Below the pieces are notes generated by a model. It was not told where the DNA came from and did not search any database. It was given only the letters and a program-made list of their open reading frames with translations. A stretch of DNA of 64,000 nt from Lachnospiraceae bacterium. Lineage in GTDB: Bacteria > Bacillota > Clostridia > Lachnospirales > Lachnospiraceae. The translations under genes were made by a program, and so were the position numbers. Shown here piece by piece: positions 1 through 64,000 of this stretch (positions are counted from its first letter, which is position 1; each line of letters starts with the position of its first letter). The stretch is taken from positions 1 to 64,000 of the forward strand of contig JAFXFO010000026.1 in the NCBI GenBank assembly GCA_017520425.1, given 5' to 3'.

Positions 1-31
1 GAAAACTTGATATATTTTTCGCATAAAATTT

Positions 32-104
32 GGGATCTTAGCTCAGCTGGGAGAGCATCTGCCTTACAAGCAGAGGGTCATAGGTTCGAGCCCTATAGGT
101 CCCA
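32..104 (+). tRNA. tRNA-Val (TAC)
   Basis: Full cloverleaf. The 7-bp acceptor GGGATCT pairs with AGGTCCC (one T-G wobble) and the discriminator is A. The anticodon loop CTTACAA gives TAC (valine). It is the first of three closely spaced tRNAs, so the window probably opens inside a larger tRNA operon. CCA is not encoded. Confidence 0.97.
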
Positions 105-130
105 CTATTAGAAACTTAGGTTTCTAATAT

Positions 131-216
131 GCCGGCGTGGCGGAACTGGCAGACGCACAGGACTTAAAATCCTGCGGGACTAATCTCCCGTACCGGTTCG
201 ATTCCGGTCGCCGGCA
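131..216 (+). tRNA. tRNA-Leu (TAA)
   Basis: Class II tRNA of 86 nt with a long variable arm. The acceptor GCCGGCG pairs perfectly with CGCCGGC. The anticodon loop CTTAAAA gives TAA. It lies 26 nt after tRNA-Val. Confidence 0.97.
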
Positions 217-220
217 TTTA

Positions 221-244
221 AGCGAACTCCTTATAGAGTTCGCT
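221..244 (+). other. Intercistronic hairpin between tRNA-Leu and tRNA-Arg
   Basis: GCGAACTC and GAGTTCGC pair around a 6-nt loop in the short gap between the two tRNAs. The downstream base run is short (TTTG), so it is more likely a processing or spacer hairpin than an efficient terminator. Confidence 0.5.
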
Positions 245-246
245 TT

Positions 247-320
247 GTACGTGTAGCTCAGCTGGATAGAGCACTTGGCTACGGACCAAGGTGTCGGGAG
301 TTCGAATCTTCTCACGTACG
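247..320 (+). tRNA. tRNA-Arg (ACG)
   Basis: The acceptor GTACGTG pairs perfectly with CACGTAC and the discriminator is G. The anticodon loop CTACGGA gives ACG, read as ICG after deamination. It is the last gene of the tRNA run and a terminator follows. Confidence 0.97.
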
Positions 321-326
321 TTATTT

Positions 327-360
327 ACCTCAAGGCAGAAATGTTTTGAGGTTTTTTATT
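327..360 (+). terminator. Terminator of the tRNA cluster
   Basis: A 7-bp stem ACCTCAA/TTGAGGT is followed by a T-rich tract. It ends the tRNA transcript about 65 nt before the serpin gene. Confidence 0.75.
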
Positions 361-426
361 TTATAATGAAACCTTTATAAATGATTTACGTCTAATTGGT
401 AAAGAAATATATGAGGAGGAAAACGT

Positions 427-1773
427 ATGAAAACATGGAAAAAGCGAATGCTGGCGTTTTTACTTGTTGTTGTAGGTGTTGTTCCGACAAGCGCCTGTGC
501 GGCACCCGGTGAAGAAAATCAGCAAGGCGTAGCCAGACAACTGGTTAAGGCAGAGTATCCGGAAATGGTTCAGTATCCGGAAACGGATGGTTTTGATGTG
601 GATATGGAAGCGTATAATGCGTGGAGAACATCGCTGACGGCACGACGTCCGGAGAATAAGGAATATCAAAATGGTATTCGACAGTTTTATGAATGTACCA
701 TGCAGGAGTTTTTAGCGGATACGGAAGGAAAGAATAAAGTATATTCTCCTTTGAATGTTTATATGGCGTTGGCAATGTTGGCAGAAACTACTGATGGAAA
801 CAGCAGACAACAGATTCTTGATTTGCTTGGTTCAAAATCGATAGAGGAATTGCGTAATTCTGCCTCTATTCTCTGGAATGCCAATTACTGTGATGATGGC
901 ACCGTGACCAGTTTGTTGGCGTCTTCTGTGTGGTTAAGTGAGTCTCTTCACTATAATATGGAAACATTGAAAAATTTGGCAGAGCATTATTATGCATCTT
1001 CTTTTTCCGGAACTATGGGTTCGCCGGAATACAATGAAATGTTGCAAAATTGGTTGAATGAACAAACCGGAGGACTTTTAGAAGACCAGGCATCTCAGAT
1101 TGAGATGGATCCGCTTACGGTTCTTGGTTTAGCAACCACAGTATATTTTCGTGCAAAATGGGCCGATGAGTTTAATGAAGCAAATAATACGGAGGAAATT
1201 TTCCATACATTGTCCGGTGATGTGACAACTGAATTTATGCACCAATCCGGTAGTGATCATTATTACTGGGGTGAAAATTTCAGTGCAATTTCAAGACCAT
1301 TGGAGAATAGCGGTGAAATGCTGCTGATTTTACCTGATGAGGATGTGACGGCAGAAAGCTTGTTAAGTGACAAAGAAGTGATGGATTTTATTCAAGCCGG
1401 GGCTTCTTGGGAAAATGAGAAATTTCTGATTGTGAATCAGTCTGTACCAAAGTTTGATGTAGTGTCGGATTACAGTATCGTGGATGGATTACAAAAGCTT
1501 GGCATTACAGATGTATTTGATTTTGGCAAGTCTGATTTTACACCATTGACAACAGACACAGAAGTAGCGTTGAATCAGGCTACACATGTAGCCAGAGTAA
1601 TGATTGATGAAGAAGGATGTGTAGCTGCTGCTTTTACGGTAATGCTTGCCTGCGGAGCAGCAAGACCGCCGGAGGAGAAGATTGATTTTGTACTAAACAG
1701 ACCATTTATGTTTGTTATCAATGGTCAGGATGGCCAACCACTTTTTGTGGGTATTGTAAATCAGCCAAAATAA
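427..1773 (+). CDS. Secreted serpin-family protease inhibitor
   Basis: A 448-residue serpin, the suicide inhibitors of serine proteases. A basic N-terminus and hydrophobic segment (residues ~8-26) form an export signal. The site after residue 24 could be read as signal peptidase I (ACAA) or as a weak lipobox (TSAC), so anchoring is uncertain. The serpin core starts near residue 85 with a canonical VYSPLNVYMALAML stretch. The hinge EEGCVAAAFT is at 395-404, followed by the reactive loop and the FVLNRPFMFVI C-terminal strand, so it looks inhibitory rather than degenerate. Counting from the hinge puts P1-P1' at Ala411-Ala412, which suggests elastase-like targets. An AGGAGG-type site precedes the ATG. 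It appears monocistronic between two terminators. Confidence 0.92.
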   Translation: MKTWKKRMLAFLLVVVGVVPTSACAAPGEENQQGVARQLVKAEYPEMVQYPETDGFDVDMEAYNAWRTSLTARRPENKEYQNGIRQFYECTMQEFLADTEGKNKVYSPLNVYMALAMLAETTDGNSRQQILDLLGSKSIEELRNSASILWNANYCDDGTVTSLLASSVWLSESLHYNMETLKNLAEHYYASSFSGTMGSPEYNEMLQNWLNEQTGGLLEDQASQIEMDPLTVLGLATTVYFRAKWADEFNEANNTEEIFHTLSGDVTTEFMHQSGSDHYYWGENFSAISRPLENSGEMLLILPDEDVTAESLLSDKEVMDFIQAGASWENEKFLIVNQSVPKFDVVSDYSIVDGLQKLGITDVFDFGKSDFTPLTTDTEVALNQATHVARVMIDEEGCVAAAFTVMLACGAARPPEEKIDFVLNRPFMFVINGQDGQPLFVGIVNQPK

Positions 1774-1798
1774 ATACGATATAGTAAGAAAACAGAGA

Positions 1799-1848
1799 GA
1801 GGTTGTTGTAAAATTCCCGGTAGGAGTTTTACAACAACCTCGTTTTTT
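1799..1848. terminator. Bidirectional terminator between serpin and ABC-F genes
   Basis: A 15-bp perfect stem (GAGGTTGTTGTAAAA and its complement) with a 13-nt loop and a T-run on the plus strand. It sits between convergent genes and probably serves both. Confidence 0.9.
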
Positions 1849-1863
1849 ATGCTTTGCTGCGAT

Positions 1864-3417
1864 TTAAAGTTTGGTAGACCAGGTAGAGCAGTCAATGACC
1901 TTGGTGGCAAAATTTTCATAGAAATCCGGTTCATGACAGATTAAGACGATACTACCTTTGTAGACTGCCAGCGCACGCTTTAATTCTTCTTTGGCATCTA
2001 CATCCAGATGGTTGGTTGGCTCATCTAATAAAAGAACGTTGGTTTCTTTATTGATTAGTTTACACAGACGCACCTTTGCCTGTTCTCCACCCGAGAGAAC
2101 ACGTACCTGACTTTCGATATGTTTGGTGGTAAGACCACACTTGGCAAGAGCAGAACGAACCTCGTACTGAGTGTAAGCAGGAAATTCCTGCCAAAGTTCT
2201 TCAATGCATGTGTTGTTCTGGGAACCACTCATTTCCTGTTCGAAGTAACCGGTGTATAAGTAATCCCCCAGAGTAACCTTGCCTGAAATGGAAGGAATCA
2301 GACCGAGGATACTTTTTAGCAGCGTTGTTTTTCCGATACCGTTGGCACCTGTCAGTACCAGCTTGTCACCACGTTCCATGGAGAAATTGATCGGGGTGGA
2401 CAGAGGGGAATCATAGCCGATGACAAGATTTTCTGTCTGGAAGATGTATCGGCCGGCAGCGCGGGCTTCTTTAAAATGGAATTCCGGTTTTACGCGTTCC
2501 GGAGCGAGTTCAATAAGATCCATTTTATCCAATTTCTTTTGACGGGACATAGCCATGTTTCTGGTGGCAACCCTTGCTTTATTTCGTGCAACGAAATCTT
2601 TTAATTCACTGATTTCCTGCTGCTGACGTTTGTAAGCAGCTTCCAGCTGGGATTTCTTCATTTCGTAAACTTCTAAAAATTTGTCATAATCTCCGACATA
2701 ACGGGTGATTTCTCCGTTTTCCACATGATAAATCAAATTGACGACACTGTTTAAGAATGGAATGTCATGAGAGATTAAGATGAAAGCATTCTCATAATTT
2801 TGCAGGTACCGTTTCAACCATTCAATATGTTGCACATCCAGATAGTTGGTTGGCTCATCCAGTAGAAGGATATCCGGCTTTTCCAGCAAAAGCTTTCCGA
2901 GCAATACTTTAGTACGCTGACCGCCGGACAATTCTGTAACATCTTTATCAAGTCCGATGTCTTCCAGTCCAAGCGCACGTCCCACTTCTTCTACCTTTGG
3001 ATCAATATTATAGAAATCATGCGATTCCAGCAAATCCTGCAGGGTACCAACCTCTTCCATAAGTTCTGTCATGGTATTTTCATCCGCATCACCCATGGAA
3101 CAATAAATTTCATTAATTTTTTCTTCGATGTCAAATAAAAAGTTGAAGGCGGACTTGAGCGCATCACGGATTGTCATGCCTGCAGTTAATACGGAATGCT
3201 GGTCCAGATAACCTACACGAACATTTTTATTCCATTCAATGGTGCCTTCATCCGGCATAAGCTTACCGGTGATGATATTAAAAAAAGTAGATTTTCCTTC
3301 TCCGTTGGCACCGATAAGGCCGATGTGCTCGCCTTTTAAAAGGCGGAACGTTACATCATGATAAATCATGCGGTCTCCGAATCCGTGGGAAAGATGGGAT
3401 ACATTTAATATGCTCAT
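1864..3417 (-). CDS. ABC-F family ATPase
   Basis: Soluble tandem ABC protein of about 517 residues, a length typical of YkpA/YbiT-type ABC-F translation factors that act on the ribosomal E site. Cassette 1 has Walker A GANGEGKST and signature LSGGQRTKV with LLLDEPTNYLD. Cassette 2 has GANGIGKTT, LSGGEQAKV and LLLDEPTNHLD. Between them is the charged alpha-helical linker expected of the family. There are no membrane segments. An in-frame start 25 codons upstream is possible, but the ATG at 3417 has AAGGAG at good spacing and begins the conserved MSILNVSHL sequence. The exact subfamily, and whether it has an antibiotic-resistance role, cannot be set from sequence alone. Confidence 0.9.
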   Translation of the reverse strand: MSILNVSHLSHGFGDRMIYHDVTFRLLKGEHIGLIGANGEGKSTFFNIITGKLMPDEGTIEWNKNVRVGYLDQHSVLTAGMTIRDALKSAFNFLFDIEEKINEIYCSMGDADENTMTELMEEVGTLQDLLESHDFYNIDPKVEEVGRALGLEDIGLDKDVTELSGGQRTKVLLGKLLLEKPDILLLDEPTNYLDVQHIEWLKRYLQNYENAFILISHDIPFLNSVVNLIYHVENGEITRYVGDYDKFLEVYEMKKSQLEAAYKRQQQEISELKDFVARNKARVATRNMAMSRQKKLDKMDLIELAPERVKPEFHFKEARAAGRYIFQTENLVIGYDSPLSTPINFSMERGDKLVLTGANGIGKTTLLKSILGLIPSISGKVTLGDYLYTGYFEQEMSGSQNNTCIEELWQEFPAYTQYEVRSALAKCGLTTKHIESQVRVLSGGEQAKVRLCKLINKETNVLLLDEPTNHLDVDAKEELKRALAVYKGSIVLICHEPDFYENFATKVIDCSTWSTKL

Positions 3418-3465
3418 AAGAAAATTTCTCCTTGCGCTTGGTACATAATTGTCAATAACGAATCC

Positions 3466-3494
3466 ATTATACTTGATGAAAGTAGGAAACACAA
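3466..3494 (-). promoter_or_regulatory. Promoter of the ABC-F gene
   Basis: On the minus strand TTGTGT, a 17-bp spacer and TATAAT lie about 50 bp upstream of the chosen ABC-F start. This also argues against the upstream in-frame start, which would fall inside the promoter. Confidence 0.65.
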
Positions 3495-3545
3495 GGAAAA
3501 CTCACGATTTCTTTACGGAAATCACTATGTAAGCTGTGGTAGGAT

Positions 3546-3555
3546 AGAGTTGTCA
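3546..3555 (+). promoter_or_regulatory. Single copy of the AGAGTTGTCA half-site upstream of the first XRE gene
   Basis: AGAGTTGTCA here is identical to the left arm of the large palindrome at 5780-5812, which separates the peptide gene from the second XRE gene. It lies 24 bp before the XRE start codon. The shared 10-mer suggests one regulator acts at both promoters; this is inference. Confidence 0.4.
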
Positions 3556-3578
3556 GCTTAGAGAGAGGAGAGAGTTTC

Positions 3579-5432
3579 ATGGAATTGAAAAATCGTTTTG
3601 GAGAATTTATCGCAAATTTGAGACGGGAAAAGGAAATTTCATTGGAGCAGTTAAGCGATGGGTTATGCGATTGTAGTATTTTGAGCAGATTTGAAAGGGG
3701 AGAACGTGAGCCGGATAAATTATTACAAAACCGTTTTCTGACCAGATTAGGGGCAGTGCCGGAAAACTATGAGAATTTTTTGTATTACAAGGATTATTGC
3801 CATTGGGAAAAACGTCAGGGAATCATTCACAATATTTTGGAAGAAAATATGACAGAAGCCATGCGTCTGTTAGATGCGTATTGCAGTGAATACAAAATGA
3901 GTGATGCTTTGGAGCAACAGTTTTATCTGGCTATGTTGGCCCAGATCAGGCGGTATGAAGGCAGTTGTGAAGCGGAGTTAAGTGAAATTTTTGAAACGGC
4001 CTTGCAGCTTACTGTGCCGGATATTGATACCCGAAGTTTTCATAACAGAGTCTTGTCATTAGAGGAGTTAAATCTGTTGCTGGAATACAGATACTGTAAA
4101 AAGCAAGGCGTATCCCTGCAGTTTTATGAGGCATTGTTAGAGTATATAGAAAGGATGGAACGAACTGTTCTTGCTATGGCGAAGATTTATCCTAAGGCGG
4201 TGTTTTATTATTTTTGTGCTTGGAAGGAGTCGAAGGAATCGAAGCAGATTCGTGCCTCACGAATGCTTTTGTTGTGTGACAAAGCAATAGAGCTTTTACG
4301 GGATGCCAATCGGATGTTCTATTTATGGGAATTATTTTGCATGCGGGAAGAGTTGACTATGTTTTTGCCGCAGCAGTTGCAACAGGAGGATTCGTTTATT
4401 CGTAGAAGACAGGAGTGCAATTTGTGGCGGATGACGCTGGAAGAATTATATGAGGAATACGGGATTTCCATTGCTATGTATGAATTTTGCTATCTATATG
4501 TGGAAAGTGAAAATTATTGTATTGAGGATGTAATACGTATCCGGAGAAAAATGTTAGGATTAAGTCAGGAAAAATTGTGCCGGGGAATCTGTGACAGTCG
4601 TACCATTAGCCGATTAGAGCAACATCTTTGTAAGCCGCATAAGGAAATTGTACAGGAATTATTTGAACGGTTAAATCTGTCTACGGAGTTATGCAGAACA
4701 GAACTGGTGACAGAAAATCCAAAGGCGATAGAGAAGTATAGGAAGTTACGGTATGAGAATAATAACCGAAATTATGATTTAGTAAATGAACTGTTGGCAG
4801 AATTAAAACAAATGGTTAGTCAAAATAATGATATAAATCGACAGGTATTGTCACGAAATGAAATAGTAAATAAATATAATTGTAATGAATTAACCAGAGA
4901 TGAGTATGTAGAAAAAATGAAAGAAGCACTAGAATGCACGGTATCATATGAAAAGATTATTGTTGCAAAAGAATTATATCTAACAAATGAGGAAATAGCT
5001 TGTGTCCAAAATATTACATTAAAAATTGATAAGGAGAGAAGGGAATTAAGAGACTGTATTCATGTCCTGAAACAAATTTGTACTCAGATTAATTATCCAA
5101 CAAATTATCTTAGAATGTATGAATTTATAATGGCTACTGTATCAAGTTATATGGGTAATTGTGGAGAGTATGAAGAATCAGATGGAATAAAGAAAAAAGT
5201 GTTGTCTTTACTGCTAAAAAACAGAAAAATTCGTGGGTTGCATGAGGCTTTGTATGGATTACTCTGGAATCAAGAACAGTATAATGAAAAGTGTGACAGT
5301 GAATATAAAAAAGAAAAATTAAACGCCTGTATTATATTAAGTCTATTAGATAGGGATCAGGATAGAAAATCATTATACGAGAAAAAATTAGAAAAATGCA
5401 TGGTACAGGAAGTTGTCCCGTACCCATCTTGA
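3579..5432 (+). CDS. Large double-HTH XRE-family regulator
   Basis: A 617-residue cytoplasmic protein with two Cro/C1-type helix-turn-helix domains, each followed by a long helical segment. HTH1 spans ~8-62 (SLEQLSDGLCDCSILSRFE). HTH2 spans ~320-372 (LSQEKLCRGICDSRTISRLE). The helical segments resemble the TPR-like peptide-binding regions of Rgg/PlcR-type (RRNPP) regulators, although no clear TPR consensus can be read by eye. The reading frame becomes visibly more AT-rich after about 4780, which may mark a fused or transferred segment. GAGAGGAGAG precedes the ATG. Its neighbour on the opposite strand encodes a small exported peptide, and the next plus-strand gene is a shorter double-HTH protein. 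A peptide-responsive role is inferred from this arrangement. Confidence 0.75.
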   Translation: MELKNRFGEFIANLRREKEISLEQLSDGLCDCSILSRFERGEREPDKLLQNRFLTRLGAVPENYENFLYYKDYCHWEKRQGIIHNILEENMTEAMRLLDAYCSEYKMSDALEQQFYLAMLAQIRRYEGSCEAELSEIFETALQLTVPDIDTRSFHNRVLSLEELNLLLEYRYCKKQGVSLQFYEALLEYIERMERTVLAMAKIYPKAVFYYFCAWKESKESKQIRASRMLLLCDKAIELLRDANRMFYLWELFCMREELTMFLPQQLQQEDSFIRRRQECNLWRMTLEELYEEYGISIAMYEFCYLYVESENYCIEDVIRIRRKMLGLSQEKLCRGICDSRTISRLEQHLCKPHKEIVQELFERLNLSTELCRTELVTENPKAIEKYRKLRYENNNRNYDLVNELLAELKQMVSQNNDINRQVLSRNEIVNKYNCNELTRDEYVEKMKEALECTVSYEKIIVAKELYLTNEEIACVQNITLKIDKERRELRDCIHVLKQICTQINYPTNYLRMYEFIMATVSSYMGNCGEYEESDGIKKKVLSLLLKNRKIRGLHEALYGLLWNQEQYNEKCDSEYKKEKLNACIILSLLDRDQDRKSLYEKKLEKCMVQEVVPYPS

Positions 5433-5455
5433 GTGTCCAAGGAAGACTCATATTT

Positions 5456-5493
5456 AAAGGCCTCCTTAGATAAAATTATCACAGAAGACCTTT
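5456..5493. terminator. Imperfect bidirectional terminator between XRE gene and peptide gene
   Basis: AAAGG and CCTTT ends enclose an imperfect stem with an inner GATAA/TTATC pairing, located between convergent genes. The stem has several mismatches, so efficiency is uncertain. Confidence 0.45.
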
Positions 5494-5521
5494 AATTGAC
5501 ATGTTACTTACAGAAAAAGTA

Positions 5522-5686
5522 TTATAAACATATTTTTTGAAGAAATGGACCATCATGAGGATTAGGCTTAGGTTCCAAATCTTCACACACAGTAATTCCC
5601 GTTTCTGCCACATTAATTTCTGCAGTTGCTACAAAACCGAACAGAAGCATTACAACTGCAATACCAAGTGCAACAATTTTCTTCAT
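5522..5686 (-). CDS. Small exported peptide, candidate signalling propeptide
   Basis: A 54-residue peptide. It starts MKKIVALGIAVVMLLFG, a basic N-terminus followed by a hydrophobic export segment ending near ATA. A short polar, proline-rich C-terminal part of about 32 residues contains two Cys and ends in PFLQKICL. The size and design resemble Phr/Rgg-type pheromone precursors. The ATG at 5686 has a GAAGGG ribosome site; an in-frame start 18 codons upstream lacks one and would disrupt the signal. It lies between two double-HTH XRE regulators, and its upstream side carries the 5780-5812 palindrome. That it is a pheromone is inference; a small secreted protein of other function is possible. 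Confidence 0.6.
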   Translation of the reverse strand: MKKIVALGIAVVMLLFGFVATAEINVAETGITVCEDLEPKPNPHDGPFLQKICL

Positions 5687-5765
5687 AGGAGAGCCCTTCT
5701 TTCTTTTGTATAGTATGATTCGCGGATAAAATATTCGCATACATAATAGTAAGTGAGATTTGCTT

Positions 5766-5812
5766 TTTTGACATTAGCCAGAGTTGTCAAAAAGTGTCGT
5801 TTTGACAACTCT
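5766..5812. promoter_or_regulatory. Operator-like palindrome between the peptide gene and the second XRE gene
   Basis: AGAGTTGTCAAAA (5780-5792) and TTTTGACAACTCT (5800-5812) are perfect 13-bp arms around 7 bp. A further TTTTGACA lies at 5766-5773. There is no T-tract on either strand, and the genes on both sides read away from it, so it is a better operator than terminator. Each TTGACA could also serve as a -35 element. Confidence 0.65.
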
Positions 5813-5895
5813 GACGGGTACCTTTCTGCGAATGGAACAGTTATCATTAAAATATGAATGTAACTGATACGATAGGAGCAGGGGGGAAATCGGAT

Positions 5896-6741
5896 ATGGC
5901 ATTGCAAATGGGGGACTTAATTTGTCAGATGCGAAGAAAGCGGAATTTGACACAACAGGAATTAAGCGAAGGAATTATCAGCAAATCGGTTTTGTCAAGA
6001 ATTGAAAACGGACAGGCCGAGCCGGATATTTTTGTTCTGCATGCTTTATTTCAGCGTCTCGGAAAATCTTTGTTGCCTTTTGAGATTGTAGTATCAAATA
6101 AGGAATATGAGCGTCTGCTGCAAAATGATGACTCAATGTTGATGCAAACGACGGTGATTGCAGAAAGTTCCTATTTAAAAGATATCAGAGAAGTAAAAGG
6201 CTTGTCACAGGAGCGATTCAGTTCTGATATCTGTGCGCGTGAAACTATTTCAAAAATAGAACATGGAAGAAATCCGCAATTAAAGACGGTACAAACGCTC
6301 ATGGATCATGTGGGTGAACCGTACCGGAAGTATTACGGGTATGTTGTCACATTGGAATATGAAATATACGAGAAGGTAGAATTATACCAGCAGAAAAGAA
6401 CGGCTTATCCGGAAGAAGCAAGGTATCTTTTCCGGGATATCAGAAAAAGGCTTGATGAAAGTATTCCGGTAAACAGGCAGTTTATTGAGAGTTCAGAACT
6501 TATGGAAAAACGTCGGAAGAACCAGATAACCATGGGGGAAGAACTGGCTGGGCTGGAACAATGTCTGCGGTACACAATGCCGGAATATCAGCGGGAATCT
6601 TTCCGTATGCCATATCGTCAGGAAGTTGTTATTTTAGAAGAAATAATTAAGTGTCTGAAACGTATAAAAAAGCCGGAGGCAGCAATGCGGCTTGCGGAGG
6701 AACTGGAAAAAAAGAACAACGCAAAATTAAAGCTTGGGTAA
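5896..6741 (+). CDS. Double-HTH XRE-family regulator
   Basis: About 281 residues from the ATG at 5896, chosen because a G-rich Shine-Dalgarno (GCAGGGGGG) lies just upstream; the ATG at 5854 has none. HTH1 covers the first ~60 residues (LTQQELSEGIISKSVLSRIE). HTH2 begins near residue 95 (LSQERFSSDICARETISKIE). A short helical C-terminal region follows. Both HTH copies resemble those of the 617-residue protein upstream, so the two regulators are probably related paralogues. The large operator-like palindrome lies upstream, suggesting autoregulation or regulation by the partner. A rhodanese gene follows after 80 nt, possibly on the same transcript. Confidence 0.8.
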   Translation: MALQMGDLICQMRRKRNLTQQELSEGIISKSVLSRIENGQAEPDIFVLHALFQRLGKSLLPFEIVVSNKEYERLLQNDDSMLMQTTVIAESSYLKDIREVKGLSQERFSSDICARETISKIEHGRNPQLKTVQTLMDHVGEPYRKYYGYVVTLEYEIYEKVELYQQKRTAYPEEARYLFRDIRKRLDESIPVNRQFIESSELMEKRRKNQITMGEELAGLEQCLRYTMPEYQRESFRMPYRQEVVILEEIIKCLKRIKKPEAAMRLAEELEKKNNAKLKLG

Positions 6742-6821
6742 CAGGAGAAATACGACCGATATATCACCCCGGAGAGTTTGTAAGAATATATTATATGGAG
6801 TCTATGTTTGGAGGATTTCGT

Positions 6822-7202
6822 ATGTCTTTTGAGAATATTCGTCCGGAAGATATTTTCCGACAGCGGGGGAATGGCAGTTGTTTGCTGCTTGACCTGCGCG
6901 ACAGGGCTGAGTATGCAAGAGAGCATATTCCCGGGGCAATCTGCATTCCATATGAGGAATTGCGTGGAAACATGGCAAGGCTGAAACAATGGACTGCACA
7001 GTGTAACAGGAGATTTGGCCGGTCGGCTCTGATTTTATATTGTGATCGTGGCAATACCAGCATTCGGGCTGCCAGAGATTTATATAATTGGGGATTTAAC
7101 GTAAAAAATGTATATGGAGGAATTTCTGCATATAAAGGACCAAAAGTAAAAGCAGGAAATACAGGGAGAAATCTTGTTGACGGAATGAGAAAAAGCCTAT
7201 AA
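6822..7202 (+). CDS. Rhodanese-like domain protein
   Basis: A single-domain rhodanese of about 126 residues, a cytoplasmic sulfur carrier or transferase fold. It has the LLLDLRDRAEYAREHIPGA pattern of the CH2A region and the active-site loop YCDRGNTS with the persulfide-forming Cys, then the VYGGISAYKG C-terminal strand. The start with GGAGG at 6822 is preferred over longer in-frame starts that overlap the preceding regulator. Substrate and partner are unknown. Confidence 0.85.
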   Translation: MSFENIRPEDIFRQRGNGSCLLLDLRDRAEYAREHIPGAICIPYEELRGNMARLKQWTAQCNRRFGRSALILYCDRGNTSIRAARDLYNWGFNVKNVYGGISAYKGPKVKAGNTGRNLVDGMRKSL

Positions 7203-7249
7203 AATGGTACACAAAAGAAGTAATAAAAAACAAGAGATTGGAGTAGGCA

Positions 7250-8410
7250 ATGGAACGATACGAATTTGTCTGTCCCTGTCATTTTGGACTGGAGTCAGTG
7301 TTAAAGCAGGAAATTCTGAATTTAGGATATGAAATTGTGCAGGTGGAGGATGGCAAGGTAACCTTTGCCGGAGATGCCACTGCGTTTGCAAGAGCTAATG
7401 TGTTTTTGCGGACTACAGAGCGTGTGCTTTGGAAGGTAGGAAGTTTCCATGCGGAAACGTTCGAGGAGTTGTTTCAGGGAACGAAAGCTATTCCGTGGGA
7501 AACAATTATTCCGGTAGACGGTAAGTTTTGGGTAACAAAAGCGAATTCCGTCAAAAGTAAGCTGTTTAGTCCGTCAGATATCCAGTCTATCATGAAAAAA
7601 GCCATGGTAGAGCGTATGAAACAACACTATAAGGTGAACTGGTTCGAAGAAACAGGTGCACAGTACCCGGTAAGGGTGTCTATTTTGAAGGATGAAGTAG
7701 TGGTAGGCATTGATACTTCCGGTGAATCCCTGCATAAACGAGGGTACCGTAAACTTACCAGCAAGGCACCAATTACGGAAACACTGGCAGCAGCTCTTAT
7801 TTTATTATCTCCATGGAATAAGGATCGCATTTTGGTTGATCCGTTCTGCGGCAGCGGAACTATTCCGATTGAGGCGGCTATGATTGGTGCCAATATTGCA
7901 CCGGGAATGAATCGTGAATTTCTGGCTCAGACATGGAGTAACATTCCAAAGAAGATGTGGCCTGCGGCAATAGAAGAAGCAAAGGCTAACATTCGCACGG
8001 ATGTGGAATTAAATATTCAGGGATATGACCTGGATGGAGAAATAGTAAAAGCAGCCAGACAGAATGCCAGAATGGCCGGAGTGGAACAGTATATTCATTT
8101 TCAGCAACGTCCGGTAAACCAGTTGAATCATCCGAAAAAATATGGATTTGTTATTACAAATCCGCCATATGGAGAGCGTCTGGAGGAAAAGGCAGCCATG
8201 CCTGCTTTGTATAAAGAAATCGGAGAGGCATTTGCAAGACTGGATACCTGGTCTTTCTATGTTATTACCAGCTATGAGGATGCCCAGAAATATATTGGCA
8301 GAAAGGCAGAAAAAAACCGTAAAATATATAACGGTATGCTAAAAACCCATTTATATCAGTTTATGGGACCAAAACCGCCTAAGAAGCCGTTGATACGTAA
8401 GGAAGAGTAA
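7250..8410 (+). CDS. THUMP-domain class I RNA N2-guanine methyltransferase (RlmL/YpsC type)
   Basis: A 386-residue SAM-dependent RNA methyltransferase. The N-terminal ferredoxin-like/THUMP region (to ~155) binds RNA. The Rossmann methyltransferase domain has SAM motif I DPFCGSGTIPIEAA near residue 203 and the catalytic motif IV TNPPYGERL near residue 303, typical of exocyclic-amine N-methylation. The length matches the single-domain Firmicute YpsC/RlmL-N type, thought to make m2G in 23S rRNA. A GGAG site precedes the ATG. The exact target nucleotide is inferred from family. Confidence 0.88.
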   Translation: MERYEFVCPCHFGLESVLKQEILNLGYEIVQVEDGKVTFAGDATAFARANVFLRTTERVLWKVGSFHAETFEELFQGTKAIPWETIIPVDGKFWVTKANSVKSKLFSPSDIQSIMKKAMVERMKQHYKVNWFEETGAQYPVRVSILKDEVVVGIDTSGESLHKRGYRKLTSKAPITETLAAALILLSPWNKDRILVDPFCGSGTIPIEAAMIGANIAPGMNREFLAQTWSNIPKKMWPAAIEEAKANIRTDVELNIQGYDLDGEIVKAARQNARMAGVEQYIHFQQRPVNQLNHPKKYGFVITNPPYGERLEEKAAMPALYKEIGEAFARLDTWSFYVITSYEDAQKYIGRKAEKNRKIYNGMLKTHLYQFMGPKPPKKPLIRKEE

Positions 8411-8412
8411 AA

Positions 8413-8447
8413 TAACGCCTGTGGATTGTAAAGTTCCACAGGCGTTA
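8413..8447 (+). terminator. Strong hairpin after the methyltransferase gene
   Basis: A 12-bp perfect stem (AACGCCTGTGGA and its complement, plus one flanking T-A) with a 9-nt loop, 3 nt past the stop codon. The T-tract is weak (ACTTGTG), so it may be a leaky terminator or an mRNA-stabilising hairpin. Confidence 0.6.
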
Positions 8448-8571
8448 CTTGTGCTGTGAAATCCATAGATTACTTTGAGAATCGTAGATTTAATTCTTGT
8501 TAATTTTGCAAGCTTCGTATATACTAAATAAGTGATAATTGATTAAAATGAGTTTAGGCGGGGATTGGTCT

Positions 8572-9777
8572 GTGAAAGAAGAACAGTTTTTGCGGCGGGT
8601 TGCGGGATATAGTTTTGCGGTAATGCTGCTTACGATATGTCTGACTTTCGCGTTGCGTTACAAAGAAGAATATAATATTGTTATGCAGGAGCGGGATGCA
8701 ACTGCCCAGGAAGAACTTTTGTATGTGGAGGCAACGCCTACCATTCTGCCGGAGGTTACCGTGTATCCGGTGGAACAGATGACGATGGACCGGCACAATA
8801 CAGAGGAAGAAGTATGGGAGGTCTGGCAGATGATTTCCCCGGAGAACATGGATGTGCTGATGGAACAGGTGAGTGACAGATGTGTGATTATTGAAAAACC
8901 TGTCGGAACCGGTGTTACGTGGGAAGTGAAAGAGAACCTGCCATGCTATCAGATTTCTTTTACTCTGCGGGGGGCAAAAGAGAATTTGCATGCAGCTTCT
9001 GTATTTCGTATGTGGGACAATCTGATGTACTTTGGTTTGCCGGAAGCAGAAGAGCTTTTAAAGAATTTTTCTGTGCTATCCTATGAAGAGGAAAACGGCG
9101 TGACATCGGAAGTCATTATGACGTTTGATAAGTGTTATGTTCCGGAGGTGGCAGAGCAGGAAGAATACTATATCATTCATTTGAAGAAGTATAGTGAGGT
9201 CTATGATAAAATTGTGGTGCTGGATGCCGGTCATGGTGGAAAAGACCCCGGTGCCGGAGCAGAAAACTACCGGGTAAAAGAATCCGACATTGCATTGAAG
9301 TTACTTCTGGAATTAAAATCGCTGTTGGAAGAAAATACGGATATCAACGTGTTCTGTACAAGAACAGAGGATGTATATGCAACACTGCAGGAACGTGCAG
9401 ATTTAGCACTTGGTCTGGAGGCGGATCTGTTTATCAGCTGGCACTGTAATGCGGCGGAATCCAAAAGTCGTGCCGGTACGGAAATTATTTATAATGCATT
9501 GCAGGGAACAGAGGATACTTTCAATTCCAAAGCGTTTGCAAAGCTTTGTCTGGAGAATCTGACAACTGCATTGGGAACAAAAAACAGAGGGCTGTCTGAC
9601 CGGCAGGATCTGCATATTGTACGTCGGGCAACCATGCCGGTGGTGCTGGTGGAAACGGCATATCTTTCCAATGCAAAAGATCTGGAATTGTTAAAGGATG
9701 AAGAAAAACTGAAAGCCGCAGCACATGCGGTATATGAAGCAGTGCTCACTGCGTATGAACGTATGGAGGAGAACTAA
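8572..9777 (+). CDS. N-acetylmuramoyl-L-alanine amidase (Amidase_3), membrane-anchored
   Basis: About 401 residues from a GTG at 8572 with GGCGGGG upstream; TTG at 8539 and ATG at 8548 are alternatives without a clear ribosome site. A transmembrane or signal-anchor segment near residues 9-26 exports the protein. A domain of unknown type (~50-210) precedes the zinc amidase domain (~220-400), which cleaves the lactyl-amide bond of peptidoglycan. Zinc-site motifs are visible: VVLDAGHGGKDPGA (His), VKESDIALK (Glu), ISWHCNAAES (His) and VLVETAYLSN (catalytic Glu). It is followed after 2 nt by rdgB, so the two are probably co-transcribed. Confidence 0.9.
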   Translation: MKEEQFLRRVAGYSFAVMLLTICLTFALRYKEEYNIVMQERDATAQEELLYVEATPTILPEVTVYPVEQMTMDRHNTEEEVWEVWQMISPENMDVLMEQVSDRCVIIEKPVGTGVTWEVKENLPCYQISFTLRGAKENLHAASVFRMWDNLMYFGLPEAEELLKNFSVLSYEEENGVTSEVIMTFDKCYVPEVAEQEEYYIIHLKKYSEVYDKIVVLDAGHGGKDPGAGAENYRVKESDIALKLLLELKSLLEENTDINVFCTRTEDVYATLQERADLALGLEADLFISWHCNAAESKSRAGTEIIYNALQGTEDTFNSKAFAKLCLENLTTALGTKNRGLSDRQDLHIVRRATMPVVLVETAYLSNAKDLELLKDEEKLKAAAHAVYEAVLTAYERMEEN

Positions 9778-9779
9778 GA

Positions 9780-10373
9780 ATGAAGCGTATTATATTTGCA
9801 ACATCAAACGAAGGAAAAATGAAGGAAATCCGATTAATTATGGAAGATTCCGGTTATGAGGTTGTTTCTTTAAAGGAAGCAGGAATATCTGCGGATATTG
9901 TGGAAGACGGAACCACGTTTGAGGAAAATGCAGTGATTAAGGCAAGTGCGATTGCAAAACTCACCGGAGAACTTGCCATGGCAGACGATTCCGGTCTGGA
10001 AGTAGATTACATGGACAAAGCGCCGGGAATTTATTCTGCCAGATTTCTTGGTGAGGATACCGACTACGATATTAAGAATAATTACATTCTGGACAAATTA
10101 AAGGCTGTTCCGCTGGAACAGCGCTCTGCAAGGTTCGTTTGTGCCATTGCCCTGGCAAAGCCGGATGGCAGTGCCGTTACAAAGCGAGCTACCATAGAAG
10201 GCTATATTGGTTATGAAATCAGGGGAGAGAACGGTTTCGGCTATGACCCGATTTTTATGGTGCCGGAGTTTGACAAAACAACAGCAGAGCTTTCCATTGA
10301 AGAAAAGAACAAAATCAGCCATCGTGCCAAAGCACTTATGGCCATGAAGGAGGAACTTTTACACGATGCCTGA
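9780..10373 (+). CDS. rdgB: XTP/dITP diphosphatase (RdgB/HAM1)
   Basis: A 197-residue nucleotide-pool sanitising enzyme that hydrolyses dITP, XTP and ITP to monophosphates. It begins with ATSNEGKMKEIR (substrate loop). It carries the metal-binding ADDSGLEVDYMDKAPGIYSA region, GENGFGYDPIF and the C-terminal SHRAKAL motif; length is normal. It starts 2 nt after the amidase stop and its end overlaps the next gene by 8 nt, so translation is probably coupled. Confidence 0.96.
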   Translation: MKRIIFATSNEGKMKEIRLIMEDSGYEVVSLKEAGISADIVEDGTTFEENAVIKASAIAKLTGELAMADDSGLEVDYMDKAPGIYSARFLGEDTDYDIKNNYILDKLKAVPLEQRSARFVCAIALAKPDGSAVTKRATIEGYIGYEIRGENGFGYDPIFMVPEFDKTTAELSIEEKNKISHRAKALMAMKEELLHDA

Positions 10374-10860
10374 GAAAAAAGTTCTGGTAATCAGTGATAC
10401 GCATGGACGCACAAAGTATCTGGAAAGAATCTTACCGCTAGTGCAGCCGTTAGATCAATTGATTCATCTGGGCGATGTTGCAAATGATGTGGATTATATC
10501 GAAGTCATTGCAAAGTGTCCCTGCTGTTTCGTGTCGGGAAATAATGATTTTTACTCGACTATGCCTAGAGAACGATTGATTAAATTAAATGATGTGCCGA
10601 TTTTTCTGACCCATGGTCATTATTACTATGTCAATGCAAGAAAAGATTTTATCCGTAGTGCTGCAGTACAGCGGGGGGCAAAAATAGCCTTGTTCGGCCA
10701 TACCCATATGCCTTATCTGGAGGAAGAAAACGGAATTCTGGTGGCAAATCCGGGAAGTCTTTCCCTGCCCAGACAAGCAGATCATTATCCAACGTATATG
10801 CTATTATATATAGGAGAAGACGGTACATTTCGGGCGGAACAGCACCGGGTGGAACTGTAA
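10366..10860 (+). CDS. YfcE/MJ0936-family metallophosphoesterase
   Basis: A 164-residue calcineurin-like phosphodiesterase. The di-metal motifs are in order: SDTHGR, HLGDV, GNND, THGHYY and GHTHMP. The size fits the small YfcE family, which hydrolyses phosphodiesters in vitro and whose physiological substrate is unsettled. It overlaps rdgB by 8 nt; the rdgB-yfcE pairing is common in Clostridia. Confidence 0.93.
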   Translation: MPEKKVLVISDTHGRTKYLERILPLVQPLDQLIHLGDVANDVDYIEVIAKCPCCFVSGNNDFYSTMPRERLIKLNDVPIFLTHGHYYYVNARKDFIRSAAVQRGAKIALFGHTHMPYLEEENGILVANPGSLSLPRQADHYPTYMLLYIGEDGTFRAEQHRVEL

Positions 10861-10938
10861 GGAACCGCGGAATTAGTGAAATTTTGCATGCTTTTAAAAT
10901 AATTCAAAAAAATAATTAAAAAAAGTTTAAAAAAAGTG

Positions 10939-10967
10939 TTGACATTTTTAGGGACGTGATATATAAT
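10939..10967 (+). promoter_or_regulatory. Consensus promoter of the six-tRNA operon
   Basis: A perfect TTGACA, a 17-bp spacer and a perfect TATAAT, 34 bp before the first tRNA. An A-rich tract (10901-10936) upstream looks like an UP element, in keeping with strong stable-RNA transcription. Confidence 0.93.
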
Positions 10968-11000
10968 CTATCTTGCGTTCGAGAGAACGACAAAAGAAAC

Positions 11001-11075
11001 CGGGGTGTGGCTCAGTTTGGCTAGAGTGCCTGATTTGGGATCAGGAGGTCGCAGGTTCGAATCCTGTCACCCCGA
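11001..11075 (+). tRNA. tRNA-Pro (TGG)
   Basis: The acceptor CGGGGTG pairs with CACCCCG, discriminator A. The anticodon loop TTTGGGA gives TGG. First gene of the six-tRNA operon. Confidence 0.97.
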
Positions 11076-11103
11076 TTTTTTCATTTATATATTGTTTTTG
11101 CAT

Positions 11104-11174
11104 GCGGGTGTAGTTCAATGGTAGAACACTAGCCTTCCAAGCTAGATACGTGGGTTCGATTCCCATCACCCGCT
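11104..11174 (+). tRNA. tRNA-Gly (TCC)
   Basis: A 71-nt tRNA with acceptor GCGGGTG/CACCCGC and discriminator T. The anticodon loop CTTCCAA gives TCC. Confidence 0.97.
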
Positions 11175-11203
11175 TTTACTAAACGATAAACGTTTGGTAA
11201 TGT

Positions 11204-11277
<74 letters not shown>

Positions 11278-11311
11278 TTAGAGGGTAACCTCATGGATAT
11301 TTTATCCGCAT

Positions 11312-11386
11312 GGTGGGTATAGCGCAGTTGGTTAGCGCGTCAGATTGTGGCTCTGAAGGCCATGGGTTCGAATCCCATTATCCACC
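11312..11386 (+). tRNA. tRNA-His (GTG)
   Basis: The anticodon loop TTGTGGC gives GTG. A genomically encoded extra G at position -1 faces the discriminator C, as required for histidyl-tRNA identity. Confidence 0.96.
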
Positions 11387-11430
11387 CTCTTTTTACTAAT
11401 GTGTCTGTATGACACGCTTGGTGTCATTTT

Positions 11431-11502
11431 AGGGCTATCGCCAAGCGGTAAGGCACAGCACTTTGACTGCTGCACTCGCTGGTTCGAATCCAGCTAGCCC
11501 TG
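11431..11502 (+). tRNA. tRNA-Gln (TTG)
   Basis: The acceptor AGGGCTA pairs with TAGCCCT, discriminator G. The anticodon loop CTTTGAC gives TTG. Confidence 0.96.
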
Positions 11503-11516
11503 CTTTTTTTATTTAT

Positions 11517-11589
11517 GGAGCACTAGCTCAGTCGGTAGAGCACTTGACTTTTAATCAAGTTGTCGGGGGTTCGAATCCCCCGTGCTTCA
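11517..11589 (+). tRNA. tRNA-Lys (TTT)
   Basis: The acceptor GGAGCAC pairs with GTGCTTC (one G-U), discriminator A. The anticodon loop CTTTTAA gives TTT. Last tRNA of the operon. Confidence 0.96.
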
Positions 11590-11595
11590 CTGGAG

Positions 11596-11623
11596 ACCAT
11601 ATCCGAAAGGATGTGGTTTTTTT
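11596..11623 (+). terminator. Terminator of the six-tRNA operon
   Basis: A 9-bp stem ACCATATCC/GGATGTGGT (one wobble) with a GAAA tetraloop and a 7-T run, beginning 6 nt after tRNA-Lys. Confidence 0.9.
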
Positions 11624-11716
11624 GTTGCCAATATTCTGTTAAGTATGGTAAAATAAATTAAATTGGGGTAGAATTGCCCGTGTTGTGTGGGCGCAAGAAG
11701 TGGAGAGGTCTCTTTT

Positions 11717-12280
11717 ATGGATGGCGTATTGTACATGAAGCTTTTAAAGGCTACGAAAACTGCATTTACGGAACTTTTCAAGAGTCATGATGAGTTCTTT
11801 TATTATTGTACATTAGTGACCACCGGAGAAGGTAACTGTCCATATATATCCGCCTGGTCCTGGCAGGCATTGAAGAATTTTATGGATCAGGAACATATCT
11901 CTAAGGATGAAATTGTTGATTACAAATGGTCCTATGCGGATTCCCCCTATTGCGCATACGGCTGGGAGCATTTCAAGGAAGTGGAAGAATATGTGCTGGC
12001 TAATAAGCCTAAAAATATTGATGATGCAGAAGATTGGTTTAGCTGGGAGAATGCACTTTTGACAACCATGGAAGTGGTAATGAGTACGTTGGATGAACAG
12101 GGAGTATTCGGAATAGGAGCCAGACGAAAATGCATGCTGATAAATGCAGAAGTGATGCCGCCGGATTACACCAATACTTTGCGGGCATTACGCTTGAATG
12201 AAAAAGACGATATTAAGGTCTGGTTGCAGGAAGCAGCAGAGGATGTGGCAGGATACATAGAAGGCCATACAGAGGGTTAG
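11717..12280 (+). CDS. DUF4303-like protein
   Basis: About 187 residues, soluble, no signal. The layout (a hydrophobic strand near the start reading FFYYCTLVTTGEG, then a conserved Trp-rich middle with YKWSYADSPY and a C-terminal helical part) matches my recollection of the DUF4303 family. No catalytic motif is visible and no function is known. The ATG at 11717 has GGAGAGG upstream. It precedes mgtE by 26 nt and may share its transcript. Confidence 0.6.
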   Translation: MDGVLYMKLLKATKTAFTELFKSHDEFFYYCTLVTTGEGNCPYISAWSWQALKNFMDQEHISKDEIVDYKWSYADSPYCAYGWEHFKEVEEYVLANKPKNIDDAEDWFSWENALLTTMEVVMSTLDEQGVFGIGARRKCMLINAEVMPPDYTNTLRALRLNEKDDIKVWLQEAAEDVAGYIEGHTEG

Positions 12281-12306
12281 AATATTGACAGAAACAGGAG
12301 GTGCGG

Positions 12307-13695
12307 ATGATGGATTTTATGCAGAAGGATTACATCAGCGAGATAGTGAAATTGGTTCATGAACAGAAAAATCCGGTGAGTCTGTTGGAAGCATTGGAAA
12401 GCTACCATGAGAATGATATTGCGGAAGCGTTGGAGTTCCTTACCAAAGAAGAACGTATTGCCTTATATACCGCACTGGGAATCGAGCGTGTTTCGGAAGT
12501 TTTCGCCTATTTGGAGGATGCCACGGAGTATTTCGAAGAAATTGAGTTGGAAAAGGCTGCGGAAATCATCGAAAACATGGACTCCGATGATGCGGTAGAC
12601 ATCCTGGAAAATATCGATGAAGAGATTGGAGAGAAGCTGGTAAGCCTCATTGATGAGGAAAGTATGCACGATATCCGATTGATTCAGTCCTATGAAGAGG
12701 ATGAAATCGGTAGTAAAATGACCACAAACTTTATCTCTATTCGCAAGGGTATGACTGTGAAGGAAGCCATGAAGGAGTTGGTTTCTCAAGCTGAAGACAA
12801 TGACAATATATATACGGTATATGTGTATAATGAAGATAAATCTTTTTACGGTGCTTTGGATTTGAAGGATTTGATTACTGCCAGAGCCCATGTGGATTTG
12901 GAGGATTTGATCAGTCATGCATATCCCTATGTACATGATCATGAAAAGGTATCGGATTGTTTGGAAAGCATCAGGGGATATGCGGAGGATTCCATCCCTG
13001 TTTTAGATGATAATCATTGTATTCTGGGTGTTATTACGGCACAGGATATCATCGAAGTGGTAGATGAAGAGCTGGCAGACGACTATGCAAAGCTGGCTGG
13101 TTTGACGGAAGAGGAAGATATTAATGAGACCGTTTTTGAAAGTATGAAAAAGCGTCTTCCCTGGTTGATTGTATTGCTTGGAATGGGTATCGGAGTTTCG
13201 GCAGTGGTAGGCCTTTTTGAAGCGGTAGTGGAGCAAATAGCGGTTATCGTGTGCTTCCAGGCCTTGATTTTAGGTATGGCAGGTAATGTGGGTACCCAGT
13301 CTCTGGCGGTGACGATTCGTGTGCTTATGGATGAGGATCTGACCACAAAACAAAAATTGCAGCATGTGTTTAAGGAAAGTCGGATTGGCATAGGCAATGG
13401 ATTACTGTTGGGTTTGGTGTCTTTTGTGTTTATTGGATTCTATATTTGGGTATTTAAGGATTACGGATTGATGTTTTCCTTTGCCGTATCCGGTTGTGTG
13501 GGTATCGCACTGCTGATAGCCATGGCTTTGTCCAGTCTTGTAGGTACGGCTATCCCCATGTTTCTTCACAAGCTGAAAATTGACCCGGCAGTAGCGTCCG
13601 GACCATTGATTACTACGATTAATGATTTGCTGGCGGTAGTGTTTTACTATGGTTTGGCATGGTTACTTTTAATACAGATGATGCAATTGGGATAA
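12307..13695 (+). CDS. mgtE: Magnesium transporter MgtE
   Basis: A cytoplasmic-gated Mg2+ channel of about 460 residues. Order of domains: the MgtE_N superhelical domain (~10-125), rich in acidic residues that bind Mg2+; a CBS pair (~130-255); then five C-terminal transmembrane helices (~285-460) with the pore-region GMAGNVGTQSLAVTIR. Length is normal. AGGAGG at 12296-12301 can serve ATG 12307 or ATG 12310; the GTG at 12301 overlaps it and is rejected. No M-box riboswitch is seen upstream, so control is probably by the N/CBS gate. Confidence 0.96.
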   Translation: MMDFMQKDYISEIVKLVHEQKNPVSLLEALESYHENDIAEALEFLTKEERIALYTALGIERVSEVFAYLEDATEYFEEIELEKAAEIIENMDSDDAVDILENIDEEIGEKLVSLIDEESMHDIRLIQSYEEDEIGSKMTTNFISIRKGMTVKEAMKELVSQAEDNDNIYTVYVYNEDKSFYGALDLKDLITARAHVDLEDLISHAYPYVHDHEKVSDCLESIRGYAEDSIPVLDDNHCILGVITAQDIIEVVDEELADDYAKLAGLTEEEDINETVFESMKKRLPWLIVLLGMGIGVSAVVGLFEAVVEQIAVIVCFQALILGMAGNVGTQSLAVTIRVLMDEDLTTKQKLQHVFKESRIGIGNGLLLGLVSFVFIGFYIWVFKDYGLMFSFAVSGCVGIALLIAMALSSLVGTAIPMFLHKLKIDPAVASGPLITTINDLLAVVFYYGLAWLLLIQMMQLG

Positions 13696-13798
13696 GAATC
13701 GGTTTATTTCATATGAAAAGAAAAATAAAGGTTGCCAAAGGAATGGGAAATCTGTTAAGCTATTAGGCAGTGATGTTAATTAGGAAGGTACAAATGAG

Positions 13799-15160
13799 AT
13801 GAAAGAAAAAAGAGGTAGTTTTAGCGGCGGATTAGGATTTGTTTTGGCAGCGGCAGGAAGCGCAGTTGGTTTGGGTAATCTTTGGAGATTCCCCTATTTG
13901 GCGGCACAGTATGGTGGCGGTATCTTTATTTTTGTATATTTAATATTGGTGTTGACCTTCGGATATTCCATGCTGGTGATGGAGATTGGTATCGGTCGTA
14001 AAACAAAGAAAAGTGCTATTAGTGCATTTAAACAGTTAGATAAAAAATTTAGTATCTTTGGCTATCTGGCTATGATAGTTCCCATGATTATATTGCCTTA
14101 TTACTGTGTAATCGGTGGATGGGTGTTGAAGTATATGCTGGTATTCCTGTCAGGAAAAGGTACCGCTTCGGCAGCGGCAGCAGATGTATATTTTGGAGAA
14201 TTTATCAGTGCAACCTGGACACCTTTGATTATGTTCCTGATTTTCTTTGCGATTACTATTGTTGTAGTATTGGCAGGTGTAGAGAAAGGTGTAGAGCGTG
14301 TCAGTAAGCTGATGATGCCGATACTCATATTGATTTCTATCGGTATCTGTATTTATGTGGTTACCATTGAGGGAGCCATTGAGGGTATTAAGTATTATCT
14401 TCTTCCGGATTTTTCGAAGTTTTCTTTTAAGACGGTATGCGGTGCCATGGGACAGATGTTCTATTCCATGAGTTTGGCCATGGGTATTATGATTTCTTAT
14501 GGTTCTTATGTAAAGGATGATGTAAACATAGGAAAGTCTGTAGGACATATTGAGATTTTTGATACAGGTATTGCTATTATGGCCGGTTTTATGATTATTC
14601 CTGTAGTTTATGTATTTAGTGGTGAAGCAGGTCTGACTACCGGTGGTCCGGGTCTTATGTTTAAGACCTTACCCAAGGTTTTTGATACTATGCCTATGGG
14701 TACTGCAATAGGTGCAGCGTTCTTTATTTTAGTTCTATTTGCTGCACTCACCAGTTCCATCTCCATTATGGAAGCAATTGTTTCCAATTTGATGGATGCC
14801 TTTAAGATTACCAGAAAGAAAGCGGTAGTTATCATTATTGCTATCAGTTTGGTTTTGGGTGTGATTACTTCCTTGGGGAATGGTGTGCTGGAGTCTATTA
14901 AGATTTTAGGTATGGGAATGCTGGATTTCTTTGATTATTTCGCCAATAGTGTATTGATGCCTATCGTAGCGCTTGGTACCTGTATCATGATAGGATGGAG
15001 AGTAGGCACCAATGTTATTGAAGAGGAAGTAACCAAGAATGGTGACAAGATGGGAAGAGTAAGGGTATTCCGCATTATGGTCAAATATATTGCACCGGTT
15101 TGTATGATGATTATTTTGATATTTTACTCGTTGGTACAGTTTAAAGTAATTGAGTTGTAG
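13799..15160 (+). CDS. Neurotransmitter:sodium symporter (LeuT-fold) family protein
   Basis: A 453-residue integral membrane protein with 11 or so hydrophobic segments. The TM1 signature GSAVGLGNLWRFPYLAAQ, with the unwound Na+/substrate-binding stretch, is diagnostic for the SLC6/NSS family. It probably imports an amino acid with Na+; the substrate cannot be named. The C-terminus is short. It stands alone between mgtE and a tRNA. Confidence 0.94.
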   Translation: MKEKRGSFSGGLGFVLAAAGSAVGLGNLWRFPYLAAQYGGGIFIFVYLILVLTFGYSMLVMEIGIGRKTKKSAISAFKQLDKKFSIFGYLAMIVPMIILPYYCVIGGWVLKYMLVFLSGKGTASAAAADVYFGEFISATWTPLIMFLIFFAITIVVVLAGVEKGVERVSKLMMPILILISIGICIYVVTIEGAIEGIKYYLLPDFSKFSFKTVCGAMGQMFYSMSLAMGIMISYGSYVKDDVNIGKSVGHIEIFDTGIAIMAGFMIIPVVYVFSGEAGLTTGGPGLMFKTLPKVFDTMPMGTAIGAAFFILVLFAALTSSISIMEAIVSNLMDAFKITRKKAVVIIIAISLVLGVITSLGNGVLESIKILGMGMLDFFDYFANSVLMPIVALGTCIMIGWRVGTNVIEEEVTKNGDKMGRVRVFRIMVKYIAPVCMMIILIFYSLVQFKVIEL

Positions 15161-15165
15161 AGTGC

Positions 15166-15195
15166 TTGACAAGACAGTTGTTCTATGTATATAAT
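15166..15195 (+). promoter_or_regulatory. Promoter of tRNA-Leu (TAG)
   Basis: TTGACA, an 18-bp spacer and TATAAT, 32 bp upstream of the tRNA and beginning just after the symporter stop codon. Confidence 0.88.
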
Positions 15196-15227
15196 AAGTT
15201 TCGTGGTTGCAAAGCGGCCATGAATAC

Positions 15228-15306
<79 letters not shown>

Positions 15307-15307
<1 letters not shown>

Positions 15308-15348
15308 TAAAGAAAAGGGATATCCGGTCGGATATCCCTTTTCTTTAT
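15307..15348 (+). terminator. Terminator after tRNA-Leu
   Basis: A 19-bp near-continuous stem centred on GGGATATCC/GGATATCCC with a GGTC loop. It starts at the last base of the tRNA and has a T-rich 3' arm. Confidence 0.85.
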
Positions 15349-15633
15349 GCGAAAAGGGTATCCTTTTTTCTATAGGCCATTGGTATATGTTATTTGCACT
15401 TTACCGATGCTTAAAGTGTATATTATCACCTTTAAACGGAAGGAATTGATGTGTATAATGAGTATATAAGGCGGATAGTTGGCCTTTTAAGGAAAGAGTG
15501 TAATATATCTTGTACAGATTCCCCAATTCTTAGTGAAAATACTATGGAAATTATGAAAAAAATATGATAAAATGATTATAATTATGTATTAATGTCTTGC
15601 AGAAGCAAGAATGTATTATTGGAGTAAGGTTTC
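15349..15633 (+). other. Intergenic region before xpaC-like gene
   Basis: 285 bp with no supportable ORF. A small hairpin CACTTTA/TAAAGTG lies at about 15397-15418. A/T-rich sequence at 15550-15575 contains TATGAT and TAAAAT boxes that could serve as a -10 for the next gene, with no clear -35. Nothing else was recognised. Confidence 0.4.
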
Positions 15634-16893
15634 ATGCAGAATAAAGATTGGTTTGATGCGGGAGAGGATATCCTGAAATCCGTAGTAAGTGCTGTGGAAA
15701 GACAGGATTTTTCCGGACTCAGTAAGAATATTGAAAACAAATTTAATAATACTATTGAGCGCATAAATGATAAGTTTGGAAATACCGGACGGATTCATTA
15801 CGGACAGAATAATATGAAGTCCTCCACCTATCGGAAGCAACAGCCCAATCATTATGCCAAGGCTTCAGAGGTGGCGACGTACAGCAATGGTCAGGTAATA
15901 ATGAACCCTAAACAGGTGCCGCAGTTATACGCCAAGCGACCGCCGGGTACCTTTTCAGGACCATTTTTAAAGGGTGCCGGTATTGCCGGAGCTGCTTTGA
16001 CCGGTGTGGGTACCGGTGTTTTGACAATAGTATCTTTAGCGATTGGTGGACCGGGGTTGTGGTTGGCAACCGGTATAGTAGGCGGTTGTTTTCTGGGAAG
16101 CTTAGGACTGGCGAAAAAGGGAAGCAGCTTAAAGGAAAGAGTTGCCCGCTATAAACAATATGTCAGTCGTATCGGTCAAGCCCAATATTGCGAGCTGGAA
16201 CAGTTGGCTGCGTCAGTGGGTAAAAAGGTTGCCTTTGTTAAGAAAGATATCCGTAAGATGATTGACAAGAAATTCTTCCTGCAGGGACATTTAGATGACC
16301 TGGGTACCACTTTGATTACCAGTGATGAGATGTATCAGCAATATGTAGATTCTGAGAAGTCTCGTAAAATACGGGAAATAGAAACCCAAAAACAGGAACA
16401 GCTACTTCTGGAGGTTAAGAATGTTGACGGCGAGTATTCTCCTGAGGTTCAAAAGGTTTTGGAGGAAGGATACGAATATATCAAGCATATCCGAGAGGCG
16501 AATGATGCCATACCCGGAGAGGAAATCAGCAGGAAGCTGGAAACACTGGAAGACATTATGGGACGCATTTTTGACCAGGTGAAGAAAAATCCGGACAATG
16601 TGTCGGATGTGCAGAAGATGATGAAATTTTATCTGCCCAGTACCAGAAAGTTGATTGATACCTACAGAGAGTTGGATGGACAGCCTTCCTACGGAGGCAA
16701 TAATGTGGCCAATACCAAGACAGAGATAGAGAATACGCTGGATGTAATCAATGAAGCTTTTGGAAAGCTGTTTGATGATATGTTCGAAGATGCGGCATGG
16801 GATATTTCCACAGAGATATCTACCATGAAAACACTTCTTGCCAAGGAAGGTCTTACCGGAGGCAAGGATTTCGAATTGGATGATGTGAAATAA
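15634..16893 (+). CDS. XpaC-family protein (5-bromo-4-chloroindolyl phosphate hydrolysis family)
   Basis: A 419-residue protein. A soluble N-terminus is followed by a glycine-rich double hydrophobic segment (~112-160, e.g. GAALTGVGTGVLTIVSLAIG), then a helical, charged C-terminal domain. The segment order and the telA-type gene 41 nt downstream match the conserved xpaC-yaaN pair of Bacillus. The family name comes from an overexpression phenotype; the molecular function is unknown and is probably linked to the cell envelope or stress together with TelA. Confidence 0.75.
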   Translation: MQNKDWFDAGEDILKSVVSAVERQDFSGLSKNIENKFNNTIERINDKFGNTGRIHYGQNNMKSSTYRKQQPNHYAKASEVATYSNGQVIMNPKQVPQLYAKRPPGTFSGPFLKGAGIAGAALTGVGTGVLTIVSLAIGGPGLWLATGIVGGCFLGSLGLAKKGSSLKERVARYKQYVSRIGQAQYCELEQLAASVGKKVAFVKKDIRKMIDKKFFLQGHLDDLGTTLITSDEMYQQYVDSEKSRKIREIETQKQEQLLLEVKNVDGEYSPEVQKVLEEGYEYIKHIREANDAIPGEEISRKLETLEDIMGRIFDQVKKNPDNVSDVQKMMKFYLPSTRKLIDTYRELDGQPSYGGNNVANTKTEIENTLDVINEAFGKLFDDMFEDAAWDISTEISTMKTLLAKEGLTGGKDFELDDVK

Positions 16894-16934
16894 TTTGTAA
16901 AAAACAGAAAATATACAATAAAAGGAGAAGAAAA

Positions 16935-18146
16935 ATGGAAAACGAAGTAAAAGATTTAGTGGAAGAAGAAATCCCTACATTAACCTTTGAGGTGATTGAT
17001 GAGGCACCGGTAGTAGAGACTGTTAAGTCTGAGGATTCACCCCTGGAAGTAAAGAAGAATGCAACACAGAAGGAAGTGACTGCTTTGGCAGAGGCACAGC
17101 TTTCTCCCAAGGAAAAGGAGATGGTGAAGGCTTTCGTAGACAAGATTGACCTGAACAATACCAATGCAGTACTTCAGTATGGTGCATCTACCCAGAAGAA
17201 GATGGCTGATTTCTCTAATAAGGCATTAGCTAACATCAAGACCAAGGATATGGGTGAAATCGGTGATATGATTACCGGACTGGTAACCGAGTTGAAGAGT
17301 TTTGATGTGGAAGAAGAAAGCGGCGGATTCTTAAGCTTCTTTAAGAAAAAAGCAAACAGCCTGACCAATCTGAAGGCGAAGTATGATAAGGCAGAGGTAA
17401 ATGTGGCAAAGATTTCCGATGCTTTGGAAGGTCATCAGATACAGCTTTTGAAGGACGTTGAGTCTTTGGATAAGATGTATGACTTGAACTTAAGCTATTT
17501 CAAGGAAATTTCTATGTATATTCTGGCCGGTAAGGAAAAGTTGGAGATTGCAAGAACAACCGAGCTGGAGAACCTGAAGCAGAAGGCAATGGCATCGGGA
17601 CTTCCTGAAGATGCACAGCTGGTTAGCGATTATGAGAATATGTTAGAGCGCTTCGAGAAGAAGGTAAGCGACTTAGAGCTCAGCAGAATGATTGCTTTAC
17701 AGACTGCACCTCAGATTCGTATGATTCAGAATTCTGATACCGTTATGGTTGATAAGATTCAGTCTACTTTGGTAAATACCATTCCGCTGTGGAAGAATCA
17801 GATGGCAATCGCAATCGGTATCCAGCATTCCACAGATGCAGCAATGGCACAGCGTCAAGTGGCTGATATGACCAACGAATTGTTAAAGAAGAATGCATCT
17901 GCACTTAAGGTGGCAACTATTGAGACTGCTAAGGAAGCAGAAAGAGGTATCGTAGATATGGAAACCTTGAGAAATACCAACGAAAGCCTGATTTCTACTT
18001 TGGATGAAGTAATGCGTATTCAGACCGAAGGCAGAGAGAAGCGTCGTCAGGCGGAAATTGATTTACAGAATATGGAAAATCAGTTAAAGGACAAGCTCCT
18101 GACCATCAGTGTAGGACAGAATGCAAATCAGCCTGAGGAAGTATAA
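16935..18146 (+). CDS. TelA/YaaN-family toxic anion resistance protein
   Basis: A 403-residue, mostly alpha-helical, highly charged soluble protein. Long coiled-coil-like stretches such as MENQLKDKLLTIS and the TAPQIRMIQNSDTVMVDKIQ region are typical of the TelA family, which is linked to tellurite and lantibiotic tolerance in some species. It is preceded by AGGAG and follows the xpaC-like gene by 41 nt, so the two form one operon. The biochemical activity is not established. Confidence 0.88.
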   Translation: MENEVKDLVEEEIPTLTFEVIDEAPVVETVKSEDSPLEVKKNATQKEVTALAEAQLSPKEKEMVKAFVDKIDLNNTNAVLQYGASTQKKMADFSNKALANIKTKDMGEIGDMITGLVTELKSFDVEEESGGFLSFFKKKANSLTNLKAKYDKAEVNVAKISDALEGHQIQLLKDVESLDKMYDLNLSYFKEISMYILAGKEKLEIARTTELENLKQKAMASGLPEDAQLVSDYENMLERFEKKVSDLELSRMIALQTAPQIRMIQNSDTVMVDKIQSTLVNTIPLWKNQMAIAIGIQHSTDAAMAQRQVADMTNELLKKNASALKVATIETAKEAERGIVDMETLRNTNESLISTLDEVMRIQTEGREKRRQAEIDLQNMENQLKDKLLTISVGQNANQPEEV

Positions 18147-18188
18147 GCGTACATATCCTTAAGAGGAAAGAAAACTTTACTTCTGTTA

Positions 18189-18217
18189 TTGACAGAAAGC
18201 TGAAAATCAGATACAAT
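18189..18217 (+). promoter_or_regulatory. Promoter of the exchanger gene and its leader RNA
   Basis: TTGACA, a 17-bp spacer and TACAAT. Transcription would begin near 18224, just at the start of the putative riboswitch. Confidence 0.88.
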
Positions 18218-18225
18218 AGCAACTA

Positions 18226-18306
18226 GTTAAAAGGGAGTAGTTATAACGTGTAATCAACATACCCCGGTATTTAAACCGTGGTTACACGCTTTTACCCAAG
18301 TAAAAG
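18226..18306 (+). ncRNA. Putative yybP-ykoY (Mn2+) riboswitch
   Basis: The leader begins with AAAAGGGAGTAG, close to the conserved GGGGAGUAG loop of yybP-ykoY aptamers. A long stem GTGTAA/TTACAC carries CAACATACCCC, which resembles the second conserved metal-site loop. A closing CTTTTAC segment can pair with the 5' AAAAG. A consensus promoter, a strong terminator and a cation-exchanger gene surround it, the expected arrangement for a transcriptional Mn2+ switch. The call comes from remembered consensus; alignment to Rfam RF00080 would settle it. Confidence 0.6.
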
Positions 18307-18309
18307 AAC

Positions 18310-18348
18310 AAGACTTTTAGCACAGAAATGTGCTAAAAGTCTTTTTTT
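18310..18348 (+). terminator. Riboswitch-associated terminator
   Basis: A 15-bp perfect stem built on GACTTTTAGCACA with a GAAA tetraloop and a 7-T run, inside the leader and 42 bp before the exchanger start codon. Its position suggests conditional termination governed by the upstream aptamer. Confidence 0.92.
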
Positions 18349-18389
18349 CGTAACGGGGTGACAATTATTTTGAAATATAGGAGGCATGT

Positions 18390-19334
18390 ATGAATATCGT
18401 ATTTCAAGCAGCGTTGTTAGTTGTAGGTTTTGTGATGTTAATTAAAGGCGCAGATTGGTTTGTGGAAGGCGCCAGCAAGATAGCGGATCGGTTCGGGATT
18501 CCTCAGCTGGTTATTGGTCTTACCATTGTAGCAATGGGTACCAGTGCACCGGAGGCGGCTGTAAGTATTGCATCCGCATTAAAAGGAAGTGCAGAAATTA
18601 CCATCGGTAATGTGCTGGGTAGTAATATTTTGAATGTTTTGATTATTTTAGGTCTCACAGCGACAGTACGTGCTATCGCAGTTCAGAAATCAACCATTAA
18701 ATACGAGATGCCTTTCACGATATTGGTGGCAGTGCTGATGGGAGTATTGGGTCTGAGTGATGGGGAAATAAGCCGATTAGAAGGTGTTATCTTTTGGGCG
18801 GTATTCATCGTATATTTGACATATCTTCTGCTAATGGCGAAGAAAGGTCAGGCAGAAGAAGCGGAAGAGATTATACCGGAAGCAAAAACGGACTCTATGC
18901 TTAAGCTTCTCTTTTTAGTGGTAATTGGCGTGGTATTAATCGTTTGGGGTAGTGATATCACTGTGGATGCAGCAACAGCTCTCGCCAAGATATTCGGTAT
19001 GAGTGAGCGTTTAATCGGTTTAACTATCGTGGCATTAGGAACCTCCCTGCCTGAGCTTGTGACCAGTGTAACAGCTGCTATTAAGGGCAAGGCAGATATT
19101 GCAGTAGGTAATGTCGTGGGAAGTAATGTTTTCAATATCTTATTTGTAGTAGGTACTACCGCATTGATTACCCCGGTGGCTTATAGTGCCGGTTTTATGG
19201 TGGATACTATTACAGCAGTGGCAGCAATGGTTCTCTTATGGGTTTGCGTGATACCGAAAAAGAAACTGGGAAGACCGGCCGGTATTCTCTTGCTGGTCTG
19301 CTATGTGGCGTATTTTATTTATTTGATACAGTAA
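18390..19334 (+). CDS. CaCA-family calcium/sodium (or manganese) antiporter, YrbG-like
   Basis: A 314-residue membrane protein of about 10 hydrophobic helices. It has the two inverted alpha-repeats of the CaCA superfamily: MGTSAPEAAVS with GNVLGSNILN near residues 50-80, and GTSLPELVTS with GNVVGSNVFN near 215-250. The acidic residues of both repeats are present. It exchanges divalent cations for Na+ or H+ across the membrane. The putative Mn2+ riboswitch upstream suggests a role in manganese efflux rather than calcium. AGGAGG precedes the ATG. Confidence 0.95.
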   Translation: MNIVFQAALLVVGFVMLIKGADWFVEGASKIADRFGIPQLVIGLTIVAMGTSAPEAAVSIASALKGSAEITIGNVLGSNILNVLIILGLTATVRAIAVQKSTIKYEMPFTILVAVLMGVLGLSDGEISRLEGVIFWAVFIVYLTYLLLMAKKGQAEEAEEIIPEAKTDSMLKLLFLVVIGVVLIVWGSDITVDAATALAKIFGMSERLIGLTIVALGTSLPELVTSVTAAIKGKADIAVGNVVGSNVFNILFVVGTTALITPVAYSAGFMVDTITAVAAMVLLWVCVIPKKKLGRPAGILLLVCYVAYFIYLIQ

Positions 19335-19347
19335 ATATTGATGAAGT

Positions 19348-19386
19348 AAAAAACATCTGATAAAATATCTTTATCAGATGTTTTTT
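19348..19386 (+). terminator. Terminator after the antiporter
   Basis: An 11-bp stem CATCTGATAAA/TTTATCAGATG extended by A6/T6 with a 5-nt loop and T-run, 14 nt past the stop codon. Confidence 0.9.
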
Positions 19387-19402
19387 AGAGAGGAAATTTC
19401 AC

Positions 19403-20887
19403 ATGAGAAGAAGCGGTATTTTGCTTCCCATATCCAGTATTCCCTCAAAATACGGTATAGGAAGCTTTTCAAAAGAGGCATATGAATTTGTGGATTTTTT
19501 GGTAGAATCAGGTCAGAAGTTGTGGCAGATTCTTCCCTTGGGACCTACCGGGTATGGGGATTCACCCTATCAGTCTTTTTCCACCTTTGCAGGCAACCCC
19601 TATTTCATCGACTTGCAGGAGTTTATTGATTTAGGATATGTTACTAAGGAAGATTGTGACAGACTGAACTTCGGTACCCACCCGGAATATGTGGATTACG
19701 GACAGATGTACAATCACCGTTATCTGATTTTAGAAAAGGCTTATGAAAGTGCTTTGGAGGCCGGACTGACCGAGCAGGAGGATTATCAGGCATTCCTGAA
19801 GGAGAATAAATACTGGTTAAAGGATTACGCCTTGTATATGACTGTAAAGGGTGTGTTTGACAATGCATGTTGGACGGATTGGGATGAGGACATCCGCTTA
19901 CGTCGCCCTGCGGCAGTAAAGCGTTATGCAAATGAGTATTCTGAGCAGATGGGCTTTTACTATTTCCTACAATATTTCTTTACCAAACAGTGGGATAAAT
20001 TAAAGGCTTATGCTAATGAGAAGGGGATTGAAATCGTAGGAGATGTGCCTATTTACGTGGCTTTTGACAGTGCGGATATCTGGGCGAATCCGGAGTTGTT
20101 CCAGCTGGATGAGGAGAATCTGCCCATCGGTGTGGCAGGCTGCCCGCCGGATGCTTTTAGTGAGACGGGTCAGCTTTGGGGCAATCCCTTGTATGACTGG
20201 GAGTATCATAAAGAAACCAAATATGCATGGTGGTTGAAGCGTATTGAGCATTGCTATAAGCGTTATGATATTGTGAGAATTGACCATTTCAGAGGATTTG
20301 ATGAGTATTGGTTTGTTCCTTATGGTGATGAGACCGCACAGAATGGTAAATGGCTTCCCGGTCCCGGACTGGAGTTGTTTAAGGCTATGAAGCGTAAATT
20401 CGGTGAGTTAAAAGTGATTGCAGAGGATTTGGGCTTTTTAACCCCTTCTGTATTGCAACTTTTGGAAGACACCGGTTTCCCGGGCATGAAGGTACTTCAG
20501 TTTGCCTTTGGCGGGGATGCAAAGAACCTGTATCTGCCTCATAATCACAAAGTCAATTCTGTGGTATATACAGGAACCCACGATAATGAAACGACGGTGG
20601 GCTGGTATCATAATTTGAATGGTTGGACCAGAGGACATGTGAATAAATATTTCGGACTGGCAGACGGCAAAGACATACACTGGAAATTCATCAGTGTGGC
20701 GCTTTCCAGCGTGGCAGATACAGTGGTGATTCCCATGCAGGATTATTTAGGTCTTGGCGATGAAGCGCGTATTAATATGCCTTCCTCTTTAGGTAAGAAC
20801 TGGGAATGGCGTATGAAAGCGGGAGTATGTACAAAAGAATTGGCAAACAGAATAAAAGAACTGACAATAATATACGGAAGGCTGTAA
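19403..20887 (+). CDS. malQ: 4-alpha-glucanotransferase (GH77)
   Basis: A 494-residue cytoplasmic amylomaltase that transfers alpha-1,4-glucan segments in maltodextrin and glycogen metabolism. The start RRSGILLPISSIPSKYGIG is typical. The GH77 active site is intact: the nucleophile Asp in RIDHFRGFDEYW, the acid/base Glu in VIAEDLGFLT and the third Asp in GTHDNETTVGW. Length is normal. No other maltose genes are adjacent. Confidence 0.97.
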   Translation: MRRSGILLPISSIPSKYGIGSFSKEAYEFVDFLVESGQKLWQILPLGPTGYGDSPYQSFSTFAGNPYFIDLQEFIDLGYVTKEDCDRLNFGTHPEYVDYGQMYNHRYLILEKAYESALEAGLTEQEDYQAFLKENKYWLKDYALYMTVKGVFDNACWTDWDEDIRLRRPAAVKRYANEYSEQMGFYYFLQYFFTKQWDKLKAYANEKGIEIVGDVPIYVAFDSADIWANPELFQLDEENLPIGVAGCPPDAFSETGQLWGNPLYDWEYHKETKYAWWLKRIEHCYKRYDIVRIDHFRGFDEYWFVPYGDETAQNGKWLPGPGLELFKAMKRKFGELKVIAEDLGFLTPSVLQLLEDTGFPGMKVLQFAFGGDAKNLYLPHNHKVNSVVYTGTHDNETTVGWYHNLNGWTRGHVNKYFGLADGKDIHWKFISVALSSVADTVVIPMQDYLGLGDEARINMPSSLGKNWEWRMKAGVCTKELANRIKELTIIYGRL

Positions 20888-20901
20888 AGCCTTCCGTTTT
20901 T
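20874..20901 (+). terminator. Terminator overlapping the malQ stop codon
   Basis: ACGGAAGGC/GCCTTCCGT stem, 6-nt loop and TTTTTG. The 5' arm includes the last malQ codons, so the hairpin forms only after the ribosome leaves. Confidence 0.88.
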
Positions 20902-20916
20902 GTTAAAGTATTAAGC

Positions 20917-21408
20917 TTAAAAGGTTTGCTTAGACATGTAGGAATTGTGATATTCCTTATTGTATGTAACGTCTTCTCCGAACCATGAGGGAGGTACGAA
21001 AGCATTTGCAGCTTCCTTGCTGCCGAATTCTACTTCAGCCAGTTTCAAAGGTGCAAAGGGTGCATCAAAGACATCCAGCTCAATCATCAGGGTATAGTCC
21101 TTGGGAGGAGCGGGAAAGCCTTCCCGGAAGGTGGGATTATTCAAAGGAATCAGGTAACGCTTTTTGGAAATAATATTGCCGTCAGCCTTTTCACGTAAAT
21201 GATAATATGCCTCATCGGAAATGGGGAAGTTGTGTTCTTCTCTGGCCATCATGCCCTGTCCTTTGTAAGTCAGAAAATACTTGGTATTCTGCTTTCTGAC
21301 ACGAAGTACCGGGTCAGTGGAGAGATATGCCTGTTCCACATGTAGACATTCATATTCCTCCAAATCAGAGGGAAGAGCATTAATAATAAATTTGCGTTCT
21401 ATTTCCAT
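20917..21408 (-). CDS. CYTH-domain protein (adenylate cyclase/thiamine triphosphatase fold)
   Basis: About 163 residues, a single CYTH domain. The N-terminal MEIERKFIINALP is the diagnostic EXEXK motif. It is followed by tunnel-lining basic and acidic pairs (VLRVRKQNTKYFLTYKG, EEHNFPIS and ELAEVEFG-like LKLAEVEFGS). Such proteins hydrolyse inorganic triphosphate or ThTP; the substrate here is not known. The ATG at 21408 has AAGGAG upstream; the longer in-frame start does not. Confidence 0.9.
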   Translation of the reverse strand: MEIERKFIINALPSDLEEYECLHVEQAYLSTDPVLRVRKQNTKYFLTYKGQGMMAREEHNFPISDEAYYHLREKADGNIISKKRYLIPLNNPTFREGFPAPPKDYTLMIELDVFDAPFAPLKLAEVEFGSKEAANAFVPPSWFGEDVTYNKEYHNSYMSKQTF

Positions 21409-21444
21409 TTGTAAATTCTCCTTGGTCACTTGGAATGTAGATTC

Positions 21445-21554
21445 GCAATCACGCACTTACGTGCTCATTGTCTGCTTGCGCAGACGGATTGCTCATTACT
21501 TAGGCAGAAAAACAAATGCCGACTTTGTCGGCGCTTGTTTTTCTATGCCTAAGT
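21445..21554. repeat. Structured intergenic element: three-way junction plus long hairpin
   Basis: GCAATC (21445-21450) pairs with GATTGC (21487-21492) and encloses two small hairpins, GCAC/GTGC (21453-21464) and GTCTGC/GCAGAC (21470-21485). Directly after it, 21498-21554 forms one long imperfect hairpin: ACTTAGGC at one end, GCCTAAGT at the other, and GCCGAC/GTCGGC around a TTT loop. It sits between divergent genes, so it is not a terminator. It looks like a mobile-repeat remnant or a structured RNA. Confidence 0.6.
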
Positions 21555-21663
21555 ACATTATAACCTAAACTTACCAAAAAATGAAGCAAAAAAGAGTGAC
21601 ATATACAAAGAATTTGTTTATACTTAAGTTATTAAACTGATCTGAGAGCAGAAGGGAGAAGTT

Positions 21664-22212
21664 ATGAAAAACATTGGTATATTTTTTGCAGAAGGATATG
21701 AAGAAATTGAAGCATTAACAGTGGTAGATTTGTGCAGAAGAGCAGGTATTATTATTAGTATGGTTTCCGTGACCGGAGAAAGAAAAGTGACCGGTTCTCA
21801 TAAAATCGCAGTAGAAATGGATCAGATTTTTGAGGAAGTGGATTTTGCCGGGTTGGACATGATTGTGTTGCCGGGTGGCATGCCGGGTACGTTAAATCTG
21901 GAGGCACATGCAGGTTTGATGGCACGTGTGGAGGAATTTGACAAGGCAGGAAAGTACATTGCGGCAATTTGTGCGGCTCCCAGCATTTTTGGTCATAAAG
22001 GGCTTCTGAAGGGCCGTAAGGCATGCTCTTATCCGGGCTTCGAAAAGGATTTGGACGGTGCTGAGGTGGTATTTGACAGTGTGGCTGTTTCAGACCATGT
22101 GATTACCTCCAGAGGTATGGGTTGTGCCATTGATTTTTCGCTGGCTATTATCAGTAAGCTTTGTGGAGAAGCTAAGGCTACGGAATTAGCCAAGGCTATC
22201 ATTTATCAATAA
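21664..22212 (+). CDS. DJ-1/PfpI family protein (YajL/ThiJ-like)
   Basis: A 182-residue flavodoxin-like DJ-1 protein, complete. FFAEGYEEIEALTVVD opens the fold with the conserved Glu, and the nucleophile elbow IAAICAAPSIFG carries the reactive Cys. Relatives act as glyoxalase III or protein/nucleotide deglycase and respond to oxidative stress. It is followed 13 nt later by the M18 aminopeptidase, so the two probably share an operon. Confidence 0.92.
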   Translation: MKNIGIFFAEGYEEIEALTVVDLCRRAGIIISMVSVTGERKVTGSHKIAVEMDQIFEEVDFAGLDMIVLPGGMPGTLNLEAHAGLMARVEEFDKAGKYIAAICAAPSIFGHKGLLKGRKACSYPGFEKDLDGAEVVFDSVAVSDHVITSRGMGCAIDFSLAIISKLCGEAKATELAKAIIYQ

Positions 22213-22225
22213 TCGGAGGCAACAG

Positions 22226-23524
22226 ATGTCCAAAGTAAAAAAGGAAAAGAACTTAGCAGTGGATTTGATAGATTTTATTTGGAACAGTCCCAGTGCATTT
22301 CATGTGGTAGATAACATAAAAACCAAGCTGTTACAACAGGACTTTCAGGAGTTGAAGGAACGGGAGGTTTGGAAGATAGAAGGCGGAAAAGGATATTTTG
22401 TGGTAAGAAACGATTCTTCTGTCATTGCTTTCCGGACACCGAAGAAAGAGGCTAAGGGATTTCACATGATTGCCTCACATTCCGATGCCCCTACCTTCAA
22501 GCTGAAGGAAAAGCCGGAGCTGGTAGCAGAGGATCATTATATCCGCCTAAATACCGAAAAATACGGTGGTATGATTCATTCTTCCTGGCTGGACAGACCG
22601 TTATCCGTGGCGGGAAGAGTATTTATAAGGGAGGACGGACATAAACCGGTTGCAAAGCTGGTAAACGTGGATAAGGATTTGTTGGTGATTCCCAATCTGG
22701 CCATCCATATGAATCGTGACATCAATAAAGGATATGAGTACAATCCACAGGTGGATTTATTACCGTTAATGGCGTTGGGAAATAAGGAGACAGCGAATGA
22801 CCTTCTGCTTCAAACCGTGGCGGAAGCTGTAAAGGTGAAGAAGGAAGATATCCTGACAGGTGATTTATTCTTATATGTAAGGGAAAAGGGAAGATTGACA
22901 GGAGTACAGGAAGAATTTGTATTAAGTCCAAGATTGGATGATTTGCAATGCGTACATGCTTCTTTGGAGGCATTTGCCAAAGCAAAGCCTCATCAGTATA
23001 TTAATGTGTTGGCTGTATTTGACAATGAAGAGGTGGGAAGCACTACCACACAGGGGGCGGATTCCACATTTTGGAAGGATACCCTGGAACGAATCGGTGA
23101 GTCCCTTGGATGGAACACGCAGGAAAAGTGTTGTAAGCTGGCAGAAAGCTTTTTGATTTCCGCAGACAATGCCCATGCTGTGCATCCCAACCATCCGGAA
23201 AAGGCTGACCCGGCCAATCGCCCTTATTTAGGAGGGGGATTGGTGATAAAGTATCATGGCGGACAGAAATATACTACTGACGGTATGTCTGCGGCATGTA
23301 TGAAGCTATGGTGTGAGGCGGCGGAGGTACCTTGTCAGACATTTTACAACCGTTCCGATATGGTGGGCGGTTCTACCTTGGGTAATATATCCAATGCTCA
23401 GGTTTCCATGACATCTGTGGATGTGGGATTACCGCAGCTGGCTATGCATTCCGCAATGGAAATGGCAGCCGGTGCGGATAGCGTGGCTGCCATAAAGGTG
23501 TTTGAAATATTCTATGGGGAATAA
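22226..23524 (+). CDS. M18-family metalloaminopeptidase
   Basis: A 432-residue zinc aminopeptidase of the aspartyl aminopeptidase (ApeB) family. Metal and catalytic motifs are in order: IASHSDAPTFKLK (His/Asp), VFDNEEVGS (Glu pair), ISADNAHAVHPNHPEK (bridging Asp) and QLAMHSAMEM (C-terminal His). No signal peptide, so it acts on cytoplasmic peptides. The AGGC/GGAGG site and 13-nt spacing tie it to the DJ-1 gene. Confidence 0.95.
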   Translation: MSKVKKEKNLAVDLIDFIWNSPSAFHVVDNIKTKLLQQDFQELKEREVWKIEGGKGYFVVRNDSSVIAFRTPKKEAKGFHMIASHSDAPTFKLKEKPELVAEDHYIRLNTEKYGGMIHSSWLDRPLSVAGRVFIREDGHKPVAKLVNVDKDLLVIPNLAIHMNRDINKGYEYNPQVDLLPLMALGNKETANDLLLQTVAEAVKVKKEDILTGDLFLYVREKGRLTGVQEEFVLSPRLDDLQCVHASLEAFAKAKPHQYINVLAVFDNEEVGSTTTQGADSTFWKDTLERIGESLGWNTQEKCCKLAESFLISADNAHAVHPNHPEKADPANRPYLGGGLVIKYHGGQKYTTDGMSAACMKLWCEAAEVPCQTFYNRSDMVGGSTLGNISNAQVSMTSVDVGLPQLAMHSAMEMAAGADSVAAIKVFEIFYGE

Positions 23525-24523
23525 TTAATCCATGTTTACAGGTGCGTAGAAAAAATCCATAAAATCTTTTTCTATCCGGGCATTTTGGGACTCGGACAGT
23601 AATTTGTTACGGTACTCCAAGGGAGTACAGTTGATAAAACGTTTGAATTGCTTATTAAAATAACTTGCATTATTAAAACCGACAGAGGCGGACAGCTGAG
23701 AAATGGACTTGGCTACCGCTTCTTTTGTTTGCATTTTTCGTATGGCTTCCATGACTCTGTATTGAATAAGAAACTCAATGGGACTCAGGGAAATGGAACG
23801 CTTAAAGCAGCGGCAGCATTCGCTTTTACTAAGGTGAATGGAGTCGGCAATATCCTCCAGGGTAATCTGGTCGGCAAAATGCTCCGCAATATAGTGAATG
23901 GCGGCAGTGACTCTGTCATGGTCGGAAATTATCAGGCTACTGATGGGGGATGATGTTGGGTACTGCTGCATATATTCATTAAGTTCGGACCAAAATGCAT
24001 ACAGTTTGCTGAGAATCATCAGCTCGCTACCGGGTTGGTTGGTATAATAAATTTGTATAATTTGCTTCATTAATTGTATCATGCGGGCCTTCAAGGGATT
24101 GTCCGCAGAAAGGTGAATGTGTCGAAGCTCCGGTGCCAATTGGATGGGCTGCATATATTGTGCCGCTATGGTGGCAGTGGTATCCGGAAAAAGAAGTCTG
24201 CCGTAAAAACGTGCCGAAAAGAACTCACAATCCTCATCGGGATTGGTTTTCAGCATGTGTAAAATGCCGCTGTTTAAAAAAGCACAATCATCCTGCTGTA
24301 AATCAAAGGAACCATCGGAGGTACCTATGGTCAGAGTGCCGGACTTGACCCAGAGTAATTCGAACTCATCATGCCAATGCCAGGGAATATAGGGCATGGA
24401 CAATTGAGCCATATTCAAATGTGTAATTACAAAAGGAAAGGTGGGGTCGGAAAAGGGACGAATCGTTTGCAGATTGTCATTTGTTTTCAGGGTATAATTG
24501 TCGTTATTATTCTGAAACAGCAT
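23525..24523 (-). CDS. AraC-family transcriptional regulator
   Basis: A 332-residue regulator. The N-terminal cupin sensor domain (~35-150) has the MPYIPWHWHDEFELLWVKSG beta-barrel sequence. The two C-terminal HTH motifs (~215-315) include ITLEDIADSIHLSKSECCRCFK and a second one with GFNNASYFNKQFKRFINCTPLEYR. It probably binds a sugar or related ligand; the target is unknown. It is convergent with the aminopeptidase and divergent from the subtilase gene. Confidence 0.93.
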   Translation of the reverse strand: MLFQNNNDNYTLKTNDNLQTIRPFSDPTFPFVITHLNMAQLSMPYIPWHWHDEFELLWVKSGTLTIGTSDGSFDLQQDDCAFLNSGILHMLKTNPDEDCEFFSARFYGRLLFPDTTATIAAQYMQPIQLAPELRHIHLSADNPLKARMIQLMKQIIQIYYTNQPGSELMILSKLYAFWSELNEYMQQYPTSSPISSLIISDHDRVTAAIHYIAEHFADQITLEDIADSIHLSKSECCRCFKRSISLSPIEFLIQYRVMEAIRKMQTKEAVAKSISQLSASVGFNNASYFNKQFKRFINCTPLEYRNKLLSESQNARIEKDFMDFFYAPVNMD

Positions 24524-24634
24524 TCCGTCACCTCCTTATCATATCTGTGAAAGATACACAATATGAATATATCAATTGTGGCACAAAAATTCAACAGAAA
24601 AAACATGGGAAAAAGGTCACAATTAAGGAGGAGT

Positions 24635-26410
24635 ATGAGTCAGAAGTTTGAGAATTTGTGGAATTTGGCATTGGAGACGCAAAAGTCTGTCAGGGAGAAA
24701 ACGAATGATTTAAATGTTGGTTATATACAGGAAGAAAATGCTTGGGAGGTGATTGTAAAATATCACGGAGAGATAGGCTTTCTGGAAGAATACGGAATCG
24801 AAGTGGAGGAGCTGATCGCAGGATACGGAATATTGAAAGTACCGGCATCACTGGTGGAAATGCTGGCTTTGGTGGAGCAAATCGAGTATGTGGAAAAACC
24901 CAAGAGATATTATTTTGAAGAAGCGCTTCCCGGTGAGAATTCCTGTGTATATCCGGTCACTCTGGGAGAAGAAGCATTGACCGGCGCAGATATTTTGATT
25001 GCCATACCGGACTCGGGGATTGACTACAGGCGCAGGGAATTTCGAAATGAGGATGGCAGCAGCAGGATTCTTTATTTGTGGGACCAAACTTTGGTGCCCG
25101 GTGAAATGGGGGCTCCACCGGAGGGATTCCGGACCGGCGTGGAGTTTAGCAAAGCACAGATAGATGGAGCTCTTCAACAGGAAAGTGGGGAAGGCTTTCT
25201 GGCGGTATCCAGCAGGGATGTAAGCGGCCACGGGACCGCTGTGGCGGGAATAGCGGCAGCAGGCAGGATACGGATGGAGGATGGTGGGATTTATCAGGGA
25301 ATTGCGCCGGAAAGTCAGCTTATTGTGGTGAAGCTGGGGACCCCGGGAGAAAGTGATTTTCTCGGAACCACTGAGATAATGAGAGCTGTGACCTATGCAG
25401 TCAGAAAAGGAATAGAGCTACGGAAACCGGTTGTCATAAACTTAAGCTTTGGAAATTCTTACGGCTCTCATGACGGTGGCTCTTTAGTGGAGCGCTTTTT
25501 GGATAATGCCGCTGAGATAGGCAGGACAGTCATCTGTGTGGGAGCGGGAAATGAAGGAGACAGCGGTGGTCATTTTGCCGGAGACATAAGGAATGAGCGG
25601 GAAGTGGAGATTGCAGTGGGAGAGTATGAGAGGACACTGAGTATCCAGCTGTGGAAGCAATTTGGGGATGTGTATGCAATCCGTTTGCAAGCACCGGACA
25701 ATACGATAATAAGTTTATCCGATACGGTCAATGGCGGGAAACAGGAGTTTGAGTTAAACGAGACACGTATTTTGGTATATGTGGGAGAGCCAAAGCCGTA
25801 TTCGGTTTTACAGGAGATTTATTTTGATATGGTACCTTTGGGAGAGCGAAGGTATATTGCTTCCGGCATCTGGAAGCTGGAGATGGTACCTGTAAGGGTG
25901 ATAACGGGGAAGTTTGATTGCTATTTGCCGGCTTCCGAGGCCAGAAACAGCAGAACCGGTTTTTTGCGGGCAACTCCGGAAATGACACTGACAGTGCCGT
26001 CAACTACTTCTAAGATTGTGACAGTGGGGGCATACAATGCGTCGTTTGAACAGTATGCGGCTTTTTCGGGAAGGGGACTTCCGCAGGTGAGCAGGGAAAA
26101 CAGTCTGACCATAGCCGGTTTGATTAAGCCGGATTTGGTAGCACCCGGTGTGGATATATTGGCACCGGATGTAAGAGGCGGTTTTGGACAGGTAACCGGT
26201 ACGTCCTTTGCCACGCCTATTGTATCGGGAAGTGCCGCCCTATTGATGGAGTGGGGGATTGTTCGGGGGAATGACAGATATCTTTATGGAGAAAAGGTAA
26301 AGGCTTATCTTCGAAGAGGTGCACAGCCGTTACGGGGAGAAAATGCGTATCCCAATGAGCGTGTAGGCTTCGGAAAGCTGTGTGTGGCAGAGAGCTTCCC
26401 GGTTTTATAA
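24635..26410 (+). CDS. S8-family (subtilisin-like) serine protease, Csp-like
   Basis: About 591 residues. The catalytic triad is complete: Asp in IAIPDSGIDY, His in DVSGHGTAVAGIAAAG and Ser in TGTSFATPIVSGSAALLMEW, with oxyanion Asn in VGAGNEGD. The N-terminal ~90-residue segment is propeptide-like and there is no export signal. A ~180-residue insertion separates the Asn and Ser blocks. This layout is that of clostridial Csp/CspBA-type subtilases, which process germination enzymes in sporeformers. The start with AAGGAGGAG at 24635 is preferred to the ATG at 24563. Whether the organism sporulates is not shown here. Confidence 0.9.
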   Translation: MSQKFENLWNLALETQKSVREKTNDLNVGYIQEENAWEVIVKYHGEIGFLEEYGIEVEELIAGYGILKVPASLVEMLALVEQIEYVEKPKRYYFEEALPGENSCVYPVTLGEEALTGADILIAIPDSGIDYRRREFRNEDGSSRILYLWDQTLVPGEMGAPPEGFRTGVEFSKAQIDGALQQESGEGFLAVSSRDVSGHGTAVAGIAAAGRIRMEDGGIYQGIAPESQLIVVKLGTPGESDFLGTTEIMRAVTYAVRKGIELRKPVVINLSFGNSYGSHDGGSLVERFLDNAAEIGRTVICVGAGNEGDSGGHFAGDIRNEREVEIAVGEYERTLSIQLWKQFGDVYAIRLQAPDNTIISLSDTVNGGKQEFELNETRILVYVGEPKPYSVLQEIYFDMVPLGERRYIASGIWKLEMVPVRVITGKFDCYLPASEARNSRTGFLRATPEMTLTVPSTTSKIVTVGAYNASFEQYAAFSGRGLPQVSRENSLTIAGLIKPDLVAPGVDILAPDVRGGFGQVTGTSFATPIVSGSAALLMEWGIVRGNDRYLYGEKVKAYLRRGAQPLRGENAYPNERVGFGKLCVAESFPVL

Positions 26411-26513
26411 GGTTTTCTTTAGAAATTCTTTAATTTTTTGTAAAAGACTTCTTTCGTTTTGGGGATTATGATATACTCGTACATGAAAGAATGGTTACCG
26501 GGAGGAGAAAGAC

Positions 26514-27227
26514 ATGCAGGATATGTATCACGTATTGATAGTGGAGGATGATGAACAGATTCGGGATGGTATCGAGATTTATCTGAAGAGTCAGGGCTAT
26601 AAGGTATTTAAGGCCGGAGACGGAATCGAGGGTTTGGAAATCATAAGAAACGAAGAGATTCATTTGGCTATTGTGGATGTGATGATGCCCAGAATGGACG
26701 GCATACATATGGTGATACAGCTGCGTAAGGAGTATGATTTCCCGGTGTTAATGTTGTCGGCTAAATCAGAAGAAGTGGACAAAATCATGGGACTGAATAT
26801 GGGGGCGGATGATTATGTGACGAAGCCTTTCCAGCCTTTGGAGTTGTTGGCAAGAGTGAATTCTCATCTGCGCCGTTACGAAAGATATCGCAGGATGCTG
26901 GGAAGTACCGAGACGGAGGATACGGCAGGTGTATACACAGTGGGCGGACTGGAGTTAAACGAAAATACTGTGGAGGTCAAGGTGGACGGAGAACTTGTAA
27001 AGTTGACTCCTATTGAGTTTAAGATTTTGCAGCTGCTTATCAAAAGTCCGGGACGTGTATTTTCCACGGATGAAATTTATGAAAGAGTCTGGAATGAAAT
27101 GGCCATAAACACGGATACGGTGCTGGTTCATGTACGAAATATTCGGGAAAAGATAGAGTATAACCCGAAGGAACCAAAATACTTAAAGGTGGTGTGGGGC
27201 GTTGGATACAAAATCGAGAAAATCTAA
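26514..27227 (+). CDS. OmpR/PhoB-family response regulator
   Basis: A 237-residue two-component regulator. The receiver domain (~5-120) has the phospho-acceptor Asp in IVDVMMPRMDG and the conserved Lys in YVTKPFQP. The winged-helix DNA-binding domain (~140-235) includes LTPIEFKILQLLIKSPGRVF. AGGAG precedes the ATG. It overlaps the kinase gene by 26 nt, so the pair is translationally coupled. Confidence 0.96.
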   Translation: MQDMYHVLIVEDDEQIRDGIEIYLKSQGYKVFKAGDGIEGLEIIRNEEIHLAIVDVMMPRMDGIHMVIQLRKEYDFPVLMLSAKSEEVDKIMGLNMGADDYVTKPFQPLELLARVNSHLRRYERYRRMLGSTETEDTAGVYTVGGLELNENTVEVKVDGELVKLTPIEFKILQLLIKSPGRVFSTDEIYERVWNEMAINTDTVLVHVRNIREKIEYNPKEPKYLKVVWGVGYKIEKI

Positions 27228-29538
27228 GAAAACAGCGAAATTTATTATTTTTATTACCATATTGGCAGCCGCTTTGGTTACGGTTGCTTTTTATCCCCGG
27301 ATGGAAGAGCTGATAGAGAAAAAACAGGAAGCTTACCGGGATGAAATGCAGGAGTATACAAATGCAGGGACGACAGATTCGGGAGAGGTAGATTTTTATG
27401 GCATTGCATCCGGCAATCCGGAAGCCTTTTCCCTGCAACCGAATACTATCAATTATGCGGTAGAGTCCTGCTATTATTTATATGGACGTCTGCTTCAGGA
27501 GGCTAAGGGAAGTGAAGTGGCATTCCATGTATTGGATGCCTACGGATGGCCCAATGATTTTTATACCATGAATCAGGAAGCAAAATACTATGCTGAGTAC
27601 AATGGGGCGTATGGTTTGTGTATTAATACCAATCTTTCCGGTGTAGAGGATTTGGCAAGGTATGGCGAGCTGCTGGAAGGAAATGTATTAAAGAGCAGAA
27701 TTGATGAGCTGGCAGAAGAGCAGAATATTATGGGTGCCTTTTTGCTGGAGTTTGATGAGTACGGCAAAATCAGGAATGTGGAATTTGTAGGAGCTGCGGA
27801 TATTAAGTGTGACCAGAACCTGTATGCAAAGGCCAGGGAGTCCATACTCCAGTATGAGCAGAATGCGGTAATTTATAAGGATACCCACAGGGATAAAGCA
27901 GATTTGGATGTAATGGAAGTATTGCCCAGGGATTTTAAGGCGGTATTTTTGTTGCCGGCAGAAAGTAGTTTCTGGAATCAGTTTAGTATAAATTTGGATT
28001 ATTACGTACATTATTTTAATAATGCGGAAAATATGTATGTGGAAATCGGAGCGCCATTTTTGTTATTGGCAGCCATGATTTTTGTGGCTTTGGTAGCACT
28101 TTTGCTTCCTTTTGTGAAGAAACTGAATACCGGTTGGGAAAAGCTGTTTTGTATGCCTTTTGAGTTAATCGGATGTCTGACAGTGGCAGGCGTGGGCTGG
28201 GCCTATGTGATGTTTGAAGCCATGTGCCATACCTCTACCGTAGAATTTGAGGGAGCCAGTGTGGAAATCCTGGGGTATGTATTTGACAGTGGAGAAATCT
28301 ATGGCTGGGCTTTAGCCGGCAATGTATTGGGCTGGGCGCTTCTGTTTTTCATGGAGTATATTATCGTGGCACATTGTCGTCAGTTTTTATGTGGTCCCAT
28401 GCAGTATCTGAAAAACAGAATCCTGGTGGTTCGTATTGTAAGGTGGTTGGGCAGAAAAATTCGGGGAGCATATCATGCTGTCGTGGACATAGATGTAACA
28501 AAAGGCATGCGCCATATTATTATCAAGATGGTTGTAATCAATTTTGTGATAGTGTCCCTGTTTTGTTGCGGTTGGTTTTTCGGTATCCTGGGTGTTGTGG
28601 TTTATTCGCTTATTCTATATTATATTTTTTCCAAAAACGGACAAAAGCTACAGAAGCATTATAATAGCCTGCTGGGTGCCACCAGGCAACTTGCAGAGGG
28701 TGAACTAAAATTTGAGCTGGAGGAGGATTTGGGATATCTGACACCGTTGGGGCAGGAGCTTTCTAAGGTGCAGGAGGGATTTTCCAAGGCAGTAGCGGAA
28801 GAAGCAAAGAGTCAAAAGATGAAAACCGAGCTTATCAGTAATGTATCCCATGATTTAAAGACTCCCCTTACGGCGATTATTACTTATGTGAATCTTTTGA
28901 AGCAGGATAATATTCCGGAGGAAACCAGGAAAAACTATGTCAATACTTTGGATATGAAGTCCCAAAGACTGAAGGTGCTGATTGAGGATTTGTTTGAGGT
29001 AAGTAAAGCCCAGTCCGGTAATATCGTTATGAATTACATGGATGTGAATGTAGTCAGTCTGATAAAGCAGCTTCGTCTGGAGATGGAGGATAAGATTGCA
29101 GACAGTGATTTGATGTTCCGCTGGAATCTGCCGGAAGAAAAGGTAATATTGTCTTTGGACGGACAGCGTACCTACCGGGTATTTGAAAACCTGCTGAGTA
29201 ATGCCATGAAATATGCTTTGAGCGGATCCAGGGTATTTATAGATGTTTGTAATTATGAGGATAGGGTGGAGGTTATTTTTAAGAATACCTCAGCCATGGA
29301 GATTTCAGAGGATGCAGAGCATTTGACAGAGCGGTTTGTGCGGGGAGAGGCATCACGTACTTCCGAGGGAAGCGGTCTGGGCCTGGCTATCGTAAAAACC
29401 TTTGTGGAATTGCAGGGCGGTACGTTCAATATAGAAATTGACGGTGATTTATTTAAGGCAATTATTGTTTGGAAAAAGAACGTGAATGCCACAAAAACTT
29501 TTCCTGCAATAGAGGAATGTGAAACAGTTGCAAAATAG
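27202..29538 (+). CDS. Membrane sensor histidine kinase
   Basis: A 778-residue kinase partner of the upstream response regulator. TM1 lies at ~13-32. A ~230-residue extracytoplasmic sensor follows. A cluster of about five hydrophobic segments (~285-480) is more than the usual single TM2. The phospho-acceptor is in LISNVSHDLKTPLTAI, followed by ATPase boxes N (FENLLSNAMKYA) and G (GSGLGLAIVKTF). The start is a TTG at 27202 after a G-rich stretch, overlapping the regulator gene. Signal unknown. Confidence 0.93.
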   Translation: MDTKSRKSKKTAKFIIFITILAAALVTVAFYPRMEELIEKKQEAYRDEMQEYTNAGTTDSGEVDFYGIASGNPEAFSLQPNTINYAVESCYYLYGRLLQEAKGSEVAFHVLDAYGWPNDFYTMNQEAKYYAEYNGAYGLCINTNLSGVEDLARYGELLEGNVLKSRIDELAEEQNIMGAFLLEFDEYGKIRNVEFVGAADIKCDQNLYAKARESILQYEQNAVIYKDTHRDKADLDVMEVLPRDFKAVFLLPAESSFWNQFSINLDYYVHYFNNAENMYVEIGAPFLLLAAMIFVALVALLLPFVKKLNTGWEKLFCMPFELIGCLTVAGVGWAYVMFEAMCHTSTVEFEGASVEILGYVFDSGEIYGWALAGNVLGWALLFFMEYIIVAHCRQFLCGPMQYLKNRILVVRIVRWLGRKIRGAYHAVVDIDVTKGMRHIIIKMVVINFVIVSLFCCGWFFGILGVVVYSLILYYIFSKNGQKLQKHYNSLLGATRQLAEGELKFELEEDLGYLTPLGQELSKVQEGFSKAVAEEAKSQKMKTELISNVSHDLKTPLTAIITYVNLLKQDNIPEETRKNYVNTLDMKSQRLKVLIEDLFEVSKAQSGNIVMNYMDVNVVSLIKQLRLEMEDKIADSDLMFRWNLPEEKVILSLDGQRTYRVFENLLSNAMKYALSGSRVFIDVCNYEDRVEVIFKNTSAMEISEDAEHLTERFVRGEASRTSEGSGLGLAIVKTFVELQGGTFNIEIDGDLFKAIIVWKKNVNATKTFPAIEECETVAK

Positions 29539-29556
29539 AATTTCTTGTATTATAAT
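29528..29556 (+). promoter_or_regulatory. Promoter of thrS
   Basis: TTGCAA, a 17-bp spacer and TATAAT, overlapping the end of the kinase gene. Transcription would start near 29563, leaving only about 30 nt before the thrS ATG, too short for a T-box leader. Confidence 0.75.
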
Positions 29557-29592
29557 GACTATGTTTATGAGTTCATACTCAAGGAGGATTCT

Positions 29593-31557
29593 ATGAAAAT
29601 CACATTAAAGGACGGCTCAGTAAAAGAGTACGCAGAAGCAAAAAGTATTTACGAAATAGCACTTGATATCAGTGAAGGATTAGCCAGAGTGGCATGTGCG
29701 GCAGAAGTGGACGGAAAGGTAGTGGATTTACGTACCGTGGTTGATACGGATTGCGAATTGTCCATTCTGACAGCTAATGATAAGGCAGGTTTGGCAACCC
29801 TTCGTCATACCACTGCCCATGTAATGGCAGAAGCTGTGAAAAGATTATTCCCGGATGCAAAGCTGACCATCGGTCCCAGCATTGACAACGGATTCTACTA
29901 TGACTTTGATCATGCTCCTTTTTCCAGAGAGGATTTGGATAATATTGAAGCTGAGATGAAGAAGATCATCAAAGAAGGCGCTAAACTGGAGAAGTTTACT
30001 CTTTCCAGAGAAGAAGCCATCAAGTTCATGGAGGAACGTCAGGAGCCTTATAAGGTAGAACTGATTAATGATTTACCTGAGGATGCGGAGATTTCCTTCT
30101 ACAGCCAGGGAGATTTTGTAGACCTTTGTGCAGGTCCTCACCTGATGAGTACCAAGAACATTAAGGCTTATAAGTTGATTTCTTCTTCCGGTGCATACTG
30201 GAGAGGTAAGTCTGAAAATGCTATGCTGCAGCGTATTTACGGTACTGCCTTCAATAAGAAAGAAGAATTGAATGAGTATCTGGAGTATTTAGAGAATATC
30301 AAGCTTCGTGACCATAACAAATTAGGTCGTGAGATGGAAATTTTTACCACCGTGGATGTTATCGGACAGGGACTTCCCCTGCTGATGCCTAAGGGTGCGA
30401 AGATTATCCAGACTCTGCAGCGTTGGATTGAAGATGAAGAAGATAACAACAGAGGCTATGTTCGTACTAAGACTCCTTTGATGGCAAAGAGTGATTTGTA
30501 CAAGATTTCCGGTCACTGGGATCATTACAGAGACGGTATGTTTGTACTGGGCGATGAGGAAAAGGATAAGGAAGTATTTGCACTTCGTCCCATGACCTGT
30601 CCTTTCCAGTATTATGTATATAAGGCGAGTCAGAAGTCATACAGAGATCTGCCCCTGCGTTATGGTGAGACCTCAACATTGTTCCGTAACGAGGATTCCG
30701 GCGAAATGCATGGTCTGACCCGTGTGCGTCAGTTTACCATTTCCGAGGGACACTTAATTGTACGTCCGGATCAGGTAAATGATGAGTTTAAGGGATGTCT
30801 GGAACTGGCTATGTACTGCTTGAAGACTTTAGGTTTGGATCAGGATGTAACCTATCGTTTGTCTAAGTGGGATCCCAATAACCGTGAGAAATATTTGGGT
30901 GATGATGAATATTGGAACTCTACTCAGGGACGTATTCGTGAGATTTTGGAAGAGGCAAACCTTCCTTTCTATGAAGCAGAAGGTGAAGCAGCATTCTACG
31001 GTCCTAAGGTGGATATTCAGTTAAAGAATGTATATGGTAAGGAAGATACCATGATTACCATCCAGCTGGACAATGCGATTGCAGAGCAGTTCGATATGAG
31101 CTATATTGACCAGAACGGTGATAAGGTGCGTCCTTATATCATCCACAGAACTTCCATGGGTTGCTATGAGAGAACCTTGGCAGCATTGATTGAAAAATAT
31201 GAAGGAAAGTTGCCTACCTGGCTGTGTCCTGAGCAGGTAAGAATTCTTCCCATTTCTGAAAAATATGCTGATTATGCACAGAAGGTAAAAGCAGAGCTTA
31301 AGAATAACGGCGTGTTGGTAGAAGTAGACAACCGTTCTGAAAAGATTGGTTACAAGATTCGTGAAGCCAGAAAGTCCAGAATCCCTTATATGCTGGTAGT
31401 TGGTCAGCAGGAAGAGGAACAGGGATTGGTATCCGTAAGAAGCCGTTTTGCAGGTGATGAAGGCCAGAAGTCTCTGGATGCATTTATTGAACAGATTTGC
31501 AAGGAAATCCGCACTAAGGAAATTCGCAAAGAAGAAGTGATTGAAGAAAGCAAATAA
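29593..31557 (+). CDS. thrS: Threonyl-tRNA synthetase
   Basis: About 654 residues, class II synthetase. The N-terminal TGS domain starts MKITLKDGSVKEY. The editing domain has RHTTAHVMAEAVKRLF and the DLCAGPH motif. The catalytic core has TCPFQYYVYK and GLTRVRQFTISEGH, and an anticodon-binding C-terminal domain follows. The ATG at 29593 is supported by AAGGAGG; a TTG 16 codons upstream would sit inside the promoter region. Confidence 0.97.
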   Translation: MKITLKDGSVKEYAEAKSIYEIALDISEGLARVACAAEVDGKVVDLRTVVDTDCELSILTANDKAGLATLRHTTAHVMAEAVKRLFPDAKLTIGPSIDNGFYYDFDHAPFSREDLDNIEAEMKKIIKEGAKLEKFTLSREEAIKFMEERQEPYKVELINDLPEDAEISFYSQGDFVDLCAGPHLMSTKNIKAYKLISSSGAYWRGKSENAMLQRIYGTAFNKKEELNEYLEYLENIKLRDHNKLGREMEIFTTVDVIGQGLPLLMPKGAKIIQTLQRWIEDEEDNNRGYVRTKTPLMAKSDLYKISGHWDHYRDGMFVLGDEEKDKEVFALRPMTCPFQYYVYKASQKSYRDLPLRYGETSTLFRNEDSGEMHGLTRVRQFTISEGHLIVRPDQVNDEFKGCLELAMYCLKTLGLDQDVTYRLSKWDPNNREKYLGDDEYWNSTQGRIREILEEANLPFYEAEGEAAFYGPKVDIQLKNVYGKEDTMITIQLDNAIAEQFDMSYIDQNGDKVRPYIIHRTSMGCYERTLAALIEKYEGKLPTWLCPEQVRILPISEKYADYAQKVKAELKNNGVLVEVDNRSEKIGYKIREARKSRIPYMLVVGQQEEEQGLVSVRSRFAGDEGQKSLDAFIEQICKEIRTKEIRKEEVIEESK

Positions 31558-31639
31558 TTGAATAAAGCCGTTCAACTCCGTTCATACTAAAAGTGTAATA
31601 ATAAAAGGTCAAAATACTTTTTGACAGAATGGAGGAAAT

Positions 31640-31957
31640 ATGGCTGAATTAAAGTGTGGAGCAAAAGAATGTACCTACAATAAAGAGCACCTTTGCTCAA
31701 AGGGTGATATCATGGTGGGCGGTAAGCATGCAGACAAGAGTGACGACACCTGCTGTGAAAGCTTCAGAGTAAAGAGAGGCGAGGATTCCTACACCAGTTC
31801 TCTTTCTCATGCCGGCAAGATTATCAGTATTGATTGCGAAGCAGTAAAGTGCGTATACAATCAGAACTATAAATGTGTGGCAGAGCATGTGGACATCCGC
31901 GGCGGACAGGCAAACGAAAGCAGAGAAACCGCTTGTGCAACTTTCAAAGAAAAGTAA
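31640..31957 (+). CDS. DUF1540 double-domain cysteine-rich protein
   Basis: A 105-residue protein with two tandem copies of a Cys-rich module. Copy 1 has CGAKECTYNKEHLCSKGDI and ends CCESF. Copy 2 has CEAVKCVYNQNYKCVAEHV and ends ACATF. The four-Cys spacing of each module matches DUF1540 and suggests metal binding. It has no signal peptide or membrane segment. Function unknown. GGAGG precedes the ATG. Confidence 0.88.
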   Translation: MAELKCGAKECTYNKEHLCSKGDIMVGGKHADKSDDTCCESFRVKRGEDSYTSSLSHAGKIISIDCEAVKCVYNQNYKCVAEHVDIRGGQANESRETACATFKEK

Positions 31958-31969
31958 ATTGGTTTAGAG

Positions 31970-31993
31970 CAGGGCAGAAGAGATTCTGCCCTG
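31970..31993 (+). terminator. Hairpin after the DUF1540 gene
   Basis: A 10-bp perfect stem CAGGGCAGAA/TTCTGCCCTG with a GAGA loop, 13 nt after the stop codon. No T-run follows, so it may act as a stabilising hairpin. Its GGGCAGAA/TTCTGCCC arms are identical to the core of the repeats at 52.7 kb. Confidence 0.55.
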
Positions 31994-32028
31994 TGTTATT
32001 AAATCGTGCAAAAAATGTAAAACAGGTA

Positions 32029-32057
32029 TTGACAATATATGAAGCATATGTTAAAGT
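32029..32057 (+). promoter_or_regulatory. Promoter of the infC-rpmI-rplT operon
   Basis: TTGACA, a 17-bp spacer and TAAAGT. It places the transcript start near 32064, at the beginning of the L20-type leader. Confidence 0.78.
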
Positions 32058-32063
32058 AATTAA

Positions 32064-32222
32064 GCATGTGAGTACACATGACAGCAAGCAGAGTATCCAC
32101 TCTCACCTTACAGCAATCGGGCTCGTAAGCGTTCATGATTTGAGTTAAATAAATTATGTGGAAAGATTCTACAGGTTTGTTTTGTCGATGGTGAGTGGAT
32201 ATTTGTGTCTACTCATTTTTTT
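32064..32222 (+). ncRNA. L20-type autoregulatory leader with attenuator
   Basis: The leader carries mutually exclusive pairings. ATCCACTCTCACC (32095-32107) can pair with GGTGAGTGGAT (32190-32200) as a long-range stem. The same downstream sequence forms a terminator, GAGTGGA (32193-32199) with TCTACTC (32208-32214) followed by a 7-T run. In Firmicutes, ribosomal protein L20 binds such leaders upstream of infC-rpmI-rplT and causes early termination. The operon downstream is exactly that one. Confidence 0.8.
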
Positions 32223-32263
32223 GTGCAACAATTAACTGATTTATTTTTTTGGAGGGCAAAGCC

Positions 32264-32770
32264 ATTAGCGATTTATTAATCAACGAACAAATCAGAGACA
32301 AAGAAGTACGTGTAATCGGAGAAGATGGAGAACAGTTAGGTGTTATGTCCATCAAGGAAGCCATGGATTTGGCAGAAGAAGCAGGTGTGGATTTAATTAA
32401 GATTGCACCCACCGCTAAGCCTCCTGTTTGTAAGATTGCTGACTACGGCAAGTACAAATACGAACAGATGAGAAGAGAAAAAGAAGCAAAGAAGAAACAG
32501 AAGGTAATCGAGATTAAGGAGATTCGTCTTTCTCCCAACATTGATACCAACGACCTGAATACCAAGGCAAACGCTGCAAGAAAGTTCTTGACCAAGGGTG
32601 ATAAGGTAAAGGTTTCGTTACGTTTCCGCGGACGTGAAATGGCACATATGAACAGTAGCAAACATATTCTGGACGACTTCGCAGAGTTACTTGCAGATGT
32701 AGCAGTCATCGACAAGGCACCGAAGGTAGAAGGAAGAAGCATGACCATGTTTTTAACTGAAAAGCGTTAA
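32264..32770 (+). CDS. infC: Translation initiation factor IF-3 (AUU start)
   Basis: About 168 residues. The protein opens (M)SDLLINEQIRDKEVRVIGEDG, the standard IF-3 N-terminus, and its codon 1 is ATT at 32264, 8 nt after GGAGGG. The TTG at 32249 overlaps the ribosome site and is rejected. AUU starts on infC are known and allow IF-3 to discriminate against its own mRNA. The N-domain (~1-75), lysine-rich linker and C-domain with the KVSLRFRGREMAH motif are intact. The L20-type leader controls the operon. Confidence 0.96.
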   Translation: MSDLLINEQIRDKEVRVIGEDGEQLGVMSIKEAMDLAEEAGVDLIKIAPTAKPPVCKIADYGKYKYEQMRREKEAKKKQKVIEIKEIRLSPNIDTNDLNTKANAARKFLTKGDKVKVSLRFRGREMAHMNSSKHILDDFAELLADVAVIDKAPKVEGRSMTMFLTEKR

Positions 32771-32814
32771 TCGCTTAGTTAAAATAGATTAAGGATATTT
32801 AGGAGGAAATTGAC

Positions 32815-33012
32815 ATGCCAAAAATGAAAACAAGCAAATCAGCAGCAAAGCGTTTCAAATTAACCGGAACAGGTAAGTTAAAGAGAAACAAGGCTTATAA
32901 GCGCCATATCTTAACCAAGAAGACCAGAAAGAATAAGAGAAATCTTAGAAAGCCTGCAATGGTGGATGCAACGAATATCAAGACAATGAAGAAGATTTTA
33001 CCATATATCTAA
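32815..33012 (+). CDS. rpmI: Ribosomal protein bL35
   Basis: A 65-residue basic protein beginning [20 protein letters not shown], typical of bL35, with [22 protein letters not shown] precedes the ATG. It lies between infC and rplT as in nearly all Firmicutes. Confidence 0.98.
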
Positions 33013-33034
33013 TCGGTAAGGAGGAGAATAAGAC

Positions 33035-33391
33035 ATGGCAAGAATTAAAGGCGGCTTAAACGCTAAGAAGAGACACAATAGAGTATTAAAGCTTGCAAAG
33101 GGCTACAGAGGTGCCAGAAGCAAACAGTACAGAATCGCAAAGCAGTCTGTTATGAGAGCATTAACCAGCTCTTACGCAGGTAGAAAAGAAAGAAAGCGTC
33201 AGTTCAGACAGTTATGGATTGCACGTATCAATGCAGCTGCAAGATTGAACGGTTTATCATACAGCAAGTTCATGTATGGTTTGAAGTTAGCAGGCGTTGA
33301 AATGAACAGAAAGATGTTAGCTGAAATGGCAGTAAATGATGCTGCAGGTTTCGCAACTTTAGCTGAGTTAGCAAAGAGCAAATTAGCTTAA
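33035..33391 (+). CDS. rplT: Ribosomal protein bL20
   Basis: A 118-residue protein beginning [19 protein letters not shown] and containing [17 protein letters not shown]. It assembles 23S rRNA early in large-subunit formation. It is the expected repressor of the operon through the leader at 32064-32222. Followed by a strong terminator. Confidence 0.98.
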
Positions 33392-33402
33392 GAAAAATAA
33401 GG

Positions 33403-33434
33403 CCTCGGAAATAGCAGTATTTCCGAGGTTTTTT
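33403..33434 (+). terminator. Terminator of the infC operon
   Basis: An 11-bp perfect stem CCTCGGAAATA/TATTTCCGAGG with GCAG loop and 6-T run, 12 nt past the rplT stop. Confidence 0.95.
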
Positions 33435-33515
33435 GTTATGATTATGAAAAATTAGTGGTATATTTACCGGAAATAGGTTAAAATAGTAGAAAATGGTTTT
33501 TGCGAGGTATGCAGA

Positions 33516-34967
33516 ATGCGAGTGTTAGAGAGTTTAGAACCCGCTAAGGTATTTTATTTTTTTGAGGAGATTTGTAAGATTCCCCATGGTTCGGGAAATG
33601 TGGGAGCAATCAGTGATTATTTAAAAAGATTTGCAGAAGAAAGAAATCTGGAAGTATATCAGGATCAGATAAAAAACATAGTGATAATTAAAGAAGCAAG
33701 TGAAGGCTATGAAGAGGAGCCGGCAGTGATTATCCAGGGACATATGGATATGGTGGCGGTGCACAAGCCGGAGCTTGATATAGATATGACCAAGGATCCT
33801 TTGAAACTGAAGGTGGACGGGGATAAGGTCTATGCGGAAGGTACCAGTCTGGGCGGTGACGATGGCATCGCAGTAGCTTATGCACTGGCTATTTTAGATG
33901 ATGAAACGATTAAGCACCCCCGTTTGGAAGTAGTGATTACGGTGGATGAGGAAACCGGTATGGAAGGTGCCAGAGAGATTGATTTGTCCATGCTGAAAGG
34001 CAGTCGATTGTTGAATCTGGACTCCGAGGAGGAGGGCATCTTTTTGACCAGCTGTGCGGGAGGAGCCAGAGTGGATTGCAAGCTTCCCGTAAGCTTTACG
34101 CAGATGGAAGGCGTAGAATATGAACTGCTATTGGGCGGCCTTGCAGGCGGACATTCCGGAGTGGAGATTCACAAGGAAAGAGGCAATGCCAATAAATTGC
34201 TGGGCAGATTCTTGTGGCGGTTATATTTAGAAGAAATCAATGCAGGTCTTATCAGCGCACAGGGCGGTTTGGCAGACAATGCCATTCCCAGAGAGACCAA
34301 ATGCAGCATATTGGTGGCTATGGATCAAAAGGAAGTCTTTGAAGCTACAGTACATTCTTTTGAACAGGATGTGAAGGCAGAGCTGGCTACCAAGGATTCG
34401 GGATTTTGTATCTCTGTGAAGCAGAGTGAAAACACATGTAAGAAAGCCATCTGCAACAATGATTTTGCAGTGGTTGCAGCCTTTTTAAACAGCCTGCCCA
34501 ACGGAGTACAGGCCATGAGTGCGGATATAGAAGGGCTGGTAGAAACCTCCCTGAATCTGGGCATTTTGAAAGTAAACGAGGACGGAGTGGAAGCATCTTT
34601 TTCTGTAAGAAGCAGTATTGAGAGCAGTAAAAAGGCGTTGATAGAGAAACTGATGTCAGTGGTGGTGCTGGCAGGCGGCGAAGCAGAGGTGGACGGTGAT
34701 TATCCGGGATGGTCTTACCGTGTAAACTCTCCCTTGAGGGATAAGATGATTGCACTCTACAAGGAGATGTACGGAAACGAGCCGAAGGTAGAGGCGATTC
34801 ATGCCGGTCTGGAATGTGGTTTGCTGGCAGGAAAGATACGTGATTTGGATTGTGTTTCTTTTGGACCGAATATGAGTAATATTCATACCACAGAAGAGAC
34901 GTTAAGTATTTCTTCCACAAAAAGAGTATGGCAGTATCTGATTGCCTTGCTGGAAAGAAAAGGGTAG
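33516..34967 (+). CDS. M20-family aminoacyl-histidine dipeptidase (PepD)
   Basis: A 483-residue cytoplasmic di-zinc dipeptidase. Metal and catalytic motifs in order: IIQGHMDMVAVHK (His), SLGGDDGIAVAYALAIL (bridging Asp), ITVDEETGMEGA (catalytic Glu and ligand Glu), NLDSEEEG (Asp) and a C-terminal IHAGLECG (His). The lid domain carries AGGHSGVEIHKERGNANK. Length is typical of the PepD/beta-Ala-His dipeptidase group. It probably releases free amino acids from Xaa-His or similar dipeptides. Confidence 0.94.
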   Translation: MRVLESLEPAKVFYFFEEICKIPHGSGNVGAISDYLKRFAEERNLEVYQDQIKNIVIIKEASEGYEEEPAVIIQGHMDMVAVHKPELDIDMTKDPLKLKVDGDKVYAEGTSLGGDDGIAVAYALAILDDETIKHPRLEVVITVDEETGMEGAREIDLSMLKGSRLLNLDSEEEGIFLTSCAGGARVDCKLPVSFTQMEGVEYELLLGGLAGGHSGVEIHKERGNANKLLGRFLWRLYLEEINAGLISAQGGLADNAIPRETKCSILVAMDQKEVFEATVHSFEQDVKAELATKDSGFCISVKQSENTCKKAICNNDFAVVAAFLNSLPNGVQAMSADIEGLVETSLNLGILKVNEDGVEASFSVRSSIESSKKALIEKLMSVVVLAGGEAEVDGDYPGWSYRVNSPLRDKMIALYKEMYGNEPKVEAIHAGLECGLLAGKIRDLDCVSFGPNMSNIHTTEETLSISSTKRVWQYLIALLERKG

Positions 34968-34995
34968 TGCAACAGAAAGGATTTGGTAAGTACGT

Positions 34996-36597
34996 ATGGG
35001 TTTTGATAAAGTAAAAGTGAAGCAGATATGTCTGGTTGCCTTATATATAGCGGCATTGGGGCTTGCACTTATTTACAGCAAGGTACTGTTTTCGGGGATA
35101 AAGATGTTTTTGGGTATATTGCTCCCTTTTATTATCGGTGGAGTAATTGCCTTTGTTCTGAATATACCCATGAAGGCCATAGAGAAGAGTCTGTTTTCCA
35201 AAGCAAAGGGAAAGATGGGAAACAGTATCAAGCGACCTGTGAGTATGGTGTTGGCATTAATCTTTGTGGTGGCTATTGTTGCCATGGTATTAGTTGCTGT
35301 GATACCGCAGCTTAGAATTACCCTGAAGACACTGGGTGCTAAAATTCCTCCCTTTTTGGATGAGGTAGTGATATGGCTACAGGGGATTTTGGCGGATTAT
35401 CCGGAATTGTCCTCTTATGTTGAGAATTTTGAGAATATAGAGTTTAATTGGGAAGTTATTATCGGAAGTGTGGGCGGATTCCTAAAGAATGGTGTGGGTA
35501 ACATGTTTGGATTTACCTTGTCCGTAGCCGGGAATATCATCGGTGGTGTGGTAAATGCTTTGATTGCTTTAGTATTTGCTATTTACATTTTGTCCCAGAA
35601 GGAAATCCTGCAAAGTCAAGGCCTTCGTATTATTGATGCTTATACCAAGCCGAGCCTTAATAAGTGGCTTCGCGATTTGTTTGGACGATTGCATACCAAT
35701 TTCAACAATTTTATTTGCGGACAGTGTTTGGAAGCAGTGGTATTAGGATGTCTGTTTATTATTTTCATGACTATTTTCCGCTTCCCTTATGCCATTATGA
35801 TTGGTACTTTGATTGGCTTCACTTCTTTGATTCCGATCGTAGGTGCCTTTATCGGTTGTGGCGTGGGCGCTTTTATGATATTGATTGATGACCCCATGCA
35901 GGCTTTGTGGTTTGTAATCCTGTTTTTAGTCCTTCAGCAGATTGAAGGCAATCTCATATATCCTAAGGTAGTGGGTAATTCTGTAGGCTTGCCATCTATC
36001 TGGGTGCTGATGTCTGTAACCGTGGGTGGTAGCCTCTTTGGTGTGGCAGGTATGCTGGTATTTATCCCTCTGATGTCTACTCTGTATTCATTGCTTCGGG
36101 ATGATGTGAACCGTCGTAATGGTGTTAAGGGCACCAAAGTGCGTGGTACAAACAATACCCGTAATAAGGGCAAGAAGGATAATAATCAACAGCAGAAGGC
36201 GCAGGATAAGTCGGCAACCAAGGCTAAGCCTCAGAGGGCAGAAACAAAAGGTAAGGCAGTAAAGCAGGAACCTACAGATGAGAACTCACCGGAGCAGATT
36301 GTAGCCAGATTGGTGGCAGAGCAGGAAGTGAAGGTGAAGTCTGAGCTGGAGCAGGAGCTGAAGGAACAGCAGCCGAAGCCACAGCCCAAGCAACAGAAGG
36401 CAAACCATCAGAAGCCGGCACAGCAGAAGCAGCAGGACAATACAGCAAAAGCGGAGACTGCAAAGACAGAGCCGGTTAAGGCAGAAGCAGTGGTTACGGA
36501 AATTGCAGCCGGAGCAGAGAAGAAGCCTGCAAAAAAGAACAATTACTATCGAAACCGAAATTATCATAAGAAAAAAGCAAATACACCTCGCACGTAG
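34996..36597 (+). CDS. AI-2E-family (DUF20) transporter with long low-complexity C-terminal tail
   Basis: 533 residues. Residues ~1-375 form the AI-2E/DUF20 membrane domain with about eight hydrophobic helices, a large loop after helix 3 and the conserved LQQIEGNLIYPKVVG stretch. The last ~150 residues are an unusual Lys/Gln/Ala/Pro-rich cytoplasmic tail with QQKAQDK- and KPQPKQQK-type repeats ending in basic NYYRNRNYHKKKANTPRT. Members move AI-2, Na+/H+ or unknown substrates, and the substrate here is unknown. A short basic region precedes helix 1. Confidence 0.9.
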   Translation: MGFDKVKVKQICLVALYIAALGLALIYSKVLFSGIKMFLGILLPFIIGGVIAFVLNIPMKAIEKSLFSKAKGKMGNSIKRPVSMVLALIFVVAIVAMVLVAVIPQLRITLKTLGAKIPPFLDEVVIWLQGILADYPELSSYVENFENIEFNWEVIIGSVGGFLKNGVGNMFGFTLSVAGNIIGGVVNALIALVFAIYILSQKEILQSQGLRIIDAYTKPSLNKWLRDLFGRLHTNFNNFICGQCLEAVVLGCLFIIFMTIFRFPYAIMIGTLIGFTSLIPIVGAFIGCGVGAFMILIDDPMQALWFVILFLVLQQIEGNLIYPKVVGNSVGLPSIWVLMSVTVGGSLFGVAGMLVFIPLMSTLYSLLRDDVNRRNGVKGTKVRGTNNTRNKGKKDNNQQQKAQDKSATKAKPQRAETKGKAVKQEPTDENSPEQIVARLVAEQEVKVKSELEQELKEQQPKPQPKQQKANHQKPAQQKQQDNTAKAETAKTEPVKAEAVVTEIAAGAEKKPAKKNNYYRNRNYHKKKANTPRT

Positions 36598-36608
36598 AGG
36601 TACAAAAA

Positions 36609-36639
36609 GGTCGAATCCAACCGGGTTCGATCTTTTTTT
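36609..36639 (+). terminator. Terminator after the AI-2E transporter gene
   Basis: A 10-bp stem GGTCGAATCC/GGGTTCGATC (two wobbles) with AACC loop and 7-T run, 11 nt after the stop codon. Confidence 0.88.
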
Positions 36640-36650
36640 GTGAAAGGGGA

Positions 36651-36700
36651 TTGACAGAAATGGATATAACGTGCATAATGTATATATCGTATATATACAT
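36651..36700 (+). promoter_or_regulatory. Promoter with overlapping AT-rich operator, GntR-ABC operon
   Basis: TTGACA (36651-36656), a 17-bp spacer and CATAAT (36674-36679). A near-perfect palindrome covers 36678-36700 (ATGTATATAT on the left, ATATATACAT on the right), across the start site. It suits binding by the YtrA-type GntR protein encoded 15 bp downstream, so autorepression is likely. Confidence 0.78.
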
Positions 36701-36714
36701 TAAAGAGGTGCACT

Positions 36715-37095
36715 ATGGATATTATTATTACAAATTCTTCAGGTGAGCCAATTTACCTGCAAATCACATCCCAGATTAAGGACATGATTATGCGCGGTGA
36801 GTTAAAGGAGGGGGACGCCCTTCCATCCATGCGTAATCTGGCGGCACAGCTTCGGATCAGTGTGATTACTACGAAACGTGCCTATGAGGATCTGGAACGG
36901 GAAGGTTTTATTGAGTCTTATTCCGGGAAGGGAAGCTTTGTAAAAGCACAAAATACGGAGCTGCTTCGGGAGGAGAACTTACGTCAGATTGAAGGTTTAT
37001 TGGGACAGGCCTGCGAAAAAGCAAACAGAAATCAGGTATCCCTGGAAGAACTGGTAGAAATGCTGGGTCTTCTGTATGACAGCAGCAGGGAATAG
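36715..37095 (+). CDS. GntR-family regulator, YtrA subfamily
   Basis: A 126-residue regulator with an N-terminal winged HTH (~8-75; GEPIYLQITSQIKDMIMRGE and LRISVITTKRAYEDLEREG) and only a short C-terminal dimerisation part of ~45 residues. This is the YtrA hallmark: no large effector domain. Such regulators repress the ABC transporter genes that follow. It starts the cassette with the ABC ATPase 9 nt downstream. Confidence 0.94.
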   Translation: MDIIITNSSGEPIYLQITSQIKDMIMRGELKEGDALPSMRNLAAQLRISVITTKRAYEDLEREGFIESYSGKGSFVKAQNTELLREENLRQIEGLLGQACEKANRNQVSLEELVEMLGLLYDSSRE

Positions 37096-37104
37096 GAGGA
37101 AAAC

Positions 37105-37983
37105 ATGTCAAATTTTGAGAATGCCATTGAGGTCAGAGACCTGACGGTAAAGTATGATGGTTTTACCCTGGACCATGTCAGCTTTGATGTGGCAAAGGGC
37201 AGTATCATGGGCTTCATAGGACAAAACGGAGCCGGTAAAACCACTACCATTAAGGCTATATTGAATATTATCAAAAGAAATGAAGGAACCATCAAAATGT
37301 TCGGGTTGGATAATATCCGGGATGAGATGGCCATAAAGGAGCAGATATCCGCAGTGTTTGATGAGCTGCCCTATCACGACCAGCTGAGTGCGAAGAATTT
37401 AAATATCATTATGAAGCATATTTATCGTGACTGGGATGGTGCAGTATTTAAGGAATATCTGGAAAGAATGTCCCTACCGGAGCGTAAGAAAATTGCGGAT
37501 TTTTCCCGTGGTATGAAGATGAAGCTGCAGATAGCTGTGGCTCTGTCTCACAACGCCAAGCTGCTCATTATGGACGAGGCTACCAGTGGTTTGGACCCGG
37601 TGGTTCGTAATGAATGTCTGGATATGTTTATGGAGTATTTGCAGAATGAGGAGCATAGCATCCTTATGTCTTCCCACATTACTTCGGATTTGGAAAAGGT
37701 ATGTGACAGTGTCACCTTTATTCACAAGGGAAAGCTTCTGGTCACCGGCTACAAGGATGAAATCCTGGAGAACCATGGGGTGATTAAGTGTAAGAAGAGT
37801 GAGTACAAGGATATGGATCCGGGGGACTATATCAGTGCCCGTCTGTCAGACTTTGGAGCATCGGTGATGGTGAAGGACAGGGCTCTTTGCAACAGTAAAT
37901 ATTCGGGGCTTGCCATGGATGGGACTACCTTGGAGGAAATCATGCTGTATTACGTGAATGCCGGGAAAAAGGAGTGGTCTTAA
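37105..37983 (+). CDS. ABC transporter ATP-binding protein
   Basis: A 292-residue ATPase of the ABC-2 type. Walker A is GQNGAGKTTT, the signature is FSRGMKMKLQIAVALSH (a degenerate SRGM form common in this family), and Walker B is LLIMDEATSGLDP. A C-terminal extension of ~80 residues follows. It works with the two permeases that follow; the role is probably export or resistance to a membrane-active compound, as for Ytr-type systems. The stop codon overlaps the next ATG. Confidence 0.94.
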   Translation: MSNFENAIEVRDLTVKYDGFTLDHVSFDVAKGSIMGFIGQNGAGKTTTIKAILNIIKRNEGTIKMFGLDNIRDEMAIKEQISAVFDELPYHDQLSAKNLNIIMKHIYRDWDGAVFKEYLERMSLPERKKIADFSRGMKMKLQIAVALSHNAKLLIMDEATSGLDPVVRNECLDMFMEYLQNEEHSILMSSHITSDLEKVCDSVTFIHKGKLLVTGYKDEILENHGVIKCKKSEYKDMDPGDYISARLSDFGASVMVKDRALCNSKYSGLAMDGTTLEEIMLYYVNAGKKEWS

Positions 37984-38699
37984 TGAAGGGATTAATCTAT
38001 AAGGAACTGTTTCTGGGAAAGAAAACCTATCTGGGTCTTCTGGCAGTGGCATTGGGCCTGGCCATTTTGGGAATCCTGGTAAGCTTAGGAATCCGCTACG
38101 GAAATATACAGGATATGGCGGCGGATGAGGTGACCCGCATGTTTTATATATTTGTGTATGCTACCTATGGGATAATATTATTCACGGTTGTGGAAGGTTT
38201 TTTTGCTATAGAACGGGATAAAGTGGCCGGCTGGAGAAGGTTGGAATATACCATGCCCATCACAGCGAAAAAACAAATAGGTGCATGGTATCTTACTTCG
38301 GGCATTTTGTTGGTTGTCAGTTTTTTGCTGGGACTTATAAATGGAGGTGTGATGGCACTAATGTTTCGCCGAACCCTCACAGCGACCATGTTTAAGAATA
38401 TGGTGATTATATTATTGCTGGCTATGGTATTGTTTTTGGTGGGAATGCCGCAGTATCAAGGCTTTTCCTTTCGAGCAGTAACATATATTTATACTGCTAT
38501 CATGATGGTAGTAGGTATGATTTTTTCTATTAGCTTAAATATGGAAGAAGGAATATTGTGGGAGATATATAATTATGTTTGGAAGAATGCAGGCAGATTT
38601 TTTGATGGTTTCCTGTATCTGTCGCCCCTTATTATGCCGGCACTGTTTGCAGTCAGCTTCTTTTTATCCGTGAAAGCTTATCAAAGGAGGGAAAAGTAA
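37983..38699 (+). CDS. ABC-2 type permease
   Basis: A 238-residue membrane protein with six hydrophobic segments. It begins MKGLIYKELFLGKKTYLGLL with the first helix from ~15. The ATG at 37983 overlaps the ATPase stop (TAATG) and AAGGAG is 7-9 nt upstream. It pairs with the following permease as a heterodimer; the two share the MxGLxYKEL/D opening. Confidence 0.9.
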   Translation: MKGLIYKELFLGKKTYLGLLAVALGLAILGILVSLGIRYGNIQDMAADEVTRMFYIFVYATYGIILFTVVEGFFAIERDKVAGWRRLEYTMPITAKKQIGAWYLTSGILLVVSFLLGLINGGVMALMFRRTLTATMFKNMVIILLLAMVLFLVGMPQYQGFSFRAVTYIYTAIMMVVGMIFSISLNMEEGILWEIYNYVWKNAGRFFDGFLYLSPLIMPALFAVSFFLSVKAYQRREK

Positions 38700-39424
38700 T
38701 GCTGGGACTTCTTTATAAAGATTTGTGTGTAATGAAAACTTGGATACGGTCTTTGGCTATTTGGTGTGGACTTTTCATTATCGCTGCCACTTGCATCCCT
38801 TTTTCAAAAATACAGGTACTGCAGGATGCAAATTGCTATGCCCTGGTTCCCGGTTTGGTAGTCATATATGCAATGTTGTACCTTGGTGCTTTTTATGGAC
38901 AATATGTGGTGATTGATGAAAAACGCCGATGGAGCGGATTTGTGACATCTACTCCCGTAGGATATAAACAGCAGGTTTTGTCTAAATATTTCTTTACACT
39001 GGTGTCAGGATGGTTGGTGGTAGTGGCAGTTATGATAGGCGAAATCTTAGGAGGTCTTATACCGGGGACGGTGAAGGGAGCATCACAGACGGCTGTAACC
39101 GTATTTTATCTGCTGATGCTATATCAAGCCATAGACTATCCCTTTTCCTTCCGATACAGCTCTAAGAATGGCGCGAAGGTTCGATGTGTTTTAATGATCT
39201 TGCTATTTTATGTATTTATGATTTACATACTATTTGGGAATGTACCGGATACCTATGAGCTTTTTGATTATTTTACCAAGCTTGCCGCAGGTGAGGTACA
39301 ACTGCCCCTGTACGTGCAGTATATGGGAGTTTTCCTGCCCTATGTGACCATGCTGATCTTTTATCTGTCCTATAAACTGTCCTGCAGATGGTATTTGAAG
39401 GGGGTGGAGAATTATGAAGCATAA
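38699..39424 (+). CDS. ABC-2 type permease
   Basis: A 241-residue protein with six hydrophobic segments, opening MLGLLYKDLCVMKTWIRSLA. It overlaps the preceding gene by one base pair (TAATG) and its 3' end overlaps the CPBP gene by 11 nt. Probable second half of the transporter pore. Confidence 0.88.
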   Translation: MLGLLYKDLCVMKTWIRSLAIWCGLFIIAATCIPFSKIQVLQDANCYALVPGLVVIYAMLYLGAFYGQYVVIDEKRRWSGFVTSTPVGYKQQVLSKYFFTLVSGWLVVVAVMIGEILGGLIPGTVKGASQTAVTVFYLLMLYQAIDYPFSFRYSSKNGAKVRCVLMILLFYVFMIYILFGNVPDTYELFDYFTKLAAGEVQLPLYVQYMGVFLPYVTMLIFYLSYKLSCRWYLKGVENYEA

Positions 39425-40247
39425 TGGAAAAGAGAAGAAGCAGATATTTTTGTTTCTGGTGATTTGTCTGCCCGTAACCTGGCTCTTAGGCTGGATCGCC
39501 TATGACGGATTGTTTGGGGAAGAAGTGCTCCCCTGGGCCAATACCCTACATGTTTTGGCTTGTTTTATGCCGGCATTGACCGCTATATTTTTAAGCCTTG
39601 TGACTAAGGAAAGTCTTTGGAATCTGCAGTTTATGCCCAAGCTTCAGAAGAATGGGTTAATCTATGTGGTGGCTATTGTATTAGGCATTCTGGTAGTTGG
39701 CTTGGAGATGGTTCCAACAATCTATATTTTCCCTAAGATGGCAAGCTTTCACCCGGAAGCAACAGCGGAGGTTATGTTCTATACCATCTTGGCGGTGATT
39801 TCTACGGCCTGTATCCAGTTTTTTGTGGGTATGGGAGAAGAACTGGGATGGATGGGCTATTTGTATCCCAGGATGGAGAAGCTGTTTGGACTTACGGGAG
39901 CGGTGCTTTTGTCCATCGTAATCCGCGCCGGCTGGCATCTGATGATGACACCTTGGGATGAATATCTGGGCTACAATATGGTTATGCGTTGTGTGATGCA
40001 TATTGTGCTGGTGTGCGTGGGTGTATGGCTGACTAAGAAAAGCGGTTCCGTGGTACCGGTATCCGTATTTCACTGCCTGTTAAATGGTCTGACAGCTGCC
40101 TTTAGTGGATTCATGGTGGTGGATAATAGCCTTTATGAGGCCAACCGCTATGTGGTGGATTTGGTGCAAATGGTGCCCATCGTATTGATTGGTGTGGTAT
40201 TCTTTGTAGTCTTAAAGAGAAAATTTGATATGAAACCCCTTTCATAA
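39414..40247 (+). CDS. CPBP-family intramembrane metalloprotease (Abi)
   Basis: A 277-residue protein with about eight hydrophobic helices. The metal motifs are MGEELGWMGYLYPRME (EE...R), RAGWHLMM (His) and SVFHCLLN (His/Asn). These match Rce1/CPBP proteases, which often accompany bacteriocin or antimicrobial-peptide self-immunity genes. Its place as the last gene of a YtrA-type ABC cassette supports a membrane-defence role. The substrate is unknown. Confidence 0.92.
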   Translation: MKHNGKEKKQIFLFLVICLPVTWLLGWIAYDGLFGEEVLPWANTLHVLACFMPALTAIFLSLVTKESLWNLQFMPKLQKNGLIYVVAIVLGILVVGLEMVPTIYIFPKMASFHPEATAEVMFYTILAVISTACIQFFVGMGEELGWMGYLYPRMEKLFGLTGAVLLSIVIRAGWHLMMTPWDEYLGYNMVMRCVMHIVLVCVGVWLTKKSGSVVPVSVFHCLLNGLTAAFSGFMVVDNSLYEANRYVVDLVQMVPIVLIGVVFFVVLKRKFDMKPLS

Positions 40248-40307
40248 TCAGGAAAAATGGTGTAGTATAGAAAGCAGGATATCTAAGGAACCTACGGAGG
40301 ATACTAC

Positions 40308-41432
40308 ATGAATTTAGAGAAAATTACGGAATATTTAGAAACTTTACCCGGCAGGGGCATCCCTTCCGCGGATTGTATGATTTATAAGGAACATGAGCTG
40401 GTGTACCGCCATATGTGCGGTACTACCGATGAGGCATACAGCAAGCCCATAGAGGGGGATGAGCTATACATCATGTTCTCCATGACTAAGGTGCAGACCA
40501 TGACGGCTGTGATGCAGCTGGTGGAGCAGGGGAAGCTTTCTTTAGAGGATGAAGTGAGCAAATTCCTGCCTGCCTACAAAGAGCTAACCGTGGAAGTGGA
40601 CGGCAAAGTGGAGAAATGTGAAAAGCCCTTGTTAGTTTGGCATTTGCTTTCCATGCAGTCCGGATTGGATTATGATTTGGAACGTCCCGGCATCAAAAGA
40701 GTTTTACAGGAAAAGGGACAGCAGGCTACTACTCGTGAAATCGTGGATGCATTTGTAGAGTCACCATTGAAATTCGTACCGGGTGAGCATTTCCTTTATA
40801 GTCTGAGCCATGATGTGGCTGCTGCTATCGTGGAAGTGGTAAGCGGCATGAGCTATGGTGAATACTTAAAAAAGAATATTTGGGAACCTCTTGGTATGAC
40901 GCGAACCTTCTTTGCTAAGCCTGTGAATCATTTGGAAAAGCTGGCTACACAGTTTGAAATGGACGAAAAGGGTAATACAAAGGCCATGGGCCCCACCTGC
41001 AATTATCAGCTTTCGGAAAGCTATGAAAGTGGCGGAGCCGGTCTGATCAGCTGTACAGAGGATTATGCGATTTTTGCAGATACTTTGGCAAGTGGTGGTA
41101 TCAGCAAGGACGGCGTACGAATCATTCAGCCGGAAACTATTGAGCTTATGAAAAAGAATCTCTTATGCGAAGCATCACAGCAGGAGATTATCATGAATAT
41201 GGGCCGCTTAGGCTACGGCTATGGCTGTGGCGTTCAGGTACTATTACAGCCTGAGTTACTGGGAAGTCCCGCACCGGCAGGCGTATTCGGTTGGGATGGT
41301 GCCGCAGGAAGCTGCATCCTCATGGATACCGAGTCCAAGATATCTTTGGTATATCTCCAGCATGTGCGCAACTGCGGCATGGCATATGGAGAGGTTCACC
41401 CCAAATTGAGGGACCTTCTTTTTGAAGTGTGA
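40308..41432 (+). CDS. Beta-lactamase-fold serine hydrolase
   Basis: A 374-residue class C-like serine hydrolase (esterase/DD-peptidase fold). The nucleophile motif is FSMTKVQT (S-x-x-K) near residue 62. The second-motif tyrosine is in FLYSLSHDVAAAIVE, with Leu-Ser in place of the usual Tyr-x-Asn. The C-terminal part has the GGAGLISCTEDYAIFADTLA block. No signal peptide, so it is cytoplasmic and unlikely to be a secreted beta-lactamase. The substrate is unknown. Confidence 0.9.
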   Translation: MNLEKITEYLETLPGRGIPSADCMIYKEHELVYRHMCGTTDEAYSKPIEGDELYIMFSMTKVQTMTAVMQLVEQGKLSLEDEVSKFLPAYKELTVEVDGKVEKCEKPLLVWHLLSMQSGLDYDLERPGIKRVLQEKGQQATTREIVDAFVESPLKFVPGEHFLYSLSHDVAAAIVEVVSGMSYGEYLKKNIWEPLGMTRTFFAKPVNHLEKLATQFEMDEKGNTKAMGPTCNYQLSESYESGGAGLISCTEDYAIFADTLASGGISKDGVRIIQPETIELMKKNLLCEASQQEIIMNMGRLGYGYGCGVQVLLQPELLGSPAPAGVFGWDGAAGSCILMDTESKISLVYLQHVRNCGMAYGEVHPKLRDLLFEV

Positions 41433-41457
41433 GAGGAAGTTATGTTTTGAGTCGCCA

Positions 41458-41595
41458 CCCTTATATAACCTAATGCAGGACTGTATGAATTCGTCGGCCC
41501 TTAGCGAGGTTTTAAGCCGAACTTGTTCGGCACGAGCTTAGTGCCGTTACGTAATTCATCCAAGCGAAAGCGTGTCCAAATAGGTTATATAAGGG
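41458..41595. repeat. 138-bp inverted-repeat element with nested hairpins
   Basis: Perfect 15-bp terminal inverted repeats, CCCTTATATAACCTA (41458-41472) and its complement (41581-41595). An inner pair ATGAATTCGT/ACGTAATTCAT (one bulge) encloses two strong hairpins, GCCGAAC/GTTCGGC and CGGCAC/GTGCCG. No ORF. It looks like a small non-autonomous mobile element or a structured RNA. The preceding gene and the following tRNA are both intact. Confidence 0.7.
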
Positions 41596-41701
41596 GAGCG
41601 ATGAAAAACAAAGAGGTTATGTTAATTTCCCCCAAATATCCTCTCAGTCGATAAGGAAAAGTATCAAATATTACAAAAATTCGAAAAATTAAAAAAAGGT
41701 C

Positions 41702-41730
41702 TTGCTTTTTTCGGCAAGACCTTGTATAAT
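41702..41730 (+). promoter_or_regulatory. Promoter of tRNA-Pro (AGG)
   Basis: TTGCTT, a 17-bp spacer and TATAAT, 13 bp before the tRNA. The spacer lies in a hairpin (AAGGTCTTGC/GCAAGACCTT), an odd overlap that may also act as a terminator for upstream transcripts. Confidence 0.72.
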
Positions 41731-41742
41731 CATTTTTGTTCA

Positions 41743-41817
41743 CGGGGTGTGGCTCAGTTTGGTTAGAGCGCCGTCTTAGGGAGGCGGAGGCCGCAAGTTC
41801 GAATCTTGTCACTCCGA
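41743..41817 (+). tRNA. tRNA-Pro (AGG)
   Basis: The acceptor CGGGGTG pairs with CACTCCG (one G-T), discriminator A. The stem CCGTC/GGCGG encloses loop TTAGGGA, giving anticodon AGG. Only one other proline tRNA (TGG) is in the window. Confidence 0.95.
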
Positions 41818-41820
41818 TAG

Positions 41821-41852
41821 GAAGAAGTCGATATAATCGGCTTCTTTTTTTG
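41821..41852 (+). terminator. Terminator after tRNA-Pro
   Basis: A 9-bp stem GAAGTCGAT/ATCGGCTTC with ATA loop and a T-rich tail directly after the tRNA. Confidence 0.88.
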
Positions 41853-41932
41853 TGTGCTGGTATAAAAAAGATAGAAAGAATAAAATGCACAACACAAATT
41901 TACAGAAAATTCGCAACAAGCACTAGCTTTTT

Positions 41933-41961
41933 TTTGAAATAAGTGCTATAATTATTTCAAA
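41933..41961 (+). promoter_or_regulatory. Promoter-overlapping palindrome upstream of GGDEF-EAL gene
   Basis: Perfect 10-bp arms TTTGAAATAA and TTATTTCAAA flank a 9-bp centre; TATAAT (41947-41952) lies inside. The -35 is weak, so an activator or repressor site is plausible. The bound protein is unknown. Confidence 0.5.
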
Positions 41962-42011
41962 GTGGGGTAATAGGGAGTGCCCAAATACTGAATCAGAAAG
42001 GGGTATTTTGC

Positions 42012-44459
42012 ATGGATGCATATGGAAAACCCAATGTTGATGAATTCATAGTATTTGATTGTAAGAAAAAAGAGTATCGTTATCCAATGGGTAGCGGAAA
42101 CTCAGATGGCAAACCTTTTGGGGAAATTTTAAGAGAGAACGGACTTGCATCAGAGGATACAATCAAACAAATTGAAAAGAAGGTGGAGGAACTTGCAGCC
42201 GAGATGCGGCCGCAGGTTTATTCTGCTGAGCTTATTTTAGGTAATGAGGAGTATTTGACTTCCTGGTATCGTGTCAGCTTTGCCAATACCATTCCCGGCG
42301 AGCTGGTGAGTATTACATTTGTGGATATTGATGAAGAAGTGGCACTGAAGAATCAATTGCTGAAGAAAACGGAATTTGATGAACTCACCGGATTGATGAA
42401 TCGAAAGAAATTCTGTAAAGAGATTACACCCATCCTTCAGGAAAACAAGGAGGATGTCATTCGGGGAGAATATGCTTTCGTTTATTTTGATGTAATACGT
42501 TTCAAGGCTATAAATGATTTCTTTGGAATGGAAGTGGGCGATGAGCTGTTACGATATATCGCCAATGTGCTGCAGAAGCTAATTGGTCCGGAGGATAAAG
42601 CCTGCCGATTGAATGCAGATCGTTTTGCAGTGTTTGTGAAGATGGCGGATGTGCAGCTGGAGAAGCTTGTAAATGATATTTCTGAACTTATCAGTAAATA
42701 TGATTTGCCTTTTGAAATTGCTTGTAATATTGGTGTTTATGTGACCTCCGATGAAGAAATTCCCGTGAATATTATGTTGGACCGTGCCATGTTAGCACAG
42801 TCTGCGATTAAGGGAAGTTATGTAAATAAGTTTAATTATTACAATCAGAAGATGCGTGATGAGATGCTTACGGAACAGGAAGTGGTGGGCATCATGAGTT
42901 ATGCATTGGCGGACAGACAGTTTGTAGTATTTTATCAGCCCCAGTATGACCATACTACGGGAGCTTTGGTGGGTGCAGAAGCATTGGTACGTTGGAAGCA
43001 TCCGGAGAAAGGATTGATATCTCCCGGCATTTTCATTCCTATTTTTGAAAAGAACGGATTTATTACCAAGCTTGATTTGTGTGTATTTGAGGAAGTGTGT
43101 ATATTCTTGCGCAAATGCATAGATAAAAATATGAATGTGGTACCTATTTCCACGAACTTCTCCAGACATGATATTTTCCAACCGGATTTTATTTCCCGAT
43201 TGGAAGGAATCCGTGAAAAGTACAATATCCCTGCGGAATATCTGAGAGTGGAGATTACGGAATCCGCTATTACGGGAACAGGCATGCAGGCCAATGAAAT
43301 CGTCAGAAAACTGCATAATTGCGGTTATGTTGTTGAAATGGACGATTTTGGAAGCGGTTATTCTTCCTTGAACGTGTTGAAGGATATTGAACTGGATATC
43401 ATCAAGCTGGACATGCTGTTTTTGTCCAAGGAAAACGAAAATACCAGAGGCGGTACTATTATCAGTTCCGTAGTTCGTATGGCTAAGTGGCTGGATATGC
43501 CCATTATTGCAGAGGGTGTAGAATCGGTAGAACAGGCGGATTATCTGCGTAGCATCGGATGTAATTATATTCAGGGATATTTGTATTCCAGACCCTTGCC
43601 GGAGGAGTCCTATGAGGAGTTATTGTCAGGAAGCGAAACCGGTTATAAGGTGGCACAGTTCCAGCTGTTAGAAGCATTGGATGCAAATAATTTCTGGAGT
43701 CCCAAATCCCAGGAGACGCTTATTTTCAGTAATTATGTGGGCGGAGCATCCATCTTTGAATATCGAAATGGCCAAGTAGAGGTCTTGAGGGTAAATCAGA
43801 GATATCTGAAAGAATTATCAGATTGTGTGGCAGAGAAGGATATCATTGAAAATGACCCCATGCGATTCTTCGATGAAGAGAATAAGAAAATATATACAGA
43901 CATGCTGGACAGAGCTATTGCGACAGGAGAGGAGCAGGAATGCGAGACCTGGCGTAAGATGGAGACTTCACGTTGTGGCGGAGAATGGTTATGTATCCGT
44001 ACAAATGTACAGCTGATTGGTAGGAGCGAGGACACCTATCTCTTCTATGCTATGGTACGGAATGTAACTACAGAGAAGAGAGAGCATACGGAGATGTTGA
44101 ATACCATTGAACGGTTCCGTATATTGGCAGAGCAGGCAAAGGTATATTATTGGGAGTACGTACTTGATACGAAGGAGATGTATCCCTGTGCAAGATGTAT
44201 CAGGGAGCGAGGTCTTCCTGAGGTGATGTACAACTATCCGGAAAGTGCTGTTGAGATGGGGATTATCCCTTCCGAAGCGGCAGAGGAATACATAGAGTTG
44301 CACAAGAAGCTTTCAACCGGTATCAAAGAGGCGGAAATCTATGTACCCATGACCAAGGCCAAGCTGATGCATCATTTGAAATACAATGTGGTATTTGATG
44401 AAGGTGGCAAACCTGTAAAGGCTTATGGTTGTGCAGTTGTGGTAGATGAAGTGAAATAA
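42012..44459 (+). CDS. Cyclic-di-GMP protein: PAS-like, degenerate GGDEF, intact EAL, C-terminal PAS
   Basis: 815 residues, soluble. Order: PAS-like (~1-115), GGDEF (~120-290), EAL (~300-545), one or two PAS-like domains (~555-815). The GGDEF active site reads ADRFA instead of GG[DE]EF, so cyclase activity is unlikely. The EAL domain keeps GAEALVRW, EITES, MDDFGSGYSSL and EGVES, so phosphodiesterase activity is expected. The inactive GGDEF may bind GTP or act as a regulatory module. The promoter overlaps a palindrome. No neighbour indicates the process controlled. Confidence 0.92.
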   Translation: MDAYGKPNVDEFIVFDCKKKEYRYPMGSGNSDGKPFGEILRENGLASEDTIKQIEKKVEELAAEMRPQVYSAELILGNEEYLTSWYRVSFANTIPGELVSITFVDIDEEVALKNQLLKKTEFDELTGLMNRKKFCKEITPILQENKEDVIRGEYAFVYFDVIRFKAINDFFGMEVGDELLRYIANVLQKLIGPEDKACRLNADRFAVFVKMADVQLEKLVNDISELISKYDLPFEIACNIGVYVTSDEEIPVNIMLDRAMLAQSAIKGSYVNKFNYYNQKMRDEMLTEQEVVGIMSYALADRQFVVFYQPQYDHTTGALVGAEALVRWKHPEKGLISPGIFIPIFEKNGFITKLDLCVFEEVCIFLRKCIDKNMNVVPISTNFSRHDIFQPDFISRLEGIREKYNIPAEYLRVEITESAITGTGMQANEIVRKLHNCGYVVEMDDFGSGYSSLNVLKDIELDIIKLDMLFLSKENENTRGGTIISSVVRMAKWLDMPIIAEGVESVEQADYLRSIGCNYIQGYLYSRPLPEESYEELLSGSETGYKVAQFQLLEALDANNFWSPKSQETLIFSNYVGGASIFEYRNGQVEVLRVNQRYLKELSDCVAEKDIIENDPMRFFDEENKKIYTDMLDRAIATGEEQECETWRKMETSRCGGEWLCIRTNVQLIGRSEDTYLFYAMVRNVTTEKREHTEMLNTIERFRILAEQAKVYYWEYVLDTKEMYPCARCIRERGLPEVMYNYPESAVEMGIIPSEAAEEYIELHKKLSTGIKEAEIYVPMTKAKLMHHLKYNVVFDEGGKPVKAYGCAVVVDEVK

Positions 44460-44468
44460 TATGATTGG

Positions 44469-44497
44469 AAGAGGACGTTATGAAGCGTCCTCTTTTG
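44469..44497 (+). terminator. Terminator after the GGDEF-EAL gene
   Basis: A 9-bp stem AAGAGGACG/CGTCCTCTT with an 8-nt loop and a short T-run, 10 nt after the stop. Confidence 0.85.
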
Positions 44498-44501
44498 ATA
44501 G

Positions 44502-45659
<1,158 letters not shown>

Positions 45660-45662
45660 GAT

Positions 45663-46388
45663 ATGAATTTTTCACCAAATAGTACCCTGCTTTTTGTGGT
45701 GGCAGGGGGTGTAATTATATTTGTACTGGCTCAGTCATTCTTCTTTTTGATAAGAGCCTACCGGCGAGCCAAGGAATTGGGGATGGATATGAAGCAGGTA
45801 AGAAAGACCATCTGGTCAAGTGCTCTGTTTACCATTGCACCGGCAGTATCCATTTTGCTGGGAGTGATTACTTTGTCTAAGTTTTTGGGACTTCCTTTGC
45901 CCTGGATCCGTATGAGTGTCATCGGAGCCATTACTTATGAGCTTCCGGCAGCCACATCTACCGCCAAGGCTTTAGGAATCTCTTTGTCAGAAACGATTAC
46001 AGACCCCAGGATTTATTCGGCCATAGCTTGGGTAATGACTTTGGGAATCCTGCCCAGTATTATTTTGGTACCATTATTGCTAAAGAAGATACAAAAGGGG
46101 CTTTTGAAGATGAAGAATAAGGATGCTAAATGGGGAGATTTGTTCAGTACATCCTTATTCTTAGGTATGATTGCGGCATTCTCCGGCATGGTATTTGCAG
46201 ATGTAAGAAATGGTCTGGAAGGTTGGATACCGGTATTCGTGCTGCTATGCTCTGCTGTGGTAATGGGCGTTTGCGGTTTGCTAATTAAGAAATGCAAAAT
46301 GAAGTGGTTGGAAAACTATGCGCTTCCTATCAGCATGCTTGCGGCTATGATTTTCGCCATGGTGATTACACCGGCGATTTTAGGATAA
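45663..46388 (+). CDS. DUF5058-family membrane protein
   Basis: A 241-residue membrane protein with about six hydrophobic segments and a DPRIYSAIAW loop. It matches my recollection of DUF5058. It starts 3 nt after the esterase stop and is followed 12 nt later by a second small membrane protein and then an M20 peptidase. The arrangement suggests one transport-and-hydrolysis unit. Function unknown. Confidence 0.7.
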   Translation: MNFSPNSTLLFVVAGGVIIFVLAQSFFFLIRAYRRAKELGMDMKQVRKTIWSSALFTIAPAVSILLGVITLSKFLGLPLPWIRMSVIGAITYELPAATSTAKALGISLSETITDPRIYSAIAWVMTLGILPSIILVPLLLKKIQKGLLKMKNKDAKWGDLFSTSLFLGMIAAFSGMVFADVRNGLEGWIPVFVLLCSAVVMGVCGLLIKKCKMKWLENYALPISMLAAMIFAMVITPAILG

Positions 46389-46400
46389 GGGGGTGCGGAT

Positions 46401-47057
46401 ATGAAGAGAAGTTATGAAGAACAGACTCATTTTTGGGGCAAACTGTGGACTTGGACCGCAGTGTTTGTGATTTTGTCCGTACCGGTGATTATTTGTGTGG
46501 CTTATGACTGTTGGCCGGGATTTACTCCCGTGTTAAAGGGACTTTTGGGAGTGGCACCCATTTTTTGGACCGTAGGAGCCATTGAGGTAGTTACCTTTAC
46601 GCCTATGCTGGGAACGGCCGGCTCTTATTTGAGCTTTGTGACCGGAAATGTCACCAGCTTGAAGGTGCCGTCCGCTTTGAATGCCATGGAAAGTGCTAAG
46701 GTGAAGCCGGGAACGGAAGAAGGGGAAGTGTATTCCACGATAGCCATCGCCACCAGTTCCATAGTGACTGCGGTTATTATTGCGGTGGGAGTATTTTTGC
46801 TGGCACAGCTGACACCGATTTTGAATTCTCCGGTATTAAAGCCGGCTTTTGACAATATTCTACCTGCTCTGTTCGGTGGACTTGGTGTGGTATATATCAG
46901 CAAAAATTGGAAGATTGCGGTGACACCGGTGGTATTTATGGTGATACTGTTTTTGCTGGTTCCGTCTTTGGCAGGCTCCGTAGGCGTACTGGTGCCTGTA
47001 GGAGCACTGATATCCATCGGAGTGGCAAGGATATTGTATAAAAAAGGAATTGTTTAA
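46401..47057 (+). CDS. Membrane protein of the DUF5058/M20 cassette
   Basis: 218 residues, about six hydrophobic segments with EVVTFTPMLGTAGSYLSFVT and glycine-rich C-terminal helices. No family recognised with certainty. The order DUF5058-this protein-M20 peptidase suggests a two-subunit permease that imports or exports the peptidase substrate. GGGG/TGCGG precedes the ATG. Confidence 0.65.
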   Translation: MKRSYEEQTHFWGKLWTWTAVFVILSVPVIICVAYDCWPGFTPVLKGLLGVAPIFWTVGAIEVVTFTPMLGTAGSYLSFVTGNVTSLKVPSALNAMESAKVKPGTEEGEVYSTIAIATSSIVTAVIIAVGVFLLAQLTPILNSPVLKPAFDNILPALFGGLGVVYISKNWKIAVTPVVFMVILFLLVPSLAGSVGVLVPVGALISIGVARILYKKGIV

Positions 47058-47110
47058 ATACAAATGAAATATCCTGATGAACCTAAGTGGTTCGGGATTG
47101 GAGGGATACA

Positions 47111-48553
47111 ATGGGTTATGTGGTTGGTGGTATTATAGGTTTATTATTTGTGGCCTTCGTGGCAGTCGTACTGATAAGGGCTTATCGTTTTACGCCCTGC
47201 GAAGAAACAAAACCGATACCGGAAGAAATTGCTTTGGATAGGGAGAAGATTATTCGGGATATGCAGGCCATGATTCGTTGCAAGACCGTTTCTTATCGTG
47301 AAGAAGAGTTAATAGATTGGGAAGAGTTTGCTAAATTTGAGCAGGTCTTAAAGGATTGCTATCCCTTGGTACATAAGCATTGTAAGTTTAAAAAAATCGG
47401 TAAGACAGGGTTGCTGTATCATCTGGAAGGTACGGAGCATGATAGCCCTTGTATTTTCATGGCCCATTATGATGTGGTGCCTGTGACAGAAGGCGGCTGG
47501 GAGAAGCCTGCCTTTGATGCGATTATCGAAGATGACATGATGTGGGGAAGGGGTACCTTGGATACGAAGGGGACTCTTTGCGGCGTGCTGGAGGCAGCAG
47601 AACGTCTCTTGGCAGGAGGCTTTGTACCGAAGCAGGATATGTATTTTTCTTTTTCCGGTGAGGAGGAAACCTCAGGAGACAGCTGTCCTATGATGGTGGA
47701 ATGGTTTGAGCAAAAGGGCATCGTACCCGGTATGGTACTGGATGAAGGCGGTGCCGTAGTGGAAAATGTATTTCCGGGAGTGACCGGAGAATGTGCCCTC
47801 ATAGGAATTGCGGAAAAGGGTATGACGGACATAGAGCTGGTGATGGAAGGCAATGGCGGACATGCATCCACACCTCCCACCAGGACCATGCTGGGTCAGC
47901 TTTCCGAGGCTGTGGTAAAGCTTGAGAAGCATCCTTTTAAGGGGCAGTTGACCAAGCCGGTGGCAGAGATGTTTGATACCTTGGGCCGATATTCCGGTTT
48001 TGGTTATAAGGTATTATTTGCCAATTTGTGGTGTTTCAAACCGGTGCTGAATCTGGTATGCAGGCTGTCCGGCGGAGAGTTGAATGCCATGATGCGAACT
48101 ACTTGTGCTATTACTAAAATGGAAGGCTCCAAGGTCTTTAATGTATTGCCCCCCAAGGCAAGCGTGGGGATGAATCTGCGCCTGATGGGTACTGATACAG
48201 TGAAGTCTGCACAGGAATATATCCGAAAAGTGATTAGGAATGATAAGATACAAATCCGTGTGGTTGAGGGTATGAATCCTTCTGCCATATCCCAAACCCA
48301 AGGAAAGGCATGGGATGGCTTGAAGAGCGCCATTCAGGCCACCTGGACGGAGGCTATTGTATCCCCTTATCTGATGATGGCGTGTAGCGATTCCAGACAC
48401 TATTCACGGATTTCGGATAAGGTATATCGTTTCTCAGCCATGAAACTTTCCAAGGAAGAAAGAGCCATGATTCACGGTAATAACGAAAGAATACCGTTGG
48501 ATACTTTGGTAAAGACTGTGGAATTTTATATTAGATTGATGAAGGAATGCTAG
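47111..48553 (+). CDS. M20-family metallopeptidase with N-terminal membrane anchor
   Basis: About 480 residues. An N-terminal transmembrane segment (~3-25, GYVVGGIIGLLFVAFVAVVLI) is unusual for M20 enzymes. The di-metal site is intact: FMAHYDVVPVTEGGWEKP (His), GRGTLDTKGTLCGVLEA (bridging Asp), FSFSGEEETSGDS (Glu pair), MVLDEGG (Asp) and a C-terminal MACSDSRHYSRI (His). The lid has NGGHASTPP. It probably hydrolyses a peptide or N-acyl amino acid linked to the DUF5058 transport pair. The ATG at 47111 has GGAGG. Confidence 0.9.
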   Translation: MGYVVGGIIGLLFVAFVAVVLIRAYRFTPCEETKPIPEEIALDREKIIRDMQAMIRCKTVSYREEELIDWEEFAKFEQVLKDCYPLVHKHCKFKKIGKTGLLYHLEGTEHDSPCIFMAHYDVVPVTEGGWEKPAFDAIIEDDMMWGRGTLDTKGTLCGVLEAAERLLAGGFVPKQDMYFSFSGEEETSGDSCPMMVEWFEQKGIVPGMVLDEGGAVVENVFPGVTGECALIGIAEKGMTDIELVMEGNGGHASTPPTRTMLGQLSEAVVKLEKHPFKGQLTKPVAEMFDTLGRYSGFGYKVLFANLWCFKPVLNLVCRLSGGELNAMMRTTCAITKMEGSKVFNVLPPKASVGMNLRLMGTDTVKSAQEYIRKVIRNDKIQIRVVEGMNPSAISQTQGKAWDGLKSAIQATWTEAIVSPYLMMACSDSRHYSRISDKVYRFSAMKLSKEERAMIHGNNERIPLDTLVKTVEFYIRLMKEC

Positions 48554-49837
48554 TTGAGTATGAAAGACAATAGAGACAGATTGATTGCCGCTAAAAAGAA
48601 GGCGGCCAGACAGGCAAAGAAGCAAGGCGAAAAAAACGCTGCAGCATCGGCGAATAAAGCACAGGACAAGAAACCCGCAACCGGGAAGCAGAAAAAGGGA
48701 AGCAGTATCTGTCCGGTTTCCGAAAAATGCGGGGGCTGTAAGTGGATTGATAAGGAATACAGTGTACAGCTGAAGGAAAAAGAGAAGTGGGTAAAGGGTT
48801 TGTTGGAGCCTTTTTGCAAGACAGAACCCATCATTGGTATGAAACAGCCCACCCATTACCGGAACAAGGTTCATGCTGTATTCGGCGAGGATAGAAAACA
48901 CAATATCATTTCCGGAATATATGAGGAAGGTACTCACAGAATCGTACCCGTGGATAGTTGTTTAATCGAGAATGAAAAGGCGGATGCCATCATTGTGTCC
49001 ATACGGGAGCTGTTAAAGTCTTTTAAGATTCGTCCCTACAATGAGGATACCGGTTATGGTCTTTTGCGCCACGTACTGATTCGTACGGGCCAAACAACCG
49101 GGCAAATTATGGTGGTGCTGGTGCTGGCGTCCCCCATTATGCCTTCTAAGAATAATTTTGTAAAGGCACTTTTGAAGATACATCCGGAGATTACCACCAT
49201 CGTGGTGAATGTAAATAATCGAGGCACCAGTATGATACTGGGCGACAAGGAACAGGTGATTTACGGCAAGGGTTATATTGAGGATGTACTTTGCGGCAAA
49301 ACCTTCCGCATCTCTCCCAAATCCTTCTATCAGGTGAATCCGTTACAGACGGAAAAGCTATATGGTAAGGCATTGGAATTTGCGGATTTACAAGGTAATG
49401 AGACAGTGCTTGATGCCTATTGCGGCACCGGAACCATCGGTATCATCGCCAGTGATAAAGCAGGTAAGGTCATCGGCGTGGAATTAAACGCAGACGCCGT
49501 AAAGGATGCTAGGGAGAATGCCAAACGCAACAATGTAAAGAATATCCAGTTCTATCAAAACGATGCCGGAAAGTTCTTAGTGGAGATGGCAGAGCAGGGC
49601 GCCAAGGTGGATGTGGTACTGATGGACCCGCCCAGAAGCGGCAGCGATGAAGCCTTCTTAAGCTCTGTAGTAAAGATGAAGCCGAAGAAGGTGGTTTATA
49701 TTTCTTGTAATCCGGAGACCCTGGCTAGGGATTTGAAGTATCTGACCAAGCAGGGATATAAGGTGAAAAGGGCTGTGGGCTGTGATATGTTCCCGTTTAC
49801 CAGTCATTGTGAATGTATTGTGATGCTAGAAAAATAA
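48554..49837 (+). CDS. 23S rRNA (uracil-5)-methyltransferase, RlmD/RumA-type
   Basis: 427 residues from a TTG with AAGGAA at good spacing; the ATG at 48560 is an alternative. A basic lysine/alanine-rich N-terminal extension (~1-50) replaces the usual TRAM domain. The iron-sulfur Cys set CPVSEKCGGCKW follows. The C-terminal Rossmann domain has DAYCGTGTIGIIAS (SAM motif) and VVLMDPPRSG (motif IV). The nucleophile is Cys in VYISCNPETLARDL and the general base is Glu in HCECIVML. The target is probably U1939 or U747 of 23S rRNA. Confidence 0.93.
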   Translation: MSMKDNRDRLIAAKKKAARQAKKQGEKNAAASANKAQDKKPATGKQKKGSSICPVSEKCGGCKWIDKEYSVQLKEKEKWVKGLLEPFCKTEPIIGMKQPTHYRNKVHAVFGEDRKHNIISGIYEEGTHRIVPVDSCLIENEKADAIIVSIRELLKSFKIRPYNEDTGYGLLRHVLIRTGQTTGQIMVVLVLASPIMPSKNNFVKALLKIHPEITTIVVNVNNRGTSMILGDKEQVIYGKGYIEDVLCGKTFRISPKSFYQVNPLQTEKLYGKALEFADLQGNETVLDAYCGTGTIGIIASDKAGKVIGVELNADAVKDARENAKRNNVKNIQFYQNDAGKFLVEMAEQGAKVDVVLMDPPRSGSDEAFLSSVVKMKPKKVVYISCNPETLARDLKYLTKQGYKVKRAVGCDMFPFTSHCECIVMLEK

Positions 49838-49853
49838 ACAATGGAGTGATATT

Positions 49854-50444
49854 ATGTCGGGTAAAAAATCAGGAAAGAAGAAAATCTGTGTTTATGGTAT
49901 CATAGTGGCTTTGATTATATTAGTTTGCGGTGTCATCGTAGTAGTAGCTGCCATAAACAAGGAAGAGTCCACGCAGGAAGAAGAGTGGGAAGAACAGGAA
50001 GATAAGGAAAAAGAAGAGGATAATAAGAAGGATGAGTCCAAGGCAGAGGAAGTATCAGATTTAGAAAATACCGGGGGATTCATGAAGTATGTGGATACTT
50101 CCAGAAAAAGCAATGATTGTATGACCATTGGTTCGATGATGGACGTGTTATGTATTACTGCTGCCGATCCGTCAATCGACTGGAAGACGGAAGAGGTGAC
50201 TGTTATATTCACACAGGATGGAGGGAAATACATCTGCGGAAATGCGGATGTGATTAAGTATATGTCTGATATTATGCCTGAAGAAAGTGCGAATGTAAGT
50301 CAATGGGGCGATGGTTGGGAGATTCGTGCCCAAAAGGATTTAAGTACCGGAGTCCCCGTTTTTAGCTTCATAGGAGATTACGAAGCACTTAAGGAGTTCA
50401 AACCGGAATTAGCAGCACGATTTGAAAGCGTCTTGGAGAATTAA
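49854..50444 (+). CDS. Membrane-anchored hypothetical protein with acidic spacer
   Basis: 196 residues. A short basic N-terminus precedes one transmembrane segment (~10-32). A highly charged Glu/Asp/Lys spacer (~36-68) follows, then an extracytoplasmic domain of ~125 residues with no motif recognised. It starts 16 nt after the methyltransferase stop. Function not recognised; it could be a small envelope or sensor-type protein. Confidence 0.75.
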   Translation: MSGKKSGKKKICVYGIIVALIILVCGVIVVVAAINKEESTQEEEWEEQEDKEKEEDNKKDESKAEEVSDLENTGGFMKYVDTSRKSNDCMTIGSMMDVLCITAADPSIDWKTEEVTVIFTQDGGKYICGNADVIKYMSDIMPEESANVSQWGDGWEIRAQKDLSTGVPVFSFIGDYEALKEFKPELAARFESVLEN

Positions 50445-50561
50445 CAGATGAGGATGCAGTAGGAATCTTCTGTATCATGAGTGAAAAATACTATTGAAAT
50501 TGTAGTCTGTATGATACAATAAAAGATAGAATATTGGGGTACAAAACGAAGGAGGGTTACC

Positions 50562-52556
50562 ATGAGAATTTATGTAAATGTAAATGCAGGTCATGACGGC
50601 AACGGTACCAAAGAAATGCCTTTCCGCCGTATTAATGATGCGGCAAAAATAGCTGTGGCAGGGGACGAGGTGCTGGTGGCACCGGGTATTTACCGTGAAT
50701 ATGTGAATCCTATCAATGCAGGTACGGCTGAGGCATGTATTACCTACCGTAGTGTGGAGCCTTTGGGGGCTGTCATTACCGGTGCGGAAGCGGTGAAGAA
50801 TTGGAAGAATTATGAAGGCGATGTATGGGTTTGCCGTGTAAATAACAGTATCTTTGGAGATTACAATCCTTACACCACTTATGTGTATGGTGACTGGTAT
50901 TTTGCCAAGGCAGACAAGCATACAGGTTGTGTATATTTGAACGATAAGGCATTGTATGAGACGGCAACCTTGGAAGAATGTATGAAGCCGGAAGTGTATG
51001 AGTACAGCTGGGTACCGGAAGATTCCCTTTACAAATGGTACACTGAGCAGGATACAGAGAAGGATGAAACCATTATTTATGCCAACTTCTTAGGGGCAAA
51101 TCCCAATGAGGAAAACGTAGAAATCAATGTAAGACGTATGTGCTTCTTCCCGGCAAAGACAGGAGTGAGCTACATAACCGTAAGCGGATTTAATATCAAT
51201 AAAGCAGCAACTACCTGGGCACCTCCCGCAGCATTCCAGGATGGTATGATCGGACCTCACTGGAGTAAGGGATGGATTATCGAGGATTGTGATATTTCGA
51301 ACAGTAAATGTTCCGGTATTTCCTTAGGTAAATATTATGACCCGGACAACAACCACTACTTTACCAACAAATACGTAAAGAGCCCTACCCAGATGGAGCG
51401 TGATGCGGTATGTCGCGGTCAGTTCCACGGTTGGAAGAAGGAGAGAATCGGTAGCCATATCATCCGTCGTAACAATATTCACCACTGCGAACAGGGCGGT
51501 ATTATCGGACGTATGGGTGGTGTGTTCAGTATCATCGAGGACAACCATATTCATCACATCAACAATATGATGGAGCTGGGCGGTGCTGAGATTTCCGGTA
51601 TTAAGATGCATGCTGCCATCGACGTAACCATTCGTCGTAATCATATCCATCATTGTACCATGGGTGTATGGTGTGACTGGGAAGCACAGGGTACCCGCAT
51701 TAGCCAGAACTTACTTCATGACAACCAGAGACCTAAGTTTGCCAAGGCACTGCCCGGCGGTATGATGTCACAGGATATCTTTATTGAGGTAAGTCACGGC
51801 CCCACTTTGATTGACCATAATATTATGCTTTCCGAAGCCGGTGTAAGATTTGCAACCCAGGGTGTGGCAATGGTACACAATCTGGTTTGCGGTGCACTGA
51901 CAGACGTAGGCGGCGGTACTACCTGGAGATATACACCTTATCATATGCCTCATCGTACGGAGGTTATGGGCTTTATGACCTTCCTTCATGGGGATGACAG
52001 ATTCTACAACAATATTTTCGTACAGAAGTATCCTGCACAGGATGTTATCACCCGTCATGATTCGGATGATGGATTTGATTCCGAGAACCGTGTGGTAGGT
52101 ACCTGGACCTTTGATGAATACCCCAGCTTTGAGGAGTGGAGTGCACAGTTTGATTTCAGCAAACCTGCTAATATGAAGGCGCTGGAGCCTGCTCATTTCG
52201 GACATTTGCCCGTATGGTCAGAAGGTAACTTATACCTGGGCGGTGCGAAGGCTTGGAAGAAGGAAGTAAACGGACAGGTAGTGGAAGGTACTTCCGAAGA
52301 TATTCGTGTGGAACTGGTAGAAAAGGATGGCAAGTATTATCTGGATACCAATGTGTATGAATTCTTAGGCGACTTCTCAGACAGAATGATTAACACCGAG
52401 ATACTGGGTAAGGCATTTGAACCCGAGCAGTATTTCGAGAATCCTGACAGAACGCCCATTACCTTTAATACCGACTATTTCGGTGAACATCGTGGTATCA
52501 ATATCATTCCCGGACCTTTTGCAGATGCACAGGATTGGAAAGAAAGAGAAGTATAG
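50562..52556 (+). CDS. GH120 beta-xylosidase (right-handed beta-helix)
   Basis: A 664-residue glycoside hydrolase. Beta-helix repeats dominate, and the protein is collinear, in my recollection, with the GH120 xylosidase XylC of Thermoanaerobacterium: INVRRMCFFPAKTG, TTWAPPAA, IGPHWSKGWIIED and GSHIIRRNNIHHCEQGGI. The likely catalytic acids lie in GVWCDWEAQGTR (nucleophile Asp) and DIFIEVSHGPTL (acid/base Glu). No signal peptide, so it acts on imported xylo-oligosaccharides. It stands alone with its own terminator and no adjacent xyl genes. Confidence 0.88.
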   Translation: MRIYVNVNAGHDGNGTKEMPFRRINDAAKIAVAGDEVLVAPGIYREYVNPINAGTAEACITYRSVEPLGAVITGAEAVKNWKNYEGDVWVCRVNNSIFGDYNPYTTYVYGDWYFAKADKHTGCVYLNDKALYETATLEECMKPEVYEYSWVPEDSLYKWYTEQDTEKDETIIYANFLGANPNEENVEINVRRMCFFPAKTGVSYITVSGFNINKAATTWAPPAAFQDGMIGPHWSKGWIIEDCDISNSKCSGISLGKYYDPDNNHYFTNKYVKSPTQMERDAVCRGQFHGWKKERIGSHIIRRNNIHHCEQGGIIGRMGGVFSIIEDNHIHHINNMMELGGAEISGIKMHAAIDVTIRRNHIHHCTMGVWCDWEAQGTRISQNLLHDNQRPKFAKALPGGMMSQDIFIEVSHGPTLIDHNIMLSEAGVRFATQGVAMVHNLVCGALTDVGGGTTWRYTPYHMPHRTEVMGFMTFLHGDDRFYNNIFVQKYPAQDVITRHDSDDGFDSENRVVGTWTFDEYPSFEEWSAQFDFSKPANMKALEPAHFGHLPVWSEGNLYLGGAKAWKKEVNGQVVEGTSEDIRVELVEKDGKYYLDTNVYEFLGDFSDRMINTEILGKAFEPEQYFENPDRTPITFNTDYFGEHRGINIIPGPFADAQDWKEREV

Positions 52557-52563
52557 AGTAAAT

Positions 52564-52598
52564 AAAGGGCTCGCCGTGTAATACACAGCGAGTCCTTT
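52564..52598 (+). terminator. Terminator after the GH120 gene
   Basis: An 11-bp stem AAAGGGCTCGC/GCGAGTCCTTT (one G-T) with an inner TGT/ACA pair, 8 nt after the stop. Confidence 0.85.
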
Positions 52599-52673
52599 GT
52601 GTGTTGGGAGCTTTTTGGTGGCGTTTTGCATGATATATAATAAGAGAGTTTTTTGTGGGTTTAAACCAGAGAA

Positions 52674-52914
52674 TTCTACCCATAGGACTGGTGATGAGTA
52701 CGTATGGGTAGAAAATTAAGAAGACTTACTTGGTTTTAGGACAAAAAGTTCTGCCCAAATGAACTAGAGAATTGGCTATGGGCAGAAAATTAGGAAGATT
52801 AGGATGGAAAGTTCTGTCTAAAGAGAAGGTGAAATGCTACAATAGGTAGAAGATTGAGAAATTATAGCTAGGAAATTCTGCCCATACAAGGTAAAATGGT
52901 ATTAATAGGCAGAA
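52674..52914. repeat. Hairpin array 1 upstream of the WYL regulator
   Basis: Four tandem units of about 64-75 bp, each an inverted repeat around TTCTRCCCA/TGGGYAGAA. Unit 1: TTCTACCCATA (52674) with TATGGGTAGAA (52703). Unit 2: TTCTGCCCA (52749) with TGGGCAGAA (52779). Unit 3: TTCTGTCTA (52812) with TAGGTAGAA (52843), paired through two G-U wobbles. Unit 4: TTCTGCCCATA (52876) with a partner ending 52914, one mismatch. Spacers share AAAATTA..GAAGA-type sequence. Pairing is kept while sequence drifts, which points to RNA structure. Not a CRISPR: arms are short and spacers are themselves repeats. Confidence 0.75.
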
Positions 52915-52939
52915 GAGATGTGAGAGGAAATGCAAAGCT

Positions 52940-53842
52940 ATGAAAATTGACCGCTTAATCGGAATTATTACCACCTTGCAACAGCAAAAGTTTGTGACGG
53001 CACCTTATCTGGCAGAGAAATTCGAGGTGTCCAGACGTACTATAAACCGTGATGTTGAAGATATTTGTAAAGCCGGTATTCCTATTGTGACAACACAAGG
53101 AGCGAATGGTGGTATCTCCATCATGGAGGGATTCGCTTTAGATACTACGGTGTTTACGGAGCAGGAATTATCCGCTATTTTTGCGGGCTTAAAGTCGCTG
53201 GACAGTGTGTCAAAATCAGCTTCTGCAGAAAAGCTGGCACAAAAAATAGGGGGCAACAAAAGTATTCCTGTGGCGGATCATATGGTAATCGATCTGGCAT
53301 CCTTTTATAAAGATGATTTGGCGGCGAAAATTGATACCATAAAGTTGGCAATCAAACAGGCAAAGTGTATTACATTTCACTATTGCTATAACAAAGGGGA
53401 AGCTGATAAGACCATTGAACCATACCTGATTGTATTTAAATGGTCGGATTGGTATGTATTCGGATTCTGTAAGGTGCGACAGGACTTTCGCATGTACAAA
53501 TTGCGACGGTTGTGGAATTTACAAATGACAGAAGAAAATTTCCTAGTCAGAGAAGTGCCGGAGGAGAAAAAGCAGTTTGGTGTGAATATGACGGATGATT
53601 ATGTGATTACAGCAGTATATGATGCATCGGTTAAATATAGATTGGTGGAAGAATATGGTCATACTTCTTTTATAGAGAAGGAGGATGGAAGCTTGCATAT
53701 GGAGTGGGGATTTACCAGACCTGAAAATGCTGTAGAATGGTTTTTGAGTTTCGGAGATAAGGTAAAAGTGCTGGAACCACCGGAAATGGTGGAACGGATG
53801 AAGAACGCATTGGAGCGTATCAAAAATTTATATGAAACATGA
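52940..53842 (+). CDS. WYL-domain transcriptional regulator (YafY/DeoR-type)
   Basis: 300 residues. The N-terminal HTH (~1-60; FVTAPYLAEKFEVSRRTINRD) is the HTH_11 type. A short linker follows, then a WYL domain (~135-215; CITFHYCYNKGE... and WSDWYVFGFCKVRQDFRMYK) and a C-terminal WCX-like part. WYL proteins are ligand-sensing regulators, several of which respond to DNA damage or single-stranded DNA. The gene sits directly after hairpin array 1 and 62 nt before the GyrI-like gene, which is probably its target. The ribosome site (GAGAGG) is 12 nt away, longer than usual. Confidence 0.9.
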   Translation: MKIDRLIGIITTLQQQKFVTAPYLAEKFEVSRRTINRDVEDICKAGIPIVTTQGANGGISIMEGFALDTTVFTEQELSAIFAGLKSLDSVSKSASAEKLAQKIGGNKSIPVADHMVIDLASFYKDDLAAKIDTIKLAIKQAKCITFHYCYNKGEADKTIEPYLIVFKWSDWYVFGFCKVRQDFRMYKLRRLWNLQMTEENFLVREVPEEKKQFGVNMTDDYVITAVYDASVKYRLVEEYGHTSFIEKEDGSLHMEWGFTRPENAVEWFLSFGDKVKVLEPPEMVERMKNALERIKNLYET

Positions 53843-53904
53843 CATACTGTTGTCTTGTTTGAGGTGTTATGGTGTAGATAAATGATTCACAAAGGAGAAA
53901 AAAC

Positions 53905-54831
53905 ATGGCTTTTGATTACAAGAAAGAGTATAAAGAATACTACATGCCACCAAAAACACCAACCATTATCACGATACCCGCTATGAATTATCTGGCAGTT
54001 CGTGGAAAGGGAAATCCTAATGATGAGAGTGGAGAATACAAGGATTCTATTGGCCTGTTGTATGGGATAGCGTTTACTCTTAAGATGAGTTATAAAGGAG
54101 AGCATAAAATAGAGGGCTATTTTGAATATGTGGTACCTCCTTTAGAAGGCTTTTGGTGGCAGGAAGGTGTACAAGGAATCGATTATGACCGTAAAGAAGA
54201 TTTTAATTTTATTTCTCTAATACGTCTGCCGGATTTTGTGACATATGCAGATTTTGAATGGGCGGTGGCTGAAGCTACCCGTAAAAAGAAGGCTGATTTT
54301 TCTAAGGTGGAGTATCTTACATATAACGAAGGAATCTGCGTGCAATGTATGCATATGGGGTCCTATGATGATGAGCCGGTTACCATTGAGGCTATGCATA
54401 AGTTTGCTAAGGAGAATGGATATGAACCGGAAATTACAGCGACACGCTATCATCATGAAATATATCTTTCAGACCCAAGAAAGTGTGATGTGAGTAAGTT
54501 GAAAACGGTGATCAGGCACCCGGTTAAGAAGATGGCGGAAATGCCTATGATAGATTCAAGATGCGGGCTTCACTGTACAGAGTGCGAATACAAAGATTCA
54601 TGCAATTGCGGTGGTTGTATTGAAACAAACGGACACCCGTTTCACGGGGAGTGTCCGATAGCAATATGTTGTCAGAAGAAGGGCGTTGTACACTGTGGGG
54701 AATGTGGCGATATTCCCTGCGAACTTCTGACACAGTATTCCTGTGATCCGGAGCATGGTGATACACCCCAAGGAGCCAGAATTGAGCAATGTAAGAAGTG
54801 GTATGCGGAAGGAAAGACAAAACATGAATAA
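53905..54831 (+). CDS. GyrI-like ligand-binding/hydrolase domain fused to DUF3795
   Basis: 308 residues. The N-terminal ~210 form a GyrI-like (SRPBCC-unrelated, COG4832-type) domain: PAMNYLAVRGKGNPN, VVPPLEGFWWQEG, LIRLPDFVTYADFEWA, MHMGSYDDEPVTIEAM and HHEIYLSDPRKCD. Relatives hydrolyse cyclopropane-type DNA-alkylating natural products. The C-terminal ~95 form a Cys-rich DUF3795 metal-binding module (CGLHCTECEYKDSCNCGGC, CPIAICCQKKGVVHCGECG). The fusion is not one I recognise as common. The gene overlaps the next by 8 nt and follows the WYL regulator. AGGAG precedes the ATG. Confidence 0.85.
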   Translation: MAFDYKKEYKEYYMPPKTPTIITIPAMNYLAVRGKGNPNDESGEYKDSIGLLYGIAFTLKMSYKGEHKIEGYFEYVVPPLEGFWWQEGVQGIDYDRKEDFNFISLIRLPDFVTYADFEWAVAEATRKKKADFSKVEYLTYNEGICVQCMHMGSYDDEPVTIEAMHKFAKENGYEPEITATRYHHEIYLSDPRKCDVSKLKTVIRHPVKKMAEMPMIDSRCGLHCTECEYKDSCNCGGCIETNGHPFHGECPIAICCQKKGVVHCGECGDIPCELLTQYSCDPEHGDTPQGARIEQCKKWYAEGKTKHE

Positions 54832-55879
54832 AAAAATACTATCATTACGTATGGAACGTCAGCATTTTGTAAAAAAAGCCAACGAAGAAGAATACAAAGA
54901 GTTATATCGCGATTTGCAACCGGGACAAAATGTGTATTGGAATGGCTTTGGTCAGCCGCCCACACTTAGCTTTCGAGTGGCTTTTGATGATATTGAATTT
55001 AATGGAGAAAGACAGGGTAAGCGAGAGTTGGTGAAAGGGCGTTTTGCAAGCGGCAACCTTGGGTGGATAGTGCCGGAGGAGATGGAACTGTTTGCGGCAC
55101 TTTATCGAAAACCGTTAAACAATCCAACTTGGGAACAGGAGCAGATCCTGCATTTGATTGAAAAGGCAGGTCCTTTTACTATCCAGCAGTTAAAAGAAGA
55201 AACAGGGATGTTAGTGAAGCAGATTACGCCTATTTTGCATCGTTTACAGGAGGCATTTTTGATTTATGAGGACCAATATGACGGAGAATGGGACCGTGGG
55301 TGGTATCGCTTTGAGGAGATGTTTCCGGATGTAAAATTGGAACGATACACAAGATTAGAGGCGTTGAAAATAGTATTGCAGCGCTTTGCCTATCGAATGG
55401 TTTGGTTTGACACAGCTATGGCTAAGTCATTTTATAAAATACCCGAGAAAGAAATCAAGGTAGCAGTAGCATTGCTGGTAGAGGAAGGCTTACTGGTGGC
55501 TGAAAGCACCGGCTATCTGTTGGCAAGTGATGTAGAACACCTGAAAAACTATGAGGCGGTGGAAATGCACATTGTATATCCAATCCATAGAAATGATATC
55601 TTATACAAAGCACAGGAGCATATTCTGAAGGAAAAGGCAAAAGTATGGACGGAAGGATTGGATTATGACCATGAACCATTGCAGTATTTGTTAATTGATG
55701 GGGAGTTTCACGGGGCGTCTGTTGGGCATTTTCGAAATGGCCCATACGATTTGAATGATGTTGTTTGCGATTTGCCGGATGCGGAGAGGAGGAGAACGGA
55801 AATCGTAGAAGCGATTCGAGACGTTAATTATGGAAAGATGCCGGAACGGTTTATGGGGAAGAAGCTTGTAGAAGAATAG
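54824..55879 (+). CDS. Winged-helix DNA-binding protein, AlkZ/HTH_42-like
   Basis: 351 residues, soluble. The layout LSLRMERQHFVKKA, then a small strand region and a three-part winged-helix array (GPFTIQQLKEETGMLVKQIT, DRGWYRFEEMFPDV, YTRLEALKIVLQRFAYRMV), resembles AlkZ/YcaQ-type HTH_42 proteins. Those act as DNA glycosylases on alkylated or crosslinked DNA. The QxQ/D catalytic motif of AlkZ is not clear here, so glycosylase activity is not assured. Start 54824 (AAGGAAAG) overlaps the GyrI-like gene by 8 nt, indicating coupled translation. Confidence 0.6.
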   Translation: MNKKILSLRMERQHFVKKANEEEYKELYRDLQPGQNVYWNGFGQPPTLSFRVAFDDIEFNGERQGKRELVKGRFASGNLGWIVPEEMELFAALYRKPLNNPTWEQEQILHLIEKAGPFTIQQLKEETGMLVKQITPILHRLQEAFLIYEDQYDGEWDRGWYRFEEMFPDVKLERYTRLEALKIVLQRFAYRMVWFDTAMAKSFYKIPEKEIKVAVALLVEEGLLVAESTGYLLASDVEHLKNYEAVEMHIVYPIHRNDILYKAQEHILKEKAKVWTEGLDYDHEPLQYLLIDGEFHGASVGHFRNGPYDLNDVVCDLPDAERRRTEIVEAIRDVNYGKMPERFMGKKLVEE

Positions 55880-55889
55880 AAAAATTACT

Positions 55890-55920
55890 AACGACCGGGT
55901 GAATAATCCGGTCGTTTGGC
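55890..55920 (+). terminator. Terminator after the AlkZ-like gene
   Basis: A 9-bp perfect stem AACGACCGG/CCGGTCGTT with a 9-nt loop, 10 nt after the stop codon. The T-run is short. Confidence 0.7.
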
Positions 55921-56020
55921 TGGTGATTAAAGAAGCTTCTCAAATAATAATTGAGCGAGTCCTTTCTAGTATTAGTTGATTGAGTTTTCTAAAAAAATAT
56001 ATTAAAATAAAAGTCAGAAA

Positions 56021-56057
56021 TACCCGAAATTCACCAACCTTTTGGTGGTTTCGGGTA
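56021..56057 (+). promoter_or_regulatory. Hairpin upstream of the ABC exporter genes
   Basis: TACCCGAAA/TTTCGGGTA with an inner CACCAA/TTGGTG (15 bp in all), about 60 bp before the exporter start. No T-run follows. It could be an operator or leader structure. The flanking bases are AT-rich and no clear promoter can be assigned. Confidence 0.45.
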
Positions 56058-56119
56058 CATATATAGTGTGACAATTAAAAAGGTTCATTGGAGAATAAAA
56101 ATCATTAGGAGAAAACTTC

Positions 56120-58054
56120 GTGAAAAAGAGTACTGTAACAGAAGAAAATAAAAAGAGGAAAATACGTAGGGGTGAAACTGTTTTATCGGGGGAGCGAGAT
56201 AAAGAGGGGAAGTTAAAGGTGCCCCATACCGATTATGGTCTGTTTTCCAATATGGCTTACATCGTGAAAAAGATGTGGCAATACAAAAGGATTTGCATCT
56301 GGCTTATTTTGATTGGTGCAGTGACTCAGTCCGTGATGCGGTATTTGTGGAGCTACATTGCAAAATTTGTAATTGATATCGTACAGATTCAGGCAGGACA
56401 AGCGCAGAAGGACATAAAACCACTTGTATGGGTGTTGTTAATCGCTCTTATTGTGGAAGTGGTTTGTATGGGTGCCAATATCATTATTGAGAGTAAAACA
56501 TGGTATTTTATCAAGGTACGTATGGATATGATAACAGAACGTATCGACAAGGTGTTATCCATGGATTATCAGACTCTGGAGCAACCCCATATGCTGAATA
56601 TGTTTCAGAAGGCTAATAATGCTACCGGAAGTAATAATAGTGGCGTGGAAGGTATGATGCATTGTATGAACAAGATGGGTACGCTGATAGTGACCATGAT
56701 TGTCAGTGCGTCTGCCATCATCGGTTTGGATTGGCGTTTGATTATTGCGCTGACGGTGGCTATGCTGACCAATTACGGCTCTTATTTACTGTCCGTGAAG
56801 CAAGACAAGGTTGCCTATTGGGACAAGATGGCACCTAACTGGCGAAAAATAAATTATATGGAGCGTTGTACTCAGGATTTTGATTATGCCAAGGACGTCC
56901 GCCTTTTTAACATGAAAAATTGGCTTTTGGGCAAGCAGGCGGAAGTTTTAAGGGATTCCGAGAAGAAATATGCAAAGAGCCGTAATTACTGGCTACGACA
57001 TTCCTTTATCTATTCCTTTACCAGTTTGTGTTCCGGTGCCATCATGTACTATATTCTGATTGTGGAAGTGTTGGAAAAGGGTTTGGAAATCGGTAATTTT
57101 ACGCTGTTTTTAGGACTATGCGCGGCCTTTTCTTCCGCTCTTTCGGATTTTTATGCCACAGTAGGAGATATCCAGCGTTGCTCCATGCAGACCGATGACT
57201 TTAGAACCTTTATGGATTATCCTACGGAAGAGACAGGGGATTTTCTGGAGCTTTCTAAAGTGTTGGAAGGAAAATCACCAAGCTTTGAGTTTAAAAATGT
57301 ATCCTTCCGCTATGAAGGAGCTGAGCAGTATGCTTTAAAGAATCTGAATCTAAGCTTCCCGGCAGGACAGCGTCTGGCAGTGGTTGGGTTAAACGGTGCA
57401 GGCAAAACAACCTTTATCAAGCTGCTATTACGTTTATATGATGTGACGGAAGGTGAAATCCTTTTAAATGGTGTGAATATTAAAAGATTTCGAAGAAATG
57501 AATATTACAAGGTGTTTGCACCGGTATTCCAGAATGTGGAGCTATTCGCCTTTCCCATGGCGGAGAATGTGTCCATGCTAAGTCCCGAAAATACGGACAA
57601 GAAACTGGCAGAGGAATGTATTACTATGGCAGGTTTGAGCCAGAAGGTAGAAAGTTTGGAAAAAGGTGTGGATACAGAACTTCTAAAAATTGTTCATGAA
57701 GATGGTGTGGATTTGTCCGGTGGCGAAAAGCAGAAGCTGGCACTGGCAAGGGCTTTGTACAAGGATGCACCGGTGATTGTACTGGACGAGCCTACCGCAG
57801 CCTTGGATGCACTGGCAGAGTATGAACTGTACCAGAATTTTGATAAGATGATTCAGGAAAAGTCCGCGGTTTATATTTCTCACAGATTGTCTTCCACCCG
57901 TTTCTGCGATGTGATTGCCATGTTTGTGGCCGGTGAAATGGTGGAATACGGTACCCATGAGGAATTGCTTGCAAAAAATGGTGCTTATGCAGAGATTTTC
58001 CGAGTACAGGCACAGTATTATGAGGAACAGGAGGGCGGAGCAGATGAAAGATAA
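56120..58054 (+). CDS. ABC exporter half (type I: TM plus ATPase), subunit 1
   Basis: 644 residues from a GTG with AGGAG upstream. A basic cytoplasmic N-terminus (~1-55) precedes a six-helix membrane domain (to ~375). The ATPase domain has Walker A VGLNGAGKTTF, signature LSGGEKQKLALARAL, Walker B VIVLDEPTAALD and the H-loop in YISHRLSST. It overlaps the next exporter gene by 11 nt, and the two form a heterodimer. It probably exports a small molecule or peptide; the link to the GyrI/AlkZ genes upstream is by position only. Confidence 0.94.
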   Translation: MKKSTVTEENKKRKIRRGETVLSGERDKEGKLKVPHTDYGLFSNMAYIVKKMWQYKRICIWLILIGAVTQSVMRYLWSYIAKFVIDIVQIQAGQAQKDIKPLVWVLLIALIVEVVCMGANIIIESKTWYFIKVRMDMITERIDKVLSMDYQTLEQPHMLNMFQKANNATGSNNSGVEGMMHCMNKMGTLIVTMIVSASAIIGLDWRLIIALTVAMLTNYGSYLLSVKQDKVAYWDKMAPNWRKINYMERCTQDFDYAKDVRLFNMKNWLLGKQAEVLRDSEKKYAKSRNYWLRHSFIYSFTSLCSGAIMYYILIVEVLEKGLEIGNFTLFLGLCAAFSSALSDFYATVGDIQRCSMQTDDFRTFMDYPTEETGDFLELSKVLEGKSPSFEFKNVSFRYEGAEQYALKNLNLSFPAGQRLAVVGLNGAGKTTFIKLLLRLYDVTEGEILLNGVNIKRFRRNEYYKVFAPVFQNVELFAFPMAENVSMLSPENTDKKLAEECITMAGLSQKVESLEKGVDTELLKIVHEDGVDLSGGEKQKLALARALYKDAPVIVLDEPTAALDALAEYELYQNFDKMIQEKSAVYISHRLSSTRFCDVIAMFVAGEMVEYGTHEELLAKNGAYAEIFRVQAQYYEEQEGGADER

Positions 58055-59828
58055 TGTAATTTTGAAAGTATATAAGTATTTCCTGCCATCAGCCTGGAGA
58101 CGGTATAAGGGCTACTTTATCATTCGTTTTTTACGTTTGATTGTAAATACCATTACCCCCTTTGTCCCTATTCTTTTTATGCCACGGATTGTGGATGAAC
58201 TGGTGGGAAGCAGGGATGTGAAAAGAATTACCACCTATGTGTTGGTGATTTTGATTACAGAATATGTATTAAATAATTTAAACGGTCTGTTTGGGAATAT
58301 TTTGGAGCGTTACAGTCAGAAGTTTGAAAATTATTATACCGCACTAATGAGTGGCAGAATCATGGAGTTGGATTTCCAGTTGACGGAAGATAAGAAGGCT
58401 TTGGATCAGATAGAGCTGGCTAAGAACGGTATGAGCTGGTATTCCGGAGGGTTAAACGGTATTGTAGAGCCTTTATTTAATATGGCGACGGCCCTTCTTA
58501 CCGTGGCCGGTGTGGTGGTGATTATAGCCGGTCAGGCTCCACTTATTCTATTGATTACTCTGGTACTTTTGGTGTTGTCTGCGGTCATCAATAAGAAGAT
58601 GAATCAAATCGAGCAGGAGCAGTATGCGAAATTATCAAAAATCAACAGAGTATTCGGCTATATGGGCTGGGAACTGACGGATTTTCGCTACGGAAAGGAT
58701 ATCAGACTGTATGGCGCTAAAGACATGATGGTAAATAAGTGGCGTAATTACAGTGCTACCTTTGTGGAAATGTGGGGAGAACTTTCCCACAAGCTGATCT
58801 CCTTACGTTTGTTACTCATGATAGTGGATGTGATTCGTGATTTCGGCATCTATCTTTATGTGGGTGTTTTGGCTATTTGGGGACGAATTAGTATTGGTGT
58901 AACCACGCAGATGTTTACGGCAGCAGGTACCTTTTACAACTCTATGAGAAATCTGGTGATGGGGTATCAGGATTTGTGCAAAAGGACCCATTATGCAAAC
59001 GAATATGTGAAGTTTATGGATTATCCGGCTGCCATTATGAAGGGAACGAAGCCGGTTGGTGAAGGTCCTCATACCTTTGAATTTAGAAATATGTCCTTCT
59101 CTTATCCGGGTGCGGATGTGGAAGTGTTAAAGGATATTAATCTGACCCTGACGCCCGGAGAGCATCTTTCCATCGTAGGTCTCAACGGTGCCGGCAAAAC
59201 TACTTTGGTGAAGCTGTTATGTCGTTTGTATGACCCTACGGAAGGCGCCATTTACATGGATGGGGTGGATATCAGAGAGTATGATTATGAGCAGTATATG
59301 AATGTATTTGCCCCGGTATTTCAGGACTTTAAACTTTTTGCTTTTTCCATGAAGGAAAACGTGTTGATTCAGGCAAAGGATACACCGGAGAGGGAGGCGG
59401 AGATGACCAAGGTCCTGGACAAGGTGGGACTGACAGAAAAGCTTTCCACACTTTCCAAAGGGGTGAATACCTATGTGTTTAAGCATTTCGATGAGGATGG
59501 TATCGAACCCTCTGGCGGAGAACAGCAGAAGCTGGCTATTGCCAGAGCCCTGTATAAGAATGCACCGGTGGTGATTCTGGATGAGCCTACTGCGGCCTTG
59601 GACCCCATGGCGGAGTATGAAATCTATCGCCAGTTTAATGACCTTGTGGATGAAAGAACGGCGATTTACATATCCCACAGACTTTCCAGCTGCCAGTTCT
59701 GTGACAGGATTGCAGTATTCTCCGATAAGGAGATTAAGGAGTACGGTACCCATGCCGAGCTGGTGAATAAGAAGAATGGTATCTATGCAGAAATGTTTGC
59801 TGCTCAGGCGCAGTATTATCAGGCGTAA
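58044..59828 (+). CDS. ABC exporter half (type I), subunit 2
   Basis: 594 residues. The ATG at 58044 has GGAGGGCGGAG upstream and overlaps the partner gene by 11 nt. A six-helix membrane domain is followed by an ATPase with Walker A VGLNGAGKTTL, signature ending PSGGEQQKLAIARAL (Pro before SGGE instead of Leu), Walker B VVILDEPTAALDP and H-loop YISHRLSSC. One signature is slightly degenerate, as often seen in heterodimeric exporters with one consensus ATP site. Confidence 0.94.
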   Translation: MKDNVILKVYKYFLPSAWRRYKGYFIIRFLRLIVNTITPFVPILFMPRIVDELVGSRDVKRITTYVLVILITEYVLNNLNGLFGNILERYSQKFENYYTALMSGRIMELDFQLTEDKKALDQIELAKNGMSWYSGGLNGIVEPLFNMATALLTVAGVVVIIAGQAPLILLITLVLLVLSAVINKKMNQIEQEQYAKLSKINRVFGYMGWELTDFRYGKDIRLYGAKDMMVNKWRNYSATFVEMWGELSHKLISLRLLLMIVDVIRDFGIYLYVGVLAIWGRISIGVTTQMFTAAGTFYNSMRNLVMGYQDLCKRTHYANEYVKFMDYPAAIMKGTKPVGEGPHTFEFRNMSFSYPGADVEVLKDINLTLTPGEHLSIVGLNGAGKTTLVKLLCRLYDPTEGAIYMDGVDIREYDYEQYMNVFAPVFQDFKLFAFSMKENVLIQAKDTPEREAEMTKVLDKVGLTEKLSTLSKGVNTYVFKHFDEDGIEPSGGEQQKLAIARALYKNAPVVILDEPTAALDPMAEYEIYRQFNDLVDERTAIYISHRLSSCQFCDRIAVFSDKEIKEYGTHAELVNKKNGIYAEMFAAQAQYYQA

Positions 59829-59888
59829 GTGTACAGTGAGGATATGTACATACGGTTTAAGTGATACGTTTCAGATTGGAAAAATAAG

Positions 59889-60144
59889 ATTGGGCATAGA
59901 AGAGATTGGTGACTCTTCTATGCCCAATTTATATGTGCGTTTATAGAGAAAATCTGATTAAAATGTACATTTTGGGCATAGAAAGAGTAGTTATTGGATT
60001 AGTGCCCGTATAATAGGGCGAAACTTGGGCATAAAAAGAAGAAAATCTCTGTGCATGCCCAAAAGCAATAATAATGTGGTCATTTTAGGTTGGGACGGTT
60101 TTGGAATTGGGTGTAGAATAAGAAAAATAAGAGTCTATACCCAA
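59889..60144. repeat. Hairpin array 2 downstream of the ABC exporter
   Basis: Alternating copies of TTGGGC(AT)AGA and its complement. A 16-bp perfect hairpin, 59889-59904 with 59913-59928 (TTGGGCATAGA core). A copy at 59972 with a poor partner near 60000. TTGGGCAT (60025) with ATGCCCAA (60055). TTGGGTGTAGA (60107) with TCTATACCCAA (60134), kept by one G-U. Neighbouring arms can also pair inside-out, e.g. 59917-59927 with 59972-59982. The core GGGY(AT)AGAA is shared with array 1. The first hairpin may double as the operon terminator. Otherwise this 480-bp gap holds no gene. Confidence 0.7.
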
Positions 60145-60204
60145 AAGGCCTTTAATAGTAATGGAATCCTTTAGAGTATGTTGGTAATATTCGGAAATAA
60201 TGAC

Positions 60205-60243
60205 TTGACAAACAAAATCATATATGATTATATAATCATATAT
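60205..60243 (+). promoter_or_regulatory. Promoter with 24-bp perfect palindrome upstream of the methyltransferase
   Basis: TTGACA (60205-60210) is followed by an AT-rich region with candidate -10 boxes (TATATA at 60229, TATAAT at 60231). 60220-60243 is a perfect 24-bp palindrome (half-site ATATATGATTAT) covering them. A dimeric regulator probably binds here; its gene is not adjacent. Confidence 0.65.
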
Positions 60244-60306
60244 AAAGATGAAGAGAGATACATTATGAAAGAAAAGTAATTTATGAAATGAAGGAGGATT
60301 CGAAAC

Positions 60307-60948
60307 ATGAGCAAAGACAAGGACAATAAAAACTTCTGGCAAAGATATGCCCCTATATATTGGATGTTTGTTAGAAGCGCAGGTAAGGCATATGACGAGA
60401 TTTCAGAACGGATAAGAAACTACATACAAAAAGATAGTAAGGTGTTGGAACTGGCCTGTGGTACCGGAGAATTTACCTTTCGTTTGGCGAAGAAATGTGA
60501 AAGCTGGACGGCAACGGACTTTTCCGAAAACATGCTAACGGAAGCAAAGAATGCCTATGCAAAGACTGGTCAAAGTATGGAAGGATTAAATTTTGAATGG
60601 CAGGACGCGACAGATTTATCTTATGAAAAAGAATGCTTTGACGCGGTGATGATAGCTAATGCTCTTCACATTATGCCGGAACCGGAAAAGGCACTAGAGG
60701 AGATTCGACGAGTGTTAAAGCCGGAAGGGCTATTATTTGCCCCGACCTTTATGTATCGTGAGGGGAGTGGATTTTTGATTCGCTCAGGATTCTTTAAGCT
60801 TTTCGGATTTAAGGCGTATATGAATCTGCACGGAAAGGAATTTGCAGAGTTTATCGAAAAGCAAGGCTTTCAAGTATTGGAGTGTGATATAATCAAATGT
60901 AAGGTATCTCCATTGTGTTGTTTGATTGCAAGGAAAAGAGAGGTGTAG
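60307..60948 (+). CDS. Class I SAM-dependent methyltransferase
   Basis: 213 residues, single Rossmann domain. SAM motif I is VLELACGTGEFTFRLA near residue 48, followed by an acidic WTATDFSENML and the post-motif ALHIMPEPEKALEEIRRVLKPEG (UbiE/Methyltransf_11 style). The substrate is unknown; small molecule or lipid is more likely than RNA. GGAGG precedes the ATG. A small membrane-protein gene follows by 2 nt, so the two are in one operon under the palindromic promoter. Confidence 0.9.
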   Translation: MSKDKDNKNFWQRYAPIYWMFVRSAGKAYDEISERIRNYIQKDSKVLELACGTGEFTFRLAKKCESWTATDFSENMLTEAKNAYAKTGQSMEGLNFEWQDATDLSYEKECFDAVMIANALHIMPEPEKALEEIRRVLKPEGLLFAPTFMYREGSGFLIRSGFFKLFGFKAYMNLHGKEFAEFIEKQGFQVLECDIIKCKVSPLCCLIARKREV

Positions 60949-60950
60949 AT

Positions 60951-61442
60951 ATGGTTTTATTGATAGAATGTGTGGTGTGTTGTGTATTGTTTACTGCGTT
61001 TGTTATGCGGGCTATCTATAAGGACCCGATCAGCCTGATAAAGTCCTATCCGCCGGCGATTATTAAGAGAGTAGAAGAATTGTCCCAATATAAGGATACA
61101 ATCAAGAGTCGTGAAAAAAAGCATGCTTATCAAAAATTGATAGCGGTTTTTGTGTTTGTAATCGTATTGGCTGCGTTGGCATACTTTTCGGGATGTAGGA
61201 CCTTGGGAACCACATTCAGACATGTTTTTATATTGTTTTTGGTGGTGAATTTTTATGATTTCCTGGTGCTGGACTGGTGGCATTTTTGCCACAGTAAAAG
61301 AGTCAGAATACCTGGAACAGAAGATATGATAAAGGAATATCAAAATCCATGGTTTCACTTCCGAGGTGCTTGTAAAGGAACTGTTTTAGGATTGATGGTA
61401 GCGCTGATGGCCGGTGGATTGATACATTTTATAGCAAAGTAA
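60951..61442 (+). CDS. Small integral membrane protein
   Basis: About 163 residues from the ATG at 60951. About four hydrophobic segments: ~2-18, ~62-80, ~88-106 and ~140-160. Between the last two is VLDWWHFCHSKRVRIPGTEDM. No family recognised. Its tight spacing to the methyltransferase gene suggests a shared task, possibly on a membrane lipid; this is inference. Confidence 0.75.
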   Translation: MVLLIECVVCCVLFTAFVMRAIYKDPISLIKSYPPAIIKRVEELSQYKDTIKSREKKHAYQKLIAVFVFVIVLAALAYFSGCRTLGTTFRHVFILFLVVNFYDFLVLDWWHFCHSKRVRIPGTEDMIKEYQNPWFHFRGACKGTVLGLMVALMAGGLIHFIAK

Positions 61443-61462
61443 ATATAATTTAAATATTTTTC

Positions 61463-61499
61463 CAACCTTTTTCACTTACCTGTGTCTATATAAGTGAAA
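61463..61499 (+). promoter_or_regulatory. ECF-type promoter with inverted repeat, upstream of the sigma-factor gene
   Basis: CAACCTTTTT (-35-like, 61463-61472) and GTCTATATA (-10-like, from 61484) fit the AAC/GTC pattern of ECF sigma promoters and not the sigma-A consensus. TTTCACTTA (61470-61478) and TAAGTGAAA (61491-61499) form a perfect 9-bp inverted repeat over it. Autoregulation by the sigma factor is likely. Confidence 0.6.
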
Positions 61500-61559
61500 G
61501 CTTTCAAAACCGGTACAATAAGTTTAAATTCACCGGTACAGATTATGAGGGAACAGTTG

Positions 61560-63182
61560 ATGAACAAACAAGAAGCAGAAAAAGTAATTGCAGAATACGT
61601 AAAGCCTATATTCGGATTTGCACTGAAGCGTTGCAAATCCCAGGAGGATGCTGAGGATTTGGCCCAGGAGATTGTATTAAGAGCATTTAAGAGTCTTCTG
61701 GTGAAGGAGGATATCCTGGATGTGGGGAAGTTTATATGGACCATTGCCCATAATACTTTGAGCAACTATTATCGTAGTGCATCTAAAATGGCAATAGGTG
61801 TATCCGTTGATGATGTGGCAGAGACATTGGCAGACCCGAGGAATGATTTTGATGAAGAGGAGGACAAGGAAGAGATAGGCCGTTTGCAGAAAGAAATTGC
61901 CTATTTGTCCAAGCTGCAGCGTCAAATTGTGATTGCATATTACTTTGAAAACCGTAAACAGGTGGAGATTGCAGAGGAACTGCAGGTGCCTGTGGGAACG
62001 GTGAAATGGCACTTGTTTGAAGCTAAGAAAGAGCTGAAAAGAGGTATGGAAAAGATGAGAGAAGCGAGTGAATTAAAGTTTAACCCTATTAAATTTGATG
62101 TTTATGGATTTAGTGGGTCCATGGGAACGAAGTCGCCGGATGAATTTTTGCGTTCTGCCATTGCACAGAACATCTGCTATATTGTACGAAAAGAAGCAAA
62201 ATCCATTCACGAAATTGCCGATTCGTTGGGCGTATCCCCTGTATTTGTGGAGGGCGAAGTAGCATTTTTGGAGGAGTACGGATTTTTACTGCAACAAAAG
62301 GATAAGTATATTGCCAATTTTGTCATTGATGAGGCCACTTCGGAGGAACTTGCATTACAGAGCGAGGTTTACAGACAGGCAGCAGAACCCTTTGCCAATG
62401 ATTTGTATGATGAATTGATAAAGAGTGGTATTTTAGAGGATGAGAGGATTCGTTGTTCGAAAGAGGATAAGAATTTCCTGTTATGGTCCCTGCTGCCCTT
62501 TGCAATTGCTTATTCCTCAGAAGCGGAGGAAGAGATATCCTTTGACGAGGTGGCAACCCTTCGCCCGGATGGTGGGAAAAATATTTATCAGGCAATTGTA
62601 TTGCCCAAGGATAAAAAATTGACGGGATTATACGAGGCAATGAAGAATTGGTGCGGTCCCATGTGGAACGGTACAGAGGAATTGATGCTTTGGCAAATTG
62701 ATACACCATGGTCAGAACGGGAAAAGCCCGATGAAAGAAATGTGCAGGAAGAGCATAGCAAAGTGCTGGCATTATATGGTTATCAACAGAATAATGTTTT
62801 GTCCCGGTCTGATTATGCATGGCTTGCGGAAAGAGGATATATAAAGCTGAAACGAAATGGAAATCCGGATTTTCTGGCAGAATGGCAGATTGTGATTTTG
62901 CAGGATGCGCAGATTAAGAAAGCGTTGATTACCATAGGAAAAAAGATTCAGGAGAAATATAAAGAGAGGTTTAAGCAATTGAAGGGTTCTTATGAAGAAG
63001 TCATACTTGCAGATACACCAAAGCATTTGAAGAAGATGAGACAGTATTTTGCGCAGTATACTCTCAATTGTGACGGCGCGTTTATATGGTATTGTATATG
63101 TGTTCTTTTAGAAAATGGCAAGCTGAAGCTGCCTACAGAGGAGCAACGGAAAGCTTTGACCACTGTTCTTTGTTCTTTATAA
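61560..63182 (+). CDS. ECF-type RNA polymerase sigma factor with long C-terminal extension
   Basis: About 540 residues from ATG 61560 (GAGGGA upstream; ATG 61545 and 61494 are alternatives). Residues ~1-75 are sigma-70 region 2 (FALKRCKSQEDAEDLAQEIV and FIWTIAHNTLSNYYR). Residues ~110-165 are region 4 (LSKLQRQIVIAYYFENRKQ, EELQVPVGTVKWHLFEAKKEL). The remaining ~360 residues have no membrane segment and include a second possible HTH (~215-265; KSIHEIADSLGVSPVFVEGE). ECF factors are usually about 200 residues, so this is a large extension, possibly a sensor or built-in regulator. No separate anti-sigma gene is seen. Confidence 0.85.
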   Translation: MNKQEAEKVIAEYVKPIFGFALKRCKSQEDAEDLAQEIVLRAFKSLLVKEDILDVGKFIWTIAHNTLSNYYRSASKMAIGVSVDDVAETLADPRNDFDEEEDKEEIGRLQKEIAYLSKLQRQIVIAYYFENRKQVEIAEELQVPVGTVKWHLFEAKKELKRGMEKMREASELKFNPIKFDVYGFSGSMGTKSPDEFLRSAIAQNICYIVRKEAKSIHEIADSLGVSPVFVEGEVAFLEEYGFLLQQKDKYIANFVIDEATSEELALQSEVYRQAAEPFANDLYDELIKSGILEDERIRCSKEDKNFLLWSLLPFAIAYSSEAEEEISFDEVATLRPDGGKNIYQAIVLPKDKKLTGLYEAMKNWCGPMWNGTEELMLWQIDTPWSEREKPDERNVQEEHSKVLALYGYQQNNVLSRSDYAWLAERGYIKLKRNGNPDFLAEWQIVILQDAQIKKALITIGKKIQEKYKERFKQLKGSYEEVILADTPKHLKKMRQYFAQYTLNCDGAFIWYCICVLLENGKLKLPTEEQRKALTTVLCSL

Positions 63183-63186
63183 TAGT

Positions 63187-63221
63187 TAAGGGTCTGTTAT
63201 TTATATGTAACAGACCCTTTA
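63187..63221. terminator. Bidirectional terminator between sigma factor and CBM2-like genes
   Basis: A 12-13-bp stem AAGGGTCTGTTA/TAACAGACCCTT with an 8-nt loop. It starts 4 nt after the sigma-factor stop, between convergent genes, with T/A-rich flanks on both strands. Confidence 0.88.
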
Positions 63222-63247
63222 TATATTTGAACCTAATATTAGAGAAT

Positions 63248-63868
63248 TTACTTTACTTCCACAGTATAGCTTAAATCACCTGTAATATCAGAAATGATTA
63301 AGCCAAAGTCAATAGAACCACCTGCCGGTATTTTGGAGTTGTGGTCCTCGTTAGTAACCACCAGGGTATCTGCATTTAAACTGTATTTGCCGCGCCAACC
63401 GCTGTCGATCGCTGCATTCTCACCTACTTTAATGCGAAGAGTCCAACCATTTGTTGCAGTATCCGTGTTGTTTGTCAGCACCATATTCATACGGTAATAC
63501 TTGGGACTTTCTCCCCAGGTTTCATCAGTGTTTATATCCAAAGTAAAGGCATCCTTCGGTGCTTCCGTAATAGGAGCCTCCGGTATTTCGGTAGCAACCG
63601 GTTCCGGAGTGGGGGTAGGCGTAGGAACTTCTGTTACAGTAGGAGCCTCGGTTTCCTGTGGACCCTCTGAAGGTTGCGGTGTCAACTGTTCAGTAGGTGC
63701 CTGGGTGCTTTCAGAAGTAACAGGTTCCGGTGTGCTTGTGGTGACAGGATCACTGTTTGCGGCATTATTTTTTCCGGCGTTCAGTCCAAACATAAAAGCA
63801 AGCAGAATGAGAAGAATCACCACGACTATGGAAAGGATAATAATTATTAAATTCTTTTTGTCTTTCAT
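63248..63868 (-). CDS. Membrane-anchored CBM2-like surface protein
   Basis: About 206 residues from the ATG at 63868 (GGAGG upstream; the longer in-frame start has none). A basic N-terminus and one transmembrane segment (~6-30) form an uncleaved or N-terminal anchor. A Pro/Thr/Glu-rich spacer (~35-105) follows. The C-terminal ~100 residues form a beta-sandwich with NGWTLRIKVGENAAIDSGWRG, TLVVTNEDHNSKIPAGGS and FGLIISD, matching carbohydrate-binding module 2. A surface glycan-binding role is probable. Located convergent to the sigma-factor gene; co-regulation is unknown. Confidence 0.82.
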   Translation of the reverse strand: MKDKKNLIIIILSIVVVILLILLAFMFGLNAGKNNAANSDPVTTSTPEPVTSESTQAPTEQLTPQPSEGPQETEAPTVTEVPTPTPTPEPVATEIPEAPITEAPKDAFTLDINTDETWGESPKYYRMNMVLTNNTDTATNGWTLRIKVGENAAIDSGWRGKYSLNADTLVVTNEDHNSKIPAGGSIDFGLIISDITGDLSYTVEVK

Positions 63869-64000
63869 AAGTTCCTCCAAGGTAAATAGATAGGCATTAT
63901 GCCATTCCATAATAGAATAAGTCGAAAATCCTTTTTTTGCAATAACATCCTGATATTTTTTGAACAATATTTGAGTAGATATTAATACAATACGATTTGT
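63869..64000 (-). other. Upstream region of the CBM2-like gene, window end
   Basis: On the minus strand, TTGCAA, a 17-bp AT-rich spacer and TATTCT (then TATTAT) could form its promoter. A small palindrome GGCATAATGCC lies between it and the ribosome site. No other gene is visible before the window ends. Confidence 0.4.

Follow-up and report, generated by a model that had tools for sequence, protein, structure and literature searches.

A 64,000-nucleotide stretch of a Lachnospiraceae genome (the window) raises the question of whether a WYL regulator, a GyrI-like protein and an AlkZ-like protein encoded in a row act together against DNA-attacking small molecules. A first-pass annotation had described these genes, with an exporter pair and flanking repeat arrays, as a gut-genotoxin defence island. 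The gene set itself is real (Table 1): the regulator carries all three of its domains above their Pfam cut-offs, the GyrI-like and DUF3795 domains do share one frame, the fusion and AlkZ-fold genes overlap as claimed, and two overlapping half-exporter genes are present. The defence interpretation placed on them was partly supported.

Table 1. Features of the locus, in window coordinates
Feature	Position	Strand	Basis
WYL-family transcriptional regulator (HTH_11 + WYL + WCX)	52940..53842	+	each domain above its Pfam cut-off
GyrI-like + DUF3795 fusion, single 308-aa frame	53905-54831	+	PF06445 62.4 bits, PF12675 30.2 bits, both above cut-off
GyrI-like domain of fusion, about residues 1-211, putative Lin2189-type cyclopropanoid hydrolase subfamily	53905..54537	+	phmmer, conserved residues
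DUF3795 Cys-rich domain of fusion, about residues 212-308, in frame with GyrI	54538..54831	+	PF12675 30.2 bits, residues 218-276
AlkZ-fold protein gene (predicted fold), best start ATG 54824	54824..55879	+	8 nt overlap with fusion gene
Two strong hairpins between AlkZ-fold gene and exporter genes	55885..56065	+	fold z-scores -4.1 and -5.4
ABC half-exporter 1, neighbour outside conserved module	56120..58054	+	PF00005
ABC half-exporter 2, neighbour outside conserved module	58044..59828	+	PF00005; 11 nt overlap with half-exporter 1
Inverted repeats 5' of WYL gene, lineage-specific	52660..52915	.	motif matches; not in other orthologues
Second hairpin-repeat set 3' of exporter	59889..60040	.	fold z -6.4

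Linkage was surveyed in the best 80 of 127 relatives; because these loci were found through the AlkZ-fold protein, they are conditioned on it, and the simple ORF caller missed some genes and split others. Of 72 loci from this set, 34 carried both a WYL and a DUF3795 gene upstream of the AlkZ-fold gene, and 21 carried neither there. Among the 36 loci with WYL, DUF3795 and AlkZ-fold genes, 550 of 630 locus pairs lacked any common flanking gene family. At least 40 of 86 WYL rows (window included) had a GyrI gene within 4 kb, always downstream and never on the opposite strand, and 59 of 107 longer GyrI rows had no listed WYL gene within 4 kb; the GyrI counts, taken among the matches listed, are lower bounds. 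By tblastn, further GyrI or DUF3795 traces were seen in WYL regions counted as lacking them. DUF3795 is fused to GyrI in the window and to the AlkZ-fold protein elsewhere. Gene order is thus conserved beyond chance, as had been anticipated if the genes form a unit, and it is very improbable that they are adjacent without functional relation: the linkage statistics and fusions contradict this for the WYL, GyrI, DUF3795 and AlkZ-fold genes, although the 21 loci with neither upstream gene, and the exporter and repeats, which are not conserved parts, speak for it.

The window and locus L042 (1 of 80 loci, best 80 of 127 relatives) were the only intact loci to pair a Lin2189-type GyrI gene with the AlkZ-fold gene; decayed copies were present in two genomes. 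In G157, G097 and G046, which have an intact AlkZ-fold gene, no homologue of the window-type WYL, GyrI or DUF3795 was called in the stretch examined. As a part of the module, the exporter did not hold up. Among the best 80 of 127 relatives, close homologues of the half-exporters lay beside the module on the same strand only in a near relative, L014 (90-93%, with 93% for half-exporter 1); a 44% homologue lay 1.7 kb downstream on the same strand in L053, those in L050 and L054 were on the opposite strand, and none was listed in the other 76 loci. As for repeat arrays, Tandem Repeats Finder listed none at the locus flanks, but a few inverted-repeat hairpins are there. The window contains 10 matches to TTCTGCCCAWA when at most one mismatch is allowed, five of them at 52674-52886, and five occurrences of TTGGGCATAGAA, four of them at 59890-60036; both window totals exceeded those of every shuffle. 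The repeats 5' of the WYL gene were not found upstream of 31 other WYL orthologues. The hairpins behind the AlkZ-fold gene possibly mark the end of the transcription unit; since no T run follows them, we infer this terminator function rather than read it from the sequence.

Residues 3-207 of the GyrI domain matched Lin2189 (3b49) with a phmmer E-value of 5.7e-57, and 96 of 199 aligned positions are identical. Both glutamates that were mutated in the Lin2189 co-crystal, E157 and E185, are kept, so that the hydrolase residues sought in this domain are present; Y46, Y54, W85 and Y187 of the aromatic cage are identical, and the three cage changes (Y58F, W99F and F154Y) all remain aromatic. Across a 47-row alignment of the window, L042 and WYL- or DUF1706-linked sequences (one gene entering twice, as L113 and L199), E157 was found in 47 of 47 rows and E185 in 46, the remaining row having a gap. 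In the accessible portions of the published work, all eight assayed members of the GyrI-like hydrolase subfamily hydrolyse yatakemycin, the four that were expressed protect E. coli, and the E157/E185 pair distinguishes the tested hydrolases from SbmC, BmrR and Rob. By homology, acidic pair and aromatic cage, the window domain is therefore predicted to be a cyclopropanoid cyclopropyl hydrolase. It resembles Lin2189, YtkR7 and C10R6, as far as these are described in the text available (PMC5684135), in family, both catalytic glutamates and residues W85, Y187, Y46 and Y54, but differs in being fused to DUF3795 behind a WYL regulator.

For the AlkZ-like protein, the original assignment stood by predicted fold and was weak by sequence. 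The protein scored 16.8 bits against AlkZ-rel PF24741, below the 26.5-bit cut-off, and gave no PF06224 (HTH_42) match at E up to 1, at which level PF06224 was listed in 42 of 79 family members (best 2.1e-7). The predicted structure matched AlkX, AlkZ and the Lhr C-terminal domain (HTH_42) nearly full length, over 315-319 aligned residues, and the model points to the AlkZ/AlkX fold of three winged helices and a barrel. From loop spacing, the catalytic site would be expected within residues 25-55, near V37-Y38-W39. Unlike AlkZ and AlkX/YcaQ, however, the window protein has no (Q/H)Φ(Q/D) triplet in that loop or anywhere in its first 70 residues; with Q, D or N allowed in third position, the triplet occurred at residues 25-55 in none of 79 family members, at 18-20 in two, and at 64-66 in 19, where the third position is variable. 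It is conceivable, if doubtful, that the protein works as a DNA glycosylase through a novel active site, as has been reported for the Lhr C-terminal domain. The near full-length fold match argues for this, as do the aromatic loop, whose Y38 is kept in 79 of 79 members and W39 in 78, and the published activity of Lhr, a uracil glycosylase without QxQ in the available account; on the other side, no equivalent of the Lhr aspartate was mapped, and the residue conservation would also fit a binding protein.

The regulator has the HTH, WYL and WCX architecture of a PafBC/SiwR-type stress regulator, and its nearest solved relative by sequence is PafC (E 6.5e-7). Published work describes a WYL regulator that activates DinB-superfamily genes during genotoxic stress. 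In the sections of the SiwR paper available to us (PMC10693628), an HTH-WYL regulator likewise adjoins DinB-superfamily genes, with PF18029 glyoxalases in some species, but it lies on the strand opposite to its targets, and the neighbours described there are DinB_2/DUF664 genes, not GyrI, DUF3795 or AlkZ-fold genes. No k-mer above shuffles, as would mark a shared operator, emerged from 17 upstream regions of close WYL genes. In an alignment of 43 DUF3795 sequences including the window, nine of the 16 invariant columns are Cys, and DUF3795 is probably a metal-binding domain.

A second hydrolase family suggests a possible link between these operons and colibactin. ClbS (DUF1706) is reported to be a colibactin cyclopropane hydrolase, its chemistry akin to that of the GyrI-type hydrolases on an unrelated fold, and DUF1706 genes similar in sequence to ClbS 6anr (E 5.8e-9) occur inside WYL/GyrI operons in other genomes from the family to which the window belongs. 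Of 26 full-length DUF1706 genes, 12 had a WYL or GyrI row as neighbour, where uniform placement predicts 0.055; a control family gave 0 of 150 rows among the matches listed. Colibactin itself may be the target, with the operon answering colibactin from pks-positive neighbours and GyrI standing in for ClbS. The DUF1706 genes in like operons favour this reading, as does a published panel in which, as far as the source was accessible, every ClbS-like protein protected against colibactin down to 26.8% identity to E. coli ClbS. We nevertheless regard it as unlikely: the other 14 full-length DUF1706 genes have no listed WYL or GyrI row in their vicinity, the window genome, unlike one with ClbS-type resistance, has no DUF1706 (PF08020) match in an assembly that is 90% complete, and no report of a GyrI-type hydrolase acting on colibactin was found in the portions of the literature available.

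Further cargo was surveyed in 79 of 85 WYL regions, made up of 39 with GyrI and 40 of the 46 without. It included glyoxalase/bleomycin-resistance, acetyltransferase and flavin reductase families and, more widely, YoaP, GNAT, TfoX_N, YjbR, DJ-1 and isochorismatase. In a random 149 of 265 genes more than 5 kb away in L014-L093, which come from genomes different from those that supplied the WYL cargo, GNAT was found three times and the glyoxalase/bleomycin-resistance and flavin reductase families at most once each (the top 25 of 140 control families by size reach down to one member, so any unlisted family has at most one). This cargo also fits general xenobiotic or antibiotic defence, since members of the GyrI, glyoxalase and acetyltransferase families have non-genotoxic substrates as well. 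WYL would then answer many chemical stresses, GyrI would mainly bind or hydrolyse non-genotoxins, and the AlkZ-fold protein would be a DNA-binding co-regulator. The breadth of the cargo, the missing triplet and the AlkZ-fold profile, which at E < 0.001 reached only MarR-type winged-helix regulators among PDB sequences (best 6.6e-4), lend this some weight, and we hold it to be a real though lesser possibility. Against it, the GyrI domains retain the E157/E185 pair, which separates tested hydrolases from SbmC, BmrR and Rob. In L077, moreover, an AlkZ of the canonical type, with QAQ, lies within the same island; this and the DUF1706 enrichment indicate DNA-reactive compounds.

For the proposed genotoxin island, then, linkage, hydrolase residues and DUF1706 in like operons weigh in favour, and the AlkZ triplet, exporter and repeats against. 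We put about even weight on the module being a stress-inducible chemical-defence operon. DNA damage or a related signal would be sensed by the WYL regulator, switching on the downstream genes; the GyrI-DUF3795 enzyme would open the strained, electrophilic rings carried by DNA-reactive small molecules entering the cell, cyclopropanes being the first candidate substrates, with Glu185 as nucleophile assisted by Glu157, following the mechanism put forward for Lin2189. The AlkZ-fold protein may bind DNA and remove or mark adducts that escape. DUF3795 is proposed to couple the operon parts because its fusion partner is GyrI in the window and elsewhere the AlkZ-fold protein; relatives retain the regulator and often DUF3795 while swapping enzymes. 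In the available text on yatakemycin self-resistance (YtkR6 efflux, YtkR7 hydrolase, YtkR2 glycosylase; PMC9854587), the same three layers appear, namely a hydrolase, a DNA-repair-type protein and a transporter, which in the window lies nearby, but the window's DNA protein has a predicted AlkZ fold and is not AlkD-related, conservation of the module does not extend to the exporter, and the genes scanned next to the module included no biosynthetic cluster.

More broadly and more tentatively, gut Clostridia may share a modular, WYL-headed anti-genotoxin operon that gathers unrelated enzymes against one warhead, including GyrI- and DUF1706/ClbS-type cyclopropane hydrolases, a DUF3795 coupler and an AlkZ-fold protein with a new active site, and that serves as an inducible gut-community defence against cyclopropane genotoxins such as colibactin. 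In the literature searched, 'WYL domain' was not mentioned jointly with either 'GyrI' or 'AlkZ'; ClbS and GyrI do co-occur, and a review, in its accessible part, handles the two separately. If true, this would account for the survival of common gut bacteria exposed to their neighbours' DNA-attacking small molecules and would point to concrete resistance genes worth seeking around colibactin producers. DUF3795, scarcely mentioned in the same literature, would gain a functional context, and an AlkZ-fold family that lacks the customary motif would allow the workings of the AlkZ fold to be tested.

For analysis of linkage around the WYL regulator, 86 WYL rows (≥42% identity, window included) from 83 genomes (299 searched) were used; GyrI counts cover listed rows only and are lower bounds. 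With a 4-kb limit, same-strand GyrI accompanied at least 40 of these 86, every one downstream of WYL, and same-strand DUF3795 accompanied 10; neither was seen on the opposite strand near any of the 86. At least 11 of 56 more distant WYL rows also had GyrI nearby, and the 107 longer GyrI rows among the matches listed had WYL nearby in 48 cases and no listed WYL in 59.

Linkage around the AlkZ-fold gene was counted in the 72 of 80 loci with at least 1.5 kb of upstream sequence. A same-strand DUF3795 gene lay no more than 4.5 kb 5′ in 48 of them, and in 29 the distance was at most 150 nt; WYL, at >50% identity, was upstream in 37, WYL and DUF3795 together in 34, and neither in 21. The linkage of WYL, GyrI-DUF3795, and AlkZ-like genes noticed in the first-pass annotation stands. 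Among the 36 loci with WYL, DUF3795, and AlkZ-fold genes, 550 of 630 pairs had no flanking gene family in common (72 had one, 8 two or more), so the module occupies many surroundings. Lin2189-type GyrI was found among the 80 loci (the best 80 of 127 relatives) in L042 only, as a separate gene. By record title, most of the relatives are MAGs of Clostridia from the guts of animals, and a few are not.

Few genomes of the window's family carry the AlkZ-fold gene (6 of 299, window included). G161 and G115 carry GyrI, DUF3795, and AlkZ-fold pieces as decayed copies. The surroundings of the gene in G157, G097, and G046 yielded no called homologue of the window-type WYL, GyrI, or DUF3795. Locus L011 (G161) has a WYL piece joined to GyrI as well as remnants of DUF3795 and the AlkZ-fold gene, and L012 (G115) has remnants of the latter two ~3 kb apart. 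The proposed AlkZ-type glycosylase is half supported, by the predicted AlkZ fold but not by the usual AlkZ motif, which is absent from the expected loop in all 79 family members. The L077 island has an additional canonical AlkZ with QAQ (PF06224, 100 bits). The exporter and repeats fall away as parts of a defence module.

Features of the window and DUF3795-containing frames of other loci
Feature	Coordinates	Strand	Remark
tRNA-Pro	window 41743-41817		anticodon AGG, uncommon in bacteria
Protein with GH120 insertion domain and beta-helix	window 50562-52556		directly 5′ of module
WYL regulator	window 52940-53842	+	Pfam scan
GyrI-DUF3795 fusion	window 53905-54831	+	single frame; Pfam scan
Third (AlkZ-fold) gene	window 54824-55879	+	8-nt overlap with fusion
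Two ABC half-exporters		+	3′ of AlkZ-fold gene
UbiE-like methyltransferase gene overlapping small protein gene	window 60307-61442		small protein without Pfam match above cut-off
ECF-type sigma factor	window 61494-63182		C-terminal extension (~380 aa) without Pfam match
DUF3795 + AlkZ-fold, single open frame	L019:4030-5355		442 aa
DUF3795 + AlkZ-fold, single open frame	L057:7704-9047		448 aa
FMN-reductase-like protein, C-terminal DUF3795	L047:6933-7760		confirmed by Pfam
Likely the same join	L056:4506-5468		by eye, resembles L047
Two tandem DUF3795 units, single frame	L052:7240-7989
Two tandem DUF3795 units, single frame	L061:3235-3759
Frame ending in DUF3795	L073:4998-7949		984 aa; long front part resembles beta-galactosidase-type glycoside hydrolases

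The GyrI domain matched Lin2189 with E 5.7e-57, and the two glutamates mutated in the yatakemycin crystal of Lin2189, Glu157 and Glu185, aligned to Glu157 and Glu185 of the window. Tyr46, Tyr54, Trp85, and Tyr187 were the same residue in both, and Tyr58, Trp99, and Phe154 of Lin2189 were replaced by Phe, Phe, and Tyr. Across 47 aligned GyrI rows (one gene counted twice), Glu157 and Trp85 were conserved in all and Glu185 and Tyr187 in 46, the remaining row having a gap. In PMC5684135, the glutamate pair is essential, all eight tested members of the Lin2189 subfamily hydrolyzed the drug, and SbmC, BmrR, and Rob, without the pair and cage, did not. The hydrolase reading holds, as the Lin2189-type catalytic residues are kept; judged from sequence, the domain is likely an active hydrolase.

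In the window the single-frame partner of DUF3795 is GyrI. Fusion of DUF3795 to GyrI, AlkZ-fold protein, and FMN reductase argues that these parts act together.

DUF1706 gave 32 matches in 31 of the 299 genomes, with no match in the window's own genome (2.9 Mb, 90% complete; the window is its contig 20). Twelve of 26 full-length genes lay within 3.5 kb of a listed WYL or GyrI row on the same strand (0.055 expected under uniform placement) and 14 near none; with fragments included, 14 of 32 adjoined one. None lay near an opposite-strand row, and a control transporter family gave 0 among 150 rows listed. Four of the 12 adjoined both, in the order WYL-GyrI-DUF1706 (G268, G178, G162) or WYL-DUF1706-GyrI (G077); six of the nine full-length genes beside WYL adjoined its more distant kind, 30–34% identical to the window's. 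In L187–L193, DUF1706 genes have a GyrI-type hydrolase gene as neighbour, and several of them follow WYL. One operon-linked protein surely belongs, by sequence, to DUF1706, and a ClbS function is not sure, because its best match was 5cof, an uncharacterized solved protein (E 3.4e-10), followed by ClbS 6anr (5.8e-9) and a sibling bacteriocin (4.9e-8). PMC10693628 places ClbS and DfsB in DUF1706 and describes DinB-superfamily genes driven by a WYL activator under genotoxic stress.

Further cargo was sampled in 79 WYL regions (149 further operon genes; family matches overlap): GyrI-like and Cass2 14 each; glyoxalase, GNAT, and YoaP 11 each; TfoX_N 8; isochorismatase and YjbR 6 each; DJ-1 5; and DUF1706 3. 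The 110 genes 5′ of the AlkZ-fold gene included GNAT (10), AlkZ-related, PNPOx, and glyoxalase (5 each), flavin reductase (4), and bleomycin-resistance domains (2). Among 149 control genes GNAT occurred 3 times, and the other named families were absent from the 25 families listed.

The first-pass annotation had read the island as defence against a colibactin-like gut genotoxin, and colibactin is a plausible candidate target. The module puts known families together in a new way, and its least expected parts are an AlkZ-fold family without the usual motif and DUF3795 as a putative coupling domain.
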